Positions 1-64,000 of a stretch of 64,000 nucleotides of DNA are shown piece by piece; positions within the stretch are counted from its first letter, which is position 1; each line of letters begins with the position of its first letter. This DNA comes from Akkermansia muciniphila (GTDB lineage Bacteria > Verrucomicrobiota > Verrucomicrobiia > Verrucomicrobiales > Akkermansiaceae): the NCBI GenBank assembly GCA_945901795.1, contig CAMDLP010000009.1, forward strand, positions 1-64,000, read 5' to 3'. A program made the position numbers and the translations under genes. The notes under the pieces are model-generated. The model searched no databases, was not told the origin of the DNA, and was given only the letters and a program-made list of their open reading frames with translations.

Positions 1-1914
1 ATCCTCACCCTCTGGAACGGCTACACCACCAAGACCCACCCCGTCACCGGCAAGGAAGTCCCCGACGAATCCGCCACCATCGCCCTCTTCGATTACAAAA
101 ACCCCCGCCGCGCCGAGTGGCCGCAGGCGGATTACATCGTCGGAAATCCGCCCTTCATCGGAAACAAGCGGATGCGAGAAGCACTCGGCGACGGGTATTC
201 AGAATCACTTCGCAAGGCCTGGAAAGCTGACGTTCCGGAATCTGCTGACTTTGTTATGTATTGGTGGAGCAAGGCTGCATCTGAGATTCTAAAAGGTAGG
301 TGCCAAAGGTTTGGCCTCATTACAACCAACTCAATTCAACAAACCTTCAACCGAAGAATTCTGGAGGGATTTCTTGCCAATGAAAAGAAGCCTCTCCACC
401 TCTCTTATGCAGTTCCCGATCATCCATGGGTTGATTCCGCAGATGGAGCGGCTGTAAGAATCTCCCTCACCGTGGGCGCAAAAGGAAGTGACGAGGGCGT
501 GTTGGAAACTGTCGTCGACGAGGTGATGAATTCCACGGACGGTTCCTATGAAATAACATTAACACGAACCAAAGGCCTCATTTCACCATCTCTAAGCATC
601 GGCGCAAATCTATCATCAGCTTTTGAACTAAAGGCCAATTCGATGCTTTGCGGCCAAGGGATCAAGCTGGTCGGCGATGGCTTTTATGTCCAGAAACCTC
701 TCGATGGCAACCCGGTCAATCCAGTGACCAATTACAAACTGATCCGGACAATCGTGAATCCTACCGACATCATGCAGAACAGAGATGGGCGGTTAGCGAT
801 CGACTTTGCAGGAATGACAGCTGATGCCGCTTGTGATCTTGCGCCAGCTTGCTTTCAAAAATTGATTACAGAAGTAAAACCCCTGAGAGATCCGAACCCG
901 AGGGACTCTATTCGTGAGATTTGGTGGAGGTTTGCCTGGGAGCGCCCGGAATTGCGAAAGGCACTTCGTGATCTCGGGCACTATTTCGTCACCCTTGAGA
1001 CGGCAAAACATCGGTATTTCGTATCGATCCCAGAGACTTCGCTTTGGGACGGATCCCTCTTCGCAATCGCAACGAATGATTGGTATGTCGGCGGGATTCT
1101 TAGCAGTAATATCCACTGCACATGGGCGCACGAAAATGGAGGCAGGCTTGGGCCTACACCAAGATACAATCGCGCCCGCTGTTTCGAAACCTTCCCATTC
1201 CCCGCGCTCGAAGAATCCCCGCTCAAGCAGCGCATCCGCGCACTCGGCGAGCGGCTCGATACGCACCGCAAGCGGCAGCAGGAGCAGCATCCCGGCCTCA
1301 CGCTCACCGGCATTTACAACGTGCTCGAAAAGCTCCGCAGCGGCGAGCCGCTCAACGCCAAGGAAAAGCAAATCCACGACCAAGGCCTCGTCACCGTGCT
1401 GCGCCAGATCCACGACGAGCTGGATGAAGCCGTGTTGGAAGCGTATGGGTGGCAGGACTGTAGCGGCGATCACCGGTCGCCGAGTTTGGATGGCGCAGAG
1501 AAAGAGGAACCGCGGCGACCGGTGATCGCCGCTACGCTCCTCACCCGCCTCGTCGCCCTCAACCACGAGCGCGCCGCCGAAGAAAAGCGCGGCCTCATCC
1601 GCTGGCTGCGCCCGGACTATCAGAATTCCACCGCCGCCGCGCCCCAACCCGTCCAAACCACCCTCGATGGCACCGATCCAGACTCGTCCTCTTCAAATCA
1701 AAAATCTAAAATCAACAATCCTCAATCGTCAATCCATCCCTCTTCCTGGCCCGACCGCCTCCCCGACCAAGTCGCCATCCTCCGCAAGCTCATCGGCACC
1801 GATCCCACCGCCACCGCCGAACAACTCTCCGTGCTCTTCGGCCGCAAGAACAAGAAACGCACCGAGCAGATCGAGGGGATTCTGGAGACGCTCAAGGGGC
1901 TGGGGCAGTTGTGA
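1..1914 (+). CDS. Class I SAM-dependent DNA methyltransferase, MmeI/DrmMI-like (C-terminal part, 5' end outside window)
   Basis: Frame open from base 1; IVGNPPFIGNKRM (motif IV NPPF) and MmeI-like C-terminal pattern LNHERAAEEKRGLIRWLRPDYQ. Confidence 0.85.
   Translation: MLTLWNGYTTKTHPVTGKEVPDESATIALFDYKNPRRAEWPQADYIVGNPPFIGNKRMREALGDGYSESLRKAWKADVPESADFVMYWWSKAASEILKGRCQRFGLITTNSIQQTFNRRILEGFLANEKKPLHLSYAVPDHPWVDSADGAAVRISLTVGAKGSDEGVLETVVDEVMNSTDGSYEITLTRTKGLISPSLSIGANLSSAFELKANSMLCGQGIKLVGDGFYVQKPLDGNPVNPVTNYKLIRTIVNPTDIMQNRDGRLAIDFAGMTADAACDLAPACFQKLITEVKPLRDPNPRDSIREIWWRFAWERPELRKALRDLGHYFVTLETAKHRYFVSIPETSLWDGSLFAIATNDWYVGGILSSNIHCTWAHENGGRLGPTPRYNRARCFETFPFPALEESPLKQRIRALGERLDTHRKRQQEQHPGLTLTGIYNVLEKLRSGEPLNAKEKQIHDQGLVTVLRQIHDELDEAVLEAYGWQDCSGDHRSPSLDGAEKEEPRRPVIAATLLTRLVALNHERAAEEKRGLIRWLRPDYQNSTAAAPQPVQTTLDGTDPDSSSSNQKSKINNPQSSIHPSSWPDRLPDQVAILRKLIGTDPTATAEQLSVLFGRKNKKRTEQIEGILETLKGLGQL
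1460..1535. repeat. REP-like inverted repeat (23-bp perfect arms) inserted in frame in the methyltransferase CDS
   Basis: gtagcggcgatcaccggtcgccg (1460-1482) and its exact reverse complement cggcgaccggtgatcgccgctac (1513-1535), 30-bp spacer. Confidence 0.9.
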
Positions 1915-1967
1915 ATGCCTGCATTGACCTTGATTCGCGCAGTCGCTAGCCTCCGGCCCATCCAACC

Positions 1968-2954
1968 ATGATCTCCACCCTTGAACTTCAGCAATTCCGC
2001 GGACTCGAACACGTCAAGTTCGAGAATCTGGGACGGGCCAACCTCATCGTCGGGGGGAACAACACCGGGAAAACTTCGATTCTGGAGGCTCTGGTCTTGC
2101 TTTGTGGGAATCAGAGTCAGCTCCAAGCACTGCCAACAACTTTCCGCGAGTTGCCGCAGAATGGTCAGGATCAGGGACAGGGCTTCTGGAAATTGCTAGT
2201 CAGGGGAGAGAATATCGACGAATTTAAAATCATCGCGGATGGCAATCAGGTGATAGGTGTTGCCGAGAAGGAAGGATGGAGGTTTCGAACACCGAATGTT
2301 GTACAAGGGAAGTCCCCGCTGGTCATCAGCCTTGATTCCAATTGGAACGCCGGAGGGCATCGCGCTGTAGGAGCATCTAAACTCTCCATCCTCTCCACGA
2401 AGCAAGCGGATCCGGCTGTAGTGTCCGATCTCTTCAACCAGATCGCCCCGCTCAATCCCGAGAATGAGACGAAGCTGGAAGACCTGTTGCGCCAGTCCAT
2501 CGAGCCGCGCCTCCGCCGCCTCCGCTATGCCAAGCCCCAAGGCACCCACACCCACCTTGTCTATGTGGACTTGGGCGAAGGCCCGATGCTGCCATTCACC
2601 CAGCTCGGCCAAGCCTTTGCACGGACTTTACAGGTGTATTGCGAAATCTTCGCAAAGCGCCCGAACATCCTGTTGGTCGATGAAATCGAAAGCGGACTCT
2701 ACTTCGAAGGTCTTGAGGATTACTGGAAGGGCCTGATGGCAGTTCTGGAAGATCAGAACGTGCAACTTTTCGCCACGACCCACAGCCGCGAATGCATGGA
2801 AGCCGCCCATCGCGCCGCCGCTTCGATGAAGGACGATCCATTGCGTTTCCTGCGTTTGGACCGGCGGATTGATGACCCGTCGAAGATCGTCGCCACGACC
2901 TTTGGAAAAGAAGAGATGCAAACGGCGATTGAATTCAACCGCGAGATGAGATGA
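1968..2954 (+). CDS. AAA/ABC-type ATPase (OLD/PARIS AriA-like)
   Basis: N-terminal FRGLEHVKFENLGRANLIVGGNNTGKTS (Walker A), NILLVDEIESGLY (Walker B), TTHSRE. Confidence 0.85.
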   Translation: MISTLELQQFRGLEHVKFENLGRANLIVGGNNTGKTSILEALVLLCGNQSQLQALPTTFRELPQNGQDQGQGFWKLLVRGENIDEFKIIADGNQVIGVAEKEGWRFRTPNVVQGKSPLVISLDSNWNAGGHRAVGASKLSILSTKQADPAVVSDLFNQIAPLNPENETKLEDLLRQSIEPRLRRLRYAKPQGTHTHLVYVDLGEGPMLPFTQLGQAFARTLQVYCEIFAKRPNILLVDEIESGLYFEGLEDYWKGLMAVLEDQNVQLFATTHSRECMEAAHRAAASMKDDPLRFLRLDRRIDDPSKIVATTFGKEEMQTAIEFNREMR

Positions 2955-3583
2955 CACCGCACAAGCCGATCCCATTGGTCTTATGCGAAGGCAAGGAAGA
3001 CCGCCTCGTGATGGAAGCGCTCGCGCGGCATGTCGGCCTCAAAGGCAAACTGGCGTTCCAGGATTACGGGGGTGAAAGCAAACTGCGTGCGTATCTTGCA
3101 ACCCTCAAAGTCAGCCCGGAGTTCCGCCGCGGCGAGTTCTCCCGCATCTTGGTGACTCGCGATGCCGATGCGGATTTTGCGCAAGCTTGGGCGTCACTCA
3201 AAGGATCAATCCAAGCCGTTTTCTCCAGTGAACCGGCGACACCTAGAGCCTGGATCTCCGCGGGAAACGTCTCTCAAATCAGCGCATGGGTGATTCCCGG
3301 CCCCGACAAAGCCGGCATGATCGAAACCCTCTGCCTTGAAGCTGCACGCACCAAGTCGCCATCGGACTTTGGTTGCCTTGATCCCCTAATGGCCTGTTTG
3401 GAAAACCTTCAAGGTGAAAAACCTCACGAGAAGGTCCGCTTCGCAATCTGGACGATCATTGCACAGGGCACGGGCGCCAAGAAGCGGCTGTCTCTGGAAC
3501 GTGCCATTGATCACCTGCCTTTAGATTGGGGTGACGAGGCATTTACCCCATTGAGAGAGTTACTAACTGAACTTACCACATAA
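2951..3583 (+). CDS. DUF3226/TOPRIM-like protein, partner of upstream ATPase
   Basis: VLCEGKEDRLVMEAL and VTRDADAD resemble TOPRIM E and DxD motifs; ATGA overlap with the ATPase gene. Confidence 0.7.
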   Translation: MTPHKPIPLVLCEGKEDRLVMEALARHVGLKGKLAFQDYGGESKLRAYLATLKVSPEFRRGEFSRILVTRDADADFAQAWASLKGSIQAVFSSEPATPRAWISAGNVSQISAWVIPGPDKAGMIETLCLEAARTKSPSDFGCLDPLMACLENLQGEKPHEKVRFAIWTIIAQGTGAKKRLSLERAIDHLPLDWGDEAFTPLRELLTELTT

Positions 3584-3629
3584 GTCTGCGCGGGATGCAT
3601 CTCCACCGGAAGCCCCCAGCGAATCTTGT

Positions 3630-3944
3630 ATGAAACTCGAATTCAACATGGTCACCGAGTTCGGCGAATTCCTCGCCGATGGTCACCTTGGCAACCAATT
3701 CCGAAACCTCTGCATTGAAAGCGTCTGGGGTCGCGTTGAGTCGGTGACATTCGATTTTACCGGTGTTACGAACCTGACGGATTCCTTCGTCCACGCGACA
3801 TTCGGCAACATGGCGGAGGAGCACGGAGACGAATTTGTGGCGAAGGTGAAATTCAAGGGCTGCTCGCCCTTGGTGCGTTCCTTCCTTTCCATTGCGGTAG
3901 GCGAGGGGCTGAGAAAGCACCGAGCCATGCACCGCGGGTGCTGA
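3630..3944 (+). CDS. STAS-like (DUF4325) domain protein
   Basis: VTFDFTGVTNLTDSFVHATFGNMAEEHG pattern typical of DUF4325. Confidence 0.7.
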   Translation: MKLEFNMVTEFGEFLADGHLGNQFRNLCIESVWGRVESVTFDFTGVTNLTDSFVHATFGNMAEEHGDEFVAKVKFKGCSPLVRSFLSIAVGEGLRKHRAMHRGC

Positions 3945-3962
3945 TCGCTTTCAAGGATTGCA

Positions 3963-4415
3963 TCAGCTTGCGATCTTCGTCCGATCCGCCGCCCACTTGC
4001 GTGCCTTGAGAATTTCAAACGCACCAGGATCCGCCATCAGCACGCGGATATAGTTGCTGATGGAGGCGGAAACCTGAAACGGCCCCTTGAGCCAACGGCC
4101 GATCATCTTTTCACCGAGTCCGAGGATCTGCTCCGCCTCACGCTGGGTGAGCTGATATTGATCAAGGAATGATTGAAGCTCCTCCCGTGATAAACGGCTG
4201 ACAGCGCGGTCCAGATAGTCATTCACATAGGCGGTGGCCTCGCCGGAAAGCACCGTGTCACCGCAGACGTTGCAGCGTTCCATGGGCATCTCCGGGATAG
4301 TGATTTCCAAGCCTTCTGAGGTGTGGGTGGTGAAGGGCTCGCGCACCGGCAGCAGAATCCCTCCTTCGCACTCGAAGCAGGGATGTCCTTGGGTATTGCT
4401 GGTTTTGGATTTCAT
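3963..4415 (-). CDS. MqsA/YgiT-type zinc-finger HTH antitoxin
   Basis: CFECEG...CNVCGD zinc-binding cysteines followed by HTH LTQREAEQILGLGEKMIGRWLKG. Confidence 0.8.
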   Translation of the reverse strand: MKSKTSNTQGHPCFECEGGILLPVREPFTTHTSEGLEITIPEMPMERCNVCGDTVLSGEATAYVNDYLDRAVSRLSREELQSFLDQYQLTQREAEQILGLGEKMIGRWLKGPFQVSASISNYIRVLMADPGAFEILKARKWAADRTKIAS

Positions 4416-4774
4416 GGCTGTTTCTGGATCGGGATGAGCGGCAACGGCGGACCGGGAATGTTGTGGCGATGGACGGAGATTTTCACCCTCGGCGGATGGG
4501 AGCCATCGGGCGAGAGCGTGATGTGGATCAGGAGTTCGTTTTCATCGTATCTCATGACGAACTGGTATTTCTGAGGGTGGGTGCCGGGCTTGAGGAACAA
4601 TTCGTAGATTTCGAGGTCGGTGATCAGATCGCGGATGAGTTCGTCATCCCGGAGATCGATGGAGTGGAGAAAGCGGAAGTTGTCACGATGGATGAACCGG
4701 CGGCTCCGATCACCAAGGCATTCGATGATCATTTGCCGAACGTGGGCCGACGCGATGCGAGGTAGTGGCGTCAT
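4412..4774 (-). CDS. Putative toxin partner of the MqsA-like antitoxin (start probably the internal ATG at 4774; ORF extends to 4834)
   Basis: Small ORF upstream of and overlapping the antitoxin gene by ATGA; toxin-first order as in mqsRA/higBA. Confidence 0.55.
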   Translation of the reverse strand: MTPLPRIASAHVRQMIIECLGDRSRRFIHRDNFRFLHSIDLRDDELIRDLITDLEIYELFLKPGTHPQKYQFVMRYDENELLIHITLSPDGSHPPRVKISVHRHNIPGPPLPLIPIQKQP

Positions 4775-4790
4775 TGCCTGAAAGGGAGAT

Positions 4791-4806
4791 AGTGCGAATT
4801 CGCACT
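4791..4806. promoter_or_regulatory. 16-bp perfect palindrome, candidate toxin-antitoxin operator
   Basis: AGTGCGAATTCGCACT, 17 bp upstream of the candidate toxin ATG. Confidence 0.55.
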
Positions 4807-4843
4807 TTTTGCAAGGCGATGTTTTGTCCTGCAAACCAAAATT

Positions 4844-4879
4844 CCCCGCAGGCGCGCCGTTGCCAGCGCGCCTGCGGGG
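4844..4879 (-). terminator. Rho-independent terminator of the 4886-5827 gene
   Basis: 14-bp perfect stem ccccgcaggcgcgc / gcgcgcctgcgggg, 8-nt loop, followed on minus strand by AATTTT. Confidence 0.75.
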
Positions 4880-4885
4880 AGGATT

Positions 4886-5827
4886 TCAGTTCAGCGTGAT
4901 GCCGGCGGGGGCGCTGGCCGATCCGTCGCCCCATTCGTTGTGGGCGATGATGGTGACGGATAGAACGACGCCGAGCGGCAGGCCGGTGAGCGTGGTCTGG
5001 TCATCGGCGAAGAGGCCGAAGACGCGGGGCTCGGGCTCGCCGGGGACCTGGACTTTCACGCGGTAGCCGGTGGCGCGGCGGGCGGAGTTCCAGTCCGCGA
5101 TGAGCGTGCCGGTGGTGGCGGCTCCGGCGGCGAGCACGAGGTTTTCCGGGCTGCCGGGGGTGGATGGGTCGTCCGGGCGGTTGAAGCCGAAGGCATACCA
5201 GATGGGGCTGTCTCCGGTGAGCGGGAGCTGGGTGAGCTCGTCACGCAGGCCGCCGAGACGGCGGCGCATGGCATCGAGCGAGGTCGCGCGGGCGGCGGCG
5301 GCGGCGCTGCTTTCGTTAGTCGCGTCGTTCACGCTGGTGCGGGTGGCGGAGATGTTCGCGTAGTGGATGATAGCGACCGCTTCGGTGACATCGAGATCCG
5401 GCCGGGCGGGATCGGTGACGGCATACTCGGGGTGGTTCCCGAGAAACAGTTTGAGCTCGCCGATGAGGACGAAGCGGTCGCCCTGGGTGCCAGGCATGCT
5501 GATGGATCCGGCGGAGAATCCGGCCTCCTGCCAGAGCGGTCCCCAGCTGCCACCTAACCGCGGTTTCTCCAGCTGGATGAAGCGGGCGATGAAGGCCTTG
5601 CCGTTGGAGTCGGTGGTTTTGTTGGCGCTGGAGGCAGTCGCCTTGGCCGTGCGGCGGACCGCGGCGAGGCCTTCGGCGCCGACGAGGCTGTTCAGCTCGA
5701 TGCGGATCACGCCCTCGGTGTTTTGCTTGAGGCCGATGGCGACCTCGTGGGTTTGTGCGCCGTTGGCGGCGTCCTCGGTGAGAGCGACGACGTCGGTATA
5801 GCTGTGTGGTATCTCGTTAGTGGCCAT
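4886..5827 (-). CDS. Hypothetical protein with fibronectin-III-like C-terminus
   Basis: Long ORF; C-terminal TLIADWNSARRATGYRVKVQ...TTLTGLPLGVVLSVTIIAHNEWGDG is FN3-like. Confidence 0.65.
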   Translation of the reverse strand: MATNEIPHSYTDVVALTEDAANGAQTHEVAIGLKQNTEGVIRIELNSLVGAEGLAAVRRTAKATASSANKTTDSNGKAFIARFIQLEKPRLGGSWGPLWQEAGFSAGSISMPGTQGDRFVLIGELKLFLGNHPEYAVTDPARPDLDVTEAVAIIHYANISATRTSVNDATNESSAAAAARATSLDAMRRRLGGLRDELTQLPLTGDSPIWYAFGFNRPDDPSTPGSPENLVLAAGAATTGTLIADWNSARRATGYRVKVQVPGEPEPRVFGLFADDQTTLTGLPLGVVLSVTIIAHNEWGDGSASAPAGITLN

Positions 5828-5973
5828 GGTGGCTTGTGTTTGTGGGAGGTGCCGCCGGTTTTCCTGCCCGGCGGGTGTGTGTAGATGCGGCTCCGCCCGA
5901 CAGGGCGGAAATCCGAAGGAAAGTGTATATCATGCTGAAAATCAGTGGATCACGGGTCCATGACTGCGGCAAA

Positions 5974-6268
5974 ATCCGGCCGCGCGCGGGCATGTGGGTG
6001 CGGTACCCCTCCAAAATCCCGCCGCGCGCGGGGGTGCCAGTCCGGTACCGCCTCAAACGCCCCGCCGCGCGGAGGGGTGCCGGTGCGGCATGCCTGCAAA
6101 CCGCCGACGCGCGGAGGAGTGCCGATCCGGCAGGGCCGCAAACCGCCGCCGCACGGCGGGGTGCCAGTGCGGCAGGGCCGCGCACGGCGGTCGCGTGCGG
6201 TCCTGCCGGACCGGTGATGCCCCACACGGCCGCCGCGCGGGGGCATGCCGCACCCCATTTCCGCATCA
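5974..6268. repeat. Degenerate ~42-bp tandem repeat, about 7 units
   Basis: Units such as ccgccgacgcgcggaggagtgccgatccggcagggccgcaaa (6101-6142) and ccgccgccgcacggcggggtgccagtgcggcagggccgcgca (6143-6184). Confidence 0.85.
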
Positions 6269-6484
6269 ACGGGAAGCCGCGGACGGCCGAAACGCGGAGG
6301 GTGACGCGATATAATAACAATCGCTAACATTGGGTGGCCCCCGGTCGAATCGTCAATGTATCAATTCGGCATTCTCAGGCGCTTCGGTGCCACAAAACTC
6401 TCAGCCAAGAAGCCGAGTCCACACAAGTTCGCTTTTGATTTCCGGGGGGACGTCAACCGAACAGGGCAAAGCCAAGTGGCTCTG

Positions 6485-6538
6485 AAAAAAAGCGCGCGTT
6501 GTGAGATCCGGGGGGATATCCAACGCGCGCTTTTCTTT
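6485..6538. terminator. Bidirectional rho-independent terminator
   Basis: aaaaaaagcgcgcgttg ... caacgcgcgcttttctttt; stem flanked by A- and T-tracts. Confidence 0.85.
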
Positions 6539-6554
6539 TGCAACGTGGCGGCGG

Positions 6555-7784
6555 TCACCGGTCCTTGTCGTCGTGAATTGCGCTCAACGACCGAATCGCC
6601 GCCACCATCACCGGATCCTCCCACGCTTCGATGATCTTCCGTTCCTCCGGTGCCAGTGAATCGATCTGGCAGCGTTTCATGAAATTCGCGCGGCTCGCGT
6701 CATCGATCACGACCGCGACATCCGGCGTGATCCCCTTGCGATGCGGGGTGTTCCCCGATGGCGTGTGATAGGTGGCGATGGTGAGCCGCAACGCCGTGCC
6801 GCCGCCCATCGGGATGATGTTTTGCACGGAGCCCTTGCCGTAGCTGACCTCGCCGACGACGATGGCACGCTTCAAATCCTGAAGCGCGCCGGCGGTGAGT
6901 TCGGAGGCGGAGGCGGACATCCGGTCGAGCAGGACGACCAGCGGATAGTCGCGTTTCCGGCGTTGCCGGTCCGGTGTTTTCAGCGGCTCCGCCGACTCCC
7001 CTTCCCGGCCGCGAGTGGTGACTACGGCGGTGTTGGGCGGCAGAAAAAGTCCGAGGATTTTCACCGTTTCATTCAAATCGCCGCCGCCGTTTTCGCGGAG
7101 ATCGAAGACCAGGGATTTCATGCCGCTGTCTTCGAGTTCGTCGAGGGCGGCTTCCATTTCACGGGCGCAACCGCTGCCGAAAATCGCTAGACGGAGGTAG
7201 CCGATCCCAGTTTCTTTGTTCCAGATTTTCGACTCGGCGACCGAGCGCTGCTCCACCACGCGATGGACGAGCGCCACCTCGACCGGCTGAGGAGCCGCCG
7301 GCGACTTGAGCAACAGGCGGGTGGTCTCGCCCGCGGCACGGCGCAGCGGTCCGAGCAACTCGGAGAAATCCACGCCCTGGGTTTTCCGCCCGTCGATTTC
7401 CAACAGCCCCGAACCGGGCAAAACCCCGGCAAGCGCCGCCGCCCCCAGCGGCGAAACGGCGGCGATGTAAGGCCCGTCATCGCGCAAACCGAGGGTGATC
7501 CCGAGCGACGGCAACTCCGGATTGAAATCCTTGTGGTCCTGCATCTGCCGGGCCATCTCCGGGTGCATGAACGACGAGTGCGGATCGAGGCTGGCGAGCA
7601 TTCCTTCGAGCGCATGGTTGACCAGCCGGTCGTAAGCCAGCCGGTCCACATCCGGGTGTCGCTTGCGGACCGCTTCCAGGACTTCCACGAACCGCTCGAT
7701 CGCCGGATAAGCCGCCTCATCGGGATCGGGCGGCGCGGCAAAAGCGACCGAGCTGATCCCGCAAAGCAGACAGAGGAATTTCAT
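6555..7784 (-). CDS. S41 family carboxyl-terminal processing peptidase
   Basis: PDZ-like LGITLGLRDDGPYIAAVSPLGAA, LVFDLRENGGG, DRMSASASELTAGALQDLKRA catalytic region; start set at MKFLCLLCGISSVAFA signal peptide. Confidence 0.85.
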   Translation of the reverse strand: MKFLCLLCGISSVAFAAPPDPDEAAYPAIERFVEVLEAVRKRHPDVDRLAYDRLVNHALEGMLASLDPHSSFMHPEMARQMQDHKDFNPELPSLGITLGLRDDGPYIAAVSPLGAAALAGVLPGSGLLEIDGRKTQGVDFSELLGPLRRAAGETTRLLLKSPAAPQPVEVALVHRVVEQRSVAESKIWNKETGIGYLRLAIFGSGCAREMEAALDELEDSGMKSLVFDLRENGGGDLNETVKILGLFLPPNTAVVTTRGREGESAEPLKTPDRQRRKRDYPLVVLLDRMSASASELTAGALQDLKRAIVVGEVSYGKGSVQNIIPMGGGTALRLTIATYHTPSGNTPHRKGITPDVAVVIDDASRANFMKRCQIDSLAPEERKIIEAWEDPVMVAAIRSLSAIHDDKDR

Positions 7785-8120
7785 GGCCGCAGAGGTAACA
7801 TTTGCAGCTGCGGGCGATAGAGAAAAATCCTCGGCCGCCGCCATCGATTTTAAAAATAATTTCGGTTGCGGGAAGGCGGGCTCGCGGTAGTCTGCTGACG
7901 ACTGCTGTGTACGACTAATTTGGTAGCTGGCCCGAACCGATATGATTGAACCGGGGTCATCTTCCGATGGACGATGTCACGCCTTTTCAGGAAGACGGAA
8001 AACCATTGGACGACCCCACTTATTGAGTTTACGGAACGTGGCTCACAGCGCCAAGGACGGCACAGCGGTTTTCTTTTTTCATGGCTTGATTTGACCCAGC
8101 CCTGCATGGTCTCGCGCGTG

Positions 8121-8897
8121 ATGCGATTTGCAGTGCTGGGCAGCGGGAGCGGGGGAAATGCGGCGGTCGTCGAGTGCGGCGGGCTGCGCCTGATGATCGA
8201 TGCGGGGTTGAGCGCGAAGCAATTGTCGCTGCGGCTCAATCAGGTGGGAATCGATCCCGCGTCGCTGGACGGGATTTTGCTCACCCACGAGCACGGCGAC
8301 CATGTCCGCGGGCTGAAGGTTTTCCTCAAACAGCACCCGGTGCCGGTGTTCACCACGCCGGCCACGGCGCGGGTGGTGCGGGAGAATGGGATCGAGGGCG
8401 GGACGTGGAAATTTTTCGAAGCGGGCCAGGTGTTCGCCATCGGCGGAATCGCGGTGGAGACCTTCGCGATCCAGCATGACGCGGTGGACCCGGTGGGTTT
8501 CGTGGTCGGGCATGACACGCGGCGGCTTGGATTTCTATCCGACGCGGGGTTCGTCACCCGCAGCATGACCGAACGGCTGCGCGGGCTGGACGGGATTTTC
8601 GTGGAGGCCAACTACGACGAAGGCCTGCTGGAGGCGGACACCAAGCGACCGTGGTCGATCAAACAACGGATCAGTTCGCGGCACGGGCATTTGTCCAACG
8701 GCCAGGTCACCGAGTTGATCCGCGACATCTCCCACCCGGCGCTCGGGCGGGTGGTGCTCGGTCACTTGAGCTCGGACTGCAACACGCCGGAGATCATTCT
8801 ATCCATGCTCCGGAACTGCCTAGCAGATCTCGGTCATGGCCACGTCGGCCTGCACTGCGCGGGCCAGCACGAGCCGACGGCGTGGTTCTCGTTTTAA
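8121..8897 (+). CDS. MBL-fold metallohydrolase (YycJ/WalJ-like)
   Basis: MRFAVLGSGSGGNAAVVE...LLTHEHGDHVRGL (HxHxDH). Confidence 0.85.
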   Translation: MRFAVLGSGSGGNAAVVECGGLRLMIDAGLSAKQLSLRLNQVGIDPASLDGILLTHEHGDHVRGLKVFLKQHPVPVFTTPATARVVRENGIEGGTWKFFEAGQVFAIGGIAVETFAIQHDAVDPVGFVVGHDTRRLGFLSDAGFVTRSMTERLRGLDGIFVEANYDEGLLEADTKRPWSIKQRISSRHGHLSNGQVTELIRDISHPALGRVVLGHLSSDCNTPEIILSMLRNCLADLGHGHVGLHCAGQHEPTAWFSF

Positions 8898-8917
8898 GTT
8901 TTGGAGGCGGTCGGCGC

Positions 8918-9652
8918 TCACCTGCGCCACAGGACGAAACCCGCGGTGGTGAGCACCAGCAGCGCGAAAGAGCGCCGCAGGGCCAATTCGGGAAGCCGGG
9001 ACACCAGTTTTCCGCCGATGAGCACCCCCGCCGCGGCGATGACGGAGAAGACCGCGGCTAACAGCCATGGAACCGGTGCCTCTCCCAAATGACTGATGAA
9101 TCCCGACGCCGAGTTCGCGGCGATGATCGCGAGCGAGGTGCCGGTCGCCACGCGCAGCGGGAGTCTGGCGAATTTCACCAGCGCGGGCAGCAGCAGGAAA
9201 CCACCGCCCACGCCGAGAAAGCCGGTGAGCACGCCGACACCCGCGCCGGCCAAAAGGCAACGGACAGGGTGGCACTCCGGCTCAGGCTGAAGCGTGGTGT
9301 TTTTCACCAAAAGCATTCTCACAGCCACCACGATCATGAGGACGGCGAAGGAGATCATCAACACCGCGGGAGAAACCAGGTCTGTCAATTTCGCGCCGAA
9401 GATCGCACCCAGCATGCCGGCCCCCGCGAACGTGCCGGCAGCGAGGAAATGCAGTTCCCCCGCTCTCGCGCGCTGCCAGGCGCCGACCAGCGCGGCGGAT
9501 CCCACGATCAACAAGCTCAGGCTGATCGCCTCGCGTGGCGCGACTCCCGCCAGATAGACGAGAACCGGCAGGGTGAGGATGCTGCCACCCGCACCGGTTA
9601 GTCCGAGGGAAAGTCCGATGGCCACGGCACCTAGCAGCGCGAGCGGAGTCAT
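8918..9652 (-). CDS. TauE/SafE family sulfite exporter-like permease
   Basis: GLTGAGGSILTLPVLVYLAGV and second-half repeat GFLGVGGGFLLLPALVKFARL. Confidence 0.85.
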   Translation of the reverse strand: MTPLALLGAVAIGLSLGLTGAGGSILTLPVLVYLAGVAPREAISLSLLIVGSAALVGAWQRARAGELHFLAAGTFAGAGMLGAIFGAKLTDLVSPAVLMISFAVLMIVVAVRMLLVKNTTLQPEPECHPVRCLLAGAGVGVLTGFLGVGGGFLLLPALVKFARLPLRVATGTSLAIIAANSASGFISHLGEAPVPWLLAAVFSVIAAAGVLIGGKLVSRLPELALRRSFALLVLTTAGFVLWRR

Positions 9653-11061
9653 GATTTCAGGTGGTTTGGAATTTCCGCGAAGTCGCCATCGACATGCACG
9701 ACCTCGCGTCCCTGGCTGGCCAGATAGGCGGCGGCGATGCCGGCCCGCAGGCCGCTGCCGCACTGGACGTAAAGCGGCCCGCCGGACGGCACCTCATCAA
9801 GCCGCGCGGCGAGGCGGGTGTAGGCGATGTTTTTCGCTCCGGTGACGTGACTGGCGGCGAATTCATCCGCTCCACGCACGTCGAGCACCAGCACGCCGGC
9901 CTGAAGTTCCCGTGTGGAAACGCGTCGGATACTGGCGGTGAAATCAGTGGCGGCGAGCGCCTCGTCGACCGGAATCCACGCCTCGACGCTATCCAACCCG
10001 ATGCGGATCAACTGGCGCACCGCTTCGTCGAGCTGGCTTTGATTTTCAATGACCAACAGGATGCGGGCGTTTTCATCCACGTAAGATCCGGCGGCGACAG
10101 GCAGCTTGCCGCCCGGCATGGGAGCCGAAAGCGAGCCTTGCAAATGCCTGCCAGCAAAAGCCGCGCGATCCGACCGCAGGTCGAGAATGGCGCGGTCCTT
10201 TTTTCCGATCCACGAGCCGAGCTGGTCCGCGGTGATCCGGCTGGGGAGCGGGAGCTTGCCTTCCGGCAAAAGCGCGGGACCGAGGCGGTTGTCGCGCTTC
10301 ATCCGGGCGAAATAGCGGGGCGGCTCGGGCTGGCCGTGGAGGATGTCGCTCACGAACTTGTCCTCGCCGGCGGTCAGCGCCTCGCGGAAGGCGGGGTTGA
10401 ATTTCCTTTCATAACCCAGAACGCTGTTAGGAATCGCGCCGAGCGCCTTGCCACAAGCGCTGCCCGCACCGTGCGCGGGAAGGATCTGCAGGTGTGCCGG
10501 CAAGTCCGCCGTCGCCCGCAGGCTCGCGTAAAGCGTTCTCGCGCTGGGCTCCATGACTCCGGCCTGGCCGGCGGCGCTCTCCAACAAGTCCGGGCGGCCG
10601 ACATCGCCGACGAAGATGAAATCCCCGGTCAGCAACGCCATCGGCTCGTCCGCGCCGCCGCCGATGTCGGTGACGAGGAAGCTCATGTGCTCCGGCGTGT
10701 GGCCGGGAGTTAGAAGCGCCTTGAACTCGATGTTTCCGACGCGGAAGACATTGCCGTGTTTGAGAAAACGGGCGTTGGAGTGACCCTTCGCCCACTCGAA
10801 CTGCCAGTCCGGCCCGCCTTCTTCCGAGAGATAAGCAGTCACCCCGTGGCGCTCCATCAGCTCGCGGGCCCCGCTCAGATAATCGGCGTGGATGTGGGTG
10901 TCCGCGACGGCGGTGATCCGCAGGCCGTTTTCCTCAGCGACTTGGAAATAGCGGTCGAGATCGCGCTCGGGATCAATGACGATCGCTTCGCCGGTGCGCT
11001 GGCAGCCGATCAGATAGGCGTTCTGGGCGAGCGAGGAATCGATGATTTGACGGAGGAACAT
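9649..11061 (-). CDS. MBL-fold/rhodanese fusion (persulfide dioxygenase / CstB-like)
   Basis: MBL motif DTHIHADYLSGA, tandem rhodanese domains with C-terminal VQCGSGLRAG active site. Confidence 0.85.
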   Translation of the reverse strand: MFLRQIIDSSLAQNAYLIGCQRTGEAIVIDPERDLDRYFQVAEENGLRITAVADTHIHADYLSGARELMERHGVTAYLSEEGGPDWQFEWAKGHSNARFLKHGNVFRVGNIEFKALLTPGHTPEHMSFLVTDIGGGADEPMALLTGDFIFVGDVGRPDLLESAAGQAGVMEPSARTLYASLRATADLPAHLQILPAHGAGSACGKALGAIPNSVLGYERKFNPAFREALTAGEDKFVSDILHGQPEPPRYFARMKRDNRLGPALLPEGKLPLPSRITADQLGSWIGKKDRAILDLRSDRAAFAGRHLQGSLSAPMPGGKLPVAAGSYVDENARILLVIENQSQLDEAVRQLIRIGLDSVEAWIPVDEALAATDFTASIRRVSTRELQAGVLVLDVRGADEFAASHVTGAKNIAYTRLAARLDEVPSGGPLYVQCGSGLRAGIAAAYLASQGREVVHVDGDFAEIPNHLKS

Positions 11062-11079
11062 GGCGGTGAGGGTTGGAGG

Positions 11080-11631
11080 TTAGATCGAACACGAGTTGCC
11101 GGCGCACTTGGTGCCGGAGCGTTGGTTCCAGGGCATTTTCGCCAGCACCATCGCCATGCCGCACCAGTCGGTGACGCCGGCGAAAATCAGGCCGGCGCCG
11201 ACGAAGGCGCTGAGCCCGTAGAATCCGGCATGCACCCAGGTGCCAAGAATCACGCCGAGAAGCACCAGCGATCCGGCGGCGATCCGCACCTGGCGCTCTA
11301 GCGAAACCGCCTTCGCACCCCGCTCCACCGGCAGTCCGGCGCTTTCCCAAGCGGCCACGCCGCCATCGAGAATCACCAGATTCCCGCAACCGGCGGCCTC
11401 GAGTTTTTGGCAGGCCTGTTCGGCGCGTTTTCCGCTGCGGCAGACAATCACGCATTCTCGGTCTTGCGCCGCAGCATACTTCACGGCTTCCACGTCGAGA
11501 CGGTCAAGCGGCATCAGGACGGATCCTGGGATGTGGACCTCGCCGTATTCCGCGGGTGTGCGGACATCGATGACGTTGACGGACTTGCCGGATTGGAGGT
11601 CGGTGTTGAGTTGTTCGGGTTGTATTTTCAT
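11080..11631 (-). CDS. Rhodanese domain plus DUF2892-like membrane domain protein
   Basis: VIDVRTPAEYGEVHIPGS, VIVCRSGKRAEQA, C-terminal membrane segments. Confidence 0.85.
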   Translation of the reverse strand: MKIQPEQLNTDLQSGKSVNVIDVRTPAEYGEVHIPGSVLMPLDRLDVEAVKYAAAQDRECVIVCRSGKRAEQACQKLEAAGCGNLVILDGGVAAWESAGLPVERGAKAVSLERQVRIAAGSLVLLGVILGTWVHAGFYGLSAFVGAGLIFAGVTDWCGMAMVLAKMPWNQRSGTKCAGNSCSI

Positions 11632-11687
11632 AAAGTTGCTTGCGACAAGCTCAACCGGGACGCAGCGAGACCCGCCGATCTGAAATT

Positions 11688-12428
11688 CTAGTCCTTAAAC
11701 ACCGGAAAACCCGCCGACGGACGCAGTTTCAAAGGCGGCTCGATCTGGAAAGATTCCGAATCCCCGATCTGGTAGGATCCGTAGGCGATGGGGATGACGG
11801 TCAGCAGCAGCGCGGGCTCGTCCTCGTGGATGATCTTGGAAATGTGGACGACGGCCGCGCAATTCGGGCTCTTTTTGACGCTCAGGATGTCGCCGGATTT
11901 GAAGGAGCCCGCGACCTCGGCCTGATGCGTCGGGAACACGTATTCGATGAAAACCGGATACGGCAGCGGCTTGGTGAAGTCGTCGGGTTTCACCAAGGCT
12001 TGCGCGCGGATGACGATGCCCGGATCAAAGAAATCCTGCGGGCTCAATTTCCTGATCCGCCCGACCTGATAGTCGCCCTCGATGTAGTTCAACAGAAGCG
12101 GCCGGTCGAAATTCGTGAGGTAATTCCTCATCAACAGGGAATTCGCCCGGACGCGCTCTTCCTCGGTGTAACCGAAATACCGCTTGTAGAGCTCCTTGTG
12201 GGCCAACGCATTGCCGTTGGGGACATCGAGCACGGTGTAGCGCTTCAGCACCGGCGAACGACCGAGTTTGCCGAGAATCTCGTAGTTTCTCGGAATTTCC
12301 GGATGGCCGAACACATGCAGGCAGACCGCCCAGCTGACGATCGCGAAACAAAGCGCCAGGGCGTTCGCCAACAACCACCAGAAATAGGCGGGACGCGACG
12401 GCGGCAACTCTTCGACAATGCGGGGCAC
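11688..12428 (-). CDS. Conserved hypothetical membrane-anchored protein
   Basis: Single N-terminal TM; good coding frame. Confidence 0.6.
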   Translation of the reverse strand: MPRIVEELPPSRPAYFWWLLANALALCFAIVSWAVCLHVFGHPEIPRNYEILGKLGRSPVLKRYTVLDVPNGNALAHKELYKRYFGYTEEERVRANSLLMRNYLTNFDRPLLLNYIEGDYQVGRIRKLSPQDFFDPGIVIRAQALVKPDDFTKPLPYPVFIEYVFPTHQAEVAGSFKSGDILSVKKSPNCAAVVHISKIIHEDEPALLLTVIPIAYGSYQIGDSESFQIEPPLKLRPSAGFPVFKD

Positions 12429-12443
12429 GACGGCTTGAAAGGA

Positions 12444-12824
12444 TCAGGGTGTGCCGCAAGCCTCGCCGTCCGGCACCGCGTGGGCACCCGCAGGCTCGTC
12501 GGATGTTTCGAACGAGGTGCCGCAGCCACACGAGCGCGCGGCGCGGGGGTTGTGGATCTTGAATCCGGCGTCGGTCAGGTCATCGGAGTAGTCGATTTCA
12601 CATCCCCGCAAGCGGTCGAAGCTGTCAGCGGCCACGATCACGCGGGCCGCACCAGCTTCGACGACCTCATCGCCGGGCTCCGGATCTGCCACGTTCATCT
12701 CGTATTGCCAGCCGGCACAGCCGCCGCGGCGAACGGCGAGACGCAGGCCCGACTGGGCGGACTTGGCCTTGCTCGCGAGGAGTTTGCCGAGTTCTTCGAT
12801 GGCTTTGGGAGTGACGGTAATCAT
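12444..12824 (-). CDS. Iron-sulfur cluster assembly accessory protein (IscA/ErpA family)
   Basis: GLRLAVRRGGCAGWQYEM and C-terminal SCGCGTSF. Confidence 0.9.
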   Translation of the reverse strand: MITVTPKAIEELGKLLASKAKSAQSGLRLAVRRGGCAGWQYEMNVADPEPGDEVVEAGAARVIVAADSFDRLRGCEIDYSDDLTDAGFKIHNPRAARSCGCGTSFETSDEPAGAHAVPDGEACGTP

Positions 12825-13105
12825 GTTCGATGGTGCAACCTAAGTGCTTCCCGGCGATTTGAAACCGGAAATCCGCACAAGCTCAATCACGATCACTTCT
12901 TGCACGAAATGAAAATCCGGACGATTGGACTTCCCTGCGTCGCGAAGTCCCGTGAATCCTTGGATTTCCCGGTAATTCAAATCGGAAGAAAGGTCTTGAC
13001 GGGTCCCCGCTGCGCCTCTTCATTCCGCTCCGCCTGCGATTTCCCCGCCGTGCCCCTAGGCTAGGTGGGGTGTCTCCAGATTTTTGACTCAAGCGCATTT
13101 ATTCC

Positions 13106-15208
13106 ATGTCTTCATCCAAATCTTCTTCCAAGAAATCCGCCGCAAAACCCCAGGTAAAGGTTCCAAAAGCAGCGACAACCAAGGAAGACCCGAAGAGCAA
13201 AAAACCGGCAGCTCCGGTGAAAGAGGCCAAGTTGAAAAAACCTCAAGTCGTGGTCCCCGCTCCCAAAGCCGCTCCCAAAGCGCCCGTGAAAGCCGCCCCG
13301 AAAGTTGTCATCAAGACTCCCGCCAAGGCCGTGGTCATAGCCAAGCCGAAGGCCGTGGTCGCCGCGAAGCCCGCGCCTGCCAAGCCCAAAAAGGAAGTGC
13401 CACAACCCGTCGCCAAAGCTGCGCCTGCCCAGCCGAAAAAGGAAGTGCCGCAACCCGTCGCCAAAGCCGCGCCTGCCCAGCCGAAAAAGGAAGCGCCGGA
13501 GCCAATCGTCAAAGCCGCGCCCTCCAAAGCCAAAAAAGACGTCCCCGCCAGCGGCGAAACCAAGGCCAGCACCAAGGCGGGAGACGCCCCAAAACGCCGG
13601 ATCGACACTCCTGAAATCCAGGAAAAAATCCGCGAACTCATCAAGCTCGCCAAGGAGCAGGACTACCTGACCTACGACGACATCAACGAGATTCTCCCTA
13701 ACGACCTTGTCGATCCCGACGACGTCGAGGCCATCATGGAGCGGCTCCGCAACATGGAGTTCGACATCATCGATGCCTCCGAAGTCGATCGCTACAAGGA
13801 CAAGAAGCGCGACGAAGGCGACGGCGAGGAAGAAGACGTCAAGGCCGACCAGAAACTCGACATCCTCGACGACCCGGTCCGGATGTATCTCAAGCAAATG
13901 GGCCAAGTCCCACTGCTCACCCGCGAGCAGGAAGTGGAAATTTCCAAGCGCATCGAAGATGCCGAAATCGAAGTTGCAAAGCATCTCCACCTCTTCGGAT
14001 TCGTCACCGATTCCTATCTCGAACTCGCTGAAAAGCTCAACAAGGGCAAGGAGCGCTTCGACCGCGTCATCCTCGACAAGAAGATCGAGTCCCGCGAGCG
14101 CTACATGAAAGGCCTCCCGAAACTCTGCGACCAACTCAAGCAGCTTCACCACGAGAACGACGACCTGTTCCGCCAGCTTTCCGCCAAAAATCCGCGCGGC
14201 AAAAGGAAGCTCGAGGAGGAGTTCCAAAAGAACATCCAAACCCTCAACCGCGTCTTCACCCGCTTCTATTACAAACAGAAAGTCGTCGAGGATTTCTGCG
14301 AGCAAGTGGATGAATACATGCAGAAGTTCTGGAAATACGGCCGCAAACTTCAGATCGATCCGGAAGACAAGGAGTTCGTCACCAAGATGCGCGAAGTCCA
14401 ACAACGGACGTGGCACACTCTGGAAACCTTCGAAGAAGCTAACAATCAACTCCGCCACTGGCTCAAGGAAGCACTTAAGGCGAAGACCGAAATGGTCGAG
14501 GCCAACCTCCGCCTCGTCATTTCCATCGCCAAGAAATACACCAACCGCGGCCTCTCCTTCCTCGACCTGATCCAAGAAGGCAACATGGGCCTCATGAAGG
14601 CGGTCGAGAAATTCGAATACCGCCGCGGTTATAAATTCTCCACCTACGCCACTTGGTGGATTCGCCAGGCGATCACTCGCTCCATCGCCGACCAGGCCCG
14701 AACGATCCGGATCCCGGTGCACATGATCGAGACGATCAATAAGCTGATGCGCGTGCAGAAACAACTCGTCCAGGAATACGGCCGCGAGCCTTCCCCGGAG
14801 GAAATCGCCGACGAAATCCACTTGCCCGTCGAGCGCGTGCGCGCCGTGTTGAAAATGGCCCAGCAGCCGATTTCGCTACAAGCGCCTGTTGGAGATTCGG
14901 ACGACACTTCCTTCGGTGACTTCATCGAAGACAAGGCCGCCGACAACCCGATGGAGGAAGCCGGCTTCTCGATGCTCAAGGACAAGATCAAGGACGTGCT
15001 CGACACCCTAACCGAGCGCGAGCGCGAAGTTCTCGAACAACGCTTCGGCCTCAAGGATGGTTACAGCCGCACCCTCGAAGAAGTCGGCCGCCAGTTCCAG
15101 GTCACCCGCGAACGGATCCGTCAGATCGAAGCCAAGGCCCTGCGGAAAATGCGCCACCCCACCCGGATTCGCAAACTCGAAGGCTTCATCGAACTTCCGG
15201 GGGCGTGA
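13106..15208 (+). CDS. rpoD: RNA polymerase primary sigma factor with Lys/Ala/Pro-rich N-terminal extension
   Basis: [33 protein letters not shown], region 4 [31 protein letters not shown]. Confidence 0.97.
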
Positions 15209-15334
15209 AGCACTGCATCGCGGGAGTTTCCTCTCTGCGGGACGATCCTGAAACCCCCTTTGGTGGAGCCTCCGATGCGCTAATGCCTGCCCAAGCCGGA
15301 GCGCAGGGCAGTGGCGGTTGCCCCCGCAGGGAAA

Positions 15335-15952
15335 TCAAATCCCCTTCCTCAAATCCCGCAAACTCCACAGCATCCCTGTTGCGGCCGCCGCGTCGCCGCG
15401 CATCTTCCCAGCCCCGTCCCTGCGTTTCTTCCCGAAACGATCGCGGGCGTTCGCAAACGCCTCGTTCACGAAACTCCGGCTTCCGATCACCGCCCCGTCC
15501 GTAAAATACCTCACCCGGCAGCGCTGCATTTTGCCCCGCGATAGCTCGCCCGCACGCTCAGTCTCACGCTCGGCGTCCGCTACGCCCATGCCCTTGCGCG
15601 TCAGCTTCGTTTCCTCCGCGCCATCCCGGCCGGTCCGCGTCTCGGTCTTCTCCACCGCCCCCGCCATCAATAGTTTCCGGTATTCCCGCGAAACATCGTT
15701 CGCCCAAATCGAATCATCCGCCCCGCATCCCTTGTGCGCCCGCAGCGCCCGCACCAGGCCGGCCCGCGCCGTTTTTCCGTTGCCCTGTCGCCTCAGCGTC
15801 CCATCGTGGCTTTGTAGATGCCTAGCGGCCTCGTCAGCGTCCATCCCCGACTTCCGGCAATGCCACGTGGCTTTCATGAGCCAAAGATTTATTCCGTCCC
15901 TCGGAGGCGGTGGAAGTGGATCTACCGTCTTTGTGATTTCGCGGAGGATCAT
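15335..15952 (-). pseudogene. Chimeric remnant: phage primase-like N-terminus joined to RAYT (REP-associated tyrosine transposase) C-terminus
   Basis: DPLPPPPRDGINLWLMKATWHCRKSGM then KMQRCRVRYFTDGAVIGSRSFVNEAFANARDRFGKKR..LWSLRDLRKGI. Confidence 0.55.
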
Positions 15953-16143
15953 GCTTGGCCATCCTTCCCGCTATCCTCAGTTGTCGATCAGGTCGAGCAT
16001 CCTCGAAAACTCCCTATCGGATCGGCGGTTATTCGTGCCGGAAACGAAGGGATCTATCTAGATTTCCTCGTCGATCTCGTCGATCTCGTCGTGATCGGCC
16101 TCGGTCAGCAGGCTGTTGATGAACAGCGCGTGATCGTGGACAG

Positions 16144-16380
16144 TCACCGGGCGGCGGCGGCAGCTTGGCGGGCAAGGCCGGACTCGATGACGTTTCCCCG
16201 CATTCCATTGGCGTCATCGCCCCGCAGTCGCTTGGCGTATCGCTCCGCATCGGCGAGCTTGATGAAGAACTTTCGTTCTCTTCTTCCGTTCCCGGACATG
16301 GCCGGCGGGACGGATACCATCCATCCATCGGTGGTTTCGGCAGGTGTAAATGAGGGTCGTTTTGGCATGGCGCCTGCCAT
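16144..16380 (-). pseudogene. N-terminal fragment of a phage-type integrase
   Basis: MPKRPSFTPAETTDGWMVSVPPAMSGNGRRERKFFIKLADAERYAKRLRGD, ends after ~75 aa; next to tRNA 3' end. Confidence 0.5.
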
Positions 16381-16452
16381 TACCCTAACACAACAGAACG
16401 GTGTTTGTCAATATTGGCTTAACGAGGAAGCACGTAACCCTTTGAAAACCAG

Positions 16453-16524
16453 AGCCGGCTATCAGAGTCGAACTGATGACCTACTGATTACAAATCAGTT
16501 GCTCTACCACTGAGCTAAGCCGGC
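16453..16524 (-). tRNA. tRNA-Thr (TGT)
   Basis: GCCGGCTTAGCTCAGTGGTAGAGCAACTGATTTGTAATCAG...GTTCGACTCTGATAGCCGGC cloverleaf. Confidence 0.93.
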
Positions 16525-16756
16525 CTGTGTTCCTGCGGAACGAGGCGGAGTATTCTCATTCCGGCCGTGGCGGAAAGCGCAAATTCCAATCGGCCGAGGA
16601 ATTTATTTCGCGGCCGGTCGCGATGCCGCGCCCCAGGCCCCGCAATGCGCCACGTTTGACATGTAACCCATTTCATGGAGATAATTCCGCCTTGAAATCC
16701 ACTCCCGGCGTGCCGACGTCGTCCTTGGACCTCCATCTTCTCAAATCTCCAATTCA

Positions 16757-17839
16757 GTGCTCCCATCCCTCACCGGCCAATCCCCCGAAAATCTCGCCGC
16801 CTGGCTCAAGGACGCCGGGGAAGCTTCATTCCGCGCCGATCAGATCCTCGAATGGGTGTGGAAAAAAAAGATCACCGCCATCGAGGCGATGACCAACCTG
16901 CCCGCCGCCCTCCGCGAGAAACTGACAAATTCCTTCCGCCTCGCCGCGCTCGAACACAGCACCACCCAGGGCTCCGCCGACACCACCCGCAAGTTCCTCT
17001 TCCGCCTGCACGACGGCCGCTACGTGGAAAGCGTTCTGATCCCGGCGAACCCCGCGCTCTACGGCGAGAAATCCGACCGCCGCACGCTCTGTGTTTCCTC
17101 GCAGGTCGGCTGCGCTTACGGCTGCAAGTTCTGTGCTTCCGGCCTCGCCGGCTTCACCCGCAATCTCGACGCCGCGGAAATCGCCGGGCAAGTCCTCGCC
17201 GCCGAGCAACTCTCCGGCGAGCGCGTCGATTCGCTGGTCTTCATGGGCATGGGCGAACCGCTCGCCAACCTCGACAACCTGCTAGAAGCTATTGCCTTGA
17301 TCACCGGTCCGAAAACCCTGCATCTCGGCGCGCGGCACCTCACCATTTCCACCTCTGGCCTCGTTCCGCAGATCAAACAGCTCGCCGAGCACCCGCAACA
17401 GGTCCGCCTCGCGATCTCCCTCCACGGCGCGACCGACGACGTCCGCCAGCAGATCATGCCGATCAACAAGAAATGGCCGGTCGCCGAACTGTTCGCCGCG
17501 CTCGATCATTGGAACGCGAAGAAGACGCAGAAACTCACGCTCGAATACATCCTCATCCAAGACGTCAACGACTCGCTCGAACAAGCCGCCATCCTCGCCC
17601 GCCATGCCCGGCGATTAGGCGCGAAGGTCAACCTCATTCCCTACAACACCGTCGAGGGACTGGAATGGAAACGCCCGCCAAACAACCACTGCCGCGCGTT
17701 CCAACAAGTGCTAAAAAACGCCGGCGTCACCGCCAACCTGCGCCTCGAAAAAGGCCATGACATCGACGCCGCCTGCGGCCAACTCCGCCTCAAACAAGAG
17801 ACGGAGGAAGGAATCATCGCCGCGGCTCCTGCCAAGTAG
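16757..17839 (+). CDS. rlmN: 23S rRNA (adenine2503-C2)-methyltransferase
   Basis: CVSSQVGCAYGCKFCASG radical-SAM motif, FMGMGEPLANLDN. Confidence 0.96.
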   Translation: MLPSLTGQSPENLAAWLKDAGEASFRADQILEWVWKKKITAIEAMTNLPAALREKLTNSFRLAALEHSTTQGSADTTRKFLFRLHDGRYVESVLIPANPALYGEKSDRRTLCVSSQVGCAYGCKFCASGLAGFTRNLDAAEIAGQVLAAEQLSGERVDSLVFMGMGEPLANLDNLLEAIALITGPKTLHLGARHLTISTSGLVPQIKQLAEHPQQVRLAISLHGATDDVRQQIMPINKKWPVAELFAALDHWNAKKTQKLTLEYILIQDVNDSLEQAAILARHARRLGAKVNLIPYNTVEGLEWKRPPNNHCRAFQQVLKNAGVTANLRLEKGHDIDAACGQLRLKQETEEGIIAAAPAK

Positions 17840-17924
17840 TCCAGCCGATGTCATTGATGCCGACGCAATGTATCGTTTGCGCCGATCGGAAAAACAAACT
17901 GTGCGACGCGAAACCACCAAAGAC

Positions 17925-18361
17925 ATGATTGACAATATTCCAAAGCCGCGACGTGCCCTTCCGGCGTTTGGTTCCGGAAGCTGGATCACTCTCTCATTCG
18001 GGATTCTGTTGGCCTGTGCCACCTGCGGAAAGTCAGCGCAACCTGATCTCGGAAGAACCGGTCTTCCGGAGCCTGGGGAACTCGCCGCATGGGTGCAATC
18101 CAGGGAGGCGGTCTTCGATGATGTGCTGGAACTTCAGTCGCTCGCCTATGCCACCCACGGCGAAAACCCACCTCGTGGAGGTTGCCCAGCGCGATCACGA
18201 TCGCCCACGTCCGGAAATACCAAGGGAGGTTCCTCGAGGAATACGAAGTCGGCCTGTGTGCGTGGGACGATGCGGCGGACCACTCGAAGATCCAAATCCA
18301 CCGTGACAACCAAATCCTTTACCGGTTGGATTTTGATAGCATCAAGCCGGGCCGCAAGTGA
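17925..18361 (+). pseudogene. Small secreted/lipoprotein-like gene interrupted by frameshift
   Basis: MIDNIPKPR..ITLSFGILLACATC leader in one frame; coding-like RKYQGRFLEEYEVGLCAWDDAADHSKIQIHRDNQILYRLDFDSIKPGRK* in another. Confidence 0.55.
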
Positions 18362-18362
18362 T

Positions 18363-18629
18363 TCACACGAGCCTTGCCGCGATCAGCGCCGCCAGAGTCG
18401 TCGGCGTGGCTAGGTTCGCGCGTGTCAGGTCTTCCGCCACGAGTTCGACCTCGAAGCGGTCTTCCACGGCCGCTACCAGCCGGACGATCGCCAGCGAGTC
18501 GAGTCCCGCCTCAATCAGATCCCCGTCTTCGGGAAAATCCCAATCCAGGTCGATGACCCCTTCATCGTTCAACCAGTCGATCAGTTCCACAGGGGTCGGT
18601 GCTTTCTTGTTCGTTACTTCCATGTGCAA
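18363..18629 (-). CDS. Acyl carrier protein-like
   Basis: DLIEAGLDSLAIVRLVAAVEDRFEVEL phosphopantetheine site. Confidence 0.8.
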   Translation of the reverse strand: MHMEVTNKKAPTPVELIDWLNDEGVIDLDWDFPEDGDLIEAGLDSLAIVRLVAAVEDRFEVELVAEDLTRANLATPTTLAALIAARLV

Positions 18630-18772
18630 AAACGGTGCTATGACTTTTTAGCCGCTTCAAGCGGAAAGGTTGGGAAAATTTTCCGGCACCTGCGCGGGCG
18701 GATTTTCACGGAGGAAGCCGCCTGAAACGCATCGTCCTTGCACGCCCCCGGCAGGGCCGCTAGGACTTCGGA

Positions 18773-19708
18773 ATGCCTTCCCCGCAGCGCTTTCACCACC
18801 GGCAGTTCGCCGACGTGAACGCGTTGGTGGCGTTGAAAAAATCGCAGCGGATTTCCGTCTGCATCCCCACGCTCAACGAGGCGGAGACCATCGGGCCGAT
18901 CGTTTCGATCATCCGAGACTCGCTCGTGCGCGGCGGACTGGTCGATGAAATCCTCGTCATCGACTCCGGTTCCACGGACGCCACTCGCGAGCTCGCTGCA
19001 GCCGCGGGAGCCGGCGTCCACCTCGCCTCCGGAATTCTTCCCGACCGGACGAACTATTGTGGAAAGGGCGAAAATCTCTGGAAAGCCCTCCACGTTTCCA
19101 GCGGCGACATCATCTGTTATGTCGATGGCGACATCTCGAATTTCCACCCCGGCTTCATCACCGGACTCGTCGGCCCGCTGCTCACCGATCCCGCCATCGA
19201 CTACGTCAAGGCCTTCTACGAACGCCCGCTTGCCTATGGCGACGAATCCCACTCGACCGGTGGCGGGCGCGTTTCGGAAATCCTCATCCGGCCGCTGATC
19301 TCGCTGTTCTATCCGGAGCTCGGCGGCATTCTCCAGCCGCTTTCCGGCGAATACGCCGCGCGGCGCGAGACTTTGGAATCGCTCGCCTTCCCCGTCGGCT
19401 ACGGCGTGGAAATGGCGCATCTCATCGACCTCGCGCGCGCCGGGAAAATCGACCGCATCGCCCAGACCGACCTCGTCAAACGCATCCACCGCAACCGCGA
19501 CGACGACGAGCTCGGCAGCATGGCATTCGCCATCCTCCGCGTGGTGCTCCGCCGGCTGGAGCGCGATGGCAAGCTCACCCTCGCCGCCCCCCTGCCCGAT
19601 CTCTATCAATCGTGGTCGATCAACGGCGAGAGCATCGAACAATTTTCGAAAGCCATCCCCGAGCCCGAGCGACCGGCGGTCCGGCGTGACTCAGGCATTC
19701 CTGCCTGA
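18773..19708 (+). CDS. Glucosyl-3-phosphoglycerate synthase (GT2 family)
   Basis: SVCIPTLNEAETIGPIV, VIDSGSTDATRELA, YVDGDISNFHP, GYGVEMAHLID. Confidence 0.85.
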   Translation: MPSPQRFHHRQFADVNALVALKKSQRISVCIPTLNEAETIGPIVSIIRDSLVRGGLVDEILVIDSGSTDATRELAAAAGAGVHLASGILPDRTNYCGKGENLWKALHVSSGDIICYVDGDISNFHPGFITGLVGPLLTDPAIDYVKAFYERPLAYGDESHSTGGGRVSEILIRPLISLFYPELGGILQPLSGEYAARRETLESLAFPVGYGVEMAHLIDLARAGKIDRIAQTDLVKRIHRNRDDDELGSMAFAILRVVLRRLERDGKLTLAAPLPDLYQSWSINGESIEQFSKAIPEPERPAVRRDSGIPA

Positions 19709-19746
19709 TCTTCATTGCCCGCGGGAAGATCAGGCAGGAATGCCTG
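19692..19746. repeat. REP-like inverted repeat overlapping the stop codon of the upstream gene
   Basis: 21-bp perfect arms caggcattcctgcctgatctt / aagatcaggcaggaatgcctg with 13-nt loop. Confidence 0.9.
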
Positions 19747-20002
19747 CATCACAGCCTCGCTAGAACAATAGCCAGAAAAAGAAACCGGCGGAAACCGAAG
19801 CGGGGGGACTTCGATTTACGCCGGTATTTCTCTTGCGGGGGGGGGGGGTCGTTTTTCACTGCCAGCTCCCTCGGGGGGGGAGGTTGCTCGCGGCGACTCA
19901 TGAGAGATACCCCATTTCCGGCCATAAGGATATGGCGTGATCGCGTATGCGCGATCGCGGGGGGTGTGATAAGCCTTGAAATCGGGCGCTTGGGGAGACG
20001 TG

Positions 20003-22144
20003 ATGGCCGGGATGAGCAAGGACGCGTTTCTCCACGAGCTGCTGGGCCGGATGTCGGTCGAGGAAATGGCCGGCCAACTCAATCTCCTAACCGGAGCGAT
20101 GGACGCCACCGGCATGAAGCACTCGGACGATCTGGAAGCCAAGATCCGCGCGGGCCACTGCGGCGCGGTGCTCAATGTATACACGCCCGCCGCGACACGG
20201 GCCTTGCAGGAGTTGGCGCTGGCGAGCCCGCTGGGAATCCCGCTGATTTTTGGCTACGACGTGATTCACGGCCACCGGACGATCTATCCGATACCGCTGG
20301 GGCTCTCGTGCTCATGGAATCTTGATCTGATCGGACGCTGCGCGCGGATGGCGGCGGCGGAGTCGGCGGCGGACGGGCTGCACTGGGTTTACTCGCCGAT
20401 GGTGGACATTTCGCAGGACCCGCGCTGGGGGCGTGTCGCGGAAGGAGCGGGCGAAGACCCGTGGCTGGGCGCGCAAATCGCGGTGGCGATGGTGCGTGGC
20501 TATCAGGGAAATGATCTGGCAGATCCGACCTCGGTGCTTGCCTGTGTGAAGCACTTCGCGCTCTACGGTGCGCCGATGGGCGGGCGCGATTACCACACGG
20601 TGGACATGAGCCGCCGGGAGATGGAGGATACGTATTTCCCGCCGTATCGCGCTGCGATCGACGCCGGGGCGCGGACGGTGATGACCGCCTTCAACGACAT
20701 CGACGGAATTCCCGCGAGTGCTAACCGCTGGTTGCTCACTGAGCTGCTGCGCGGGCAGTGGGGCTTCCAAGGCTGGATCGTGACCGACTACACCGCGGTG
20801 ACCGAAATGAAAAACCACGGCACCGCCGCCACCGACGCGGACGCGGCGCGGCAGTCGCTGGAGGCTGGTGTGGACATGGACATGGTGTCGGAAGCATTCC
20901 TATCCGAGCTTCCGGCGCTGGTGAAATCCGGAGCCGTCCGCGAAGAGCAGCTCGATGCGGCGGTGCTGCGCGTGCTGGAAACGAAGTGGGATCTCGGGCT
21001 TTTCCGCGATCCCCTCGCCCGCTGCAATCACGAGCCGGTGATTCATTCGACCGCGGAAAACAGGAGCCTCGCGCGTGAGGCGGCCCGCGAGTCGATGGTC
21101 CTCTTGAAAAACGAAGGCGAAATTCTGCCGCTCTCAAAACACCAAAATATCGCGCTGATCGGCCCGCTCGCCGACAGCCGCCGCGACATGCTCGGCTGCT
21201 GGATCGCCGCCGGGGACGAATCGCTCGCCGCCTCGCCGCTCGATGGATTCCGCGAAGTCGCGACCGTGGTTCACGCCCAAGGCTGCGGGATCAGCGAAGC
21301 AAACGAGGATTTGTTAGCAGATGCGATCCGCGCGGCCACGCAGGCGGACGTCGTCGTGCTGGTGCTCGGCGAGAACTGGCAGATGAACGGCGAGGCAGCC
21401 AGCCGGACGGACATCCGCCTGCCTCAGTGCCAGCGGGAATTGGCGAAACACATTCTTCAAACAGGCAAGCCCTGCGTGCTGGTGACGATGAGCGGACGAC
21501 CGCTGGAGCTGACTTGGGAGAACTCGCAATTTCCCGCCATCCTCCACGCGTGGGCGCTGGGCACGGAAGGCGGTCACGCGCTGGCCGAGGTGATTTTCGG
21601 CGACGCCGCGCCGGTCGGAAAACTCACGATGGGCTTCCCCCGCAGCGTCGGACAATTGCCGATGACATACCGCGAGAAGCCCACCGGCCGGCCCTTCAAC
21701 GCGACGGAGAAGTATTCCTCCAAGTATCTCGACGCGCCAAATGACGCGCTCTATCCGTTTGGTCACGGCTTGACTTACGCGGCATTTGACTACGGCCCGG
21801 TCACCGCCAGTTGCACGGAAATGAAACCAGGTGAACCCATCACTGTTTCCGCCGAAATCACCAATCGCACAGGCCACCCTGCCACCGAGACGCTCCAGCT
21901 TTACGTCCGAGACCTCGTCGCCTCGGTCACCCGTCCGCTCAAGGAATTGCGAGGTTTTCAACGGATCACGCTGGATGCAGGGGAATCCAAAGTGGTCTCA
22001 TTTCAGCTCACCGATGCCGATTTGGCGTTCCCGGGACCGGACTACCAACCGCTCACCGAGCCGGGTGATTTCGTGGCAATGGTCGGCCCCAGTTCTGCCA
22101 GCGTGGGTTGCGTGCGTTTCACACGGACCGCGATCAATGGGTGA
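20003..22144 (+). CDS. bglX: Glycoside hydrolase family 3 beta-glucosidase (ORF opens at 19976)
   Basis: YSPMVDISQDPRWGRVAEGAGEDPWL, GWIVTDYTAVTEM, C-terminal FN3-like domain. Confidence 0.9.
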   Translation: MAGMSKDAFLHELLGRMSVEEMAGQLNLLTGAMDATGMKHSDDLEAKIRAGHCGAVLNVYTPAATRALQELALASPLGIPLIFGYDVIHGHRTIYPIPLGLSCSWNLDLIGRCARMAAAESAADGLHWVYSPMVDISQDPRWGRVAEGAGEDPWLGAQIAVAMVRGYQGNDLADPTSVLACVKHFALYGAPMGGRDYHTVDMSRREMEDTYFPPYRAAIDAGARTVMTAFNDIDGIPASANRWLLTELLRGQWGFQGWIVTDYTAVTEMKNHGTAATDADAARQSLEAGVDMDMVSEAFLSELPALVKSGAVREEQLDAAVLRVLETKWDLGLFRDPLARCNHEPVIHSTAENRSLAREAARESMVLLKNEGEILPLSKHQNIALIGPLADSRRDMLGCWIAAGDESLAASPLDGFREVATVVHAQGCGISEANEDLLADAIRAATQADVVVLVLGENWQMNGEAASRTDIRLPQCQRELAKHILQTGKPCVLVTMSGRPLELTWENSQFPAILHAWALGTEGGHALAEVIFGDAAPVGKLTMGFPRSVGQLPMTYREKPTGRPFNATEKYSSKYLDAPNDALYPFGHGLTYAAFDYGPVTASCTEMKPGEPITVSAEITNRTGHPATETLQLYVRDLVASVTRPLKELRGFQRITLDAGESKVVSFQLTDADLAFPGPDYQPLTEPGDFVAMVGPSSASVGCVRFTRTAING

Positions 22145-22586
22145 TCCGTGTGCGGCCGCCATCACCCAGCACGCGGACGCGGTCGCCCTCGCTGAAGGAC
22201 TCCCGCGGATTCACCTCTTGGGTGACGGAAAGCGAGCCGCCGCCATCAAGGTGGACTTGGACTTCAATGCCTTGGCGGGAGCCCATCGACTGCTGCGCAT
22301 GCGAGCCAGCCACAGCCCCAAGTCCGGCACCGCCGACGGTTGCCAAGGTTCTCCCCGAGCCTCCACCGATCTGGTTACCGAGGACGCCGCCAGCCACGCC
22401 GCCGAGAATCATTCCCGCCGTGTTGCCACCTTCAATTTTCACGTAGCGGATCGAGGTGATCCGGCCCTCTCTCACCGTCTGGGCCTGGCCGGCCTCACTG
22501 CGAGAATAGGTGTCTCCCGTGAGGCTTTGCTGGGCGCAGGAAACAAAGAAGAATGGTAAGGTGGCGATGGCGATGATGGTTTTCAT
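22134..22586 (-). CDS. Glycine-zipper 2TM lipoprotein (SlyB-like)
   Basis: Lipobox FFFVSCAQQ; AGMILGGVAGGVLGNQIGGGSGRTLATVGGAGLGAVAG. Confidence 0.85.
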   Translation of the reverse strand: MKTIIAIATLPFFFVSCAQQSLTGDTYSRSEAGQAQTVREGRITSIRYVKIEGGNTAGMILGGVAGGVLGNQIGGGSGRTLATVGGAGLGAVAGSHAQQSMGSRQGIEVQVHLDGGGSLSVTQEVNPRESFSEGDRVRVLGDGGRTRITH

Positions 22587-22720
22587 ATCGAGGAAAAACT
22601 AAATAGATTCGAGGGTTTGTAAAGCGGCGAAGGCAGGATGCTTGAATTGCGGGTGCTGCATCAAGGTTCCTTTTCCCTTTGCCTTGCCGCAGGAATGGCT
22701 TACCAAGAGCGCCCCGCCGC

Positions 22721-23473
22721 ATGAGATTGTTCCGAATCCTTACTTTTAAAGAACTGAAGGGGTATTTCCTGACCCCGTTCGGCTGGGTCGTTCTGGCCTT
22801 CGTCACCCTCATGCAGGGCGTCTCGCTGTCCACGGCGATGAAAGGCTTCCGCGACACGCCGGTGCGCGACAGCTTGGTTTACGTGACCTTCCACACGCCG
22901 CTGTTCTGGTTCTATTTTCTGTTCATTTTCCCGCTGATCACGATGCGGTTGTTCTCCGAGGAGGAGCGCTCGGGGACATTGGAAACGCTGCTCACCGCGC
23001 CGGTGCGGACTTGGCAGGTGGTGTTTTCGAAATACGCGGCGGCGATGATTTTCTACACGGTGCTGTGGATTCCGGGGCTCGTGCAGTTCAAGATGTTCGA
23101 GTGGGTGACGGATCTTCCGCCCGCCTGGACGCCCGGCGCGCTCGGCGGGGCCTTCACCGCGGTCATGCTGATGGGCGCGGCGTTCACTGCCATCGGCTGC
23201 CTCGCCTCGGCGCTAACATCGAGCCAGATCATCGCGGGGATTTTCACCATCGGGCTGCTGGTCATCCAGTATTTCATGGGATTCGTCACGATCATCTGGG
23301 GCGAGTCGTTCGCGGGCGCGGCGTTCTTCCATTACATCTCCTCGCAGCAGCATTTGCATTATTTCGCTAGCGGCTTGTTCGACACGCGGCCGGTGGTTTA
23401 TTTCCTGAGCCTCGCGATCTTCGTGCTGTTCCTGACCTATCAAGTCGTCGATTACCGTCGCTGGCGCCGTTGA
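22721..23473 (+). CDS. ABC transporter permease (GldF-like)
   Basis: FKELKGYFLTPFGWVVLA, LITMRLFSEEERSGTLETLLTAPV. Confidence 0.88.
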   Translation: MRLFRILTFKELKGYFLTPFGWVVLAFVTLMQGVSLSTAMKGFRDTPVRDSLVYVTFHTPLFWFYFLFIFPLITMRLFSEEERSGTLETLLTAPVRTWQVVFSKYAAAMIFYTVLWIPGLVQFKMFEWVTDLPPAWTPGALGGAFTAVMLMGAAFTAIGCLASALTSSQIIAGIFTIGLLVIQYFMGFVTIIWGESFAGAAFFHYISSQQHLHYFASGLFDTRPVVYFLSLAIFVLFLTYQVVDYRRWRR

Positions 23474-23492
23474 GTTTCCTGATTTTTTCTTC

Positions 23493-25034
23493 ATGTCCGA
23501 TCCTTCCTCCGAGCCTCAAGGAAAACCCGCCCGCCCGCTGAACCGCTGGGGGCTGGGCACGCTTTCCGTGCTCCAGATCGTCTTCCTCGCGGTCACCCTC
23601 ATCGCGCTGAATTATCTAGCAGTCCATCATTTCACCCGCGTCGATCTTAGCCGCGAGGCCGCTTACACGCTCTCGCCATCGACGACGCACTACCTGAAAG
23701 ACAAGGTTCTCAGCGGGCGCGAGAAGCCGATCAAGTGGATCATGGCCTTCCGCCGGAGCTCGCCGTTTTACGAGCGGGTGCGGGCGCTGGCAGAGGAATA
23801 CGCGCGCCTTTCCGATGGGAAAATCCAGTTGAAAATCGTCGATCCGCTCCGCAGTTCCGACCGCACACAGGAAGTCACCGCGGCCTACGGCCTGCCGCTC
23901 ACCAAGGACCTCATCGTCATGGACGCGCGGACCGACGACGGCCCGATCTCCACCGAGGACAAGAACGGCAACCGCATCCTCCACCCTAACGTGAAGCTCA
24001 TCGTCGCCGACGACATGGCCATTTACACCACCGCCGATTCGCAGCGGAAGATCACTGGCTTTCAGGGCGAGGACGTCCTGACGGCCCGCCTCGTCGAGTC
24101 GATCGAGGGCCGCGCGCGCAAGATGGCTTTCCTCGCAGACAAGAGCCGGATCGATTCAGAGGGCGAAAACTCCCCCGCCAAATCGCTGCTCGACACCCTC
24201 CGCTTTCAAAACGTCGATCTCCAGGGCATCAATCTATCCGGCCTCGCGGAAATCCCCGCCGATCTCGAAGGCGTCGCGCTGGTCGCCCCGAAATACGACC
24301 TGACCGACGCCGAGCTCGCGGTGTTGGAAAAATACTGGACCACCCCGCGCTCGGCCATGCTGGTGCTGCTAGAGCCCGGCGACACGCTGCCGAAATTGCG
24401 CGCCTTCCTCCGTGGCAACGGCATCACGCCCCGACGCGACCGGGTGATTTCCCTCGTGGACAAGCGCATCGACACCACCGCTCGCGGCGTGTTCACGGCC
24501 GGCGTGGATTTCACCAAGGACTTCGCCGGCCAAGCGACCGTGTTCGAGGGCGCGACCTCATCGCTCGAAGTGCGCGAAGGCGCGGAGGACTTGATGAACA
24601 AGCAGGTGAATCCGATCGGTCTGATCCAGGCGGCGGACGGATTCTGGGGCGAGACGAAATTCGGAGGGAAAGACACCAGCTTCGACGAAAAGGAAGACAC
24701 CAAGCCGCCCTTCCATCTCGCCGCCTGCGTCACCCGCGGCGCCGCCAGCGACGACCGCTTCGCCGCCGCCACCTCGCGGATGGTGGTCATCGCCAACACC
24801 GATTTCCTCGAACCCAAGCGGCAGCGCGCGGAGAACATCGACTTCCTCGCCTCGTCCGTGAACTGGCTGATGGACCGCCAGTCGCTCGCCGGCATCGGCC
24901 CGCGCTCGCTGGCCACTTACAAGCTGCCGCTTCTCGACGCGCAGGTCTCCTTCATCAACCGGGTGAACCTGTTCTTCCTGCCCGCGTTCCTGATCCTGGC
25001 GGGAGCCTTCGTCTGGTCCTCGCGCCGCGCCTAA
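23493..25034 (+). CDS. GldG-like ABC-type auxiliary protein
   Basis: DLSREAAYTLSPSTTHYLKDK, TGFQGEDVLTARLVE; operonic with permease. Confidence 0.85.
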   Translation: MSDPSSEPQGKPARPLNRWGLGTLSVLQIVFLAVTLIALNYLAVHHFTRVDLSREAAYTLSPSTTHYLKDKVLSGREKPIKWIMAFRRSSPFYERVRALAEEYARLSDGKIQLKIVDPLRSSDRTQEVTAAYGLPLTKDLIVMDARTDDGPISTEDKNGNRILHPNVKLIVADDMAIYTTADSQRKITGFQGEDVLTARLVESIEGRARKMAFLADKSRIDSEGENSPAKSLLDTLRFQNVDLQGINLSGLAEIPADLEGVALVAPKYDLTDAELAVLEKYWTTPRSAMLVLLEPGDTLPKLRAFLRGNGITPRRDRVISLVDKRIDTTARGVFTAGVDFTKDFAGQATVFEGATSSLEVREGAEDLMNKQVNPIGLIQAADGFWGETKFGGKDTSFDEKEDTKPPFHLAACVTRGAASDDRFAAATSRMVVIANTDFLEPKRQRAENIDFLASSVNWLMDRQSLAGIGPRSLATYKLPLLDAQVSFINRVNLFFLPAFLILAGAFVWSSRRA

Positions 25035-25040
25035 CTTGTC

Positions 25041-26927
25041 ATGCGCTCCCTCGGCCTCACCCTCATCCTCGCGCTGTTAGCCGTCCTCGCCTGCGGACTG
25101 GCCGGCTGGCAGTGGAAGGAAGGAAATTTCAACTCCGTGCTCGGCGCGCCCCCTGTCCCGCTCGGCGGGCGGATCTATGCCTCGTTCACTCCAGGCGAGG
25201 TGAAGCACATCGAGATCTCGCGCAACGGGGTCATCGCCAGCTTCGATCTCGGTGAAAACGGCTGGCAAGCCACGCTGCCGTGGCAGGACCGCATGGACCC
25301 GCGCGCCGCCGTCAGCATCATCAATTTCACCCTCGGCCTGCACGTCGAGGACTGCGCCGCCCGCGACGACATCGACCCACAAAAAGCCGGACTCAGCGAT
25401 GGCTGCGTCAGCGTCCGGCTGGAAGGAAAAGACCACACCCTGCTCGCCAGATACAAAATCGGCCGCGTCACTCCTTGGCTGGCCACCGTCAAAGACATCG
25501 AGAAGCCCGTGCCCACCGTTTTCATCCACCCCCGCGACGAGGGCCGCAAGCGGTTCATCTACGCCTGCACCGGCGACATTTCCCCGCTCTTCAAGGACGG
25601 TTTGAAATTTCTCCGCGACCACCGCCCGTTTTATTTCAATCCCATCGCCCTCCAGAAAATCCGCATCCGCGCCGAGCAAGGCGAGCTCACCCTCGGCCGG
25701 GAAACCCCGAAAAGCCCGTGGCGCGTCGTCAAGCCGCTCGACCTCGCCACCGATCCCGCGGCCATCAAATCGCTGATCGAAGGGCTCTACGAACTGCAGG
25801 CGGTGAAAGTCTCCGACCGCGCCTCGGTCACGCTCCCGGCCAATGGCACTCTCGCCAAATCCGGGCAGATCGCCCTCTCCTCGTTTGGCTCGGATACCGA
25901 AACCGTGTTGGAAATCTTCCCTCGCGAGACCCCCGAGGCACGCGACGTGCGGGCTTCTATCAGCGACCGCCCGGACACCATCTTCAGCCTGCCGCTCAAG
26001 CCCGAGCCGAACCTCGTCTCTCTGGCAGACCTGCCGCTTGCCATCAACGACCTGCGCGACGCCACCCTCACCAATCTCAACATCCAATCCCTGCGCGGCA
26101 TCCTGATCCAGCCCGCCACCGGCGCGGAAATCCTCATCTCACGCACGCCCCCGCAACCGTGGACTGCCAGCATCGACGGCCAATCGCAGGAAGCTAACGA
26201 AGAGCGCCTTTTCACCCTGCTCAAGGCGGTCACCGAAGGCCGCGCCATCGGCTTTGAGACCGACGCCGCCACCGACTTCACCCCCTGGGGACTGCACCGG
26301 CCGTTTTTGAAACTCAGCTTCCTCGGCAAGGACAACCAGACGATCAACCTCGCCTTCGGTATCGACGCCAAAGGCGGCTATTTCGCTAACCGCCTCGGCA
26401 CGCCGACGGTGATGCGCGTGGATCAATCGCTCGTTAGCTCCATCGCCGTGCGCCCTTACGAGTGGCGGCCGGCGCGGCTCTGGTCGCTCGACCGGGTCAA
26501 CCTCATGGCCATCGAGCGCAAGTCCGGCACCGAGCCGCCGCTGATGCTGCGCTATGATTTCAACAAGGAGGAATGGACCGCCAGCCGAGACAGCAAGGAC
26601 ATCACCCCGTCGCTCGATCCGGCGCGGGCGAACTACATGTTAGGAATCCTCGAAGCACTCAAAGTCAACCGCTGGCTCTCTCCCGACGACGAGTCCGCCG
26701 CCAAGGCGCTGCTCAGCCCGACCCTCACCTTCAAGGTCATCGAAAAAAGCACCAACGACACCGGCGACTTCACCGGGCTCGTCAGCCGCGAGATCACGCT
26801 CGCGCCCGGCAGCGCCGGCGCGAACCCCGCGTTTTATTACGGCCGCCTCAACTCCGATGCCCATCCGTTCCTGCTCGACCGCGACACCTACGGCAAGCTC
26901 GCCACGGACCTGTTCGAAAAGGAGTAG
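25041..26927 (+). CDS. DUF4340 domain protein
   Basis: Follows GldG-like gene; IEISRNGVIASFDL...W typical of DUF4340. Confidence 0.8.
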   Translation: MRSLGLTLILALLAVLACGLAGWQWKEGNFNSVLGAPPVPLGGRIYASFTPGEVKHIEISRNGVIASFDLGENGWQATLPWQDRMDPRAAVSIINFTLGLHVEDCAARDDIDPQKAGLSDGCVSVRLEGKDHTLLARYKIGRVTPWLATVKDIEKPVPTVFIHPRDEGRKRFIYACTGDISPLFKDGLKFLRDHRPFYFNPIALQKIRIRAEQGELTLGRETPKSPWRVVKPLDLATDPAAIKSLIEGLYELQAVKVSDRASVTLPANGTLAKSGQIALSSFGSDTETVLEIFPRETPEARDVRASISDRPDTIFSLPLKPEPNLVSLADLPLAINDLRDATLTNLNIQSLRGILIQPATGAEILISRTPPQPWTASIDGQSQEANEERLFTLLKAVTEGRAIGFETDAATDFTPWGLHRPFLKLSFLGKDNQTINLAFGIDAKGGYFANRLGTPTVMRVDQSLVSSIAVRPYEWRPARLWSLDRVNLMAIERKSGTEPPLMLRYDFNKEEWTASRDSKDITPSLDPARANYMLGILEALKVNRWLSPDDESAAKALLSPTLTFKVIEKSTNDTGDFTGLVSREITLAPGSAGANPAFYYGRLNSDAHPFLLDRDTYGKLATDLFEKE

Positions 26928-26936
26928 GCTCACGCT

Positions 26937-28616
26937 TCACGCGTGCCGCGTGGTGAAGAAGATTTCCATCCGGTGGTGGAGATCGTCGTAGAAGCGCTTC
27001 TTGATCGCTTCGAAGGCGGCGAGCTTGTCGCTCTCCGCAAGACCGATGGATTGCTCCTCAAGCCTCATTTTCTCGGCGAAGGATTTTTCCATCTCGACGA
27101 GGGAGTCGAGAAACTCGCGGGCGGCGCGGGTGTGCTCGACGCCGTCGACGAGCGCGTTTTCCAGGCGGGAATTCCGGGTGACGGCGATGAGATTGCCGCT
27201 GGATAGTTGGTCCATGTAGCGCGTGCGGCTCTGGCGGAAGGCGCGGTGCTCGGTGTCGAAGGTGATTTCATCGCGGTCCACCAGCGAATCGTAGGGACCG
27301 GCCTTGGTGAAAAATTTCACGATCAGCGGGATGGTGTCCACCAGCATGAAGAGCAATGTCAGGACGATGTAAGTATAGAACGCGAACTGCCCGCCTTGGT
27401 TGCCGGCCTTGAAAAGCGCGTGGAGTGCGAGCGTCTGGGTGAGGATGTCGCGGCGGGGTTCGGCGCGCAGCGCGGTGAGGCGGTTAGTCTCCTCGGTGGC
27501 GACGCCGGCGAGTTCCCCCTGCACGCGGTTGAGCTCGGCGAGGCGGGTGTCGATCTGCTGCTTGATGGTGCCGCGGAGTGAATTCTGTTGGGTGACGAAT
27601 TGGTCGGCCTGGTCGTTTTCGACTTTCTGTTTGAGTCCGGCGACGCGCTCGGCTTCGGTTTTGTTCGCGGCGGCGATTTCCGCGAGCTTGGTTTCGAAGA
27701 GCTGGATGGCGGCCCCTTCCGCTTGGCGCGACTGGGTCTGGAGGGTGGATTTCTCGGCGGTGAGGTGTTCGAGCAGGCCGCCGAGGCGCTTGGATTCCTC
27801 GCGGCGCGGTTCGAGTTGGTCGGAGCGGATCGAGCGGGCGCGCGGGCCTTCGCCGCGCAGGCCGGAGCGCTGGCCGTTGAGCTCGCTCTCGAACTCGGCC
27901 TGCCAGAAACCGAGCTCGGTCTGGAGCTTGGCATATTGCGGCGAGAACTCGGCGGATTGTTTTTCGATCACCGCCAGGCGCTCGCGGAACGGCGCAGTGC
28001 CCTCGTCGATCGCGGCCTTCAGCTCGGTCTGCTGCTCTGCGGTGAGGCCGGGAATGGCGGACTTGGCGTCCTCGTTTTCCTGAAGGATGAATCGCGCCTG
28101 GAAGGACTCGTCCCACTTGGCCCGCTGCTCGGCGAGCGCGGTTTCCAGCACCGTGACTTGGCTGCGGACCTTCTCCTTCTCCACCGCGAATCCCGCGCGA
28201 GCGACCTCGATTTCCGCCGCGCGGTCTTTTTCGATCACCGAGGATACCGTGTCGCGAAATAACAGCAGCACCAGCGGGTGGGCGATGGTAATCCCCATCA
28301 AAATGGCGACGACGAGGCGCAGGGAAAATTGCGAGAGCTTGCGGAAAACCGACGCATAAGCCCGGTAGCCGGCGAGCAGCGCGCGGTCGATGGTAAGGAT
28401 GATGAATGCCCACACCGCCGCGACCGGATAGATGACGCGGGCGTTGTCGGTGAGTGTCGAGAGCGCGTAGGCGCACGCGATGAAGGCGAACGCGCATGGC
28501 ACCAGCACGGTGGCTCCGAAGGCGACGTATTTTCGCTGCTCCCAAGCCGGGCATTGTTCGAGAGTCTCGGTGCCGGCTCCGGAGAGCCAGAAGAACGCGC
28601 GTTTGATGGAGTGCAT
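26937..28616 (-). CDS. DUF4407 domain protein
   Basis: N-terminal TM cluster, AFIILTIDRALLAGYRA, long coiled coil, C-terminal TM. Confidence 0.85.
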   Translation of the reverse strand: MHSIKRAFFWLSGAGTETLEQCPAWEQRKYVAFGATVLVPCAFAFIACAYALSTLTDNARVIYPVAAVWAFIILTIDRALLAGYRAYASVFRKLSQFSLRLVVAILMGITIAHPLVLLLFRDTVSSVIEKDRAAEIEVARAGFAVEKEKVRSQVTVLETALAEQRAKWDESFQARFILQENEDAKSAIPGLTAEQQTELKAAIDEGTAPFRERLAVIEKQSAEFSPQYAKLQTELGFWQAEFESELNGQRSGLRGEGPRARSIRSDQLEPRREESKRLGGLLEHLTAEKSTLQTQSRQAEGAAIQLFETKLAEIAAANKTEAERVAGLKQKVENDQADQFVTQQNSLRGTIKQQIDTRLAELNRVQGELAGVATEETNRLTALRAEPRRDILTQTLALHALFKAGNQGGQFAFYTYIVLTLLFMLVDTIPLIVKFFTKAGPYDSLVDRDEITFDTEHRAFRQSRTRYMDQLSSGNLIAVTRNSRLENALVDGVEHTRAAREFLDSLVEMEKSFAEKMRLEEQSIGLAESDKLAAFEAIKKRFYDDLHHRMEIFFTTRHA

Positions 28617-28684
28617 GGATTTTGGAGAGCTAAGTGGTCTCTACTTACGGACTTTGCGGGATATTTCAATATTAGTTTGGAGTC

Positions 28685-28907
28685 ATGATTCATCTGGATC
28701 ATAATTTCTTGGTGGATCAATCGTCGGGTCGCCCGGCGGGAAGCGGAGGAAGCCGCGCGGCTTTTCAACCTGAGCGGCAGGCGGCGTGGCTCGCACGCGG
28801 ATTGCATGATCGCCGCGACCGCCATCGTTTCCGGCGTGCCGCTGGCCACTTTCAACAGCGCGGATTTCCAGCGGTTGCTGCCTTTCGGATTGGTGCTCGA
28901 AGGTTGA
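28685..28907 (+). pseudogene. VapC-like PIN-domain toxin remnant (internal deletion/frameshift)
   Basis: MIHLDHNFLVD in frame 1; ARREAEEAARLFNLSGRRRGSHADCMIAATAIVSGVPLATFNSADFQRL.PFGLVLEG* in another frame. Confidence 0.75.
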
Positions 28908-28944
28908 GGTTGCCGGATTTATCCGGGCACCTAGTCTCCGGCAA

Positions 28945-30225
28945 ATGTTGAACCGCTTTTACGGAGCTTTTGACACGGAGCGGCGCTCGGGCGCCTGCGA
29001 CGGGTCTGACTATCGGACACCCTTCCAGATCGACCGCGACCGCGTGCTGCACACGCCCACGTTCCGGCGCTTGCAAAACAAGACGCAGGTGTTCTGGAGC
29101 GGCGAGTATGACTTCTATCGGACGCGGCTGACGCACTCACTCGAAGTCGCGCAGATCGGCAAGTCGATTTCCTACTGGCTCAAGAGCCAGTCGGACGGAC
29201 CGCTCGGAGACGATTTTTTCATCGACCCAGACCTGGTGGAAGCCATCTGCCTTTCGCACGATCTCGGGCATCCGCCGTTCGGACATGCCGGCGAGCGCAC
29301 CTTGAACCACCTGATGCGCGGGCACGGCGGCTTCGAGGGCAACGCCCAAACACTGCGCCTGCTCTCCGAGCGGATTTTCTCCGCCAAACGCAGCGGCATG
29401 GACCCGACGCGGGCGTTTCTCGATGGCGTGCTGAAATACAAATCGCTGTGGACCGAGCTCGGAAACCAACCGGAACACCACTTCATCTACGACGAGCAGC
29501 ACGCCTACCTCGACTGGGCGATGGGCGGGAACGACTTCCCGCTGGAACTCACACCCGGCAAGACGCGCGACCAATTCAAGTCCATCGAGTGCCAAGTGAT
29601 GGATTGGGCGGACGACACCGCCTACTCGCTCAACGACCTATCCGACAGCGTGCGCGCCGGATTTCTCAACATCGAGAAAATCGAGGCTTGGGCGGAAAAA
29701 CACGACGAGCCCGCCGGCGAAGCCACGCCGCTCGGCGACCTGATGGCGGCGATCCGGCGCAAGCGCGTCGACCCATTCGTCGGCAAGCGCATCGGGAAAT
29801 ACATCCAGTCCACGCGCTTGGAGACGGATGTGAATTTCCTCAGCGCCTCGACGAACCGCTACCGCTACCGACTGGCCATCGACGAGACGGTGAAAGCGGA
29901 GTCCCGGCTGTTCAAGCGGCTCGCCTTTGAGGTCGTCTTCCTATCGCCGCAGCTCAAGCAACTCGAGCACAAGGGCAGCCGAATGCTGCGCCAGTTGTGG
30001 GAAGTTCTCGGCGAGCGCTACATTTCCCAACAGAGAATCGACGGCCAGGATTTCCAACTCCTCCCCGCAGACACCGCAGCGGAAATCGCCGCCGCCCCCG
30101 ACGAAGCGACGCGAGCGCGGCTGGTCTGCGATTTCCTGGCAGGCATGACCGATGGTTATGCGGCGCGGACCTACAAGCGCCTGTTCTCGCCCGACTTCGG
30201 CTCGATCGGCGACCTAGTCGGTTGA
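28945..30225 (+). CDS. dgt: Deoxyguanosinetriphosphate triphosphohydrolase
   Basis: FRRLQNKTQVFWSGEYDFYRTRLTHSLEVAQIGKSI, CLSHDLGHPPFGHAGE HD motif. Confidence 0.93.
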   Translation: MLNRFYGAFDTERRSGACDGSDYRTPFQIDRDRVLHTPTFRRLQNKTQVFWSGEYDFYRTRLTHSLEVAQIGKSISYWLKSQSDGPLGDDFFIDPDLVEAICLSHDLGHPPFGHAGERTLNHLMRGHGGFEGNAQTLRLLSERIFSAKRSGMDPTRAFLDGVLKYKSLWTELGNQPEHHFIYDEQHAYLDWAMGGNDFPLELTPGKTRDQFKSIECQVMDWADDTAYSLNDLSDSVRAGFLNIEKIEAWAEKHDEPAGEATPLGDLMAAIRRKRVDPFVGKRIGKYIQSTRLETDVNFLSASTNRYRYRLAIDETVKAESRLFKRLAFEVVFLSPQLKQLEHKGSRMLRQLWEVLGERYISQQRIDGQDFQLLPADTAAEIAAAPDEATRARLVCDFLAGMTDGYAARTYKRLFSPDFGSIGDLVG

Positions 30226-30272
30226 AGCCTTCACCAGCAAAGGACCGCCACCTCCGCCACGGCAACCACATC

Positions 30273-31568
30273 ATGAGCATCACCACCCAAACCGTCACCA
30301 TCCCGGCAACACCCCTTCCCGCGCAGGCACCCATGAGTCTGCGCCGCTACTCGGCACTGGTCTGTTGGGGAATGGTGGTGACCAACCTGGGGCAGCTGGT
30401 CAGCATCGGCGAGAAGCCGCTGAAGTTTCTGCTGAAAGACCAACTCCATCTCAGCCCGACCGCCATGGCCGCCTGGTTCTCGCTGGCGCTGCTGCCATGG
30501 AGTTTCAAGCCGATCGCTGCGCTGTTTGTCGATGGCGTTCCATTTTTTGGCAGCCGGCACCGCAACTATCTGTTGCTGAGCGCGGCTTTGGCGGGTTGTT
30601 TGTGGCTGACGATGGGCATCGTGCCCCACAGCTACCAACCTCTGGTGATCACGGCTTTTGCCTTCAATATCATGGCGGTGGTGACCAGCGTCGTGGTCGG
30701 CGGACTGCTCGTCGAAGGCGGTCAGACCTACGGAGCCACCGGTCGCCTCAGCTCCATCCGGATGACGGTTGCCAATGTCGTGCTGCTCTTCGTCGGGCCG
30801 GCCGGGGGATTTCTGGCCTCCCGCTGGTTCGGATGGACGGCGCTGATCGGCGGCGTGCTTTTTTTCTCGATGATTCCGGTCACCCTTCTGCTCCTTCGCG
30901 AGCGGCCGGCTGCCAAGCGGGAAGCCGGCGCGCATCCGCTGAAGGGCATTGCCCAACAGCTCAAGGTGGTTCTGCGCAGCAAAAACCTCTGGATCTGCGG
31001 CGGACTCCTCTTCCTGGTCCAACTCTCTCCCGGATACACCACCCCGCTGTTCTACTATCAGACCAACGTGCTGAAATTCACTCCGCAGTTCATCGGCAAC
31101 CTGATGGTAGCCGCCGGCATCATGGGGTTGGTCGGTGCCCTGATCTACCCCTTGCTTTGCCGTAAATTCAGGCTGCGCGGACTGCTGTTCATGTCGATCA
31201 CCTGCACGGTTCTCACCTCCCTTTGTTACCTCGGCTATGTGTCCCATGAATCCGCCATCGTCATCGAAGGTCTGGGCATGCTGGGCTACACCCTCGCCCA
31301 GCTTCCGCTGTTCGACCTAGCAGCCCGCGCCACCCCCAAGGGTTCGGAAGCGCTGGGTTATTCGATGATGATCGCCTTTTGGAATATCAGCCAGATGATT
31401 TCCGATGTGACGGGTTCCTACCTCTATGATCACTTCCATCTGCCATTCAAGAGCCTGGTCTGGATCAACGCCGGCACCACCGCATTGGTGCTGTTGGTGG
31501 TTCCGTTCCTGCCCGGCTACCTGGTGGATAAAAAAGAGGGAGAAGCCGCAGGCGAACCCGCAGTGTAA
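30273..31568 (+). CDS. MFS/folate-biopterin transporter-like protein
   Basis: Twelve hydrophobic segments; LLKDQLHLSPTAMAAWFSLALLPWSFKPIAALFVDGVPFFGSRHRNYLLL. Confidence 0.8.
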   Translation: MSITTQTVTIPATPLPAQAPMSLRRYSALVCWGMVVTNLGQLVSIGEKPLKFLLKDQLHLSPTAMAAWFSLALLPWSFKPIAALFVDGVPFFGSRHRNYLLLSAALAGCLWLTMGIVPHSYQPLVITAFAFNIMAVVTSVVVGGLLVEGGQTYGATGRLSSIRMTVANVVLLFVGPAGGFLASRWFGWTALIGGVLFFSMIPVTLLLLRERPAAKREAGAHPLKGIAQQLKVVLRSKNLWICGGLLFLVQLSPGYTTPLFYYQTNVLKFTPQFIGNLMVAAGIMGLVGALIYPLLCRKFRLRGLLFMSITCTVLTSLCYLGYVSHESAIVIEGLGMLGYTLAQLPLFDLAARATPKGSEALGYSMMIAFWNISQMISDVTGSYLYDHFHLPFKSLVWINAGTTALVLLVVPFLPGYLVDKKEGEAAGEPAV

Positions 31569-31629
31569 ATGACGCAGCCCGTTTGAATGGTGGATTCAAG
31601 CGGCTAGCGCAATCGGGAAGGCCGGCGGA

Positions 31630-32208
31630 TCAAGTCGCCGCGGACAACTTGAGCACGCCGACGTAAGGCAGGTTCCGGTATTTGCCGTTGTAGTCCAACC
31701 CGTAGCCGACGACGAACTCGTCACCGATTTCAAAGCCCACGTAGTCGGCGTTGACTTCCTCGGCGCGGTGCTTGTCCTTGGCTAGCAGAACGGCGGTATG
31801 CACGGCCACCGCTCCTTCCTCCATCAGCCTTTCCGAAACGGCACGCAGAGTTCTGCCGGTGTCGAGGATATCATCTAGCAAAAGGACATGACGTCCTTTC
31901 ACTTCCGGGAAATGGCGGTCGAGGAAATCCACCTTTCCCGAGCTTTCCAGGCCGCCGTGATAGCTCGCCACGTTGAGGCACTCGATTTCAAGAATCCGCG
32001 GCACCCGCCGGAGCAGGTCCGCGGCGAAGACGAGGGCTCCTTTCAGAAGAATGATCACCACCAAGGTCCCGCTCGGAAAATCCCGTTCGATTTCAAGGGC
32101 CATCGCGTCGAGGCGCTTCTCGATCACCGCCTCATCGATCAAAACCCGTTCGATATCGTTCCGCATGGACACGGCATAGAGTTCGCGTACCTCCCCGCCA
32201 AGCGGCAA
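31630..32208 (-). CDS. hpt: Hypoxanthine phosphoribosyltransferase (start possibly 32166)
   Basis: VLLLDDILDTGRTL PRPP motif. Confidence 0.92.
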   Translation of the reverse strand: MPLGGEVRELYAVSMRNDIERVLIDEAVIEKRLDAMALEIERDFPSGTLVVIILLKGALVFAADLLRRVPRILEIECLNVASYHGGLESSGKVDFLDRHFPEVKGRHVLLLDDILDTGRTLRAVSERLMEEGAVAVHTAVLLAKDKHRAEEVNADYVGFEIGDEFVVGYGLDYNGKYRNLPYVGVLKLSAAT

Positions 32209-32217
32209 AAATCCGAC

Positions 32218-32559
32218 TCAACGATCGTGTTGAAACCTCAAGATCCGCTCACCCGTGCGGTAGTAGTCCAAGCGGTCGCGGGCGTGGATTTCCAAAAACG
32301 CCGGGTCTTCGCGCAAGGCCCGGTGCTCGATCTGATGGTATTCGCGATCCGCCAGAACCTTCTCCTCCCGCTCCTTGGCCAGCTTCAGCTTCGCCTCCAG
32401 CTTCTCTAACTCGCGCCGCTGCGGGAAGGCCGTTGCCACCACCACGAAGCCGATCGCCATACAAAACACCACGAATACGATGCTGCCGGCCCCCCGGATC
32501 ACCCGTGTCCGGGCCTCCAGTCGCGTCAATTTGACACTTGCCATCGCTCGTTTCGCCAT
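32218..32559 (-). CDS. ftsB: FtsB/DivIC septum formation initiator
   Basis: Single TM then coiled coil and ALREDPAFLEIHARDRLDYYRTGERILRF. Confidence 0.8.
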   Translation of the reverse strand: MAKRAMASVKLTRLEARTRVIRGAGSIVFVVFCMAIGFVVVATAFPQRRELEKLEAKLKLAKEREEKVLADREYHQIEHRALREDPAFLEIHARDRLDYYRTGERILRFQHDR

Positions 32560-32720
32560 CGTCTGCCCCGAGAAGCCCTTAATTTCCCAAGACTGTCAAG
32601 CCAACTAAGGAGACGGATACGCCACAGGTCACTCAGACCGCTGGCTAACCCGTCAGGGTGAGAGAACCCGACAAGCACTCACATCGATACCGGTTGGATA
32701 GGACATCGATCCCCGGCTGC

Positions 32721-32936
32721 ATGGATTGCAAGTCCGTCACCATGAAGGAAGTCGCCGACGAAAAGGAAGTCGCCGCGCTCTGCCATGAGGGCGGCACCGT
32801 CCACTGCGATTCCTGCAAAAAGGCGTTAACTATCAAACACGCAGGTCCTCCAGGCAAGGGACTGGAGAGCTCCAAACTGACGATTGTCAATGCAGATGGC
32901 AAGGAATGCATGTTCATCGTGCCGATTAAGGATTGA
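32721..32936 (+). CDS. Small conserved hypothetical protein
   Basis: MDCKSVTMKEVADEKEVAALCHEGGTVHCDSCKKALTIKHAGPPGKGLESSKLTIVNADGKECMFIV. Confidence 0.5.
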   Translation: MDCKSVTMKEVADEKEVAALCHEGGTVHCDSCKKALTIKHAGPPGKGLESSKLTIVNADGKECMFIVPIKD

Positions 32937-32996
32937 GCCGGAGTGCCCCGAAAACCGATCCGTCTGGCGACTGGCACGCCGGGCGGACGCGGCTGG

Positions 32997-34037
32997 CTAT
33001 CCGAAGAACTCCATCTGCTCGGATTCCCGCGGGTCCTCGAAACGGACGCCGACTCCTAGCAGCCGGACGGCGCGGTTGTTGCCGCGTCGCCAAGCTTCGG
33101 CGAGGAGCTCCTCGAAGATGGCGGACTCGATGAGGTGGCCGGCGCGCTCGGCGGTGGTGCGGTGGAAATCGGCGAACTTCATTTTCACGACCAGCGAGCG
33201 GATGACGCGGTCGGGGTGGGACTTGGCGAGGTCTTCGACGAGGCCCTCCAACATCCCGCGCATCGGCGGAATGAGCGCGGGGAGATCGGGGATGTTTTCG
33301 GAAAATGTCGTTTCACTACTAACGGACTTGCGGGTGCGGTCGGGAGTGACGGCGCGCTCATCGATGCCACGGCAAAGGTGCCAGAGCTCGACGCCCCATT
33401 TCCCAAAACGCCGGGAAAGCTCGATCTGGTCGAGCTGTTGGAGATCCGCACATGTCTCGATACCGAGGGCGCTGAGTTTCTCGCGCATTTTGTTGCCGAC
33501 GCCCCAGATGCGACCGACGGGCAGCGCGGCCATGAACGCGGCGATCTCCTCGTCGGCGACTTGCTTCTGTCCGTTCGGCTTGTGCCAGTCGGAGGCGATC
33601 TTGGCGATGAGCTTGTTGCTAGAAATCCCGGCCGAGGCGGTGAGGCGGGTTTCCTCGAAAATCTGCGCGCGGATCTCGCGGGCGATGGCGGTGCCGCTGC
33701 TCCGGAGGTGGGAGACGTCGAGGTAAGCCTCGTCGAGCGAGAGCGGCTCGATGAGCTCGGTGAAGCGGCCGAAGATGGCGCGGATCCGCGAGCTAACCGC
33801 CCGGTAGAGATCGAACTGCACCGGGACGAGCACGAGCTGGGGACAGAGTTCGAAGGCCTTGAAAACCGGCATGGCGGAGCGACAGCCGAATTTCCGCGCC
33901 TCGTAGTTCGCGGTGGTGAGCACGCCGCGGCGGTCGCGCCCGCCGACGCCAACCGGCTTGCCGCGCAAGGCGGGATTTTCCCGTTCCTCGATGGCGGCGT
34001 AGAAGCAGTCCATGTCGATGTGGATGATTTTTCTCAA
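32997..34037 (-). CDS. dinB: DNA polymerase IV, probable TTG start
   Basis: [34 protein letters not shown]. Confidence 0.93.
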   Translation of the reverse strand: [346 protein letters not shown]

Positions 34038-34178
34038 GGTGGAGGGCGGCAGTGTCGGGTGCAGTTGCGGAGAGATCCACCGGTTATTTCGCGGCTGGAG
34101 TATTTTTACCCGGGCGGTCCGAAAGATCGACAGCGGGGAAACCTTCGGCCATAGAGTCTGTGCTTTCCGCAACCGCCC

Positions 34179-35228
34179 ATGGCCGAAGTGATCCAATTCA
34201 ACTGCCCCTCGTGCGGGACGATGCTGCGCCTGCCGCTGGGGATGGCCGCCTGTCAAGGGCCGTGCCCGAACTGCGACCGGGAAATCGTCGCGCCGGATCC
34301 CGCGCGAGGCATCGCCGCCCACGAAGCGGTCGCGGAAATGACGGTCCCGGCAGCGGCCGAGACTCCAGCGTGCGCGAAATCTCGACGAGCGCTCCCGCTT
34401 TTTTCCTGCCTGCTGACAGGAGTTCTGGGTTTCGCACTCGGCTTCATTTCAAATCAGCGATTTGCGGAAGCCCCGCCCGTGATGGCTCCGGCGAAAATCG
34501 AGGAACCAGTAGTTCTAGCGGAGCCGCCGGCACCCACTCCCGAGCCGGTGAAACCCGTGATCGAAAAAACACCGGAGCCACCGGCCAAGGCGTCCGCCGC
34601 GGCGGAAATCTCGTTGCGGGCGTTTCTCGACGCGCCCGACTGGGCGGCCCGCAGCGCTCACGTGCTGTTTCCCGAAAAAGTCCGCGGCGCGATGGAAGCC
34701 CACTCGCGCGAGGTTCCGGACGGACCGACCGCATTCAAATCAATCTCGGTGAAGCACAGCTACATCGACGAGCAAACCGGCAGCACTCTGCTCATCTTCT
34801 ACGTGACCACGGAGAAATTTCCCGCCGGCATTCCGGTCGCGATCAAGGAAACTCCGGGCGGCTGGCTGGTCGATTGGCAATCGTTCGTGGAATTCCGAGA
34901 CCAGCTTTTCCAGAAATTTGTGGACGGGCCAGCCGACCAGACCGGGCGCTTTCATCTGGTCGCCACCACCCCGCCGCCGGAGCGGGCAACGAAGACCGAG
35001 AACGAGCACTTTTTGTCCTTCCTCCTCCAGTCGCCGCTCGACGCGAAGCCGCAACTCGCCTTCGTTAGGAAGTCCTCGGAAATTTTCACCACGTTCCAAT
35101 CCGCCACCAAGGACGGCGGGATTTTCACCCCGGTGCTCGAAGTGGCCAAACGCCAGACCGCCGACGGCAAGAGCTACCTCGAAGTGGTAAAACTGAGTGC
35201 CACCGACTGGCTGCCGCGGGAAAATTAG
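34179..35228 (+). CDS. Zinc-ribbon/TM conserved hypothetical protein
   Basis: IQFNCPSCGTMLRLP..CPNCDREI, one TM, long C-terminal domain. Confidence 0.65.
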   Translation: MAEVIQFNCPSCGTMLRLPLGMAACQGPCPNCDREIVAPDPARGIAAHEAVAEMTVPAAAETPACAKSRRALPLFSCLLTGVLGFALGFISNQRFAEAPPVMAPAKIEEPVVLAEPPAPTPEPVKPVIEKTPEPPAKASAAAEISLRAFLDAPDWAARSAHVLFPEKVRGAMEAHSREVPDGPTAFKSISVKHSYIDEQTGSTLLIFYVTTEKFPAGIPVAIKETPGGWLVDWQSFVEFRDQLFQKFVDGPADQTGRFHLVATTPPPERATKTENEHFLSFLLQSPLDAKPQLAFVRKSSEIFTTFQSATKDGGIFTPVLEVAKRQTADGKSYLEVVKLSATDWLPREN

Positions 35229-35273
35229 CGCCACGCTTGCAAGGTCGCGCGGATCCGGACCGTTTCATCCGGC

Positions 35274-36569
35274 ATGACCCGCACCGTTTGTCTTCTAACG
35301 ATCGCTCTCGCTCTCCGGCTTTCCGCCCGCGAACTGCCACCGCTGCCCGCCGGTCTAGCGGCCTACGTGCTGGAACCCGCCCCGGAAACCACCTCGCCGC
35401 TGCTCAAGAAGGGCGACCGCCTCGCGATCTGCGGCGACTCGATCACCGAGCAGAAACTCTACTCGGTCCTGCTAGAAACCTACCTGACCGCCTGCCTGCC
35501 GGAACTCGAAATCACCTGCCGCCAATACGGCTGGAGCGGCGAACAAGCCGCTGGATTCCTCCAGCGCATGGAGAACGACGTGCTCCGCTTCAAGCCGACC
35601 ATCGCCACGACTTGTTACGGCATGAACGATTTCCGCTACGTCCCTTATGACGAGGCGATCGCCGCGGAGTTCAGGAAAAACCAGACCGCGGTGATCGACG
35701 CGTTCCAGGAAATCGGCTGCCGCGTGGTGCTCGGTTCCTCGGGCATCATCGACTCGGTGCCGAACTGGGTGAAGTCCGCCAAGGGCACGCAGCAGGATTT
35801 GAATCTCGCCCTCTCGCGCTTCCGCAACATCGGCGTGGAAGTCGCCAGAGCCGAAAACGTCGCCTTCGCGGATCTCTACCGGCCAATGTTGTTAGCCGAT
35901 CACGCGGCGAAGAAGCAACACGGCCCGGATTTCAAGGTCTCCGGCAAGGACGGCGTGCATCCCGGCTGGGCGGGCCAACTCATCATGGCCTACGGATTTT
36001 TCAAAGGCCTCGGCGTCGATGGCGATCTCGGCGCGGTGACTTACGACGAAGCCACCGGCAAAGCCACTGCGGCTAACGGCCACAAAGTCCTCGCCACGGA
36101 AGACGGCAAGATCACGCTGCGCAGCACCCGCCTCCCCTTCTGCCCCGGCCCCGGCGCGACCGACAAGGACGACTCGATCCGCGCGGGCCTCGCCCTGGTG
36201 CCCTTCGACGACGAGTTGAACCGCTTCATGTTCCGCATGGAGTCGCCGAGGGCTGCGAACTACACCGTCACCTGGGGCGACCACACCCGGACTTACACCG
36301 CTGGCCAGTTAGTGCACGGCATCAACCTCGCGAAGGACTTCGACAACAACCCGCTGCTGCCCGCATTCCAAAAAATCCGCGATGCCGTTTCCCAAAAGCA
36401 GGCTTATGAAACCCGCCAGATCAAGACGCTGGCCCACGGCCCGGAAGGCGCGGCGGATCTTGATGCGACCTTCGCGCTCACGGAAAAGGCCCGCGCGCCG
36501 CTGTCAAAAGCCGTCCTCGACGCGAGACAAGCGGCGGAGCACGTGCTCACCGTCGCCGCCGCGCGCTGA
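35274..36569 (+). CDS. SGNH/GDSL hydrolase
   Basis: GDRLAICGDSITEQKLYS; C-terminal DGVHPGWAGQLIMAYGF. Confidence 0.85.
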   Translation: MTRTVCLLTIALALRLSARELPPLPAGLAAYVLEPAPETTSPLLKKGDRLAICGDSITEQKLYSVLLETYLTACLPELEITCRQYGWSGEQAAGFLQRMENDVLRFKPTIATTCYGMNDFRYVPYDEAIAAEFRKNQTAVIDAFQEIGCRVVLGSSGIIDSVPNWVKSAKGTQQDLNLALSRFRNIGVEVARAENVAFADLYRPMLLADHAAKKQHGPDFKVSGKDGVHPGWAGQLIMAYGFFKGLGVDGDLGAVTYDEATGKATAANGHKVLATEDGKITLRSTRLPFCPGPGATDKDDSIRAGLALVPFDDELNRFMFRMESPRAANYTVTWGDHTRTYTAGQLVHGINLAKDFDNNPLLPAFQKIRDAVSQKQAYETRQIKTLAHGPEGAADLDATFALTEKARAPLSKAVLDARQAAEHVLTVAAAR

Positions 36570-36630
36570 AGTCGCCGGTTTGGAAATTTTCGGTCTTTGC
36601 CTGCACCCGGGATTCAGTCAGAAATCCGCC

Positions 36631-38094
36631 ATGCCGATTTTCGAGAAAGCCCGCGAGCTCGCGGTGATCAACTCCGCCGCCGCCGTCATCGGCTGGGACC
36701 AGGAAACCTATCTGCCGCCCGCCGCCGCGAAATACCGGGCGGACCAACTCGCCTGGCTCTCTTCCCGCGCGCACGAACTCGCCACTTCCGATGCTTGGAA
36801 AAAAGACCTCGAAGCTGCGGAAGCCGCAGATGCGGGCGCCGATTTCAAACTCACCGCGAACCTCCGCGAACTGCGCCGCGAGTTCGACCGCGCCACCAAA
36901 CTGACGATGGAACTCGTCGCCCGCGACTCGGTGGCCAGCTCGCTCGCCAAGCACGCGTGGGCGGATGCTCGCGAGCGTTCGGACTTTTCGAGCTTCGCGC
37001 CGCATCTGGAAACCCTGCTCGGAATCGCCCGCGAAAAGGCGGAACTCTGGGGTTACGCGAACGAACCTTACGACGCGCTGCTAGAAGGCTTCGAGCGCGG
37101 CACCAGCACCGCCGCCGTCGCCAACTTGTTCGACGCGATGCGCCCCTCAGTCCGCGAAACCGCGGCCCGCGCAGTGGAGAACTCCGTCGCCCATGCGCCA
37201 AGTTTGCCGGCAGGCCCCTACCCCGTCGCCGCCCAGCAGAGTTTCAACGCCCGCATCGCGGAAGCCATCGGCTTTGATTTCCAAGCGGGCCGCATCGACA
37301 CCACCACCCATCCGTTCTGCACCACGCTCGGCCCGCGTGACGTGCGGCTGACGACGCGCTACATGGAGTCCGATTTCACCTCATCGCTCTTCGGCGTGCT
37401 CCACGAAGCAGGCCACGGACTTTACGAGCAAGGACTGCCCGCCGATGATTTCGGCCTTCCTTCCGGCAGCGCCGTTTCGTTAGGTATCCATGAATCGCAA
37501 TCCCGGCTGTGGGAAAACCACGTCGGCCGCTCGCGGACATTCTGGGAGAAATGGTATCCCACCGCGCAGGAAAGCTTCCCGCAGTTGGCGCGATTTCCGT
37601 TGGAGAAATTCCTGCGCTACCTGTGGCGCGCCGAGTTCTCGCCGATCCGGGTGGAGGCGGACGAGGCGACCTACGACCTGCACATCCTCCTCCGTTTCGA
37701 GCTTGAGCGGCGGATGGTCAGCGGCAGCTTGAAAGTCGCCGACGTGCCCGCCGCGTGGAACGAACTTTTCCGCGACCTGTTCGGATTCGCGCCCAAGGAC
37801 GACAAGCACGGCTGCCTGCAGGACATCCATTGGTCGATGGGCGGGCTCGGCTATTTCGCCACCTACACGCTCGGCAACATCAACTCCGCCCAGCTCTTCG
37901 CCGCCGCGCGAAAAGACACGACCGTCGCCGCCGCGATCGACCGCGCCGACTACCTTTCCCTGCTCGGCTGGCTGAGAAAATCCGTCCACGCCCACGGTGC
38001 CACGCTCGACCCCGCGGAACTCATCCGGCAAGCCACCGGCAGCGCGCCGACGACCGACGCCTACCTCGCCCATCTCAAATCCCGCTACCTCTGA
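36631..38094 (+). CDS. Carboxypeptidase M32 (Taq carboxypeptidase)
   Basis: HEAGHGLYEQG (HExxH), GIHESQSRLWEN. Confidence 0.93.
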   Translation: MPIFEKARELAVINSAAAVIGWDQETYLPPAAAKYRADQLAWLSSRAHELATSDAWKKDLEAAEAADAGADFKLTANLRELRREFDRATKLTMELVARDSVASSLAKHAWADARERSDFSSFAPHLETLLGIAREKAELWGYANEPYDALLEGFERGTSTAAVANLFDAMRPSVRETAARAVENSVAHAPSLPAGPYPVAAQQSFNARIAEAIGFDFQAGRIDTTTHPFCTTLGPRDVRLTTRYMESDFTSSLFGVLHEAGHGLYEQGLPADDFGLPSGSAVSLGIHESQSRLWENHVGRSRTFWEKWYPTAQESFPQLARFPLEKFLRYLWRAEFSPIRVEADEATYDLHILLRFELERRMVSGSLKVADVPAAWNELFRDLFGFAPKDDKHGCLQDIHWSMGGLGYFATYTLGNINSAQLFAAARKDTTVAAAIDRADYLSLLGWLRKSVHAHGATLDPAELIRQATGSAPTTDAYLAHLKSRYL

Positions 38095-38184
38095 AATCCC
38101 GGTGACGCTGATAATCCCATCTCTAAAATGACGGTTAAAACCCGGCTCCTTGCCTTCAAAACTCCTTTGGCTATCTTCCTAATC

Positions 38185-38376
38185 ATGAGTGCTCAAACAG
38201 CCTTTCAGCGCGGCGTAAGTCCACTACTTCAACTTCTCCCCCCCGGTCGGGAAGACGCGGTTTTGGCCGTGCAAACCGATCAATCAATTCGCGAACGGAT
38301 TGAGGAACTCGCCGCGAAAAATACCGAGGGTAACCTCTCGCCGGAAGAGCGTGAAGAATATACCGGATACGTCAGA
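38185..38376 (+). pseudogene. Truncated small addiction-module-like protein
   Basis: MSAQTAFQRGVSPLLQLLPPGREDAVLAVQTDQSIRERIEELAAKNTEGNLSPEEREEYTGYVRA then unrelated sequence. Confidence 0.55.
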
Positions 38377-38420
38377 GCCACGACGGAAAGATCGAGGTTT
38401 TCGTCAGCTAGAAGTTTCAT
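38372..38420 (-). pseudogene. DUF5615 PIN-like toxin, only the first ~16 codons
   Basis: Minus-strand ATGAAACTTCTAGCTGACGAAAACCTCGAT = MKLLADENLDLSVVALT, ATGA overlap with DUF433 gene. Confidence 0.65.
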
Positions 38421-38648
38421 GCCGCATGCCCCGAAACCGGATAAACGACATCAGCTCGCAGCGCCCGTGCTGCGAATTCGACCGCAGCCAAGACAGCTTC
38501 CCGCGTAAGGCGGGGATGTTCCGCGATGATTTGTTCCGATGGTTTCACCAGCACCAAGCCGTTCAAGGATGCATTCCACAGTGATTCGGGTGCCGCCAAT
38601 CACGGGTTTTCCCATCATGACGTTGCTTTTTGATTCGATTAAATTCAT
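38417..38648 (-). pseudogene. DUF433 antitoxin with a 1-nt frameshift
   Basis: [37 protein letters not shown] joined by frame change near 38536 to EQIIAEHPRLTREAVLAAVEFAARALRADV. Confidence 0.75.
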
Positions 38649-38669
38649 ACAGGAAGCCTAGCGATTCGA

Positions 38670-39026
38670 ATGCGTGATTCATGTGCCATTTACCGCCCTG
38701 CGGACAGAGATCCGAAGCCGATTCTTTTCATCGATGGAATCCACTTGCTGCTGGGAGCCGGATCGGCCAGCGGCAGCATGGACGCGGCGAACATCCTCAA
38801 GCACGCGCCGGCCCGTGGCGCGATCCGGGTGAGGAGGCACCTGCGACCCGAGTTGGTGAACCGACTGACGAAGGTGGTGCATTTTAAACCGCTGGAAATG
38901 GATACGGCCCGGGAGATTCTCGGGAAACTGGTGGTGGAGTTGAACGCGAGGCTGGAGAATCTGTCTGTGCCGCGGAAAAAAGAAGATTCAGGCGGCGAGA
39001 CGCCCCCCACACGGTCTCCACCTTGA
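38670..39026 (+). pseudogene. ClpB chimera: NBD1 Walker B fused in frame to NBD2 C-terminal segment
   Basis: [34 protein letters not shown] followed directly by [32 protein letters not shown]. Confidence 0.75.
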
Positions 39027-39057
39027 TTTACATCCAATACCCATCCCTCGATCACAC

Positions 39058-39696
39058 ATGAGCGAACCATCCCTGCCAACTTCACAATCATCCACCGCCA
39101 AACAATCCGGACTCTTCATCGTCATCGAGGGCATCGACGGCACCGGTAAATCCACCCAGGCAAAACGCCTCGGCGAGTGGCTCGCCTCGCAAGGCCGCGA
39201 GGTGGTGCTCAGCCGCGAACCGACCGCCGGACCGTGGGGAAAAAAAGTCCGCGAGTCGGCCGCGACCGGCCGCCTGTCGCCGGAGGAGGAGCTGCAATAT
39301 TTCCTCAACGACCGCCGCCAGCATGTCGAGGAGCTCATCGCGCCATCGCTCGCCGCCGGCAAGGTCGTGATCCTCGACCGCTACTATTTCTCGACGATGG
39401 CCTATCAAGGAGCCCGCGGATTCGACCCGGCGGAAATCCGACGGAAGAACGAGGAGTTCGCACCGGTTCCGGATTTGCTGCTGATCATGGATCTCGATGT
39501 GGACTCCGCACTTGAACGCATCGGCGCGCGCGGCGACACAGCCAACGAGTTTGAAAAACGCGAGAACCTGGAGCGCTGCCGGGAAATTTTCCTCTCGCTC
39601 AAGGACGAGGGTTTCGTCCGGGTGATCGACACCCGCGGCACGCTCGACGAGGTCGCGGCGCGGGTTCGGGAGGCGGTCGGCAGTCACTTGGTTTAG
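39058..39696 (+). CDS. tmk: Thymidylate kinase
   Basis: FIVIEGIDGTGKSTQAKRLGEWL, DRYYFSTMAYQGA. Confidence 0.95.
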   Translation: MSEPSLPTSQSSTAKQSGLFIVIEGIDGTGKSTQAKRLGEWLASQGREVVLSREPTAGPWGKKVRESAATGRLSPEEELQYFLNDRRQHVEELIAPSLAAGKVVILDRYYFSTMAYQGARGFDPAEIRRKNEEFAPVPDLLLIMDLDVDSALERIGARGDTANEFEKRENLERCREIFLSLKDEGFVRVIDTRGTLDEVAARVREAVGSHLV

Positions 39697-39768
39697 CGAA
39701 ATCTTCCAATGGCCGGGGAAGCGTGCTAACTTGCTATTCCTCTATTCCCCCAGCCATTAAATACCCGG

Positions 39769-40045
39769 CTCTTCAGCAGAATCTGTGGGTGAACTTTGGC
39801 TCGAGTAGATCTCCAAGTGTATGATATAGAAAGGTTTGTAGAAGATCGAAACTGCGGTAGCCGTAAGCTTTTCTCATGCACAGGTTGATCCGCAGGTTGA
39901 GGCCCTCGACAATTCCGCTGTTATAGAGTTTGCCGGCCTTGAAGTAGTTCATCAGCAGGTCCTCGTGGTTGCGCAGTGTGCCGACAAACTTCTTCATGGG
40001 GGCGAGTTTGCTCCGCATAGCGCGGGTGCACCATTTCCTGCCCGA
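39769..40045 (-). mobile_element. Truncated ISL3-family element (transposase C-terminus plus one terminus)
   Basis: WCTRAMRSKLAPMKKFVGTLRNHEDLLMNYFKAGKLYNSGIVEGLNLRINLCMRKAYGYRSF; ggctcttcagcagaatctgtgggtg end. Confidence 0.75.
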
Positions 40046-40215
40046 TGTCACAAAGCGCGAAGCCGCGTTGATTGAGTTTGAATATGCCACGGAATACCGC
40101 CGCGACCATCCGCTGGTCACGATGCTCGGGACCGAACTCGGGTTGACCGAACTCGGGTTGACCGAAGAGCAAATCGACGGCGCATTCGTAGCGGCCACCA
40201 ACCTGTAATCCAACC

Positions 40216-40410
40216 ATGCGCGCACCGATCAACATCGACCTCGACTACGTCATGAAAGCCTTCGTCGGCATCGCCTCGCCGGTGTTGGGCGTCATCACGT
40301 CATACCAGGAGCAGATCGAATGGCACCTGCGCGTCGCTTCATTGGTCGTCGGTTTGGCGGTCGGTGTCATGTCGCTCGTGAGCATGCTCAAAAAACTTCG
40401 CCGTCGTTGA
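40216..40410 (+). CDS. Small holin-like membrane protein (prophage remnant)
   Basis: MKAFVGIASPVLGVITSYQEQIEWHLRVASLVVGLAVGVMSLVSMLKKLRRR. Confidence 0.45.
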   Translation: MRAPINIDLDYVMKAFVGIASPVLGVITSYQEQIEWHLRVASLVVGLAVGVMSLVSMLKKLRRR

Positions 40411-40427
40411 CACCACCCCGGTTTACC

Positions 40428-40619
40428 ATGAAAGCACTCAAATACCTCAGCTTCGTCGGAAAAATCGCCGGACTTGTCTCAGCTCTGAACGTCATCCCAT
40501 TCGTGGACCCGAAGGTCGGCGTGATCGTTTTCGCCGCTGCCTCGATCCTCAAGGACGCCGTGAACCGCATCGGTGACCTGCTCGACGACGGTCAGCCCAA
40601 CCAGAGCTTCAAGGCCTGA
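40428..40619 (+). CDS. Small holin-like/phage-associated membrane protein
   Basis: MKALKYLSFVGKIAGLVSALNVIPFVDPKVGVIVFAAASILKDAVNRIGDLLDDG. Confidence 0.4.
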   Translation: MKALKYLSFVGKIAGLVSALNVIPFVDPKVGVIVFAAASILKDAVNRIGDLLDDGQPNQSFKA

Positions 40620-40636
40620 CCGGGACGGCACAATTG

Positions 40637-40705
40637 CTGCTAGGAATTTGCTTTCCCAGTGAAGGCCGTTGAAAGAGCCATTGGCCGGACCGGAGGGCGG
40701 GGAAA
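40637..40705 (+). repeat. ~70-bp imperfect direct repeat, copy A
   Basis: ctgctaggaatttgctttcccagtgaaggccgttgaaagagccattggccggaccggagggcggggaaa. Confidence 0.85.
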
Positions 40706-40727
40706 AAATCCGCCCGACTCTAAAAAA

Positions 40728-41420
40728 TTAGCGTAGCTCGAATTCAAGGTTGCGCACATCACGCTCTATTGAATCTAGCTTCCAATCACGCTTTATTGAA
40801 TCTAGCTCCCGATCCCAATCACGTGATCTTTGTGCTTCAAGTGCTTCTTGGTCTGACAGCATCTGCTGCATAGCTCCGGCCTCTTGTGTTTTACCAGCGG
40901 CAAGATAGGCAGCGATATTCATTCTGGTCGCTTCTTTGTGCGCTCTAGAATCATACTCTCCTTCTTCGATAGCCTTTTTTCTTACCTCTACCTGTTTTTT
41001 AATGGTGTGGTAATTCGAATCCAGCGTACGTGGCAGCTGTGGCAATTCCTCGATCCATTTTTTCTTTACATCTTCAGCGGTAACGAGCCTCACCTCAGCC
41101 TTTTGATTCGCTCGCGTGGCTTCTGCGGGAATATCAATCCCCGGTATCTTTCCTTGCAACTGCTGGTCTACACTCTGTGCCATCAGCATAGGCCATTGAG
41201 GGTTTTCAAAAAATTTCGTATCCGTTTTTTGCAAATTGCTATAATCAGCTAAAAACTGTTTATTGAAAGCTGTACCTGCTTTCGCCAAGTCAGGGTATGT
41301 TCTGATTGCCTGAGCTTTCCACTCTTCAACCGTTTTTTGAGCAGAAGCGTGAGCAGTCATAAAAAACAGCCCAGTTAAAGCCAATAGTATGGCAACGCTA
41401 TTTTGAGGGAACCGAAAAAT
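40728..41420 (-). CDS. AT-rich hypothetical, probably secreted protein (ORF open to 41546; start uncertain)
   Basis: SVAILLALTGLFFMTAHASAQ signal-like leader then charged helical protein; composition differs from surroundings. Confidence 0.6.
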   Translation of the reverse strand: MFRFPQNSVAILLALTGLFFMTAHASAQKTVEEWKAQAIRTYPDLAKAGTAFNKQFLADYSNLQKTDTKFFENPQWPMLMAQSVDQQLQGKIPGIDIPAEATRANQKAEVRLVTAEDVKKKWIEELPQLPRTLDSNYHTIKKQVEVRKKAIEEGEYDSRAHKEATRMNIAAYLAAGKTQEAGAMQQMLSDQEALEAQRSRDWDRELDSIKRDWKLDSIERDVRNLEFELR

Positions 41421-41424
41421 TTGA

Positions 41425-41494
41425 CTGCTAGGAATTCGCTTTTGGGGTGATGGCCGTTGAAAGAGCCAATGGGACGGGCAGGAGGGCGGGGAAA
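41425..41494 (+). repeat. ~70-bp imperfect direct repeat, copy B
   Basis: ctgctaggaattcgcttttggggtgatggccgttgaaagagccaatgggacgggcaggagggcggggaaa. Confidence 0.85.
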
Positions 41495-41576
41495 TGAGGG
41501 TTGGGGATTTCACTGCTGTTTCTATTTGCGGGAGCCTATCTCTCAAAGCCGCTCGGTCAAGAATTTTTTCATGCCG

Positions 41577-43137
41577 TGTCGGCGCTGGTTCAAAACTGGA
41601 TTTTTCGCCGGAGCAAAACTAGACAGATTTCAACGTGAAATGGCGCCGCCTCAGGGGCCAGGTTAACTTTGGTGAATGATCGAGAACCCAGAGCTTGCGA
41701 AACGGGTGGAAAAGCACGGTGACCACCTTGCGGGAAGTGGGTGCGATCTCATAACTCTGGCCGTCGAATTCGATGTAGGGGCCGGTGTGAACCTTGCGTG
41801 TTGCTCGCAGGGAGAAGTGAAGATCTAGCAGGGTTGACGCAGGTGCGGGACTCAGGCGAGCCGTGCGTTTGAGCAACTGCTCGTCCCAAACTTCGGACGG
41901 GATCCTGCCGGTGGTGCGCTGGATTTTACTGCTTTGGCGTAGGATTTCCATCTGAAGGATTGAATCGGCTGATTTCCAGTCGCTGACTTCGGCGTGGGCC
42001 ATCAGGGTGACGAGGCGGTTTTGGAAGGTTTGAAAGGCGCGCTCGATTTTGCCTTTGGCTTGGGGCGTTGGAGCCACGAGTTGCGCGACGTGCAGCGCCC
42101 GCAAGGCACGCTGGAACTCGCTGCGCGGATCGGCGTGATGATTGCTGGAACTTGGTCCGAAGAGGCTCAGGGCGTCGGTATAGATCGCCTCCGGCAGGCC
42201 GTGACGCTCGAAAGCCTCGCGGAAGTGCATGAAGTGGTTCCAGGTGGTGTCACGCTCGACGAAGCGGCCCGCGACAAACACGCCCGAGCAATCATCGACG
42301 GTGAGCAGCAAGGTTTGTTTTTGCGGAGCCGGCCACCACTGGTGGATCGAACTGTCATGCTGCAAAAGTTCGCCGACGTGGGCACGGCGGAAGCGCCGGT
42401 AGGTGCGCTTCTTGGGCGTGGGCGTGGGAACCAGGTGCGAGAGGTTGGTTTTGACGTAGGTTTGGACAGTGGCGCGGGCCCGCTTGAAGTTGCACAGCCG
42501 GTCCATCTCGTCGGCGACGAGTTGATAGTTAGGTGGACTTTGCACGGGCAGGAAGCCCTTGAGAAAATCGACGACTTCGGGCGGCCAGTCCTCACGCCGG
42601 TCGCCTCCGCTGGCCTTGGGCTGATAGTCGGGCTTGTCCTTGAGGTAGTCAGTGCGTAGCTGGTAGAGCCTTGCGCGGCTTACGCCCAGGCGGGCGGCGG
42701 CACTGGGCGCGTCCAGCGCACCGGAGTTGAAATCCTTGAGGATGTTGCGGATGAAGTCGGGCGGCAGGCGATGAATGAGTTGTTTCTTTGCACGCCGGGC
42801 AACATCGCCTCAATCGTGTGCCTTCGGCAATCCTCCACCATGGGGGCGCTGCCCCCAAACCCCCGGAGTTTTCCGCATTGGGCCAATGGGCATTTGGTGA
42901 GGAGTGTCGCGGACGGGGTAATCCGTGCCGCGACACCGAGGCCATAGCCCCTTTGGCAACGCCCGCCGCTCCGGTTGCCCTCCGGCAGAGCCGTACCCTG
43001 CGGACGACGCTCAATACTCACTTCGCATCCGCTCGATACCAGTCACTTACGGCGCAATCCCCCAGAAATCCAGTTTTGCTCCGTCGCCGGTGTCTAGTTT
43101 TGAACCGTCTCTGTCTAGTTTTGCTCCGGCCCCGACA
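41577..43137 (-). mobile_element. Insertion sequence, candidate IS1202/ISNCY-type, TGTCGG...CCGACA ends, 16-bp flanking direct repeats
   Basis: gaattttttcatgccg at 41561-41576 and 43138-43153 exactly abut tgtcggcgctgg and ggccccgaca; several subterminal tagttttgctccgg-type repeats. Confidence 0.8.
41619..42809 (-). CDS. DDE (rve) transposase with N-terminal HTH; start codon unresolved
   Basis: LDAPSAAARLGVSRARLYQLRTDYLKDKP HTH; HDSSIHQWW, VDDCSGVFVAGRF, APTPQAKGKIERAFQTFQNRL. Confidence 0.85.
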   Translation of the reverse strand, partial: GDVARRAKKQLIHRLPPDFIRNILKDFNSGALDAPSAAARLGVSRARLYQLRTDYLKDKPDYQPKASGGDRREDWPPEVVDFLKGFLPVQSPPNYQLVADEMDRLCNFKRARATVQTYVKTNLSHLVPTPTPKKRTYRRFRRAHVGELLQHDSSIHQWWPAPQKQTLLLTVDDCSGVFVAGRFVERDTTWNHFMHFREAFERHGLPEAIYTDALSLFGPSSSNHHADPRSEFQRALRALHVAQLVAPTPQAKGKIERAFQTFQNRLVTLMAHAEVSDWKSADSILQMEILRQSSKIQRTTGRIPSEVWDEQLLKRTARLSPAPASTLLDLHFSLRATRKVHTGPYIEFDGQSYEIAPTSRKVVTVLFHPFRKLWVLDHSPKLTWPLRRRHFTLKSV

Positions 43138-43314
43138 GAATTTTTTCATGCCGGTGGTTTGACGGATGAAGGGACTTCATCCCCAGCCTCGGATTTAGCG
43201 TTGGGTGCCGCGTAGGAGCACGTTCCGGCCGCACAAGGGATGGCTATATCCCCTCCCCTCTCGAAGCCATTCCGCGTCCGTTAGGCATCGTTGGCGCGCG
43301 GATTGAACAGGCGG

Positions 43315-44694
43315 TCAGCTTTCCTCCGAATCAGGCAGGGTGACGATCCTCGCCCGGTGATCCCACTGGTAGGTGTTTTCCCACTGTCCCCCCTTCGGCA
43401 GGATGCCGAACCACTCGTCAGCTTGATCTTCGGTGGCCAGTTCCCGGTAGTTCTTGAAGATGACCGACGGCGAGTTGCCGGCCTCAAGCGCCACCTGGTC
43501 AGCACTCTTCACCGTGGCGATGCGGTAGCTGATGTAAGAGTGGCGCAGCACGTTGCGCGGCCATTCCAGTTTCAAGGCACGGGCAAGCGCGGTCGTCTCC
43601 CGGTGCAGCAGTGTGGTGCGAACCACCTTCCCCTTGCGCGGCAGCGGCTCGATCCACGCCCGCAGGTTGTCGGAGATCGGGATGATGCGGCGGGATGCCG
43701 TTTTTGCCTGCCCCGCCCGAAGCTCAATGATGCCACGGTCCAAATCGAAGGCGGACCAGCTCAGTCGGTTCAGCTCGGCCATGCGGATGCCAGCGAACGC
43801 CCCGATGGCGAGGATGGGAATCAGATGCGGCGGGGCGACGTGCAGGATTTTTTCCATCTGCTTCGGCGTGAACACCGAAACATCGTCGTCATTCTTGATC
43901 TTCACCTTCTTGAGTTGCTCCGGTGCCGTCATCTGTTCGGCGGGCAGGCAGTTTTGCGAGCGACCGTAGGAAAACAGCACCTTCACACAGACCAGCATCG
44001 AATTGCGCGAACTGGACGACACCTTGAAACCTCGCAGCCAAGCGTCGATGTCCGAGGAGCTCACGCCGAGGATCTCGCCCGGAAAGGCATCGGCGAAGCG
44101 ATTCAGGATCGTCTTGAGTTGGGACACGTAGGTCTTGCTGGCCCCGTCCTGCTCGCGGGCGACGATGAGTTCCGCCACCAGTTCCGGCAGGCTCATGCGC
44201 CGGGTGAGCGGCTTGAAGAACTTCCGGTAATCGGTCGCCATGGACGTGAGGGACTCGCTCTCCGCCAACTTGCGAGCCTGGACGTAATCCTCCACGGCGG
44301 CGACCAGCGGGAGTTTGAGTTCACCCAGCAGTTCAACCGCTTTGGCGTAGTTGTCGCGCTCGTGCGGTTTCAGGTCGGTGACGTGCTGCATGCCGCTCTG
44401 AATTCGCTGCGCCACGAACAGCGCCTCCTTTTTGGCAGCGGCGAGGTCAGGAAACGCTTTGCGAATCCGTTTGCCATCCCGGTAATGGGCGATGAAGTAG
44501 CGCTTCCGGCCCTTCGATTCCGACAGGTAAATGGGCACGGACGCCGATCCGAATTTCACCGTGGCAGTGGGTCCAGCCTTTCTGCCGTTCCGAGAAGGGG
44601 AGTTCTGGATGCCCTTGTCGTTTGTCACCATTTTGTCACCAGCCGCGTTCATGACGCTGGAAAAGGTGTCAACCTGGACCAAATCCGCCTTCAT
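43315..44694 (-). CDS. Tyrosine-type site-specific integrase
   Basis: GAFAGIRMAELNRLSW, RNVLRHSYISYR, FKNYRELA catalytic signature; adjacent to tRNA-Lys. Confidence 0.92.
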   Translation of the reverse strand: MKADLVQVDTFSSVMNAAGDKMVTNDKGIQNSPSRNGRKAGPTATVKFGSASVPIYLSESKGRKRYFIAHYRDGKRIRKAFPDLAAAKKEALFVAQRIQSGMQHVTDLKPHERDNYAKAVELLGELKLPLVAAVEDYVQARKLAESESLTSMATDYRKFFKPLTRRMSLPELVAELIVAREQDGASKTYVSQLKTILNRFADAFPGEILGVSSSDIDAWLRGFKVSSSSRNSMLVCVKVLFSYGRSQNCLPAEQMTAPEQLKKVKIKNDDDVSVFTPKQMEKILHVAPPHLIPILAIGAFAGIRMAELNRLSWSAFDLDRGIIELRAGQAKTASRRIIPISDNLRAWIEPLPRKGKVVRTTLLHRETTALARALKLEWPRNVLRHSYISYRIATVKSADQVALEAGNSPSVIFKNYRELATEDQADEWFGILPKGGQWENTYQWDHRARIVTLPDSEES

Positions 44695-44726
44695 AACCCC
44701 TTGGGGGTGAGGCGTTTAAAAAGAAG

Positions 44727-44799
<73 letters not shown>

Positions 44800-44974
44800 G
44801 TTATACTTTATCGATGTCGCCGGCATTCCCGGAGGTTTGCTGGCTTGGCGACGCCGGAGGTTTAGCAAGTCTCGCGGTGAGGGCAACGGTAAAATTTGGC
44901 GGATTCGCGCATTATTTTCATCGCGACAATGTCATGGACAAACGGGCGCTTTGGCACAACACAGCGACCGGCCC

Positions 44975-46312
44975 ATGCATCTTTTTCACGAATCCCGTCT
45001 CACGCTGCGGCTGGCGTTGCCGCTGATGATCGGGCAGCTCAGCCAGATGCTGATGGGCGTGGTGGATAGCCTGATGGTCGGGCATTTGGGGGTGACGGAT
45101 CTCGCGGCGCTGACCTTCGCGAACTCGCTGTTTCACGTGCCGTTCGTGTTCGGGATCGGCTTGCTGACGGGGATTTCCGTTTTCACGTCGAACTCGCGCG
45201 GGTCGGATGACGCCCCGGGTGCTCGCGGGAGCTGCCGCCACGGGCTCTATCTGGCAACGGCGCTGGGATTGGTGCTGTTCGGGATTTCCTGGCTCGTTTC
45301 GATGAACCTCGATTTCTTCGGCCAGCCCGCCGCGGTGGCCTTACGGACGACGGTGTTTTTTCAAATCATCATGGCCTCGGTGATTCCGGCGCTGGCGTCG
45401 ATCGCGTTGAAAAATCATGCGGACGCGCTGAATCGCCCGTGGCCGCCGTTCTGGATTTTCCTCGGCGGCGTGGGGCTGAATGTCGGGCTGAACTGGGTGA
45501 TGATTCATGGCAATTTAGGCTGTCCGGCTCTCGGATTCGAGGGCGCGGCTTGGGCGACGCTGATTTCCCGGACCGCGATTCTGCTGGCGATGTTTTGGTG
45601 GCTGATGCGGGCGAAGGGCTTGCGCGAATGGGTGCCTCACCGCTGGTTCCGCGCGCCGGATTTCAGCGATCTCCGGCGTCTGCTTTCGGTCGGGCTGCCA
45701 GCGAGCATCCAGATGATTTTTGAGGTTTCCGCGTTCTCGCTGGCCGGGCTGATCATGGGGCGCTTCGGGCCGGACGCGATGGCGGCCCATCAGATCGCGA
45801 TCACGCTCGCGGCCACCGCGTTCATGATTCCGCTCGGGCTTTCGATGGCGCTCACCGTCCGGATCGGCGAGGCCCATGGCGCGGGCGAAATGAAACGGCT
45901 GCGCCCGATCGCGATCTCGGGCTGGTTGCTCAGCGGTGGCTGGTCGCTCGTCGCGGCGGCTTGTTTCCTGATTTTCGGGAAATCCCTCGCATCGCTTTTC
46001 ATCGACGCGCCTGCAGTGGTCGCGCTGGCGGCTTCACTGTTAGTGATCGTCGGGGTTTTCCAACTGGTTGACAGTCTGCAAGTCGTATCATCGGCGATGC
46101 TGCGCGGCCTGCATGACGCGCGGGTGCCGGCGGTGATGGGGTTTGCGTCGTATTGGCTCGTCGGGCTGCCGGTCGGCGCGGGGTTGGCGTTCGGTCTGGG
46201 GCTCGGAGCGACCGGCGTCTGGTGGGGGCTGGCGGCGGGGCTGTTCGTGGCCTGCGTCACCTTGAGTCCGCGCCTGTGGCGGAGCACGGGCAAGGCCAGG
46301 CAACGCGCTTGA
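44975..46312 (+). CDS. MATE family efflux transporter
   Basis: LALPLMIGQLSQMLMGVVDSLMVGHLG; 12 TM. Confidence 0.92.
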   Translation: MHLFHESRLTLRLALPLMIGQLSQMLMGVVDSLMVGHLGVTDLAALTFANSLFHVPFVFGIGLLTGISVFTSNSRGSDDAPGARGSCRHGLYLATALGLVLFGISWLVSMNLDFFGQPAAVALRTTVFFQIIMASVIPALASIALKNHADALNRPWPPFWIFLGGVGLNVGLNWVMIHGNLGCPALGFEGAAWATLISRTAILLAMFWWLMRAKGLREWVPHRWFRAPDFSDLRRLLSVGLPASIQMIFEVSAFSLAGLIMGRFGPDAMAAHQIAITLAATAFMIPLGLSMALTVRIGEAHGAGEMKRLRPIAISGWLLSGGWSLVAAACFLIFGKSLASLFIDAPAVVALAASLLVIVGVFQLVDSLQVVSSAMLRGLHDARVPAVMGFASYWLVGLPVGAGLAFGLGLGATGVWWGLAAGLFVACVTLSPRLWRSTGKARQRA

Positions 46313-46460
46313 TGGAGTTAGGCGGTCAAAAGCGCGCCGTCATCCGCGAATTCCGTCATTCCCTCTACCGATTTCACTTCCGGCGGACTCTCCCCTTGAA
46401 AACCCATCCATCCCTGTTTATTCCTCGCCGGGCCTGCGCAGCAGCCTGTTCCTTATCGCC

Positions 46461-47141
46461 ATGAATGCCCTTACCCGTTGCCTCGAAACTTACTGGTCCT
46501 CCTCCATCGGGAAAAAGCTCATCGTCGCCATCACCGGCTTGGTTCTGGTCGTTTTCCTGGCGGGCCACCTTACCGGCAACCTCCTGATGTATGTCGGTCG
46601 CGAGGCGTTTAACGAATACGCCCATTTCCTCCACACCATGCTTCACGGTGCGGGCGTTTGGATCGCCCGGATCGGCTTGTTGGTGATGCTGGTGCTGCAT
46701 GTCGCGGCGACCATTTCCCTCACCCGCCAGAACCGCGCCGCCCGCCAGGCCTACGAGCACAAGGCGACGATCCAAGCCTCCAAATCCTCGCGGATCATGA
46801 TCGTTTCCGGTCTCACCATCCTCGCTTTCGTCGTCTTCCACATCCTCCACTACACCGTCCGGGTGGATGCGGATCTGGCCAAACTCGGAGCCACCGACCC
46901 CTTCGGGATGGTCGTCGTCGGCTTCCGTAATCCCCTCGTCGTGCTCTTTTACGTCATCTCCATGACGCTGCTCTGCTCCCACCTCTCCCACGGCGTCGCC
47001 TCGATCTTCCAAACGCTCGGCCTGCGTTCTAAGAAAGCGCAGGGGCTCATCCAGCAGTTCTCGCTCGCCCTCAGCCTCGCCATCTGGGCCGGGTTCATCT
47101 CCATCCCGATCTCGGTTCTCGCCGGTCTCATCAAGCTCTAA
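46461..47141 (+). CDS. sdhC: Succinate dehydrogenase cytochrome b subunit
   Basis: SSIGKKLIVAITGLVLVVFLAGHLTGNLL. Confidence 0.92.
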   Translation: MNALTRCLETYWSSSIGKKLIVAITGLVLVVFLAGHLTGNLLMYVGREAFNEYAHFLHTMLHGAGVWIARIGLLVMLVLHVAATISLTRQNRAARQAYEHKATIQASKSSRIMIVSGLTILAFVVFHILHYTVRVDADLAKLGATDPFGMVVVGFRNPLVVLFYVISMTLLCSHLSHGVASIFQTLGLRSKKAQGLIQQFSLALSLAIWAGFISIPISVLAGLIKL

Positions 47142-47153
47142 CTTCATTGCACC

Positions 47154-49130
47154 ATGTCCATCGTCCTCGACAGCAAAATCCCGTCCGGCCCGCTTGATCA
47201 GAAATGGTCCAAGCACAAGATGGACTCCAAGCTCATCAACCCGGCGAACAAGCGGAAATTCACCGTGATCATCGTCGGCTCCGGCCTCGCCGGTGGTTCC
47301 GCCGCCGCCTCGCTTGCGGAGATGGGCTATCAGGTGAAGTGCTTCTGCTACCAAGACAGCCCGCGCCGCGCCCACTCGATCGCCGCGCAGGGCGGCATCA
47401 ACGCCGCCAAGAACTACCAGAACGACGGCGACTCCGTGCGCCGTCTGTTCTACGACACCATCAAGGGCGGCGACTTCCGCGCCCGCGAAGGCAACGTCTA
47501 TCGGCTCGCCGAGGTTTCCAACTCCATCATCGACCAATGCGTCGCGCAGGGCGTGCCCTTCGCCCGCGAATACGGCGGCCTGCTCGACAACCGCTCGTTC
47601 GGCGGTTCGCAGGTGTCCCGCACCTTCTACGCCCGTGGCCAGACCGGCCAACAGCTTCTCATCGGTTGCTATCAGGCACTTGAAAAGGAAATCCACAAGG
47701 GCGGCGTGAAGATGTATCCGCGCACCGAGATGCTCGACCTCGTGCTCGTCAACGGCCACGCCAAGGGCATCGTCGTCCGCGACCTCAACACCGGCGCGAT
47801 CTCGACCCACGCCGCGGATGCGGTCATCCTCGCCACCGGCGGCTACGGCAACGTCTTCTTCCTCTCCACCAACGCGATGGGCTGCAACGTCACCGGGGCC
47901 TGGCGCGCCGCCCGCCGCGGAGCGTATTTTGCCAATCCCTGCTACACCCAGATCCACCCGACCTGCATTCCTGTTAGCGGCGACTATCAGTCCAAGCTCA
48001 CCCTGATGTCCGAGTCGCTCCGCAACGACGGCCGCATCTGGGCTCCCAAATCCAAGGAGATCGCCGCGAAAATCCGCGCCAAACAGCTCAACCCCAACGA
48101 CGTCCCCGAGGACGACCGCGACTACTTCCTGGAGCGGAAATACCCGTCCTTCGGCAACCTCGCGCCGCGCGACATTTCCTCCCGCGCCGCCAAGGAGGCC
48201 TGCGATGAAGGCCGCGGAATCGCCCCGACCGGACTCGGCGTCTATCTGGATTTCCGCGACGCCACCAAGCGCCTCGGCGAGGCCACCATCCGCGCCCGCT
48301 ACGGCAACCTCTTCCAGATGTATGAGAAAATCGCCGGCGAGGATCCTTACAAGCTGCCGATGATGATCTATCCGGCTGTCCACTACACCATGGGCGGCCT
48401 GTGGGTGGACTACAACCTGATGTCCAACATCCCCGGCCTGCACGTGCTCGGCGAGGCGAATTTCTCCGACCACGGTGCGAACCGCCTCGGCGCATCCGCG
48501 CTGATGCAAGGTCTGGCAGACGGTTACTTCGTCATCCCGACGACCATCGCCAACTACCTCGTCACCCAGAAACCCGGCACCGTCACCACCGACATGCCCG
48601 AGTTCAAACAGACCGAGGCGGAGACCCGCGAGCGAGTCAACAAGCTGCTTTCCATCCAAGGCAAGCGCACCGTGGATTCCTTCCACCGCGAGCTCGGCCT
48701 CACCATGTGGGACAAGTGCGGCATGGCCCGCTCCCGCGAGGGACTCACCGAGGCGCTAGAAAAAATCCCGCAGATCCGCGAGGAATTCTGGCAGAACGTC
48801 CTCATCCCCGGCTCCGGCGACAACGCCAACATGGAGCTCGAAAAAGCCGGCCGTGTCGCCGACTTCCTCGAATTCGGCGAGGTCATGTGCCACGACGCGC
48901 TCGACCGCGAGGAATCCTGCGGCGGCCACTTCCGCACCGAGCACCAGTTCTTTGAAAACAGCCCGGAAGTCATCGCCGGCAGCACCCAGGCCGGCGAGGC
49001 CAAGCGCGACGACGAGCATTTCTCGCACGTCTCCGCCTGGGAATACAACGGCGAAGGCAAGGCCCCGACTCTCCACAAGGAGTCCCTCGTTTACGAGGAA
49101 GTGCACATCTCCATCCGCAGCTACGCGTAA
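47154..49130 (+). CDS. sdhA: Succinate dehydrogenase/fumarate reductase flavoprotein subunit
   Basis: [37 protein letters not shown]. Confidence 0.95.
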
Positions 49131-49165
49131 ACGGGCAAGCGGCTAAGCGCCGGATGGCGCTGGCC

Positions 49166-50782
49166 TCAGTGCTTCTGCGAGTGCTCCAGCGCCGCGGCGA
49201 CGAAGCCGGCGAAGAGCGGGTGCGGGTGGTTCGGCTTGGATTGGAATTCCGGGTGGAATTGCGCGCCGACATAAAACGGGTGCTCCGGAAGCTCGACAAT
49301 TTCGACGAGGCCTTCCTCCGCCGAGACGGAGGAAATCACCAGACCCGCGTCCTGCAGGCGGTCCTGATAGTCGGAGTTGAACTCATACCGGTGACGATGG
49401 CGCTCGTGGATGCGTTCCACATTTCCATAAAGATCGGCAGCCTTGGTGCCGGTGAAAAGAATGGATTCGCTGGAACCGAGACGCATGGTGGCTCCCATGT
49501 CTTCAACGCCCTTTTGCTCTTCCTGCAAACAGATGACCGGGTGCTTAGTCGTCTTGTCGAACTCGGTGGAGTTCGCGCCTTTCAAGCCGCAGACGTTGCG
49601 CGCGTATTCGATGGTGGCAATCTGCATGCCGAGGCAGATACCGAAATACGGGATCTTATTCTCGCGGGCGTATTTGGCCGCTAGAATTTTCCCCTCCGTG
49701 CCGCGGTCGCCGAAACCACCGGGAACGAGGATGCCATCGACATCGCCGATGACGGACTTGGCGCCGTGGTCTTCGATCGCTTCCGCTTCCACGCGGACAA
49801 CCTGCACCTTGGTGTCGTGATGCGCGCCGGCATGGATCAGCGATTCGTAAATGGATTTATACGCGTCCTGAAGCTCGATGTATTTGCCGGCCACGGCGAT
49901 GGTGACCTTGTGCTTCGGATGGATGACGCGCTGCACAAATTTTTCCCAGTCCTCGAGCGCGGGCGACGGGGTGTGGCCGAGGCCTAACTTGTCCACCACC
50001 AACCGGTCGATCTTGTCGCGGCGGAGATCGAGCGGGCATTCGTAAATCGTGTGCGCCACGTCGCGGAAGGCGACGACGTTCTTGCGCTCGACGTTGCAGA
50101 ACATGGCGATCTTCTTGCGGTTGTCCTCGTCGAGGTCGGCCTCGGTGCGGCAAATGATGATGTCCGGCTGGATGCCGAGCTCGCGGAGTTTTGCGACGGA
50201 TTGCTGGGTCGGCTTGGTCTTCACCTCGCCGGCGGCCTTGATGTAGGGCAGCAGCGTGACGTGGATGAAGCAGACGTTTTCCTTGCCGACTTCGAGCGCG
50301 AACTGGCGCAGCGCCTCGATGAATAACAGGCCTTCCATGTCGCCCACGGTGCCGCCGATCTCGGTGATGAGCACGTCGGTGTGCGGGTTGTTCTCCGTGA
50401 CTTGGTGCATCCGCAGCTTGATCTCATCCGTGACGTGCGGGATGAACTGGACGGTTTTGCCGAGGTATTCGCCGCGCCGCTCCTTCTTGATGACCGAGTC
50501 GAAAACCTGACCTGAAGTTAGATTGTTCATCCGCGAGAGCACCCCGGAGGTGAAGCGCTCGTAGTGGCCGAGATCGAGGTCGGTCTCCGCGCCGTCGTCG
50601 AGTACGTAAACCTCGCCGTGCTGGAACGGCGACATGGTGCCCGGATCGACATTCAGATAGGGGTCGAATTTCTGCATCAGCGTGGTCAGGCCGCGGTGCT
50701 CGAGCAGGGTGCCGATAGATGCCGCGGCAAGACCCTTGCCGAGTGAGGAGACGACGCCGCCGGTGACGAAGATGTATTTCAT
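49166..50782 (-). CDS. pyrG: CTP synthase
   Basis: [37 protein letters not shown] amidotransferase. Confidence 0.98.
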
Positions 50783-50804
50783 AAAAGTTTTGAGTTAGCA
50801 GTGA

Positions 50805-51566
50805 TCAGTGAGCAGACGAAGATAAGAGCCGTTCGATTTCGCGGGCTTGCTCCGGGGTATCGACGCCGGGTGAGGTGTCGGTGGTGATGAGAACTTTGAT
50901 AGACGCGCCGTTTTCGAGGGCGCGGAGTTGTTCGAGCGACTCGGCTTGTTCCAAAGGCGAGGGCGACCAGGTGACGAAGCGTTCGAGGAAACTCCGCTTG
51001 TAGGCGTAAATCCCCTTGTGGCGCAGGACCGGCAGGCCTTCGACCGGGTTGCGGAAAAACGGCAGCGGCGAGCGGGAGAAATAGAGCGCGCGACCATCGA
51101 GGGCGACGGCGACTTTCACCACGTTCGGGTCCTGCACGGCGGGGTCCGCGGGATCGAGCGGGTTGGCGGCGGTCGCCATGTCGAGCGTGGCGTCGGCGGC
51201 CATCGCGGCGGCGAGCTCGTCGATGAGCGCGGGATCGATGAGCGGCTCGTCGCCCTGGATGTTGACGATGTGGGTCGCCTGCGGGACGGCCTGCGCGGCC
51301 TCGGCGATGCGGTCGGTGCCGGTGGGATGGTCCGGCGAGGTCATGGCGACCTTGCCACCGAAGGCGATCACGGCGTCGCGGATCCGCTCATCGTCGGTGG
51401 CGACGATGATTTCATCCAGTCCGGAACATTGGCGACAGCGCTCCCAAACATGCTGGATCAAGGGCTTTCCGGCGATGAGATGCAGCGGCTTTCCGGGGAA
51501 ACGGGTGGAGCCCCAACGAGACGGCAATACGCCGAGAATGTAGGTGTTGGCTGGAGATTGGGTCAC
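50805..51566 (-). CDS. kdsB: 3-deoxy-manno-octulosonate cytidylyltransferase
   Basis: LPSRWGSTRFPGKPLHLIAGKPLIQHVWERC, VNIQGDEPLIDP. Confidence 0.95.
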   Translation of the reverse strand: MTQSPANTYILGVLPSRWGSTRFPGKPLHLIAGKPLIQHVWERCRQCSGLDEIIVATDDERIRDAVIAFGGKVAMTSPDHPTGTDRIAEAAQAVPQATHIVNIQGDEPLIDPALIDELAAAMAADATLDMATAANPLDPADPAVQDPNVVKVAVALDGRALYFSRSPLPFFRNPVEGLPVLRHKGIYAYKRSFLERFVTWSPSPLEQAESLEQLRALENGASIKVLITTDTSPGVDTPEQAREIERLLSSSAH

Positions 51567-51702
51567 GTTTGGCGCGGGCTGGGCGAGCGTATGGCACGGA
51601 CAAGCCCACGGACAAGAGCGGTTTCGGAAAAAGATTCCGACAGCGCTCCGGAGGACGATTCGCGCGCCGCCTTGCGAGCCCCGCTCACGGAAAGAGCGAG
51701 GT

Positions 51703-52240
51703 TTAGCGAGTCGGGAACACGCCGCCGCTGTCGATGGCGGGCCGCTTCGGGTTGTGCGGCACGGTCACGAACACGACGCCGGAAGCGCTACCCTCGAAAT
51801 CCGACGCGGTGAAACTCACTCGATAAACGCGCCCGTCTCCCCTGCCCGAGCGCTCGGCGCGCAGCAGCACCATGCCGCCGTCGATGACCGCGTCGATCGC
51901 CATGTCACCATCGCCGAGCCCGTTAGCAGGCTCGTCCTGGGTGACGCCGGTGATGATGATCGTGGCGTTGTTGTCCGGGTCCTATATGCCGGTGATGCCC
52001 ACTGCCGCCATCTGGTGGTTAGGTGGCCAAAGCTTGCCAACCCGTTGAAAAATCCCGTCACATAGCTGTTACCCTTGGCATCCACCGCAATCCCGTTGCC
52101 GCCGTCGCTCCCGAAGCCTCCCGCTCTTTTCGCCCATAACACATTTCCACCAGGGGCATACTTCGCCACGAACACGTCTTCCAGACTGGCGCTGCTCAGG
52201 AGGGCGCTGCCGATCCGGGTCTGTCCCGACGGCAGCGACA
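51703..52240 (-). pseudogene. C-terminal remnant of an SBBP-repeat surface protein
   Basis: DVFVAKYAPGGNVLWAKRAGGFGSDGGNGIAVDAKGNSYVTGFFNG; then GDGRVYRVSFTASDFEGSASGVVFVTVPH in a shifted frame. Confidence 0.65.
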
Positions 52241-52971
52241 GGACCAGATACATCTTGAGGTCCGGGTATTTCTTCCGGATCAGGGAGAAATGCCGGTCTG
52301 CTGAAGCCAAGCGACCATCACCTGAGACCCGGCATTCCTCGGAAGTCACCCAGATCAACGAGATGCTCACCCAGATTGAATCTTTCCCGGGGATCCTGAT
52401 TGCTTCTACCAATCTAATCGACCTGCTTGATCCCGCGAGCATGCGCCGAGCTGAATCTGGCGCACTCCCTCGAAACTGCGCCCCCCGGCGATTTCGCGGC
52501 CGTTGCCAACCAACACCGTTTCCAACCGTTCCGCGATGCGTGCGGCCTGTTGCACGCGGTGATCGCCGAATCCGCTCTCAAAGCCGGCCGCTCACGGCGG
52601 ATCGGCTTCCAATAACTTCAACTTCAGGAAATACCGGGCGTTCTTCAATTCACCAGTGCGCGATTGCGGCATGACTTATTCGTCATAAATAGCCGCTTCG
52701 TGAGCGATACCAAGGAGGGGTTTCAATCACGGACGACATTGGAGCACTCGGGCACGCCCAGGCCCTCGACCAAAGCGCCGCGCTGCTCGCCGGTGACGGG
52801 AAATTCCCCATCTTCGAGACCGGACTGACCATCCCCGGCGCGCTCGCCTACTCAGATGTCATGCTGCCCGCTCGGCAGCACGGGCACGGGTGGCCGACTC
52901 CCCAACAACCGCAGTGGCCCGACATCCTCGCCGAATACCGACTTTAACCCACCTTGAAGATCACGAATGCC

Positions 52972-53021
52972 TGTCCACTTTTGCTCAGACAATTAAATCC
53001 ACTTTTGCTCAATCGCCGACA
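52972..53021. mobile_element. Solo end of an IS related to the 41577-43137 element
   Basis: tgtccacttttgctcagacaattaaatccacttttgctcaatcgccgaca aligns to IS end tgtctagttttgctccggcgaaaaatccagttttgaaccagcgccgaca. Confidence 0.65.
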
Positions 53022-53071
53022 CCCGCCAAATCCGTGCTTGGCAGCCATCCCAATCCTCACAAAACTCCAGC

Positions 53072-53860
<789 letters not shown>

Positions 53861-54001
53861 GCAGGATCGGCGATCTGTCAGACTTGCGTTGGTGGTGTAA
53901 CCAGAGCTGCCATAGCCGGAGCGCCCGAATCCTACGAGCGTGATGAAGTCATTTCATGGTGGGAGCTTGCTTTCTCCGCTTCGAATGGCAATGTTACGTC
54001 C

Positions 54002-54235
54002 ATGATCGCCACCGTCGCACAGCTTGTCGAAAAAGCGCTTCTGCTGCCTTCGGAGGCGAGGAGCGAATTGGTCGAGGCCCTGCTCGAACGCAGCGAGCCC
54101 TCAGACATGCTCCTCATGGAACAACTTCGCTTGGTGGAAGAACGCATGGCGAAAGTGGAGAATGGCGAGTCCTTGCTTATTGCCGAGGATGAGGGCCACC
54201 GCTTGGTTCTCAAATCCCTGAGCCAGGTGAAATGA
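54002..54235 (+). CDS. Addiction-module antitoxin component (TIGR02574-like)
   Basis: LVEKALLLPSEARSELVEALLERSE. Confidence 0.7.
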   Translation: MIATVAQLVEKALLLPSEARSELVEALLERSEPSDMLLMEQLRLVEERMAKVENGESLLIAEDEGHRLVLKSLSQVK

Positions 54236-54342
54236 AAGTCGTTTTCGAAGAAGAGGCTTTGGAGGAATATCGTGACGCTGCCCTCTATTCGGAAAATCGT
54301 TTCGGCCTGGGTGTCGAATTTGTAAGGGCGGTCAGGGACACC
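54232..54342 (+). pseudogene. ParE/RelE-like toxin, truncated after ~37 codons
   Basis: MKVVFEEEALEEYRDAALYSENRFGLGVEFVRAVRDT; ATGA overlap with antitoxin; then antisense foreign sequence. Confidence 0.7.
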
Positions 54343-54344
54343 TG

Positions 54345-55439
54345 CGCACCATTCCACTCAAGAAAGCGGTTGGTGCGATGCGGGGGCTTGATCTCGGATC
54401 GCGCCATGCCGAGGGCTGCTAGATTAGTTTCTTCCCAAAGTTTCTGGATCTCAGCCGGAGCAGGAGAAGCATTCGGATCGGTGCCAAGGTCGATCTCGCG
54501 CTTGTCGTTCACGCCGTCGGCATCGGTGTCCGAACTGAGCGGATTGGTGCCGGTGTCGCTGCGCGAGACATAAACGCGGGTGTTGGTTTCCACGCCATCG
54601 GAGAGGCCATCACCGTCAGTGTCCCATTTGTTGGGATTGGTGCCGCGAATGCCTGAGGCGGACCCGGCGATGACCAAAGTGAAAGCAGTCGCTCCCTGGC
54701 TCACAAAATCCGTGAGTGGTGCCTCCTCGGTGAAGACGGTGAGTTTCAGATTCACCGGATCATTACTGCTGAAGAGCACTCGGCGGTAGAAGATTTCACT
54801 CTCCTTGCCGGAGCCAAGTTACAGATCAACTGCCCTGCGGCAAAGACTGGAGCACTGCCCGCCGCGCAGGCGATCACCACGCGGTCGGCCAGCACCTCGT
54901 GAATACTCCACGGCGGAGGCTCGACCGCTCTCTGTGGGCCAACCGGTGCGGGAAATCGAGCAGCGAGGGCGGCGGCAGGACCACTCACTCGCTGGCCCGC
55001 TCGTTGCGCCGTCGGCGAGCCAAAGACAAAGATGTTCGCAGCTACCAGCGGCTCGGGTTCGAGACGGAAACTCCACGTGTGAGTGAGCGTGTGGCCCAGC
55101 GTATCCGCCGCCACCAGAGTGGCAGAGATTGTAGCTCCCCATGCGCCGAGCGCGGCATCGCCGGAATCGTAGGTGATCGTATTGCCAAAAATCGTGAGTC
55201 CCGGCGCACCGGGAGTAAGTTCAGACATCCTGATCCCGCTCTCGAGACCTTCGGAGATTTGATGATCCAATCGGAAAATGATTTGGCTCATACACGCACA
55301 AGCCATCCACAATGAATGTCGCGGCCGCGACATTCATTGTGGCGATCTCCGGCACAGCCCGCAGCAAGGAAGCGACCAGGGAAAAAGCAGCGGCACAACA
55401 AGCAATAAGGGGGCGGGTGCGGGATTTCATGGGATGCAT
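54345..55439 (-). pseudogene. Decayed secreted surface protein (signal peptide, deleted middle, C-terminal thrombospondin-3-like DTDGDG repeats)
   Basis: MHPMKSRTRPLIACCAAAFSLVASLLRAVPEI; VFGSPTAQRAGQRVSGP; NKWDTDGDGLSDGVETN, SSDTDADGVNDKREIDLGTDP; frame change near 54820. Confidence 0.75.
55307..55342. repeat. 36-bp perfect palindrome, no spacer
   Basis: ccacaatgaatgtcgcggccgcgacattcattgtgg equals its own reverse complement. Confidence 0.97.
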
Positions 55440-55709
55440 GGTGGTTTCACCATGATTCGCAGCCCAACGATTCAAACTGCTGCCCGACAAGGTCAAAGCC
55501 CGCATATTTTACGAAACCTCTGATTTTCGCTTACTTCTATTTCACTTTCAGAACTGCGGATGTGATCGGCACCTTCGGCGAACATCCGCAACCGACGATT
55601 TGACCCTAATCGCCCCCCATTTCCCTTCTCTTTCTAGGGCTTGCACCCGCTGAAATGCTGGTGTATCGCCTCCCTCCCGGCGGGTAATCCCGCCCTTACC
55701 CCTTCTAAT

Positions 55710-58892
<3,183 letters not shown>

Positions 58893-58927
58893 AGTGATAC
58901 AGGCGTCCCCGCCTGTTGATTCGCCCC

Positions 58928-59623
58928 ATGCGCCTTGACCGATTCCTCACCCGCCGCGGGACACACCCGTGCAAGGAGGTTTCGCGCCTGTTGCAAGACG
59001 GCCGGGTGCGGGTGGACGGTGCGGTGGAAACCGACGGGCGCCGGCGGATCAGCCGCTTCAGCAGGATCGAGCTGGAGGGTGAAATCCTCCAAGCGCAAGA
59101 GGCCGTCTATCTGATGCTGTACAAGCCGGCCGGCTATCTCAGCGCGACGACCGATCCGCTGCATCCCACGGTGATGGAGTTGATCGACCACCCGCTGCGC
59201 GACGATCTGCACCTGGCGGGGCGGCTGGACCGGGCGAGCACGGGGTTGCTGCTGCTGACTAACGACGGACGCTGGTCGAAGCAAGTGACGGAGCCGCTGG
59301 AGGAGATTTCCAAAGTTTACCGGGTGACGACGCGGGATGAGATTTCACCCGAAACGGCGGCGGTCTTCGCGGCGGGGATTTATTTCGCCTACGAGGATCT
59401 GACGACGCGGCCTGCGGTGCTGGAGATTCTCGGAGAACGCGAGGCACTGCTAACAATCCACGAGGGGCGCTACCATCAGGTGAAGCGGATGTTCCACGCG
59501 GTGGGCAACCAGGTGCTGGGTTTGCACCGCGAGAGCATCGGGCCGCTGGTGCTCGACGACTCGCTGCCGCCGGGAAGGTTCCGACCGCTGGGCGCGGCGG
59601 AAGTCGCGTGCTTCAGGCGTTAG
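58928..59623 (+). CDS. RsuA-type 16S rRNA pseudouridine synthase
   Basis: S4-like N-terminus MRLDRFLTRRGTHPCKEVSRLLQDGRVRVDG; HLAGRLDRASTGLLLLTNDG. Confidence 0.92.
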   Translation: MRLDRFLTRRGTHPCKEVSRLLQDGRVRVDGAVETDGRRRISRFSRIELEGEILQAQEAVYLMLYKPAGYLSATTDPLHPTVMELIDHPLRDDLHLAGRLDRASTGLLLLTNDGRWSKQVTEPLEEISKVYRVTTRDEISPETAAVFAAGIYFAYEDLTTRPAVLEILGEREALLTIHEGRYHQVKRMFHAVGNQVLGLHRESIGPLVLDDSLPPGRFRPLGAAEVACFRR

Positions 59624-61999
59624 TTACCGGGGCAGGCCGCGGGCGGTCGTTTCCCAGCGCTGTTTGAAGGCCGGATTTTCCTGCGAAAGAACGGCGGCGG
59701 CGAGCGCGCGCTCACGGTTTCCCGCGAGCCAGTCAAAGGAGATCGCGCACTCGTGGCGGCGCAGGCGCTCCTGCTCGCTCTTGGAGTTCTTCACGAAGAT
59801 CCGGTGCAAGGCGATGATCGCATCCGGCGAGAAATCCCCCCACTTGGCGGTTAGAACTTTCCGGTTCACATCCACGGTGGTGATGACGCCGGCGGAATCG
59901 ATGGAAATTCTCCCGGCGACTTCCCCGGATTTCATGGGGAACTCGCCGACCGCCGCTTCCTTGCGGAGATCCTCCGTCAGATCGGCAAAGAGCGCGGCGG
60001 CCGCCTCGCTAACCGCAATCAACGAGGCCCGCGTCGCGCCCTCCGGATCGGCGGGCAGGGACACCAGATAGGCGGAGGCGTCCGGGAAGCGGAAGTCTTT
60101 GGAAAACTCAGTGAGCTTCGCCATGACCGTGGCCAGGTCGGGCGCGGTGGATGCGGCGGACGGCACGATCTTCGGTGCGGCAAGCAGCTTGGCCCGTTTC
60201 GCCAGATCGAGCTGCCAGGCCCGCACGTTGTAGCGGGCGCGGCCACGGGTTTTCAAAGCTCCGAGGATTCCTTCCAGCTCGGCGATGGCGGCGTTGCAAC
60301 CGGCGACGTCCGCGGGAATTTTTTCAAAGACCGGGCTGGAGAGCGCCCGGCCATCGGCGAGATAGTCGCCCGCCAGTTTTTGATAGATCTCAAGCCATGC
60401 GTCCGCTTCTGCGATCTGCGTGGACGAGACTGCGGCAAACCAGCCAAGCGCCTCGCCCGGCATTCCCTGTTCCCAATCCTTGAGGCCGGCGAGCATCCGG
60501 GCCATCACCTGCGAAGCGTCGTTAGATGATGAATCGAGTTCCTTCACAGGAATGGCGGGAAGTGATTCCAGGCGGCCGAGCATCCGGACCAGCCCCGCCC
60601 CGATCCGCTTTTCCTCCGGCACCGACAGGACATGGGCGGAGGTCTCCCTAGCCTGCTTTCTTGCTTCGGAAGACTGGCCGTCGAGATAGGCGGCGACCAC
60701 CGCCTCGACTCCGGCCCAGCTGCGGGTGGGCTCATGAACGTCGGGGTTCCCGCGCAGCTTCGCGAACTCGACGGCCGCTTTCGCGAACTCGCGAGCCTCC
60801 ACCGCGGCCCGCGCCTCGCGGTAGCTCTTCGCGATGTCGATGCCCGCCGTGGTGGAAGGGCCGGACTCGGGAACGACCGGAACGGCGCTAACAATCACCG
60901 GCGGCTTCGGCTTCGGCGCGGGATCACCGCGGGTGATCCACCAGATTCCCCCGCCAACCAGAACCAACAGGACCAGGCTGGCGACGGTGAGAGCGATCCT
61001 TTCGTCCCGCTTCTTCGCCCGGCGTTTCGCGGCGCTGCCGGAGGTTTCCGCGACTTCGGGAGCACCGGATTTCAAACGTTTCAGAGCGGTCTCCATCAGG
61101 CCTATCATTTCGTCGTAAGACGAGAAGCGGTCCTTCGGATCATAGGCCATCGCCCGCTCCACGATCCGGCAGACATCGGCGGGCAGCGACGGGTCGGCGA
61201 TGCCTAGCGGCACCACTTTTCGCTTCGCCTCGCGCAGGATGTCGGTGGCCATCGTCTCCGCGCCGCAGGACGGCTTGCCGGCCAGCGCGTGATAGACGGT
61301 CGCCCCGAAGGCATAGATGTCGGAGCGCAAATCCTCGACGCAACCTTCGATCGCTTCCGGCGGGACGTAGTAAGGAGTGGCCCAGACTTCGGTGGCTTGG
61401 GCTTTGCCGCCGTGGGTCACGAGGGCGAGTCCGAAGTCCACGAGCTTCGCATGACCTTCGGCGTCGAGCAGGATATTCCCCGGTTTCACGTCGCGGTGGA
61501 TCAAGCCCGCGGCATGCGCCGCCTTGAGTCCCTGCGCGACCTCGATGGCGAGCGGCAGCATTTCCAAGACGGGGATTTTCCCGCGCTCCCGGATCTGGTG
61601 CTCGAAATGCCCGCCCGGCACGAGCTCCATCGCGATGTAAAAGCGCCCGAAAGCCCTTCCCGTCGTCAGCACGCGCACCACGTTCGGGTGGCTGAACGAA
61701 GCGGTGATCCTCGCCTCTTCCTCGAAGGCCTTGATCCGCCGCTCGTCCGCCGAGAATTCCTCACTGAGGATTTTCAACGCCACCTCGCGGTGCAGCGTCA
61801 GGTCGTGCGCCACGAAAACCATGCTCATCCCGCCCACCGCGTGCCGCCGGACCAGCGTGTAAGGGCCGAACTCGCGCTTCACCCGCGTGTGCTCGCCGCA
61901 AGCCGGACAAACGACATTGGTAAAAGGCGCCATCGCCGAAACATCCATCGGGCTCTCGCAAGCGGAACAATGGACGATGGTTTGGGCGCGCTCCGGCAT
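59624..61999 (-). CDS. Serine/threonine protein kinase with single TM
   Basis: HAAGLIHRDVKPGNILLDAEGHAKLVDFGLA; TM VASLVLLVLVGGGIWWI. Confidence 0.93.
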   Translation of the reverse strand: MPERAQTIVHCSACESPMDVSAMAPFTNVVCPACGEHTRVKREFGPYTLVRRHAVGGMSMVFVAHDLTLHREVALKILSEEFSADERRIKAFEEEARITASFSHPNVVRVLTTGRAFGRFYIAMELVPGGHFEHQIRERGKIPVLEMLPLAIEVAQGLKAAHAAGLIHRDVKPGNILLDAEGHAKLVDFGLALVTHGGKAQATEVWATPYYVPPEAIEGCVEDLRSDIYAFGATVYHALAGKPSCGAETMATDILREAKRKVVPLGIADPSLPADVCRIVERAMAYDPKDRFSSYDEMIGLMETALKRLKSGAPEVAETSGSAAKRRAKKRDERIALTVASLVLLVLVGGGIWWITRGDPAPKPKPPVIVSAVPVVPESGPSTTAGIDIAKSYREARAAVEAREFAKAAVEFAKLRGNPDVHEPTRSWAGVEAVVAAYLDGQSSEARKQARETSAHVLSVPEEKRIGAGLVRMLGRLESLPAIPVKELDSSSNDASQVMARMLAGLKDWEQGMPGEALGWFAAVSSTQIAEADAWLEIYQKLAGDYLADGRALSSPVFEKIPADVAGCNAAIAELEGILGALKTRGRARYNVRAWQLDLAKRAKLLAAPKIVPSAASTAPDLATVMAKLTEFSKDFRFPDASAYLVSLPADPEGATRASLIAVSEAAAALFADLTEDLRKEAAVGEFPMKSGEVAGRISIDSAGVITTVDVNRKVLTAKWGDFSPDAIIALHRIFVKNSKSEQERLRRHECAISFDWLAGNRERALAAAVLSQENPAFKQRWETTARGLPR

Positions 62000-62076
62000 G
62001 CGCGCAGGCTAGCGACGCGGCCTCCCGGTGCAAACTTGAAACTTGCAGCACCTTTCCCCGCGGCGAGACTCCCGGC

Positions 62077-63006
62077 GTGGAGATCCTAGTTGAAAACAGT
62101 CCGGGCGAGCGCATCGACGCCTTTCTCGCCGCCCGCCTCGCGGACCTTTCCCGCTCGCGCATCCAGACCCTCATCCGCGAGCAATTCATCCAGATCAACG
62201 GCCACCCCGCCAAGCCGCGCGACGCGGTGAAACTCGGCGACCGCATCACCGTCGTCCTGCCGGAAGCCGTCCCGCTGCACAACGAAGCCCAGGATCTCGC
62301 GCTGGAAATCCTGTTCGAGGACGACGAGATGGTCGTGCTGAACAAAGGCTCCGGCATGGTCGTCCACCCTGCCCCTGGAAATCCCGACGGCACGCTCGTC
62401 AACGCCCTGCTCCACCACTGCCGCGGGAAACTATCAGGCATCGGCGGCGTCGAGCGGCCCGGCATCGTCCACCGTCTCGACAAGGACACGTCCGGCTGCA
62501 TCGTCGTCGCCAAGTCCGACGTCGCCCACCAATCGCTCGTCGGCCAGTTCGCCGGCCGGACGATGGAAAAACTCTACCTCGCCGTCAGCCAGGGCATTCC
62601 GAAGCCCACGAAGGACACCATCTTCACCCACATCGGCCGCCACCCGGTGAACCGCCAGAAAATGGCCGTCGTCAACCCGCCCGGCGGCAAAACCGCCATC
62701 ACCGACTACGAAGTGCTCGCCGCCGATCCCGCCACGCTCACCGCACTGGTCCTCTGCCACCTCCACACCGGCCGCACCCACCAGATCCGCGTCCATCTCC
62801 ACCACAAGGGCGCGCCGCTCGTCGGCGATCCGATCTACGGAAAACCCAGCAAGACCTCCGAGCTAACCGGCCGGCTGATGCTCCACGCCTGGCGGCTCAC
62901 CCTCGACCACCCGGTCACCGGCGAGCGCCTCCATTTCGAAGCGCCCATCCCCGCAGAATATCAACCGTGGGTGGATCTGGTAGATGATTTGAGCGCACGG
63001 GCTTAG
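62077..63006 (+). CDS. rluD: RluA/RluD family pseudouridine synthase (GTG start)
   Basis: PGIVHRLDKDTSGCIVVAKSD, HTGRTHQIRVHLHHKG. Confidence 0.93.
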   Translation: MEILVENSPGERIDAFLAARLADLSRSRIQTLIREQFIQINGHPAKPRDAVKLGDRITVVLPEAVPLHNEAQDLALEILFEDDEMVVLNKGSGMVVHPAPGNPDGTLVNALLHHCRGKLSGIGGVERPGIVHRLDKDTSGCIVVAKSDVAHQSLVGQFAGRTMEKLYLAVSQGIPKPTKDTIFTHIGRHPVNRQKMAVVNPPGGKTAITDYEVLAADPATLTALVLCHLHTGRTHQIRVHLHHKGAPLVGDPIYGKPSKTSELTGRLMLHAWRLTLDHPVTGERLHFEAPIPAEYQPWVDLVDDLSARA

Positions 63007-63079
63007 GGATGGAAAGTGTCCCGACTGCCTCAGTCGGGAGCACTCCCTCAGAATCCGGCTGAGACAGCCGCAACATATT

Positions 63080-64000
63080 CTATCCGGGAAGCAAACCCTT
63101 CACCGCATCGCGCTCTTCCTTGAGCTCGTTGATGGTGAAATCGATTTTTTCCTGGCTGAAGGCATCGACGGGCACGCCTTGGACGACTTCCCATTTCCCG
63201 TTCTCGAGGGTGCGGATCGGCATGGAGGCCATGAGGCCTTTTTCGATGCCGTAGGAACCGTCCGAGCAGACGGCGACGGAATGCCAATCACCGGCCGGAG
63301 TCGGGTTGACGAGGCTTTTCACGGTGTCGAGCGCGGCATTCGCGGCGGAAGCGGCGGAGGAAAGTCCGCGCGCCTTGATGACGGCGGCGCCGCGCTGTTG
63401 GACGGTGGCGATGAACTCGCCCTTGAGCCACTCGTGGTCGGTGATGACTTCAGTGGCCGGGCGACCGTCGATCTTCGCGTTGGTGAAATCCGGATACTGG
63501 GTGGCCGAGTGGTTGCCCCAGATGCAGAGGTTGGTGACCTTCGACTGATGAACGCCGGCCTTCTTGGCGAGCTGGCTTTTCGCGCGGTTTTCATCGAGGC
63601 GGGTCATCGCGAAGAAGCGGTCGGCGGGAATGCCGGCGGCGTTGTTCATGGCGATGAGCGCGTTGGTGTTACAGGGATTTCCAACCACTAACACGCGGAC
63701 ATCTCTGGCGGAGTTGCGAGCGATGGCCTGGCCCTGGCCGGTAAAAATCTTGCCGTTGATGCCGAGCAGATCGGCGCGTTCCATCCCCGCCTTGCGCGGC
63801 ACCGAGCCGACCAGAAGGCACCAGTTCGCATCCTTGAATCCCTCGTCCAGATCGGCGGTGCCGACGACTTCGTTGAGCAGCGGGAAAGCGCAATCGTCGA
63901 GCTCCATGATGACCCCTTGCAACGCGGGCAGGCCGGGCTCGATTTCGATCAGGCGGAGATTGACCGGCTGGTCCGGGCCGAAGACGAAACCGGAGGCGAT
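63080..64000 (-). CDS. mdh: Malate dehydrogenase (5' end beyond window)
   Basis: [45 protein letters not shown]. Confidence 0.95.

Follow-up and report, generated by a model that had tools for sequence, protein, structure and literature searches.

The window, a stretch of 64,000 nucleotides at the start of an Akkermansia muciniphila contig, opens with a set of genes on the forward strand, among which an ATPase gene and a DUF3226 gene form the pair analyzed here. The features are as follows:

1-1914, + strand: type IIG restriction-methyltransferase, C-terminal part (PADLOC REase_MTase_IIG, 1.9e-200); a neighbour, outside the pair
1968-2954, + strand: ABC/AAA-type ATPase ORF, PDC-M38A-like and AbiLi-like, 328 aa (Pfam AAA_15 6e-18, AAA_21 6e-16)
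ATPase residues 29-37: Walker A, GGNNTGKTS
ATPase, ending at D238/E239: Walker B, LLVDE
ATPase, Q266 and H272: the latter being the H-loop His
ATPase, last three residues: C-terminal E-M-R
2951-2954, + strand: ATGA shared by the ATPase stop and TOPRIM start codons, read from the sequence
2951-3583, + strand: DUF3226 TOPRIM ORF, PDC-M38B-like, 210 aa (PF11536 7.4e-16)
3630-3944, + strand: STAS-like DUF4325 ORF, 104 aa (PF14213 8.9e-11); a neighbour, outside the pair

All three Pfam matches, of the ATPase, DUF3226 and DUF4325 ORFs, exceed the curated cut-offs, that of the DUF3226 protein scoring 59 bits where 27 are required. An earlier, sequence-only reading of this DNA had placed the ATPase and a protein with EGKED and DADAD motifs on separate frames overlapping by ATGA, with a small STAS-like gene downstream in the same direction, and the coordinates bear this out. 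The ATGA suggests that both genes of the pair may be translationally coupled. That reading had also put an MmeI/DrmMI-like methyltransferase upstream; a methyltransferase is indeed there, but its best PADLOC model is REase_MTase_IIG, matched over profile positions 530-1125 of 1136, and DrmMI comes only second (3e-68). Just the C-terminal half of this gene is present and its 5' end is open, since base 1 of the window is also the first base of its contig (C9, in an assembly of 120 contigs). The GC content, in 1-kb windows, is 0.515 to 0.60 over the first 5 kb versus about 0.61-0.67 over the next 7 kb, which is consistent with an acquired patch. MAG contigs may contain errors. Past the STAS-like gene the - strand carries an MqsA-family antitoxin gene (3963-4415, TIGR03830 7e-15) and, upstream of it and overlapping it by ATGA, a 140-aa ORF (4412-4834) that matches no family; together (3963-4834) they show the toxin-first layout of a type II toxin-antitoxin, with the 140-aa ORF as toxin candidate.

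Concerning the TOPRIM protein, EGKED corresponds to residues 13-17 and DADAD to residues 71-75. The alignment of 23 DUF3226 homologues shows E13, G14, D71, P116, G122, E125 and K161 to be invariant in all 23, and D17 and D73 nearly so. The catalytic residues of Bp OLD are E400, D455 and D457 for metal A, E404, T506 and E508 for metal B, and additionally K562. By order and topology, E13, D71, E125 and K161 correspond to E400, D455, E508 and K562, and D17 and D73 to E404 and D457; residue order, E-x3-D spacing and the DxD motif all agree, the correspondence being one of alignment and topology and not of superposed coordinates. At the T506 position the window protein has a Met. Two loci (L011/L020, the same loci as L032/L028) show a Gly as the second DxD aspartate, a replacement that may alter TOPRIM catalysis in these proteins.

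The AF2 model of the DUF3226 protein (pLDDT 88) locates E13 after strand 1 and D71 at the end of a strand, whereas E125 opens a helix and K161 belongs to a helix further on, positions that agree with the description of Class 2 OLD proteins, with E125 and K161 as in the OLD helical domain. A Foldseek search with this model yields 2p62 (PH0156) first (E 4e-4) and the Xcc OLD CTR (6njw) third (E 0.026, prob 0.95), with modest TM-scores of 0.48-0.59, and 2p62 is the only significant PDB match by sequence as well (profile, 1.6e-6). The TOPRIM assignment of the sequence-only reading depended on the fold and on the catalytic residues, and both are found, the former in the structure model and the latter as E13, D71xD73, E125 and K161. 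By sequence and model, DUF3226 is hence a predicted OLD-type TOPRIM nuclease. The ATPase model is of moderate quality (pLDDT 70) and matches Rad50/SMC heads, PtuA and GajA; the ATPase motifs listed above are conserved among the homologues.

To characterize the association of both genes, PF11536 was searched for in 388 genomes of the phylum, the one phylum to which the survey extends, yielding 21 DUF3226 loci in 19 genomes. An ATPase gene lies directly upstream on the same strand in 20 of these 21 loci, and the remaining one (L019/L040) encodes a single-chain 639-aa ATPase-TOPRIM fusion, so that the adjacency is far beyond chance. Every plasmid locus opened also has the ATPase immediately upstream of DUF3226, in five intact pairs and in one pair with a frameshifted ATPase. 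Taking the window ATPase as query (E <= 1e-15) gives nine loci, eight of which carry DUF3226; the ninth (G015, L075) retains an intact ATPase, but of its TOPRIM protein only residues 172-209 can be recognised, the gene being mostly deleted, which indicates that the ATPase can persist alone. The junctions, compared in 28 pairs, vary between -32 and +22 bases and are mostly -4 or -1. The ATPase and TOPRIM distance matrices correlate with r = 0.91 (n = 23; 0 of 2000 permutations as high), partly because of shared ancestry. The pairing of the two genes is near-obligate. At a further locus (L058) only a junction remnant is left, composed of the last 15 ATPase and the first 30 TOPRIM residues; this deletion scar adjoins DuOB, DUF488 and FRG domain genes (L058 6957-7090 and 7323-9795).

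The pair has, moreover, a catalogue identity. In PADLOC-DB 2.0.0 the best model for the window ATPase is PDC-M38A (4e-43), followed by AbiLi (1.1e-37) and AriA (1.2e-17), and the top match of the DUF3226 protein is PDC-M38B, a weak one (4e-6) that reaches 3e-11 and 1e-12 in the relatives L052 and L054. PDC-M38A is matched by 20 of 20 homologous ATPases and PDC-M38B by 14 of 18 DUF3226 homologues. Pairs carried by Plesiomonas and Citrobacter plasmids match the models strongly (A, 3e-91 and 2e-139), and the plasmid TOPRIM proteins, including one from Acinetobacter, match PDC-M38B at 1e-52 to 3e-85. Judged by E-values and ranking, not by PADLOC's own score cut-offs, the window pair belongs, as a divergent member, to the candidate system PDC-M38, and the view of it as an uncatalogued variant has to be given up. 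PDC candidates are in general mostly unvalidated (PMC12988326); among the papers searched none on DUF3226 or PDC-M38 was found, nor any phage, toxicity or nuclease assay on a DUF3226 pair.

The STAS-like gene, which begins 46 bp past the TOPRIM stop on the same strand, had been proposed as a possible third component, that is, as a sensor or regulator acting together with the ATPase and DUF3226. An HMM built from the window STAS protein and two relatives finds, at E <= 1, no match in DUF3226 loci other than the window, including four relatives with 43-58% TOPRIM identity, and in no other sampled genome of the phylum do STAS and DUF3226 genes stand side by side. Of the ATPase, DUF3226 and DUF4325 neighbourhood, then, the first two genes are conserved together, whereas DUF4325 accompanies the window pair only. 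The four closest STAS relatives (L045, L047, L048 and L050; 103-104 aa) each have a longer gene immediately before them instead; it encodes 311, 325 and 324 aa in three cases and is split into two shorter frames in L047, and HATPase_c was detected in two of the three longer genes tested (L048 and L050). STAS as a third component was rejected on these grounds, the three-gene arrangement being extremely improbable, and the window STAS-like gene is a solitary neighbour. The relatives make up a recurrent cassette of the phylum (about 0.4-2.7 kb), a STAS-like/HATPase-type gene followed by the DUF4325 gene with a 4-base overlap. A lost HATPase partner of the window STAS was also sought elsewhere in the genome; the single 45-residue match, in a 51-aa frame (E 3.7e-4), is not a full partner.

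A similar question arises for the type IIG gene; 53 bp separate its end from the start of the ATPase gene, and both are on the + strand. The pair could be an accessory of this restriction-modification (R-M) system, either as a back-up nuclease when restriction fails or as an R-M-linked pair similar to RloA/RloB. The order recurs in L029, where the pair follows a type I methyltransferase-specificity fusion by 72 bp, and the fused ATPase-TOPRIM of L040 belongs to a type I R-M locus. Nevertheless, among the four closest relatives ORF reading recognised no methyltransferase next to the pair, and the annotations of the plasmids opened show none there either. We therefore consider an accessory role very unlikely. 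The pair has no fixed methyltransferase partner, and counting the gene as part of the system is not supported: none of the closest relatives inspected has a methyltransferase recognised ahead of the pair, although R-M or methyltransferase genes recur next to it in some more distant loci. In L040 (3686-12800) the fused 639-aa ORF is found between the specificity and restriction subunits, and it matches fused models of the AriAB/GajA type (NsnB/mad3/AriAB-like).

As for the wider neighbourhoods, the pair is a horizontally moving module, several of whose relatives reside in defence or mobile surroundings. It lies between HmaA with a HerA-like gene and HmaB with HmaC in L025, between helicase/AlbA-type genes (AlbA from reading the sequence) and AbiEi/AbiEii in L027, near PDC-S01 and an FRG gene in L024 and near a MobA/MobL gene in L055, and several related pairs are carried by small mobilizable plasmids. 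The L025 region (1558-14903) can be described as an Hma operon that encloses, on the same strand, the HerA-like gene along with the ATPase/DUF3226 pair. In three genomes of one genus (L028, L032 and L033) the pair occupies the same site among respiratory-looking, cytochrome-oxidase-like genes, so some copies lie outside islands. Searches for the pair in viral contigs (three queries) and phage records (two queries) gave no match. The window TOPRIM protein as query retrieved none from plasmids, whose homologues were found only with a query nearer to the family.

Plasmid carriage also fits a different role, namely a toxin-antitoxin or plasmid-maintenance module in which TOPRIM is the toxin and the ATPase the antitoxin, and whose main benefit is the stability of the mobile element and not phage defence. 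Apart from the pair, one of the small plasmids encodes only Rep, TraD, MobA and a single additional gene; in E. coli, AAA/TOPRIM_OLD pairs show neutralisation of the toxin-antitoxin kind (PMC10440598); and G015 has kept its ATPase with the TOPRIM gene deleted. Pairs are found, however, within an Hma defence operon and adjacent to genes of AbiE and R-M systems, and the decay asymmetry comes down to one clear case, the L075 deletion, while on one plasmid (pAHTJR2) the ATPase is frameshifted and TOPRIM intact. It should be noted that these frameshifts, and that of the L035 TOPRIM gene, could be sequence errors, and that L033 is without a standard start codon and otherwise shows no decay, for which reason the asymmetry was set aside as proof of TOPRIM toxicity. 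Overall, a maintenance function as the main benefit appears unlikely, and it would not exclude a role in defence.

Taken together, the pair is probably a two-gene, mobile ATPase plus TOPRIM nuclease module, a divergent PDC-M38 member that resembles OLD with its chains separated, in which the ATPase would restrain and sense, TOPRIM would cleave and growth would halt. In this mechanism the ATPase would assemble as an oligomer similar to those of Rad50, PtuA or AriA, bind the TOPRIM protein, keep it inactive and sense infection. Once triggered, the TOPRIM protein would cleave nucleic acid by two-metal chemistry, the target being presumably either host tRNA, as for AriB, or DNA, as for OLD and GajA, and the cleavage would halt growth and lead to abortive infection. 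The complex, its trigger, the target and the abortive outcome are all proposed by analogy with AriA/AriB, where AriA restrains AriB (PMC12409363), and with AAA plus TOPRIM_OLD pairs, which act as toxin-antitoxins in E. coli (PMC10440598).

Many defence systems are proving to use ATPase-restrained TOPRIM effectors, most of whose targets are unknown. The present analysis allows a predicted OLD-type two-metal TOPRIM chemistry to be assigned to DUF3226 and to the catalogue candidate PDC-M38, names the residues to mutate, and removes STAS as a false lead. The pair is a further tractable one, has plasmid homologues in Citrobacter and Acinetobacter, and is useful to have though not surprising.

Comparison with known systems starts with PH0156 (2p62), a hypothetical protein of Pyrococcus horikoshii that is the best structure match of the window TOPRIM but is archaeal and of no stated function. 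The lactococcal abortive infection system AbiL (AbiLi/AbiLii, with an RloB-type TOPRIM) is likewise a two-gene ATPase plus TOPRIM system on mobile plasmids, and the AbiLi match of the window ATPase reaches the last residue of both proteins; the window TOPRIM, in contrast, has no AbiLii or RloB match in PADLOC or Pfam, and AbiLii is matched only by an Okeania homologue (2e-5) and by one of the 18 members of DUF3226 set A1 (8e-7). PARIS (AriA/AriB, the proposed OLD class 4) shares the split into ATPase and TOPRIM and the same assumed sensor/effector logic. It differs in its effector, which is DUF4435 and not DUF3226: the window protein has no AriB or DUF4435 match at E <= 1 in PADLOC or Pfam, AriB in the PDB is matched only at E about 0.8, and AriA ranks behind PDC-M38A and AbiLi for the window ATPase. 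PARIS membership is therefore ruled out by profile ranking, the layout being OLD class-4-like and the sequence not that of PARIS. Of the related OLD/PARIS variant originally proposed, the split OLD-like ATPase and TOPRIM, the DUF3226 effector, the defence-type neighbourhood and the PARIS-like layout stand.

The OLD family (Ts OLD, Bp and Xcc OLD, GajA) has in common with the pair an ABC-type ATPase and a TOPRIM domain with the E/D, DxD, E and K set, as well as the Foldseek match to the Xcc OLD CTR. OLD is, however, one chain where the window pair is two, encoded by two ORFs; no GajB-type helicase gene stands beside the window pair; and the ATPase chain of DUF3226 pairs ends in [E/D]-x-R-stop, with a hydrophobic middle residue, in 27 of 28. 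We tentatively raise the possibility, which we hold to be rather doubtful, that DUF3226 pairs constitute a split-OLD class of their own, separate from both AbiL and PARIS, and that the C-terminal [E/D]-hydrophobic-R-COOH of their ATPase might dock onto or restrain TOPRIM and so replace the covalent link of fused OLD. Closest of all is the candidate PDC-M38, which shares both genes, their order and the Pfam family of the B protein: the window pair combines the A match, the B match and A/B adjacency with a 4-base overlap, and departs from it in the divergence of its TOPRIM protein.
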